12,473 nucleotides of DNA, taken from Candidatus Altarchaeota archaeon. Lineage in GTDB: Archaea; SpSt-1190. The notes beneath the pieces are model-generated. The model saw only the letters and a program-made list of their open reading frames with translations, had not been told where the DNA came from and searched no databases. The position numbers and the translations under genes were made by a program. How positions within the stretch are numbered: the first letter of the stretch is position 1; every line of letters starts with the position of its first letter. This document shows, in pieces, positions 1-12,473 of this stretch. The DNA is taken from assembly GCA_030590165.1 (NCBI GenBank), contig JAUUZA010000019.1, positions 1-12,473 of the forward strand, read 5' to 3'.

Positions 1-200
1 ATATGGATGTATTTGATATTCCTTGGGTAACAAATCCTGAACCATCGTACGGACTTCGATTTGAACAAGTTCTTGGGAGTTTGAGGGGTAAAAAAATTGG
101 GTGTGATATAGTTGAAGGTGTTCCTGAAAAAATATTTGGGGACAGAGTTGGTTCAATGGGAGCGATACTAGCAAGGGGTGCTTTGGGGTTATTGAAATGA
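1..200 (+). CDS. Arginase/agmatinase-family (ureohydrolase) protein, C-terminal fragment
   Basis: Only the last 65 residues are present; the gene enters from the left edge, so the ATG at 3 is probably an internal codon. The fragment opens with MDVFDIP, which fits the second half of the ureohydrolase metal-binding signature SxDxDxxDP. It continues with a PEP-x-x-GL segment, then KKIGCDIVEG, matching the late 'GFDxVE' strand of the family, and ends in a small-residue helix. Members hydrolyse guanidino or formimino groups (arginine, agmatine, formimidoylglutamate) with a binuclear Mn centre; the substrate cannot be told from the tail. The spacing is unusual, since the typical PGTGTPEPGG stretch is shortened here. 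The stop overlaps the next start as ATGA (197-200), so the two genes are probably translationally coupled. The family is inferred from motif order. Confidence 0.6.
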   Translation, partial: MDVFDIPWVTNPEPSYGLRFEQVLGSLRGKKIGCDIVEGVPEKIFGDRVGSMGAILARGALGLLK

Positions 201-457
201 GAATTGAAAAAAAATGTTGGCCAAAATTTTTTGAAGATATTTTAGATGGGAAAAAAAAGTTTGAATTTCGGCTTGCTGATTGGAAATGTGAAGTTGGGGA
301 TGTTTTGGTTCTTCGAGAATGGAATCCGGAAATAAAAGAATATAGTGGGAGAGTTATTGAAAAAAAAGTTACCTATGTTGTAAAAACAAAAAATCTTTCC
401 TTTTTCAAAAAAGAGGAAATTGAAAAATTTGGGTTTCAAATAATTTCATTTGATTAA
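197..457 (+). CDS. Small DUF3850/ASCH-like (PUA-fold) protein
   Basis: This 86-residue protein matches the DUF3850 type of the ASCH/PUA-like fold along its whole length. An initial strand (MRIEKK) is followed by a helix (WPKFFEDILDGKKKFEFRL) with the family pattern 'F..il.GkK.fE.R..D'. Then come the barrel strands VGDVLVLREW and YSGRVIEKKVTYV. ASCH-like domains are thought to bind RNA or modified nucleotides; the exact role of DUF3850 is unknown. The ATG overlaps the upstream TGA by 4 bp. The TAA at 455-457 lies inside the end of the convergent minus-strand gene, so the two genes overlap tail to tail by 12 bp. No secretion signal is seen; it should be cytoplasmic. Confidence 0.75.
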   Translation: MRIEKKCWPKFFEDILDGKKKFEFRLADWKCEVGDVLVLREWNPEIKEYSGRVIEKKVTYVVKTKNLSFFKKEEIEKFGFQIISFD

Positions 458-1030
458 GTCAAGTTCTTTGTGGAGGGCTTCACGCAATTTTTTAGGTATG
501 ATTTTATCAATTTCTTCAGGGGAAAGATAATTTTTATCGTAAATTTCTGTCATTACTTTTTCAATTTTATTGATTAAATCAAACATAATATTTGCGTCTT
601 TTTTATTTGTCACATTTGTTGAATAAGAAATTTTTATTCCTTCAACACTTTCACTCTTGGAATATTGTGTTCCCGGTGTAATGTCGGAATAATTTTCGAT
701 TGAGATTAATAAGTCATTATTCTTTTCAGAATTTAGTATTAATTCATAACCCCAAATATTTTTTTTTTCAAAGTTCTTTGCGTTTTCTAACGAAAGAATT
801 TGTTTTCCTCCATAAAAAACAAGGGATTCTTTTTCATCAAGACTGATTTCATCTATCTTGTTTAATTTTTTAGACAATTTTTTAGGGCCAATATAAGAAG
901 CAGTTCTTCCTCTTGCAGGAATTTCAGTGCCCATCGTTCTTGAAGTTCGAATTTTATGTTCTTTTTCAATTTCAATATTATACATATTGTTTCTTATTAT
1001 GAAACTTTTTAAGAGTTTAGAGAACTTCAT
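446..1030 (-). CDS. Unrecognised 194-aa protein downstream of alaX
   Basis: I do not recognise this protein. It is soluble and rich in Lys, Glu, Ile and Asn, with no membrane segment or signal. Residues 28-60 are basic and Gly/Arg/Ser-containing (IPARGRTASYIGPKKL). The middle looks beta-rich, and the last 45 residues are predicted helical and charged (SPEEIDKIIPKKLREALHK). It is the last gene of a minus-strand run. If AlaX is read to its full length, the ATG at 1030 overlaps the AlaX end by 14 bp, which suggests translational coupling. The start is uncertain: Met16 and Met33 are alternatives, and a TATA-like stretch near 975-983 would suit Met33. It ends with TGA, 12 bp inside the convergent DUF3850 gene. 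Confidence 0.6.
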   Translation of the reverse strand: MKFSKLLKSFIIRNNMYNIEIEKEHKIRTSRTMGTEIPARGRTASYIGPKKLSKKLNKIDEISLDEKESLVFYGGKQILSLENAKNFEKKNIWGYELILNSEKNNDLLISIENYSDITPGTQYSKSESVEGIKISYSTNVTNKKDANIMFDLINKIEKVMTEIYDKNYLSPEEIDKIIPKKLREALHKELDLIK

Positions 1031-1724
1031 AATAGAGGCGGCGATTTCCCCTTCCTTTGTTCTTGATTTTTACAACTTCAATTCTTCCAATTTCACTGAT
1101 GTCTGCAACATGTGGTCCCCCGCATGCTTGATATTCAATTCCCTAAATTTCAACAACACGAAGTTTTTTTACAAGTGGAGGAAGTTTGCTTGCAAGTTTA
1201 ATCATATTAGAATCTAAAAGAGCTTTTTCGCGTTCCACAAAAGTTATGATTACTTCAGCACCTTGTTCAATTAATTTATTTGCATCGCTTACCGCTTGTT
1301 CAATTAATGGGCGGTTCATTTCTTCAATAGTAAATCCCATATAACTTCCGTCAATTGAAACTTTTCCACTTCCAATTAAACAATTAGTTTTTTTGTGCAT
1401 CATTGCTTCGAGTAAGTGAGATGCAGTATGAAGTCGCATAAGTTTGTACCTTCTATTCCAATCAATTTCACCGTGTGTTTCCATTCCTTCTTTGATGCCG
1501 TCCATTTTATCAAGAGTATGAATTACTTTTCCGTTCGTTTCTGATACCTTTGTTACTATGAATTTTTTACCGTTTATGACAAGCATTCCAATATCATTTT
1601 GGACCCCGCCTTTTAATGGATAAAATGCACTTCGGTCTAAGACAACTCCGTTTTCAAGTACTTCAATAATTTTTGCCTCAAATCTTTTTTCATAATTGTT
1701 TTTCATGTGAAGGAGTTCGGTCAT
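1017..1724 (-). CDS. alaX: AlaX-type alanyl-tRNA editing protein with in-frame TAG at codon 194
   Basis: AlaX proteins are free-standing copies of the AlaRS editing domain that hydrolyse Ser or Gly mischarged on tRNA-Ala. The first 193 codons match the family: the MTELL start, YEKRFEAKI, the VVLDRSAFYPL strand, the Zn-binding HxxxH (H99 and H103 in RLHTASHLL) and a strand ending RVVEI. A TAG at 1143-1145 then interrupts. The same frame continues for 41 codons to a TAA at 1017-1019 and encodes the rest of the family: QACGGPHV with the C and H (codons 201 and 205) that complete the Zn site, then SEIGRIEV and a Lys/Arg-rich end. Without this part the enzyme lacks half of its zinc ligands. The usual GGGQPxD loop reads KGGVQND here. 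The start lies 7 bp after the upstream stop, so the gene is in an operon. Either TAG is read through or recoded, or this is a nonsense mutation or base error. Confidence 0.85.
1143..1145 (-). other. In-frame amber codon inside alaX
   Basis: On the minus strand the codons read GTT GAA ATT TAG GGA ATT GAA TAT. AlaX-type sequence continues on both sides of the TAG without a frame change. The position lies between the conserved VVEI strand and the CxxxH zinc motif, where homologs have an ordinary variable residue. TAG is one base from GAG, CAG and AAG, so a single substitution would also explain it. Confidence 0.85.
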
Positions 1725-1731
1725 TTAAGTT

Positions 1732-2823
1732 TTAATTTAGATTTTTTAAATAGCTTTTAGCTTCGCGAGCACATTCTTTTACATACGCTTGAATGTCTTC
1801 AATTTTTTTATAAAAATTAATTCCTTTTCTTGTATTTTTTTGTTTTTGAATTTCATCAAGTATTGATGGATGCTTTTCGGAAATAATTGGACGAATTCCT
1901 TTAGCATATTCTTTTCCAAGGTAAGCATAACTTATGGCATAACCTAGTGCATTGAAAAAATATTGGGGCATCGGCAGTTCCTGTTCTGTTAAAATTATTT
2001 CGAAAATATTTTTTCCATTTTCATGAAGTATTTGTTGTTGAAGATTATTTAATTGTAACAGTCGTTTTCTTGCTGATGAAATTAACCAATTAGCTTCGTT
2101 AAAATGATATATTACTTCATTTTTTGATGGAACAGTTTTTGCTTTTTCTTGAATTATTTTTGAATAATTATTTGGGTCATATATTATTTTGCCATTTTTG
2201 ACAAAATCCAAGTATATTCCGTCAACATTTTGGATGCCTTCTTCAAATCTTTTTTCATTCATTACATCAACATCCCATTCTTTAGGATATTGAATGTTTG
2301 AAGGGTTTTCGTTTTCTTTAATGAACCAAATATCAATATCTTGTCCCCATCCCTTTGTATAAAAAGTTCCATTCATTACAATAAAAATAGGGTTTTCTTC
2401 TGACAAAGTTTTGTAAATTAAAGACGGAATTTTTTCTTTGACTTTATTACTCAGAATTAGTGCGTATTCATCCGCTTTTTGTTCAAGAAATTTTTCAGGG
2501 TATTCAAGTTCAATTTCTTTTAGTTTTTGGTTATCTTGTAATTTAATAACTTGCAATAATTTTTCTTTAATGTTTTCTTGTTTGTAACAAGCTTCGTGAC
2601 CTACCTCATGAAGAACTTGAAAATATGTTGCATCCTCTCTCAAAAGAATTTCATGAATTAAATAAACTGCTTCGGACTTTCGTTTCTTAACGTTTCGTTT
2701 TTGTAATTCAGTTTCCCAATTTTCTTTGTTTATTATGGAAATTTCAGGTTCAAGTTGATGACCAAACAATTCAAAATATTGTTTTTTTGTTTCTTTAACT
2801 ACACTCGAAAGCCAAGCGGCCAT
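1732..2823 (-). CDS. HExxH metalloprotease - nucleotidyltransferase - HEPN-like fusion protein
   Basis: Three regions can be seen in this 363-aa protein. (1) Residues about 1-135 form a zincin-like metallopeptidase: LHEVGHEA (HExxH at 72-76) with EQKADEYA 38 residues later (E114, D118). This layout is like the ImmA/IrrE (DUF955) and M48-type gluzincins. (2) Residues about 140-225 resemble a minimal nucleotidyltransferase: a strand into NGTFYTKGWGQDIDIWFI (D162, D164), a further acidic strand DVDV (184-187) and the late strand YLDFVKNGKIIYDP. (3) Residues 238-363 are all-helical, like the HEPN partner of MNT toxin-antitoxin pairs. RPIISEKH (311-318) fits the RNase pattern Rx4-6H, although Pro follows the Arg. 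Family knowledge: MNT domains AMPylate HEPN RNases, and ImmA-type proteases cleave regulators. Joint action in one chain is inference. No signal peptide is seen, so it is likely cytoplasmic. It is the first gene of the minus-strand operon with alaX. Confidence 0.7.
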   Translation of the reverse strand: MAAWLSSVVKETKKQYFELFGHQLEPEISIINKENWETELQKRNVKKRKSEAVYLIHEILLREDATYFQVLHEVGHEACYKQENIKEKLLQVIKLQDNQKLKEIELEYPEKFLEQKADEYALILSNKVKEKIPSLIYKTLSEENPIFIVMNGTFYTKGWGQDIDIWFIKENENPSNIQYPKEWDVDVMNEKRFEEGIQNVDGIYLDFVKNGKIIYDPNNYSKIIQEKAKTVPSKNEVIYHFNEANWLISSARKRLLQLNNLQQQILHENGKNIFEIILTEQELPMPQYFFNALGYAISYAYLGKEYAKGIRPIISEKHPSILDEIQKQKNTRKGINFYKKIEDIQAYVKECAREAKSYLKNLN

Positions 2824-2842
2824 AAAGGTGTAACGACGATAG

Positions 2843-2852
2843 AATTAAAATA
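2843..2852 (-). promoter_or_regulatory. TATA-like box for the protease-NTase gene
   Basis: The minus strand reads TATTTTAATT, centred 25 nt before the ATG at 2823. This is the archaeal TATA-to-start spacing and suggests a leaderless message that begins at or next to the ATG. A second AT-rich box (TTTATATG, about 2871-2879) is an alternative that would give a leader of about 25 nt. Confidence 0.45.
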
Positions 2853-2929
2853 GTTACTTCTGCAATAAGTTACATATAAAAGTAATCAGTGAATTTAATT
2901 CCAAGCTTAAAAATATAGATGTGTAAAAA

Positions 2930-3130
2930 ATGAATGAAATTGAAGTCAGGAAATGGGGGTTTGCATTAAAAGATGAAATGAAAACTGCAAAGTTTTTCCG
3001 AGCTTCAAATCCAAAAGAGATTCCTGAAGGTGACTGGGGGCGATTTGGACAAGATAATCACCCAAAAAGCTCAATTGAAACTTCAGGACTTTTTTTTAAT
3101 TTTATTCCCTTTGATGCTAAAAAAAATTAA
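2930..3130 (+). CDS. 5' part of a frameshifted gene, paralogous family of 4412-5251
   Basis: This 66-aa frame ends at a TAA directly after a run of eight A's (3119-3126). The gene at 3187 continues in the -1 frame, which is open from 3121. Joining them adds LKISTNGNKTEIKHI, which lines up with HIKSEKPTELKIF in the paralog at 4412, just after a shared LFF motif. I therefore read 2930-3822 as one gene of about 297 codons. The N-terminal 48 residues (MNEIEVRKWGFALKDEM and on) have no counterpart in the paralog and I do not recognise them. The ATG at 2930 follows an AT-rich box (2908-2916). The cause is undecided: mutation, homopolymer sequencing error, or programmed -1 frameshifting on A-AAA-AAT. 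Confidence 0.55.
   Translation: MNEIEVRKWGFALKDEMKTAKFFRASNPKEIPEGDWGRFGQDNHPKSSIETSGLFFNFIPFDAKKN
3119..3128 (+). other. A8 run at the frame break (possible -1 slippery site)
   Basis: In the upstream frame the codons are GCT AAA AAA AAT TAA. The heptamer A-AAA-AAT has the X-XXY-YYZ form of a -1 slippery site, and the stop codon follows at once. Reading one base back enters the frame that runs to 3822. Adding one A to the run would do the same, so a homopolymer undercall is an equally good explanation. Confidence 0.5.
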
Positions 3131-3186
3131 AAATTTCAACAAATGGAAATAAAACAGAAATTAAACATATTGTTAAAGAATCAAGT

Positions 3187-3822
3187 ATGATTCCTTCTCT
3201 TTCAGTTATTGTAAAAAAAGAAACCCTCAATTTTTTTGCAGATTTTTTCCCATATGCTTATTCACAATATTATGGTGATTGGAATATTCCTTTGTGGCAC
3301 TATAAATCTCCATATTTTTTGAGTCAATTAGAGGTACTTTATGATATTTGGGTCGACAAACCCGTTTTTAATTTCAGTTCTCCTTATCCTCTTTATGAAC
3401 GATTTTCTGGGAAAACAGACGTGTTTATGCCACGTGGTATTTTTTATCCAACATGTTCAATGCGTTCTTTGAGTTTTAGGGGGACTGGGAAAATAAAATA
3501 TACAAAAGTAAATAATTATACATCTGAACCTGTGACTTTTAGATGGTTTGTACCTGATTCTTGGAAAGATAAAATTGGATGGATGGAAAATGGAAAAATT
3601 GTTCATCGAAAAGAAATACATCCTAAATTAGATGGCGGTTGGTCAATTCATCCTGTATTCATTGATGAATCCATCATAGAATTAAATGAATCGTTTATAC
3701 CGACATTATTAGTTGCTCAAGGAAATAATAGGATTGAATGGCAACCTATTCCCCTGTTTCCAGAACGTGAAAAAGGAGATTTTTTCTTAGACCCAAAAGA
3801 TTTGAATCCAAGAGTAGAGTGA
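3187..3822 (+). CDS. 3' part of a frameshifted gene; unrecognised family shared with 4412-5251
   Basis: I do not recognise the family, but this 211-aa stretch is clearly homologous to the gene at 4412. Shared motifs occur in the same order: WNIPLWHY (residues 32-39) with WEFPLYHY; GIFYP (84-88) with GIFYW; NNYTSEPVTFRWFVP (109-123) with YNFTAEPVTFKLFTP; and GNNRIEWQPI (179-188) with GENRMEWFPV. The protein looks beta-rich and aromatic, with no signal peptide or membrane segment. It is longer than the paralog between the last two motifs and has a charged tail after EWQPI. The ATG at 3187 is probably internal: the frame is open back to 3121 and meets the upstream fragment at the A8 run. T-rich stretches after the TGA may end transcription. 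Confidence 0.6.
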   Translation: MIPSLSVIVKKETLNFFADFFPYAYSQYYGDWNIPLWHYKSPYFLSQLEVLYDIWVDKPVFNFSSPYPLYERFSGKTDVFMPRGIFYPTCSMRSLSFRGTGKIKYTKVNNYTSEPVTFRWFVPDSWKDKIGWMENGKIVHRKEIHPKLDGGWSIHPVFIDESIIELNESFIPTLLVAQGNNRIEWQPIPLFPEREKGDFFLDPKDLNPRVE

Positions 3823-4034
3823 GATGCGATTTTTTGTTTTATTTCATAATTTATGGAATCGTGAGAATTATTATTAATTTCTTTAGATTTTTTTAAAATT
3901 GTTAACAAAATTATCTATATATTTTTTTTGGTGTCTTTAAGTTTGAACGGCTTCACGATTTTGTAGAATATAATAATTTAAAACTTTTATGAGTTTTTGT
4001 ATATATAAGTGACAACATCAAAATTAAAATTCAC
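3823..4034 (+). promoter_or_regulatory. Intergenic region with TATA box (4001-4007) before the 4035 gene
   Basis: I see no gene here. Oligo-T stretches just after the upstream stop (3828-3844) could act as an archaeal terminator. TATATAA at 4001-4007 is centred about 31 nt before the GTG at 4035, so transcription should start a few bases before the GTG. A perfect 8-bp inverted repeat, AATCGTGA (3857-3864) and TCACGATT (3953-3960), brackets a T-rich stretch; its role is unknown. Confidence 0.5.
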
Positions 4035-4415
4035 GTGACTAAGAGTTTTATGCAGTACCAAAAACTTCTTGGTGGGTATAGCGGACAATTCGGAGCTGTG
4101 GTTTCGAATGAATATAAGCCGATGAATAGTTATCTTGTTGAGCTTTGGAGTGGTCCGAGTTTTATGTCATCCAAGTATAATAAAGTTATGTTTGATGGGC
4201 CTCTATTTGGAGATTTAAGACTTAAAATGAGAGTTGACGATAATTTGATGAAAACTGATTATTATGACCCAACTAAAGGCCAACTGTGGAGTAAAACTAA
4301 TTTGCAACCGGACCATCATTATGATCCAAGTATTATGGATTTTTCTAATTTAGATTTGTCTAAGATAGATCTTCTCAAGTTGCACTTGGAATCGCTTGAA
4401 CTGCTGGGGCTTTGA
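4035..4415 (+). CDS. Unrecognised 126-aa protein
   Basis: I do not recognise this protein. It starts with GTG, chosen because it lies just below a good TATA box and opens the longest frame; Met6 (4050) is an alternative. The composition is soluble and aromatic: many Tyr, Met and Gly in residues 5-95 (YSGQFGAVVSNEYKP, FDGPLFGDLRLKMRVDD), a QPDHHYDP stretch near 92-99, then a leucine-rich amphipathic end (DLSKIDLLKLHLESLELLG) that may form a helix for dimerisation or partner contact. The stop TGA (4413-4415) overlaps the TTG start of the next gene, so the two are probably translationally coupled and may work together. Confidence 0.6.
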   Translation: MTKSFMQYQKLLGGYSGQFGAVVSNEYKPMNSYLVELWSGPSFMSSKYNKVMFDGPLFGDLRLKMRVDDNLMKTDYYDPTKGQLWSKTNLQPDHHYDPSIMDFSNLDLSKIDLLKLHLESLELLGL

Positions 4416-5251
4416 AGGTGAAGAAACCCCTTTTTCTTTTTCCTTCCATTCTGAAAGAGAAATATAAGACACTTGAGAAACGTCATATGAAGTCATTGCC
4501 TTATCGCGGAAAAAAAATAAAGGTTTATAGTAAGTTAGAACACGGGAGTTCAGTTAATCACCTTGATTTTGATGTTGTTGATTTATTTTTTCCTTTGCTT
4601 GAAAACATCCATATCAAATCCGAAAAACCTACTGAGTTAAAAATATTTTTACCTGATTTTGCAAAAAAGTTGTTAAAATTTGAATCTGAAAAAAAAGAAG
4701 TAGATTTATCAAAAAAGATAGTTTTTCAAGGAGAATTTAAACTTACAATAACGGCTTCAAAATCTAAAGGGAAACTTCTTGGAGTTATTCCTGTTCTTTA
4801 TTTTTTAAAAACTGAAGAAGAAGCGTTTATGTGGGGGGTGCCTATCCCTATTTTTGTTGAGTCAACTAAATCTGGTTGGGAATTTCCGCTTTATCACTAT
4901 TTACATCCAAAAGCTGAAAATTATTTATTACCTCTTTTGGCGAAAGAATATTCAAAAGAACATTCAGAAATTTTTAATTTACTTTTTCCTTATTCTAAAA
5001 AATTTGTGAAACATGGGGATAAGTATTTTACAGATGGAATTTTTTATTGGATTCTTAATGCGCGAGAAGGGGAAAGAAAAACATATTTGTATAATTTTAC
5101 TGCTGAACCAGTTACTTTCAAACTTTTTACTCCGTCAGGGATTAAGGAAGTTGAAGTACTTGGGGATTCAAGGGAGTATTATGAACTTCCTGAAGACCTT
5201 CAATTTGTTGTTGCAATTGGGGAAAATAGGATGGAGTGGTTTCCCGTATGA
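4412..5251 (+). CDS. Unrecognised 279-aa protein, paralog of the split gene at 2930-3822
   Basis: The family is not recognised. This appears to be the intact paralog of the split gene upstream. Shared motifs are WEFPLYHY (156-163), GIFYWI (209-214), YNFTAEPVTFKLFTP (227-241) and the terminal GENRMEWFPV (270-279). Unlike the paralog, it has an extra basic N-terminal half (residues 1-55) and an inserted KYFTD before GIFY. It looks cytoplasmic and beta-rich, with no signal peptide and no obvious catalytic Asp/His/Cys cluster. The start is uncertain: TTG at 4412 overlaps the previous TGA, and GTG at 4418 is two codons later. Past the TGA the same frame stays open for 13 codons and repeats the end of the gene (LECFPV), a small local duplication. 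Confidence 0.65.
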   Translation: MKVKKPLFLFPSILKEKYKTLEKRHMKSLPYRGKKIKVYSKLEHGSSVNHLDFDVVDLFFPLLENIHIKSEKPTELKIFLPDFAKKLLKFESEKKEVDLSKKIVFQGEFKLTITASKSKGKLLGVIPVLYFLKTEEEAFMWGVPIPIFVESTKSGWEFPLYHYLHPKAENYLLPLLAKEYSKEHSEIFNLLFPYSKKFVKHGDKYFTDGIFYWILNAREGERKTYLYNFTAEPVTFKLFTPSGIKEVEVLGDSREYYELPEDLQFVVAIGENRMEWFPV

Positions 5252-5293
5252 TGGAGTATGTTAGAGTGTTTTCCAGTTTATAATGAGTAATTT
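5252..5293 (+). repeat. Imperfect duplication of the 3' end of the preceding gene
   Basis: After the TGA at 5249-5251 the same frame encodes WSMLECFPVYNE and then TAA. LECFPV echoes the true end MEWFPV, and at DNA level GAGTGgTTTCCcGT is echoed by GAGTGtTTTCCaGT. This looks like a short slippage duplication, after which the stop arose in the first copy. Confidence 0.35.
5277..5284 (+). promoter_or_regulatory. TATA-like box before the DUF357 gene
   Basis: TTTATAAT is centred about 36 nt before the GTG at 5317, placing transcription start near 5305-5308 with a leader of about 10 nt. Confidence 0.4.
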
Positions 5294-5316
5294 AAATCAG
5301 TGTGATGTTTTGAAAT

Positions 5317-5562
5317 GTGGATTTGTCAAAGAGCATAGATGAATTGCTTAGTATTTTGGACACTCTAAGGGTTTTTGATTCAAAGGCAGATGAGGTTGTT
5401 GGCTTGGCTAGAGCCTATGCAAGCGACTCAAAACATTTTTTGAAAAAAGGAAACAAATTTGATGCTTTAGAGGCGTATGCAATAGCTTGGGCTTACATTG
5501 ATTCGCTACTTCATCTTGGACTGGTTGAAGTTGATAATTTGGAACTTTTTACGGTGGACTAA
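5317..5562 (+). CDS. DUF357 family protein
   Basis: This 81-aa, all-helical protein fits archaeal DUF357 (PF04010). The characteristic second half reads YASDSKHFLKKGNKFDAL, then EAYAIAWAYIDSLLHLGL, matching the family pattern 'YasDa.hFl.kGd...Ale.isYa.gwlD...rlG'. The first 40 residues (MDLSKSIDELLSILDTLRV) form an amphipathic helix. The family is small and mainly archaeal. Its biochemical function is not established, although it is often seen near information-processing or nucleotide-related genes. The start is GTG. Transcription probably begins from the TATA box at 5277 and runs 26 bp on into the SIS gene. Length is typical for the family and no residues appear to be missing. Confidence 0.8.
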   Translation: MDLSKSIDELLSILDTLRVFDSKADEVVGLARAYASDSKHFLKKGNKFDALEAYAIAWAYIDSLLHLGLVEVDNLELFTVD

Positions 5563-5588
5563 AATACTACTTTGACTTTTAGGTTTTT

Positions 5589-6632
5589 ATGGACAGTACT
5601 GACATGCGCGCTCACATTCAAAAACAAGGGATTTCTGCCGTAAAAACTTTGGAAAAGAACAAAAGACAAATTGAAAACTTTTCGGAAAATGCAGAATTTG
5701 ATAGAATAATAATCAATGGAGCTGGAGACAAATACTTAGTTGGATTGACGGCGTCATATTTATGGCGAAAGTTTGGTCGAGAACCACTTAATGTAATTCA
5801 TTCAAGAGACCTTGCTGATAATTCACCATATATGGATGAGAACACTCTTGTGATTTTTTGTTCTCAATCTGGAAAGACGAAGGACACAATGGACGCTGCA
5901 AAAGTTGTTGTTGAAAATAAAGCTCAATCAATTTTAATTACAAATCTTCGTGAAGCTGTTCCAAATTCCTTATGGCGTTTGAAAAAACACGGTGGGGAAA
6001 TTTTTACAACTCACACTGAAATTTATCCAGAGCGTTCACTTCCAAGCACTATGACGTTTCAATCAACCTTATCGACCTTGTGGCATCTCCTTGCAGAGCT
6101 TGCAGGAAAAAATATGTTTGATGAACTCATGACTTCGGCAAAGCTTACGGACAAACTTTCTTATGATAATGAGATAGAAAACAACGCAAAGAAAATGGCG
6201 GAAAAATTAGCAAAGGAACAAAGTGCGAGATATGTGATGGGGGATGGTCCGAGATATGGACTGGCTCGTAAATTAGGTTTGATTATGTTTATGGAAGGGG
6301 TCAAGGTTAATGCTTTCTCACTTGAGTCTGAGGACTTTTTGCATAGTGCCATTGAAACTCTTGAAGATGAAAATAAAATGAAACTTTCGAATACAATTTT
6401 TATGCCTCCAAAAAAAGCGGCGTTTAGGAGTAATGCTGAGAAGTTGGTTAAATTTTGGTCAGATTATGGGACTGTTCATAAAATTGAAGCACCAGAAGGT
6501 GTGAGTGATTTGTTAAGCCCACAAGCACAGATGGTTTTTCCTATTTGGGTTTCCTATCATGAGGCTCTTCTTCGTGGAATTGACCCAGGACTCAGTCATC
6601 TTGTTAGTAAAGTAAGAAGCACAGGCTTTTGA
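5589..6632 (+). CDS. Double-SIS-domain sugar-phosphate isomerase/deaminase-like protein
   Basis: This 347-aa protein has two SIS (sugar isomerase) domains and no glutaminase domain. SIS1 starts at IIINGAGDKYLVGLTASYLW (40-59) and carries the phosphate-binding loop CSQSGKTKDT (91-100). SIS2 starts at YVMGDGPRYGLARKLGL (215-231), with ESEDFLHSAIETL (246-258) matching the 'ExEEFLHGP' signature. It ends in the usual ALLRGIDP...LSKV-type tail (here HLVSKV). Such stand-alone tandem-SIS proteins include archaeal glucosamine-6-phosphate deaminase (GlmD-type), AgaS-type and GlmS isomerase-like enzymes. Which sugar it uses cannot be read from the sequence. It is cytoplasmic and soluble. ATG at 5589 is chosen; Met6 is an alternative. 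It sits 26 bp after DUF357 and its end overlaps the convergent UPF0282 gene by 37 bp. Confidence 0.85.
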   Translation: MDSTDMRAHIQKQGISAVKTLEKNKRQIENFSENAEFDRIIINGAGDKYLVGLTASYLWRKFGREPLNVIHSRDLADNSPYMDENTLVIFCSQSGKTKDTMDAAKVVVENKAQSILITNLREAVPNSLWRLKKHGGEIFTTHTEIYPERSLPSTMTFQSTLSTLWHLLAELAGKNMFDELMTSAKLTDKLSYDNEIENNAKKMAEKLAKEQSARYVMGDGPRYGLARKLGLIMFMEGVKVNAFSLESEDFLHSAIETLEDENKMKLSNTIFMPPKKAAFRSNAEKLVKFWSDYGTVHKIEAPEGVSDLLSPQAQMVFPIWVSYHEALLRGIDPGLSHLVSKVRSTGF

Positions 6633-7459
6633 AGTGGGTAAGGAGAAGTTTCCCACCTTTCTTTTCTTTTTGCTTCTAGGAAATTGTTTTGTTTTCCTTC
6701 AAATTCTGCTCCTGTTAAAATTTTTGTGTTAAAGTCTTTTGAAAATTTAATTACAGATTCTATTTTTCGTTTGTAGAATTTGTCCCTCACAAGGTGGTGA
6801 TCAAGAATAAGATTTTTTATTTCAGTTTCTTTTATTATTCTTTTTAAGAGTTCATTTGATTTTTCTAAAGAAGAATATGATATTCTCCAACCTAAAAAAA
6901 TTGTTGGAAAACCAGAAAGCAAAAGAGTTTTAGGATTTCTCTCAATTATCCAATTTGTTGCTTCTTCACTTTGAGGTCCCTGAATATCACTGGCGTGAAT
7001 AAGTTTTTCTTTTTTTAAATGAGTCATTATTACAAAACCTAAACGACTTTTGTCTGGACCGTGTGGAACTGCTGGTGAAAATTCAACCCAACCTAAATCT
7101 TGTCCGTCCACTTCGACTATATTTACATTTTGAGTTGATAAGTGCTTCAGAAATTTACTAGACCTCTCCTTTTGTGACTTGTTTATGTTGTTTTTTGTAT
7201 CTTTGATGTATAACGTTTTATTTTCATAGTTTGCCTCAGGTAAATAATGGTCATAATGATAATGTGAAATTGAAATAAATTTTGATTTGTTTATCTCTTC
7301 ATTTATTTTTTTTAATGCGATTTTAAGAGTTGAGAGTTCAAGTGGATGAGGTGGTAAGCTGTATCTTCTTGGTCCGAGTGCGGCTGCAGGGTCAAGCAAA
7401 AGTTTTCCTATCTTTGTTGCTAAGGAACGGACACCCATTGAGTCACAAGCAAGTATCAT
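6596..7459 (-). CDS. UPF0282 metallo-beta-lactamase-fold protein
   Basis: Features match UPF0282, an archaeal branch of the metallo-beta-lactamase superfamily. The N-terminus ACDSMGVRSLATKI is followed by LLDPAAALGPRRYSLPPHP (21-39) and the metal motif SHYHYDH (65-71). Further ligands are likely in AVPHG (H133) and LIHASDIQGP (H155, D158), with DHHLVRD (220-226) near the end. The fold typically binds two Zn or Fe ions and acts as a hydrolase, in several archaeal branches on RNA, but no substrate is established for this family. The family's usual end, LEAKRKERW, is reached at residue 269. The last 18 residues extend beyond it and overlap the convergent SIS gene by 37 bp, perhaps from loss of an earlier stop. 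An AT-rich box (7483-7490, minus) about 25 nt upstream suggests a leaderless ATG. Confidence 0.85.
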   Translation of the reverse strand: MILACDSMGVRSLATKIGKLLLDPAAALGPRRYSLPPHPLELSTLKIALKKINEEINKSKFISISHYHYDHYLPEANYENKTLYIKDTKNNINKSQKERSSKFLKHLSTQNVNIVEVDGQDLGWVEFSPAVPHGPDKSRLGFVIMTHLKKEKLIHASDIQGPQSEEATNWIIERNPKTLLLSGFPTIFLGWRISYSSLEKSNELLKRIIKETEIKNLILDHHLVRDKFYKRKIESVIKFSKDFNTKILTGAEFEGKQNNFLEAKRKERWETSPYPLQKPVLLTLLTR

Positions 7460-7497
7460 ATCTCTCTTTGTTTTTCAATAATAAAAATAAATCCTTT

Positions 7498-7518
7498 GGG
7501 AGGGGGAGTCTGCCTCCC
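7498..7518. other. GC-rich hairpin between two minus-strand genes
   Basis: GGGAGG (7498-7503) pairs with CCTCCC (7513-7518) around a 9-nt loop; GGGAG/CTCCC with a TCTGC loop is an alternative pairing. Such a G/C-only stem stands out in a genome of about 30% GC. It lies just upstream of the UPF0282 promoter and could be an RNA structure, a terminator stem or a protein-binding palindrome. Confidence 0.4.
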
Positions 7519-7521
7519 TGT

Positions 7522-7539
7522 AAAAAAGCGTCAAGCTTT
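7522..7539 (-). terminator. Possible terminator after the 7554-8036 gene
   Basis: On the minus strand AAAGC (7539-7535) and GCTTT (7529-7525) form a 5-bp stem with a 5-nt loop, ending in a run of six T's. It lies 15 nt past the TAA of the upstream minus-strand gene. Archaeal termination usually needs only oligo-T, so the stem may be incidental. Confidence 0.45.
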
Positions 7540-7553
7540 ATCTCTGGTTATAA

Positions 7554-8036
7554 TTATTGTTTTTTATAAAACTCTACTCTCGTTGAAATACCCTGAATTT
7601 CATTTTTTATATTTTTAATTATAATCCTGACTTGTGGATTAAATTCTTTAAGTTCTTTGTGGCGATATGCTTGTTCAATAAAACTACAGATATTTTTTAT
7701 TGTTTGACTTGAAAATTCGTTTTTATTTACTTTTTTTAAATTATCGGCTATTCTAAATTTCTTGTAACTTGATTCATACAACCACTCAGTCATTGGGATT
7801 TTTTGATTGTATTTACTTGTTATTTTTTCAAGTTGTGTTACATTGTCCCAAAAGTTTTTACTTATTTCATTCATTTTGAAGAGATACATTGTTTGTTTTA
7901 ATGAAAGTATACCCTGCTGTTTTGAATAGGTTCTTCCAATAAAATTACTCATTTCAAAACTTCGTGAATATTCATCACTTAATTCAACTTCAATAATTTT
8001 GTCCATTTTTCCAGAATCTGTTTCTAATTTATACAT
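7554..8036 (-). CDS. Unrecognised 160-aa protein, paralog of 8274-8744
   Basis: No known family is recognised. It is soluble, Lys- and Asn-rich and mostly helical. Its second half aligns with the gene at 8274: YLFKMNEISKNFW (51-63) with YSFELENIDKDFY; EWLYESSY (84-91) with EWLFPNYS; then NEFSSQTIKNICSFIEQAY (106-124) with NKFSDKDVMELCNFLEVIY. Conserved points are EWL, N-x-FS and C-x-F-x-E-x-x-Y. The start ATG overlaps the end of another open frame as ATGTATAA (8036-8029). The gene's own frame also remains open upstream to a TAG at 8091-8093 without a start codon, so the true N-terminus may be longer and damaged. It may be a partner or duplicate of the 8274 gene. Confidence 0.55.
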   Translation of the reverse strand: MYKLETDSGKMDKIIEVELSDEYSRSFEMSNFIGRTYSKQQGILSLKQTMYLFKMNEISKNFWDNVTQLEKITSKYNQKIPMTEWLYESSYKKFRIADNLKKVNKNEFSSQTIKNICSFIEQAYRHKELKEFNPQVRIIIKNIKNEIQGISTRVEFYKKQ

Positions 8037-8273
8037 TTGTGTTTCGATTGGGACCCAACCTAGTTTCGTGATGATTGAATATATAGTTTTCTAAATTAGT
8101 ATATTTATTTAAGAATTTAATTTGTAAAGGTTTTTCCAATCCACCATTATTGAATTCATACTCAATTCTGTCTAAAAACTCATTTGTTGTTTGTTTGTAG
8201 GTTTTAATCTTGACCCCACCCTATGGAATCAATATGGTGTATATGTGGTTTTAGTTTAAGTTTGATAATTTTT
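8029..8273 (-). pseudogene. Possible decayed coding sequence between two paralogs
   Basis: The minus strand has protein-like frames without proper starts. One runs from about 8220 to a TAA at 8029 (GVKIKTYKQTTNEFLDRIEY, then GGLEKPLQIKFLNKYTNLEN) and has a TAG, not a start codon, just before it. Another frame, directly after the stop of the 8274 gene, reads IIKLKLKPHIHHIDSIGWGQ and stops about 8210. A single frame change near 8217 would join them. The composition matches real proteins here (Lys, Asn, Ile, Tyr). I read it as a gene broken by one or two changes or as a sequence error zone; the product is unknown. Confidence 0.35.
8217..8239. repeat. Short inverted repeat in the decayed region
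   Basis: CACCCTAT (8217-8224) and ATATGGTG (8232-8239) are inverted with 7 of 8 bases matching around a 7-nt spacer. It sits exactly where the two broken minus-strand frames would need to join. It may be a protein-binding site, a hairpin that promotes indels, or chance. Confidence 0.3.
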
Positions 8274-8744
8274 TTAGTAAGGTTTGGTGTTGACTGAAAT
8301 TTTTTTCACTTTAGTTGTTATGAATTTTACAAATTTTCTGGTGTTTCTACTATAATTTTTTAATTCATATTTACTATTGGAATAAATTACTTCAAGAAAA
8401 TTACAAAGTTCCATTACATCTTTATCTGAAAATTTATTTGTTTTCAGATTTTGAATTGAGTTAGTTAATTTAGGTTCAGAATAATTTGGGAATAACCACT
8501 CTTTTTTAGATTCAGTATCTAAATAATTACTTATTTTTTCATTAAGAATTTCAAGGACTGAATAAAAATCTTTGTCAATATTTTCCAATTCAAAAGAATA
8601 AGAAACATTTCCAAAGAAGACAACACCTGTTGATTCTTTTCTTTCTTTAATTCTCTTTTTTTTAAGTCTCTTTGAATTTCCCACTAAATTTCTTTGTGTG
8701 TGAGTATAAGAAATTTTTGTTATTCTTGAGTGTGTAAAACGCAA
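8274..8744 (-). CDS. Unrecognised 156-aa basic protein, paralog of 7554-8036
   Basis: The family is not recognised. The N-terminal part (residues 1-40) is strongly basic (KRLKKKRIKERKE) and could contact nucleic acid. From about residue 18 it lines up with the 7554 gene: RNLVGNSK with SNFIGRTYS, then SYSFELENIDKDFY, EWLFPNYS and NKFSDKDVMELCNFLEVIY. Two neighbouring, same-strand copies with low identity suggest an old tandem duplication. The start is doubtful: TTG at 8744 lies only about 6 nt from a TATA-like box (CATATAAA, 8754-8747 on the minus strand), too close for transcription to begin before it. GTG at 8684 (residue 21) suits that box better, but similarity to the paralog begins slightly upstream of it. 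Confidence 0.55.
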   Translation of the reverse strand: MRFTHSRITKISYTHTQRNLVGNSKRLKKKRIKERKESTGVVFFGNVSYSFELENIDKDFYSVLEILNEKISNYLDTESKKEWLFPNYSEPKLTNSIQNLKTNKFSDKDVMELCNFLEVIYSNSKYELKNYSRNTRKFVKFITTKVKKISVNTKPY

Positions 8745-8798
8745 AATTTATATGTTTATTTTCAAGTTTGGCGTAATACAAATTAATATAAGTTTGGA
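8745..8798. promoter_or_regulatory. Divergent promoter region
   Basis: This short AT-rich gap separates divergent genes. TTTATATG at 8747-8754 reads CATATAAA on the minus strand and can serve the 8274 gene. TTAATATA at 8783-8790 can serve the plus-strand gene, placing its transcription start near 8812, downstream of the ATG at 8799. Confidence 0.4.
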
Positions 8799-9047
8799 AT
8801 GTGGTTTAATAATATTGGCGATAATATGAATTACAAAGAATCTAGTGAAGTAGACGATGGGTATATGCCTAAAAAAGCTTTGTATACTAGAAGTCCAGCC
8901 ATTTTTGATGAAGTTGGAGTTCCTAAAGAAATTCTTGAAATAAAAAATTTTAAGTTAAGAACACCTTTTTTTCCAGATATGACTTCTGATGACTTAAACA
9001 TAGCTTCAGAGTGTAAGAACGGAAGGCATTCTAAAACTAAAGTATAA
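8799..9047 (+). CDS. Unrecognised small protein (73-82 aa)
   Basis: I do not recognise this protein. It is short, acidic in the first half (ESSEVDDGYMPK) and Pro/Phe-containing in the middle (RTPFFPDMTSDDL), with a basic end (CKNGRHSKTKV). There is no signal or membrane segment. Of two possible starts, ATG at 8826 (73 aa, MNYKESSEVDD) is preferred: the TATA-like box at 8783-8790 predicts transcription from about 8812, and GGCGAT lies just upstream of it as a weak ribosome-binding candidate. It lies 40 bp before gene X on the same strand. Confidence 0.45.
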   Translation: MWFNNIGDNMNYKESSEVDDGYMPKKALYTRSPAIFDEVGVPKEILEIKNFKLRTPFFPDMTSDDLNIASECKNGRHSKTKV

Positions 9048-9087
9048 TGAGAGTTACTTAGTTACTTTAGAGTAAAAAGATTTAAAT
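9048..9087 (+). promoter_or_regulatory. Promoter of gene X with a short direct repeat
   Basis: ATTTAAAT (9080-9087) is centred about 25 nt before the GTG at 9109, which argues for leaderless translation from 9109, not 9088. Upstream, GTTACTTAGTTACTTTA (about 9053-9069) is a tandem 8-bp repeat that could be a regulator site. Confidence 0.35.
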
Positions 9088-9966
9088 GTGTGTTTAACTT
9101 TCTGTTCAGTGGGAAATGAGAAAGTGGAAAAATTATTAAATAATTTTTCGTGTGGGGGTTCTTTAGAGCAGATTTACATAGGTGATGTAACCGATTTTGA
9201 AATAAAACACATCTTTTTTCCAGAACCTTCAAAAAAAAATAAAAAAATTTTAAAAAATTTTCTTGACCATTGTTTAGATATGGTTAATGAATCTGTTTGG
9301 GGTAACCGAAATAAAGAGTGCTCAGGGATTCTTTCTTCCTTTGGTTCTTTTGATAAAAATAAAGCAATAAGGGGGGGAGTAGGGAGAATTTATTCAAAAA
9401 AGAATGAAATTTTTGAAACGAGTAAGGTGGAGACTCGCGTTCGTATTGATAAGAGGAGAAATCTTTATGACCTCCAAATGAAAGTGCTTGTTGAAGAAAA
9501 AATGAAAAAGAACCCTTTTGAAAGTTATTTTGTAATTGACAAGATTTTATCTGATTATAAACAGAATGAGAAATATATCAATCTTTTTTGGGGAGATATT
9601 ATTAGGCCAATTACTAAAGTAGAAGAACTTCACGATTTTGTAAATTGTTCTACATATGATGTTTTTGTAAATAATGGGGTTTTGAATAAAAGACAAGCGA
9701 CTGCTGAAGAAGTTTTTTGTCATGTACATGAAAATTATGGTAAAAAAATTTTATCTTCCTTTGGGAGTAATTTACTTTTTTATGAATTTTATTGTGTTTC
9801 AAAAGAAGTTCCTGAAGCTAAACAAGATAAAAATTACTATATCTTCATTGTTGATTTAGATTCTAACGAATTTGAGATGTTTGAAAATTGGCCAACCAAG
9901 AAAGTTAAGAATAAAAGGTCTATTTATGCTAATTCTTGGCTTTTGAGGAAGAGAAAAAATTTATAA
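9088..9966 (+). CDS. Unrecognised 285-292 aa protein X, source of the duplicated C-terminal tail
   Basis: I do not recognise this protein. It is soluble, aromatic and Lys-rich, with mixed helices and strands and no signal peptide. Visible pieces are FFPEPSKKNKKILKNFLDHC, a Gly/Arg-rich stretch RGGVGRIYSKK (about 96-106) and FWGDIIRPITKVEELHDFV. The C-terminal 38 residues (FEMFENWPTKKVKNKRSIYA, then NSWLLRKRKNL) recur as the tail of the secreted protein at 11954. GTG at 9088 opens the frame, but GTG at 9109 fits the TATA-like box better. The stop lies 20 bp before CC, so X, CC and Y probably form one operon. Residue 255 onward (base 9851) lies in the duplicated DNA. Confidence 0.6.
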   Translation: MCLTFCSVGNEKVEKLLNNFSCGGSLEQIYIGDVTDFEIKHIFFPEPSKKNKKILKNFLDHCLDMVNESVWGNRNKECSGILSSFGSFDKNKAIRGGVGRIYSKKNEIFETSKVETRVRIDKRRNLYDLQMKVLVEEKMKKNPFESYFVIDKILSDYKQNEKYINLFWGDIIRPITKVEELHDFVNCSTYDVFVNNGVLNKRQATAEEVFCHVHENYGKKILSSFGSNLLFYEFYCVSKEVPEAKQDKNYYIFIVDLDSNEFEMFENWPTKKVKNKRSIYANSWLLRKRKNL

Positions 9967-10078
9967 TTCAGTAGTAACTAATCCTAATGAGTGATAGAAT
10001 GACTGATAAAAAATATACCTCAGAAAATAAAGATAAACCAAGTATTCTCGATCCTTTTTTAATAAAAAAAACGATTAC
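9851..10078 (+). repeat. Direct repeat, copy 1 (X tail, spacer, start of CC)
   Basis: These 228 bases match 12246-12473 base for base at a constant offset of 2395, except at 9858 (A; T in copy 2) and 9958 (A; G in copy 2, Asn to Asp). The match may continue past the right edge, because copy 2 is cut by the window end. It stops abruptly on the left in both copies. Confidence 0.95.
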
Positions 10079-11927
10079 AGAAGGGGGAGATGTACTTCCT
10101 CCTCTTGGGAAGGTTGAACCTTCCCACCAAAAACCTTTAGATAATCGCCAACCATCAACATTGAGCCTTCATAAAACTAAATTAGTTTCAGCTCCGATTT
10201 TTTCTGAAATAAATTACACTCTACCAAATAATAAATTCATTATTAAGGTGAGAGGTAAATTGAATGGAAAGAAACTTAAGAAAAAAATAACAAGAAAAGA
10301 ATTACAAGTTTCAATTGATGAATCTTATTACACTCTTATTGAGCAAGTTAAATTTCTTTACAATACTTTTGGTGAACAAAAATTTAGAAGAAACCCTCCA
10401 AAAATTGAGCTTGATTTTAAAATTGATGTTTTGGGTGGGGATAAAAAAATTGAAGAATACATAAATGTTTTGAAAGAAGAAACATATCAAAATATAAGTG
10501 AAAAAGCTTTACAATCACCAAGTTCAGCAGTTAAAGTTTCAAAGAAAGAGGTGTTGGGATCTATTGGTCTTGGGGTCTTACAATATGCTTCTATTATTGC
10601 ACTTCCTATTGTTGGGGGACTTGTTGCATACGGAGCTAAAAAAGCAGTTGATGAACTGGGTGAATTTTTTGAACCAATAACCGAGGGTGTGACAAATATT
10701 TATACAGCCATTTCAAATTCAGTTGATATTGATGAAGCTCTTAATCAAATAAAAGCTTCAGCTCAAGTGGTAATTGATGGGGCTAGTGATATCCTTTCAG
10801 AAGTTGTCAATCTCGGTGAAATTAAAGATACCTTATCTGGTTATGCTGATGTTGTTGAAAGTGGAATAATAGATGCAAAGAGTTATGTTTCAGATATTGC
10901 TTCTGAAGCAAATACTTTGTTAGAGTCTTCAGGGGTTCTTGATGATATGAAAGCATTTTTGGAGACAGCTAAAGGAACAGTTGATACGGTTAAAACGAGT
11001 CTTAATGGTGCGAAAATACAAGTTCAAACAATAATAGCTGAGGCTAATACTGCTTATGCTGATACTCTTACGAGATATAATGATTCGAAAGCTAATGGAT
11101 TTACATATGATTGGAATGATGGTCAAGGTCCTCAACATTATGTTCCTGATTTTGATAATGACGGTGAAATTGATCTTACTTTTGATGAGTTGGGTAATCC
11201 TGTTTTTGATGCGGATTCAGGTAATCCTGCAATTTGGTTTTATCAAAATAGGGAGCTTGATCCCGATTTTGATAATATTGCATCTTCGTTTGAAATGGAA
11301 TGTCGTGATTATGCAATGCTTGAACAAAACTTAGCTTCTTTCAATTTAATAAAGAATAATGGAGAGTCTGTATTAACAACCCTTGACAATGCAACAACAA
11401 ATCTTGATGATGCTATTGGGAATATAAATCAAGTTTCAGGTTCAGGAACAGATGAAGGTCTAATTGGTGATACTCGAGATTCAATAACTTTGATTTCCAA
11501 TTCAGCAAGTAATGCTCAAACAACTTTGAACACGACTCAAGGAGCGGTAACATCAATGTATACTGAATTGGATAAATTAGGGGTGTCAGCTAATAATATT
11601 GAAACATATGCAAATGGCGTCTCTTCATCAGCTTCTCAAGTTAAACTTGAAGCAGACTCGGCATATGACAAAGTTAATTCACTTCGTTACAATGTCCAAA
11701 CGAGTGCAGATGGGATATCAAGTCAAACGGCTTTGAATACATCTCTTTTAAGTAAGGTTGCTAAACAAGCAAAGATACTTTATTATCTTCCAGCAATTCA
11801 TCTTGTTGCGGGCTTTTTGAGGAATAAACAAAAACTTAGAGCGAAGAGAGCAATTTCTAAGTTTATATTGAGTGGTAGTGAAATAAAGGCTTACAAAGGA
11901 ATTACAGGTAAAATGGAAGCTTCTTAA
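9987..11927 (+). CDS. Large membrane-anchored helical protein with calcium-type loop (CC)
   Basis: This 646-aa protein has no recognised family but a clear plan. Residues 1-65 are polar and disordered-looking. Residues 66-185 form a basic domain (KFIIKVRGKLNGKKLKKKI, then helices). TM1 lies at about 189-216 (SIGLGVLQYASIIALPIVGG). A Lys-poor, Asn/Ser/Thr/Ala-rich helical stretch of about 380 residues follows, interrupted by DFDNDGEID (388-396), a DxDxDGxxD calcium-type loop like those in dockerin or thrombospondin type-3 repeats. TM2 is at about 597-611 (ILYYLPAIHLVAGFL), then a strongly basic tail (RNKQKLRAKRA). By the positive-inside rule both ends would be cytoplasmic and the helical loop outside, making a surface stalk or a sensor. 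Methyl-accepting-receptor-like or tape-measure-like composition is an alternative reading. It lies in an apparent operon with X (20 bp) and Y (26 bp), and its start is duplicated at 12382. Confidence 0.75.
   Translation: MSDRMTDKKYTSENKDKPSILDPFLIKKTITEGGDVLPPLGKVEPSHQKPLDNRQPSTLSLHKTKLVSAPIFSEINYTLPNNKFIIKVRGKLNGKKLKKKITRKELQVSIDESYYTLIEQVKFLYNTFGEQKFRRNPPKIELDFKIDVLGGDKKIEEYINVLKEETYQNISEKALQSPSSAVKVSKKEVLGSIGLGVLQYASIIALPIVGGLVAYGAKKAVDELGEFFEPITEGVTNIYTAISNSVDIDEALNQIKASAQVVIDGASDILSEVVNLGEIKDTLSGYADVVESGIIDAKSYVSDIASEANTLLESSGVLDDMKAFLETAKGTVDTVKTSLNGAKIQVQTIIAEANTAYADTLTRYNDSKANGFTYDWNDGQGPQHYVPDFDNDGEIDLTFDELGNPVFDADSGNPAIWFYQNRELDPDFDNIASSFEMECRDYAMLEQNLASFNLIKNNGESVLTTLDNATTNLDDAIGNINQVSGSGTDEGLIGDTRDSITLISNSASNAQTTLNTTQGAVTSMYTELDKLGVSANNIETYANGVSSSASQVKLEADSAYDKVNSLRYNVQTSADGISSQTALNTSLLSKVAKQAKILYYLPAIHLVAGFLRNKQKLRAKRAISKFILSGSEIKAYKGITGKMEAS
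10106..10126. repeat. Perfect 10-bp palindrome inside the CC coding region
   Basis: TGGGAAGGTT (10106-10115) and AACCTTCCCA (10117-10126) are exact reverse complements around one G. It lies near codons 40-47 of CC, about 120 nt after the start codon, and could form a strong hairpin in the mRNA or act as a binding site. It lies beyond the sequenced part of copy 2, so whether the second copy has it is unknown. Confidence 0.7.
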
Positions 11928-11953
11928 TGATTTAATAAGGCTTATTTACATTA

Positions 11954-12361
11954 GTGAGTAAGTTTATTGTGGGAAGACAGACAATATTTTTATTCGGTTT
12001 TCTTTTTATGATTTTTAGTTTAGTTTTTGCTTTCTCAGAATGTCATCTTAGTTCTTCTTATTGTTGTTCTGATTGTGTTATTGACGATTGTTCAGATGAT
12101 TATAATCCTTCCGCACTTTCTTGTGGTAATAATTATGGGTGTTCAAGGATTGCCAGTGAAAAAGGTTATCAAAAGAATTGTCTTGCTGGTGTAACCTGTA
12201 ATTATAATAATAAAGGTAAAATTGCAAGAAATTTATTGGGTGGCTTTGATTTTGATTCTAACGAATTTGAGATGTTTGAAAATTGGCCAACCAAGAAAGT
12301 TAAGAATAAAAGGTCTATTTATGCTAATTCTTGGCTTTTGAGGAAGAGAAAAGATTTATAA
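11954..12361 (+). CDS. Secreted Cys-rich protein Y fused to the C-terminal tail of X (chimera)
   Basis: This 135-aa protein starts at GTG. Residues 1-28 form a signal peptide or membrane anchor (a polar start, a hydrophobic core IFLFGFLFMIFSLVFAF, then SEC). Residues 30-82 contain nine cysteines (30, 37, 38, 41, 46, 57, 63, 76, 82), including CC-x-x-C and C-x-x-x-x-C spacings, as in disulphide-stabilised exported modules. From codon 98 the sequence is the tail of X (SNEFEMFENWPTKKVKNKRS and on), which is basic and looks cytoplasmic. The join is in frame at about 12246-12254. I infer that the natural Y gene is longer with a different C-terminus, and that this is the duplication joint. Whether the chimera is made or stable is unknown. 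It lies 26 bp after CC. Confidence 0.65.
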   Translation: MSKFIVGRQTIFLFGFLFMIFSLVFAFSECHLSSSYCCSDCVIDDCSDDYNPSALSCGNNYGCSRIASEKGYQKNCLAGVTCNYNNKGKIARNLLGGFDFDSNEFEMFENWPTKKVKNKRSIYANSWLLRKRKDL

Positions 12362-12473
12362 TTCAGTAGTAACTAATCCTAATGAGTGATAGAATGACTG
12401 ATAAAAAATATACCTCAGAAAATAAAGATAAACCAAGTATTCTCGATCCTTTTTTAATAAAAAAAACGATTAC
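12246..12473 (+). repeat. Direct repeat, copy 2, running off the window
   Basis: This is a copy of 9851-10078 with two mismatches (12253, 12353). It contains the X tail (to the TAA at 12359-12361), the identical 20-bp spacer, and the first 92 bases of CC. It is the right-hand boundary of the 2395-bp unit and continues to the last base of the window. Confidence 0.95.
12382..12473 (+). CDS. Second copy of the CC gene, N-terminal fragment
   Basis: An ATG at 12382 opens a frame identical to the first 30 codons of the CC gene (MSDRMTDKKYTSENKDKPSI and on) and is cut by the window edge. The preceding 20-bp spacer is the same as before the first copy. Its existence implies at least two tandem CC genes, unless the assembly is chimeric here. 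Confidence 0.8.
   Translation, partial: MSDRMTDKKYTSENKDKPSILDPFLIKKTI

Follow-up and report, generated by a model that had tools for sequence, protein, structure and literature searches.

The alaX frame and its zinc site

The window, the whole stretch of 12,473 nucleotides that was analysed, is an entire contig (C3) of a 724 kb genome that is divided over 64 contigs and is 87.6% complete. On its reverse strand, positions 1017–1724 hold alaX, a frame for an AlaX-M type alanyl-tRNA editing protein that is interrupted by one TAG. The translation runs through 193 codons (1146–1724, −), the TAG as codon 194 (1143–1145, −) and a further 41 codons (1020–1142, −) before a terminal TAA. If the TAG terminates, the product is the 193-codon portion, short of about the final fifth of the protein; if it is read through, the product has 235 amino acids. 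Towards the other end of the window, positions 9851–10078 and 12246–12473 form a 228-base direct repeat (99% identical), the second copy of which stops exactly at the contig end; this is likely an assembly break at the repeat.

Both parts of the alaX frame carry family-type coding. The Pfam domain tRNA-synt_2c is matched upstream of the TAG (E 3.4e-13), and the match to tRNA_SAD (residues 188–231, E 6.3e-13) requires read-through, most of it sitting in the 41 codons past the TAG. The NCBIfam AlaXM score is 194 bits for the part before the TAG and 262 bits with the tail. Though AlaXM is the best-scoring family, 262 bits lies below its curated cut-off of 300, and for this reason the frame is described as being of the AlaX-M type without being called a certified equivalog. 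Of the solved chains, 2E1B (Pyrococcus horikoshii AlaX-M) comes nearest; this protein appears as AlaXp-M in PMC11295145.

Two features of an AlaX-M protein are present in the read-through product: an AlaRS-type editing domain bearing the SAD segment, and the motifs HxxxH and CxxxH. The first half of the zinc site is HTASH (residues 99–103; 1416–1430, −), whose His 99 and His 103 are invariant across the family alignment. The second half, CGGPH (residues 201–205; 1110–1124, −), is common to all five same-family relatives and is lost if the TAG terminates. In most of the remoter archaeal homologues, the corresponding motif is DGGTH or DGGPH, so that Asp replaces the Cys ligand in many AlaX-M type proteins.

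An earlier, sequence-only reading had described a single TAG with family-type coding on either side, and had placed the Cys and His that complete the zinc site in the 41 codons beyond it. Both points are borne out by the translation, the Pfam matches, the gain in AlaXM score and the relatives; judged from these comparisons, the two-sided coding far exceeds chance. Re-initiation downstream of the TAG was rejected as a route to the tail, which lacks a usual start codon (no ATG, GTG or TTG was found in frame).

The 193-residue protein might itself be a functional short form. Short forms exist (AlaX-S, PMC11295145), and several archaeal matches to alaX cover the first 160 residues only. Termination at the TAG, however, removes the conserved SAD segment and, with CxxxH, half of the zinc site. 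No such truncation occurs in any of the five same-family genes, and a functional short AlaX is extremely improbable.

The TAG position in related genomes

Five same-family genomes (those with a name are Candidatus Altiarchaeota) have an alaX without interruption, which aligns over both halves with 55–63% identity. The nearest labelled homologues, found by an alignment-based search, come from metagenome-assembled genomes (MAGs) tagged Candidatus Altiarchaeota and from one tagged as archaeon only; searching genome_contigs with the single AlaX sequence gave no close relative, but the alignment query did recover the family relatives. Four of the five genes have Glu (GAG or GAA) at the position of the TAG and the fifth has Thr. 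Among this set the TAG is thus restricted to the present genome, and it is one or two bases away from the codons of the relatives.

The tail beyond the TAG is 66–73% identical to those of the same-family relatives, compared with 53–61% for the body. The resulting tail/body ratio is 1.12–1.25 for this gene and 0.92–1.13 between the relatives, values that point to a tail without decay. This in turn implies that the nonsense change, if it is a real one, must be recent.

A conserved tail would also suit programmed read-through, in which near-cognate tRNAs decode the TAG of alaX alone and yield a little full-length enzyme. Read-through was among the possibilities raised from the sequence, but the RNA fold downstream of the TAG is not unusual (z = −0.95), and the stop is absent from every relative, so that a read-through site is not conserved; such a mechanism is highly unlikely.

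Two further observations concern related loci. On contig C38 (L111, ~4538–5146) of G024, an unrelated 500 kb genome with no PylS match over the cut-off, another AlaX-like gene of an archaeon is interrupted by a single TAG in frame, though not at the position seen in the window. In two relatives (L112 and L115), alaX and a DUF357 gene are divergent neighbours with a gap of ~50 bases. In the window ~3.6 kb (1732–5316) separates the two, including a gene for 363 amino acids that carries the motif HEVGH, as well as two large ORFs without a Pfam match; the gap varies in L114 and L116 as well.

Use of TAG across the genome and other interrupted genes

The sequence-only reading had raised amber suppression or recoding as an amino acid such as pyrrolysine. 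In that case a tRNA dedicated to TAG would insert an amino acid (pyrrolysine or another) and AlaX would be made at full length; the conserved coding on both sides and the undecayed tail count in its favour. TAG usage was counted in a ~510 kb sample of genome stretches, over ORFs of at least 100 amino acids. TAG terminates 67 of these 508 ORFs (13%), and the median in-frame open extension past the stop is 7 codons for TAG, 7.5 for TAA and 7 for TGA. For 32 genes that end in TAG, a homologue was found among three relatives; 24 of the 32 end within 10 residues of the homologue end. Thus, by both measures, no depletion of TAG as a terminator is seen. The genome also encodes the release factor aRF1.

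A dedicated decoding apparatus was sought in the rest of the genome. None of 45 tRNA genes has a CUA anticodon (ARAGORN, on the stretches with the 44 genome-wide Rfam tRNA matches, at 87.6% genome completeness). A PylS profile search gave nothing over the cut-off in this genome or in six family relatives; a control panel gave one match over it. The matches in the genome and its relatives are weak, below the cut-off and within long open frames, presumably the pattern that other class II synthetases would give. The pyrrolysine system was rejected on these grounds: no PylS over the cut-off, no CUA tRNA and TAG as a common terminator. In addition, the Glu of the relatives marks an improbable site for pyrrolysine.

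TAG therefore acts as an ordinary stop in this organism. The ~12% of the genome that is missing is a caveat to the tRNA and PylS tests and not to those of TAG usage and gene ends; that part could contain a gene for a suppressor tRNA. A lineage without pyrrolysine might still translate a few TAGs, those of alaX and of a Memo-family gene (see below), through an undetected suppressor tRNA while TAG remains a stop elsewhere. This narrower version is highly unlikely, and no report of suppressor tRNA genes in archaeal MAGs was found in the literature.

The earlier reading had also called for a count of in-frame TAGs in conserved genes. Read-through frames were compared with the genes of relatives. 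A loosely filtered first search was swamped by antisense shadow ORFs and gene-level filters were adopted; the matches below ~90 bits that remained look like such shadows and were excluded by eye. In ~510 kb, five conserved genes contain a single in-frame stop, two of them TAG and three TAA. Four are clean and supported on both sides, namely alaX (TAG, 1143–1145 of C3), a Memo-family gene (TAG, C35 ~32,447), a phosphohexomutase-like gene (TAA, C8 ~16,146) and a small conserved protein (TAA, C56 ~4,356). The fifth, CTP synthase, identified from its sequence, has a TAA close to where contig C56 ends (~30 bases). By the same method, zero or very few interrupted genes were found in the relatives, for which the samples were smaller.

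Random nonsense changes at this codon usage would give 53% TAA, 28% TGA and 20% TAG, and at least two TAGs among five interruptions are then unexceptional (p = 0.26 under an expected TAG share of 0.20). In-frame continuation is found in 2 of 32 TAG-ended genes and in 3 of 247 others (Fisher p = 0.10), a slightly higher share that gives a weak hint of TAG bias. The interruptions are not TAG-specific and fit the expected nonsense spectrum. This mixture of TAA and TAG, which extends to a core gene in CTP synthase, indicates consensus errors or scattered nonsense alleles and not a redefined codon. The Memo-family gene, with its own single in-frame TAG, is a point in favour of decoding as an amino acid; but in-frame TAA stops are equally frequent in conserved genes and, with intact codons in the relatives and TAG in normal use as a stop genome-wide, the pair of observations that the sequence-only reading had itself named as contradicting it, decoding of the alaX TAG as an amino acid is extremely improbable.

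A gene of a different kind was seen in G001 (contig C11, L146, 16280–16906): it is ATPase-like, is interrupted by one TAG and one TGA, has a small duplication within it and looks like a true pseudogene.

Probable origin of the TAG, presumed loss of AlaX and known systems

The TAG in alaX is very probably an ordinary stop that arose by a single-base change, either as a nonsense allele of recent origin or as a wrong base in the metagenome consensus, as the sequence-only reading had allowed among its alternatives. This explanation is supported by the intact genes of the relatives, the normal use of TAG, the failure to find PylS or a CUA tRNA, and the single TAA stops elsewhere in the genome. Counting against it are the tail without any decay, the second conserved gene, of the Memo family, with a clean single TAG, the slightly higher share of in-frame continuations in TAG-ended genes and the incompleteness of the genome.

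From the assembled sequence alone, the two branches of this explanation, mutation and base error, are inseparable. That the base is simply miscalled, and the cell's own alaX intact, has about an even chance. An error of this type is suggested by the number of interrupted conserved genes in ~510 kb, CTP synthase among them, relative to zero or very few in the smaller samples of the relatives, by the closeness of the CTP synthase stop to a contig end and by the fragmentation of the assembly. True recent nonsense alleles would, however, appear identical, and this genome shows few breaks of the frameshift-like type (two).

In the case of a real mutation, the course of events may be outlined as follows. 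The archaeon, which has a small genome and comes from a family that holds Candidatus Altiarchaeota MAGs, would have had an ordinary gene for AlaX-M editing until a single-base change to TAG broke it. Termination there would yield the 193-residue product without the SAD segment and the CxxxH zinc half, which, judged by its motifs, is presumably inactive; a loss of AlaX activity in this form is what we infer. Working in trans, AlaX removes Ser- and Gly-tRNA(Ala), a task that it shares with the editing domain of AlaRS (PMC11295145). Contig C35 encodes an intact AlaRS of the archaeal kind whose editing motifs are HTAVH and CGGTH, and this housekeeping enzyme, with its own editing domain, could take over proofreading. 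The presence of an AlaRS with its own editing site makes loss of AlaX plausible, and such a loss should be tolerated.

The same genome (G000) has a second, bacterial-looking AlaRS of ~940 amino acids on contig C23 (L104, 3.6 kb), besides the archaeal one; its G+C of 0.323 is like that of the genome, and it is due either to contamination or to transfer.

Translation of the TAG in alaX would newly add a small-genome archaeon to the cases in which a stop codon has two uses, but the evidence opposes it. The main lesson is that, before recoding is proposed for an isolated in-frame stop in a MAG, all three stop codons and the gene ends of relatives should be taken into account.

Among known systems, the AlaX-M trans-editing proteins (2E1B; NCBIfam NF040865) resemble the gene described here in domains, read-through length and the HxxxH/CxxxH motifs; it differs from them in the one in-frame TAG ahead of CxxxH and in its sub-cut-off AlaXM score. 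As in pyrrolysine-encoding archaea (pylTSBCD, with TAG in methylamine methyltransferase genes), a TAG stands in frame within a gene of an archaeon; here, however, neither PylS over the cut-off nor a CUA tRNA was found, TAG commonly serves as a terminator and alaX does not encode a methyltransferase. With nonsense alleles and consensus errors in MAGs, from which no feature was found to distinguish it, alaX shares both the single stop in a conserved gene and the mixed stop types genome-wide; the case is an ordinary one, that of a gene of known kind with a single nonsense change or an error of the consensus.

What the first reader, a model, noticed from the sequence alone, without database searches (positions are those of the whole stretch)
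1732..2823. One-chain metalloprotease, nucleotidyltransferase and HEPN-like fusion
The sequence shows HExxH with a downstream ExxAD (72-76, 114-118), a minimal-nucleotidyltransferase-like segment with GWGQDIDI and DVDV, and a helical C-terminus carrying R-x6-H (311-318). Known MNT/HEPN modules are toxin-antitoxin pairs in which the MNT AMPylates the HEPN RNase, and ImmA/IrrE-type proteases release regulators by cleavage. Having all three in one polypeptide could give a self-contained, protease-gated RNase switch. The combined architecture is unfamiliar to me.
Basis: partly seen in the sequence, partly recalled or inferred. Interest (0 to 1): 0.75.

Follow-up and report, generated by a model that had tools for sequence, protein, structure and literature searches.

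The report
Archaeal protease–nucleotidyltransferase single-chain enzyme
The gene encodes one protein that joins a zinc-protease domain to a nucleotide-transferring enzyme, and its relatives in tiny DPANN archaea sit directly beside small toxin-like genes with matching partner genes, which suggests an unrecognised way in which these microbes process or control toxins.

Summary
HExxH (72-76), E114xxA-D118, G152-T..D162xD164 and D184 are all there. An alignment-based AlphaFold2 model (pLDDT 74) gives a zincin-like domain (1-130), a Pol-beta nucleotidyltransferase (NTase; about 130-229) and a HEPN-like helical domain (about 230-363). The last two together match HalB and kanamycin NTase (Z 9-10). 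No Pfam, NCBIfam, PADLOC or PDB sequence model covers the chain. It is a very remote member (about 20% identity, long branch) of a new family of at least 25 zincin-NTase proteins in DPANN archaea. About half of those genes lie within about 55 bp of small genes with one conserved leader and unrelated C-terminal domains. Each C-terminal type tends to be followed by its own downstream gene type (20 pairs, permutation p 1e-5), as in polymorphic toxin-immunity cassettes. Best mechanism: a leader-directed protease/nucleotidyltransferase that matures or restrains such proteins. The window gene itself has no such cassette: it precedes an AlaX gene, and no leader gene was found in its genome, so its own substrate is unknown.

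The parts
1732..2823 (-). 363-aa single-chain zincin / Pol-beta nucleotidyltransferase / HEPN-like helical protein (coding 1735-2823, stop 1732-1734)
2434..2823 (-). residues 1-130: zincin-like metallopeptidase domain
   Evidence: AF2 model with 51-row alignment; rows limited to this part are zincins: ERAP2/APN gluzincins, PprI/IrrE 8sln, Z 6-7; profile score above all shuffles
2596..2610 (-). residues 72-76 HEVGH, zinc-binding helix motif (relatives: HEYFGHG, one residue longer)
2470..2484 (-). residues 114-118 E-Q-K-A-D: candidate third zinc ligand (E114, or D118 by the alignment to YEgFA of relatives)
2137..2433 (-). residues 131-229: minimal Pol-beta-type nucleotidyltransferase domain
   Evidence: relatives match PF18765 Polbeta
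2332..2370 (-). residues 152-164 GTFYTKGWGQDID: G-[S/T] and D-x-D catalytic motif
2272..2274 (-). residue D184: third catalytic Asp, aligned with the invariant Asp of W-L-D in relatives
1735..2136 (-). residues 230-363: HEPN-like helical bundle, longer than in most relatives
   Evidence: 1wol Z 7.5, 2hsb Z 7.0; with the NTase as HalB Z 10.2
1870..1893 (-).
1143..1724 (-). AlaX-type alanyl-tRNA editing protein, 7 bp downstream on the same strand (likely same transcript)
   Evidence: NF040865 E 2.8e-57

Best explanation
What it is: a single-chain enzyme with an N-terminal zinc metallopeptidase domain joined to a two-domain nucleotidyltransferase (minimal Pol-beta NTase plus HEPN-like helical bundle, as in HalB and kanamycin NTase). 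It is a very diverged member of a DPANN-archaeal zincin-NTase family. How it most likely works (inferred from the relatives): the zincin and the NTase/helical unit act on the same protein partner. In relatives that partner is the small neighbouring protein that carries a conserved leader and a variable, toxin-like C-terminal domain. The zincin would cut between leader and C-terminal domain to release it, while the NTase adds nucleotides that hold the partner or the protease inactive, as MntA does to HepT. The downstream gene would be the matching immunity protein. In the window's own genome the partner is unknown. Shown: architecture, catalytic residues, family, the cassette association in relatives. 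Inferred: zinc binding, proteolysis, nucleotidylation, substrate, direction of regulation.
For: Architecture and residues. Family of 26 loci in DPANN genomes; of 27 full-length members examined all have HE..GH[G/S] and the third NTase acidic position (L065 may have Asn), 26 have the third-ligand motif (the exception has masked residues there). Separate occurrence of the halves: zincin alone (L067, L068) and NTase+helical alone (L069). Cassette in relatives: leader genes start -43 to +53 bp from the end of the zincin-NTase gene in 14 loci; leader conserved while C-terminal domains vary, three tandem copies in L042; C-terminal type predicts downstream gene type, 10/10 for type 0 and 3/3 for type 1, permutation p 1e-5 over 20 pairs, and one type pair recurs in the distant locus L067 (39% and 37% identity). 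Genome co-occurrence: the 7 of 234 genomes with a strong leader hit (E < 1e-12) are all among the 16 with a strong family hit (hypergeometric p 1.6e-9), on the same contig and within about 60 bp of the family gene in six of them.
Against: No leader gene or cassette in the window or elsewhere in its (about 88% complete) genome: best leader hit E 0.2. The window protein is a long-branch outlier (4.4 changes per site against a median of 0.33), lacks about 70 residues between zincin and NTase, and has HExxH where relatives have HExxxH, so its function may have drifted. About half of the family lacks a recognised cassette; L034, L035 and L037 have an Lrp-type HTH gene instead. The variable C-terminal domains match no toxin model, so 'toxin' rests on layout alone. 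The C-terminal homology between query and family is weak by sequence. No biochemical data exist.
Confidence: 0.42

Rival explanations
1. One reading: a self-contained toxin-antitoxin switch in which the protease gates a HEPN RNase that the NTase AMPylates in cis.
For: All three folds are in one chain; MntA is among the NTase matches (Z 9.1); R-x6-H exists as letters.
Against: R311/H318 lies in a low-confidence loop and is not conserved; the helical part with its NTase matches HalB and kanamycin NTase, which are not RNases; most relatives have only about 50-80 residues after the NTase, short for a complete HEPN RNase.
Confidence: 0.07
2. HalB-like guard enzyme: the NTase makes a nucleotide or short oligonucleotide signal that controls a defence effector, and the zincin destroys a regulator on infection.
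For: HalB is among the best matches to the NTase+helical unit, Z 10.2 over 165 residues; some relatives hit NCBIfam HalB (E 0.005) and MntA (E 2e-4) and PADLOC candidate PDC-S09 (E 9e-5). Hailong, MISS/Panoptes and Clover are described as systems with inhibitory nucleotide signals (PMC12265719).
Against: No HalA-like neighbour was recognised; the conserved neighbours of relatives are leader/variable-domain genes, not a constant effector; the Z values for HalB, kanamycin NTase and 3c18 are within about one unit.
Confidence: 0.2
3. Small-molecule nucleotidyltransferase of the aminoglycoside/lincosamide type with a fused, possibly structural, zincin domain.
For: Foldseek top hits include aminoglycoside NTase ANT and kanamycin NTase (E 2e-4 to 4e-4), Z 9.3 over about 204 residues.
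Against: Conserved linkage to small leader genes in relatives; zincin motif invariant in the family, which argues against a purely structural role there.
Confidence: 0.1
4. Housekeeping or tRNA-linked role with AlaX: the window protein has left the cassette system and now works with the alanyl-tRNA editing protein encoded 7 bp downstream.
For: AlaX follows on the same strand; no leader gene in the genome.
Against: No AlaX neighbour was recognised by eye in the flanks of relatives (not tested by profile); adjacency of two genes in one genome is weak evidence.
Confidence: 0.13

Closest known systems
HalB of the Hailong anti-phage system (PDB 9dbh, 9dbi, 9dbj)
   Same: Minimal Pol-beta NTase followed by a helical bundle; structural Z 10.2 over model residues 144-354
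   Different: No zincin domain; a two-gene system with the effector HalA; sequence identity 8-10%
Kanamycin/aminoglycoside nucleotidyltransferase ANT(4')
   Same: NTase plus C-terminal helical domain in one chain, Z 9.3 over about 204 residues
   Different: No zincin domain; antibiotic substrate; different gene context
MntA-HepT (HEPN-MNT) toxin-antitoxin system
   Same: NTase fold Z 9.1, HEPN fold Z about 6 (7ae6) to 7.5
   Different: Two separate genes; HepT has a conserved RNase motif that this protein and its relatives lack
DPANN MNT-HEPN fusion cls.004259 / NEQ050 (PMC6393860, Table 1)
   Same: NTase and HEPN-like domain fused in DPANN archaea
   Different: No zincin reported; described as typically in a housekeeping context; its sequence was not compared here
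Polymorphic toxin-immunity systems with metallopeptidases (PMC3482391)
   Same: Constant N-terminal part, variable C-terminal domain, matching downstream gene, peptidase linked (relatives only)
   Different: Very small proteins with a roughly 40-aa leader; the peptidase is a separate NTase fusion; such systems are described as rare in archaea; not found in the window's genome
ImmA/IrrE (PprI) metallopeptidases
   Same: HExxH with E-x-x-A-D/N-like helix; PprI 8sln among the fold matches to residues 7-126 (Z 6.2)
   Different: No PF06114 match; no HTH or repressor gene recognised beside the window gene

Membership tests
Zincin metallopeptidase | HExxH on a helix with a downstream acidic third ligand | tested here: inconclusive
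   HEVGH 72-76 on predicted helix 67-82: met; third ligand E114 or D118 cannot be decided, the alignment shifts between runs; zinc binding not testable
Zincin metallopeptidase | Zincin fold | tested here: inconclusive
   VIA rows confined to residues 1-160 are zincins (ERAP2, ERAP1, APN, PprI), but Z is 6-7, below the tool's caution level of 8; loop 90-108 under pLDDT 50
ImmA/IrrE (PF06114) | Match to the family profile | tested here: not met
   No Pfam match, none among 25 members
Pol-beta minimal nucleotidyltransferase | G-S/T, D-x-D and third Asp | tested here: met
   G152-T153, D162, D164, D184, aligned with the conserved motif of the family
Pol-beta minimal nucleotidyltransferase | NTase fold | tested here: met
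   Z 8-10 to MntA, HalB, kanamycin NTase, 3c18; relatives match PF18765 at up to E 4.3e-7
HEPN RNase | HEPN four-helix bundle | tested here: inconclusive
   1wol Z 7.5, 2hsb Z 7.0 over residues 232-359, within the range helical bundles can reach by chance; block-mean pLDDT 46-84 there
HEPN RNase | Conserved R-x4-6-H catalytic motif | tested here: not met
   R311/H318 in a loop, His absent from relatives; R-x4-6-H by letter in 3 of 27 relatives, not equivalent
MntA-HepT toxin-antitoxin | Two adjacent genes, HEPN toxin and MNT antitoxin | tested here: not met
   Single chain; neighbours are AlaX and an unmatched 194-aa ORF
Hailong (HalA-HalB) | HalB-like NTase next to a HalA effector | tested here: inconclusive
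   HalB-like fold; no HalA model was searched for; window protein has no PADLOC hit
Polymorphic toxin-immunity cassette (seen in relatives) | Leader gene with variable C-terminal domain and paired downstream gene beside the zincin-NTase gene | tested here: not met
   Met in about half of the relatives, but no leader gene in the window's genome and none seen in the window
DPANN zincin-NTase family defined here | Homologous zincin and NTase parts in the same order | tested here: met
   very remote, about 20% identity, long branch

The most novel reading that the evidence does not exclude
DPANN archaea carry a previously unrecognised conflict system: a fused zinc protease-nucleotidyltransferase that recognises a short common leader and processes or nucleotidylates a set of exchangeable toxin-like domains, each with its own immunity gene. 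The window gene would be a distant branch of it with another partner.
Probability: 0.3. Interest if true: 0.85.

Novelty: new variant of a known kind. Interest (0 to 1): 0.62.

Why it matters
Fusing a zincin to a HalB/kanamycin-NTase-like unit puts protein cleavage and nucleotidyl transfer in one chain, a combination missing from Pfam, NCBIfam, PADLOC and the PDB sequences searched. In relatives it is linked to leader genes with exchangeable C-terminal domains and matching downstream genes, in a group (DPANN) with few known weapons or defences and where classical polymorphic toxins are described as rare. If the leader is the protease's or NTase's recognition site, one enzyme family gives a direct handle for finding toxin-immunity pairs in many uncultured archaea.

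Tried and rejected
Direct profile searches of the window protein: no match that counts (Pfam best NTF-like E 0.15; NCBIfam, PADLOC, PHROGs and PDB nothing usable). Close-homolog scans of viral contigs, genome contigs, phages and plasmids with the window protein: none. No homolog in the other nine genomes of its phylum. Single-sequence AlphaFold2 failed (pLDDT 38). Several first-look hits were judged unrelated (L006, L008-L012, L026). Viral contigs with the two-member alignment: none. Some domain-fragment alignments misplaced the N-domain and were dropped. Viral fold library: only NTases and IrrE-like fragments among the named rows, no three-domain match seen. Pfam and NCBIfam on the leader proteins (ten per library): nothing. 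C-terminal homology to L069/L106 alone: not significant. Rfam: nothing in the window. Makarova et al. 2019 (mBio, archaeal polymorphic toxins) is not held, so prior description of the cassettes there cannot be excluded.

Full report
Observation. The ORF lies at 1732-2823 on the minus strand; the plus strand of the same stretch is closed. The genome is a 724-kb archaeal assembly, about 88% complete (archaeal because the named Woesearchaeota genome behind G248 is listed as the same domain).

Search for relatives. Sequence libraries give nothing for this chain, and no homolog is found in the nine other genomes of its phylum. A loose search of 394 archaeal genomes gave a weak hit (L005, G248) whose 357-aa protein has the same layout: HEYFGHG...YEGFA, then GSQKPESDIDL. 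That protein matches Pfam Polbeta above the gathering score and finds the window protein back at E 4e-5. Its alignment with a 44% identical protein (L021) pulled 26 loci out of 84,980 species genomes, with titles from Woesearchaeota, Pacearchaeota, other Nanoarchaeota and Diapherotrites. In a sample of 234 genomes of one class 16 have a strong match.

The window protein belongs to this family, remotely. A family profile built without it hits it at E 4e-6 among 1720 ORFs, in collinear pieces. Its N-terminal domain alone scores 16.4 bits, above all 4000 shuffles, including 2000 that keep HEVGH, and far above unrelated HExxH proteins. The columns invariant in all 25 sequences are W36, H72, E73, G75, H76, D162, D184 and G211. 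It is a very long branch, lacks about 70 residues between zincin and NTase, and has HExxH where relatives have HExxxH.

Structure. Without an alignment the prediction failed; with 51 rows it gave pLDDT 74, pTM 0.62. Rows aligned to residues 1-160 are zincins (for example ERAP2, ERAP1, aminopeptidase N, PprI; Z 6-7). Residues 128-359 match 3c18, HalB and kanamycin NTase (Z 9-10), 128-248 match MntA (Z 8-9), and 232-359 match archaeal HEPN proteins (Z about 7). The zincin and HEPN assignments rest on middling Z and are called likely, not proven; the NTase is firm. R311/H318 falls in a loop of low confidence and is not conserved, so an RNase reading is not supported.

Domains also occur apart: zincin alone in L067 and L068, NTase plus long helical domain in L069, a degenerate copy in L022.

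Gene context of relatives. In 14 loci a small ORF starts -43 to +53 bp from the end of the zincin-NTase gene; in others it lies just upstream. These ORFs share an N-terminal leader of about 40 residues, 'LE....Y....DLESLSASaLYsG', and differ behind it; L042 has three in tandem with three different ends. The type of the C-terminal domain predicts the type of the next gene: 10 of 10 for the 'SYEAAmlDL' type, 3 of 3 for the 'HPDG' type; permutation p 1e-5 over 20 pairs (the clusters are single-linkage at a loose BLAST cut-off, so the fine division of the rarer types is approximate). The pair 'DVHeTFK.DRY.N.Y.GHTT' plus its downstream gene recurs in the distant locus L067. In the 234-genome sample all 7 genomes with a strong leader hit are among the 16 with the zincin-NTase family (p 1.6e-9). 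This is the layout of polymorphic toxin-immunity systems (PMC3482391), described there as rare in archaea. No Pfam or NCBIfam model matches the C-terminal domains, so 'toxin' is inferred from layout.

Context of the window gene. It has no such neighbour. It is followed after 7 bp by an AlaX gene and then by an unmatched 194-aa ORF; the leader profile finds nothing in the genome (best E 0.2). The cassette role therefore cannot be claimed for this copy.

Mechanism. Shown: three-part architecture, catalytic residues, family membership, cassette linkage in relatives. Inferred: zinc binding and proteolysis, nucleotide transfer, the leader as recognition site, and restraint or release of the C-terminal domain. 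The most likely working is that one enzyme both cuts and nucleotidylates a partner protein; a HalB-like signal-making role is the main rival.

Novelty. The parts are known kinds; the fusion and its link to leader/variable-domain cassettes in DPANN archaea are not in the libraries searched. One relevant paper (Makarova et al. 2019, mBio) could not be read. MNT-HEPN fusions without a zincin are already reported in DPANN (PMC6393860). Hence 'new variant of a known kind'.

Noticed in passing
window 9851-10078 and 12246-12473 (+): A 228-bp direct repeat, 99% identical, the second copy ending exactly at the window end; it gives the ORFs 9088-9966 and 11954-12361 the same C-terminus although their N-terminal parts differ. 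Could be a duplicated 3' module or an assembly break at a repeat.
   Followed up: partly
window 9987-11927 (+): 646-aa ORF with a weak PHROG 'tail protein' match (E 6e-4).
   Followed up: no
window 3187-3822 and 4412-5251 (+): Two unmatched ORFs whose C-terminal parts look alike ('EPVTF..F.P' and 'NR.EW.P'), possibly paralogs.
   Followed up: no
L034 4532-5014, L035 4535-5005, L037 4534-4995, L068 1016-1492: In one branch of the family, and beside the stand-alone zincin L068, the neighbour is an Lrp-type HTH regulator (by eye) rather than a leader gene, reminiscent of protease-regulator pairs.
   Followed up: partly
L042 4343-6832 (+): Three tandem leader genes with the same leader and three different C-terminal ends, each followed by a different small gene.
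   Followed up: partly
L046 9943-10814 (+): A second, stop-interrupted copy of the zincin-NTase gene in the same contig as an intact one; in the G407 genome a leader gene lies beside the interrupted copy as well.
   Followed up: no
L025 1087-2688 (-): A 534-aa frame with HEYLGHG and EGFALW, a possible larger relative of the zincin domain without the NTase, in another archaeon.
   Followed up: no
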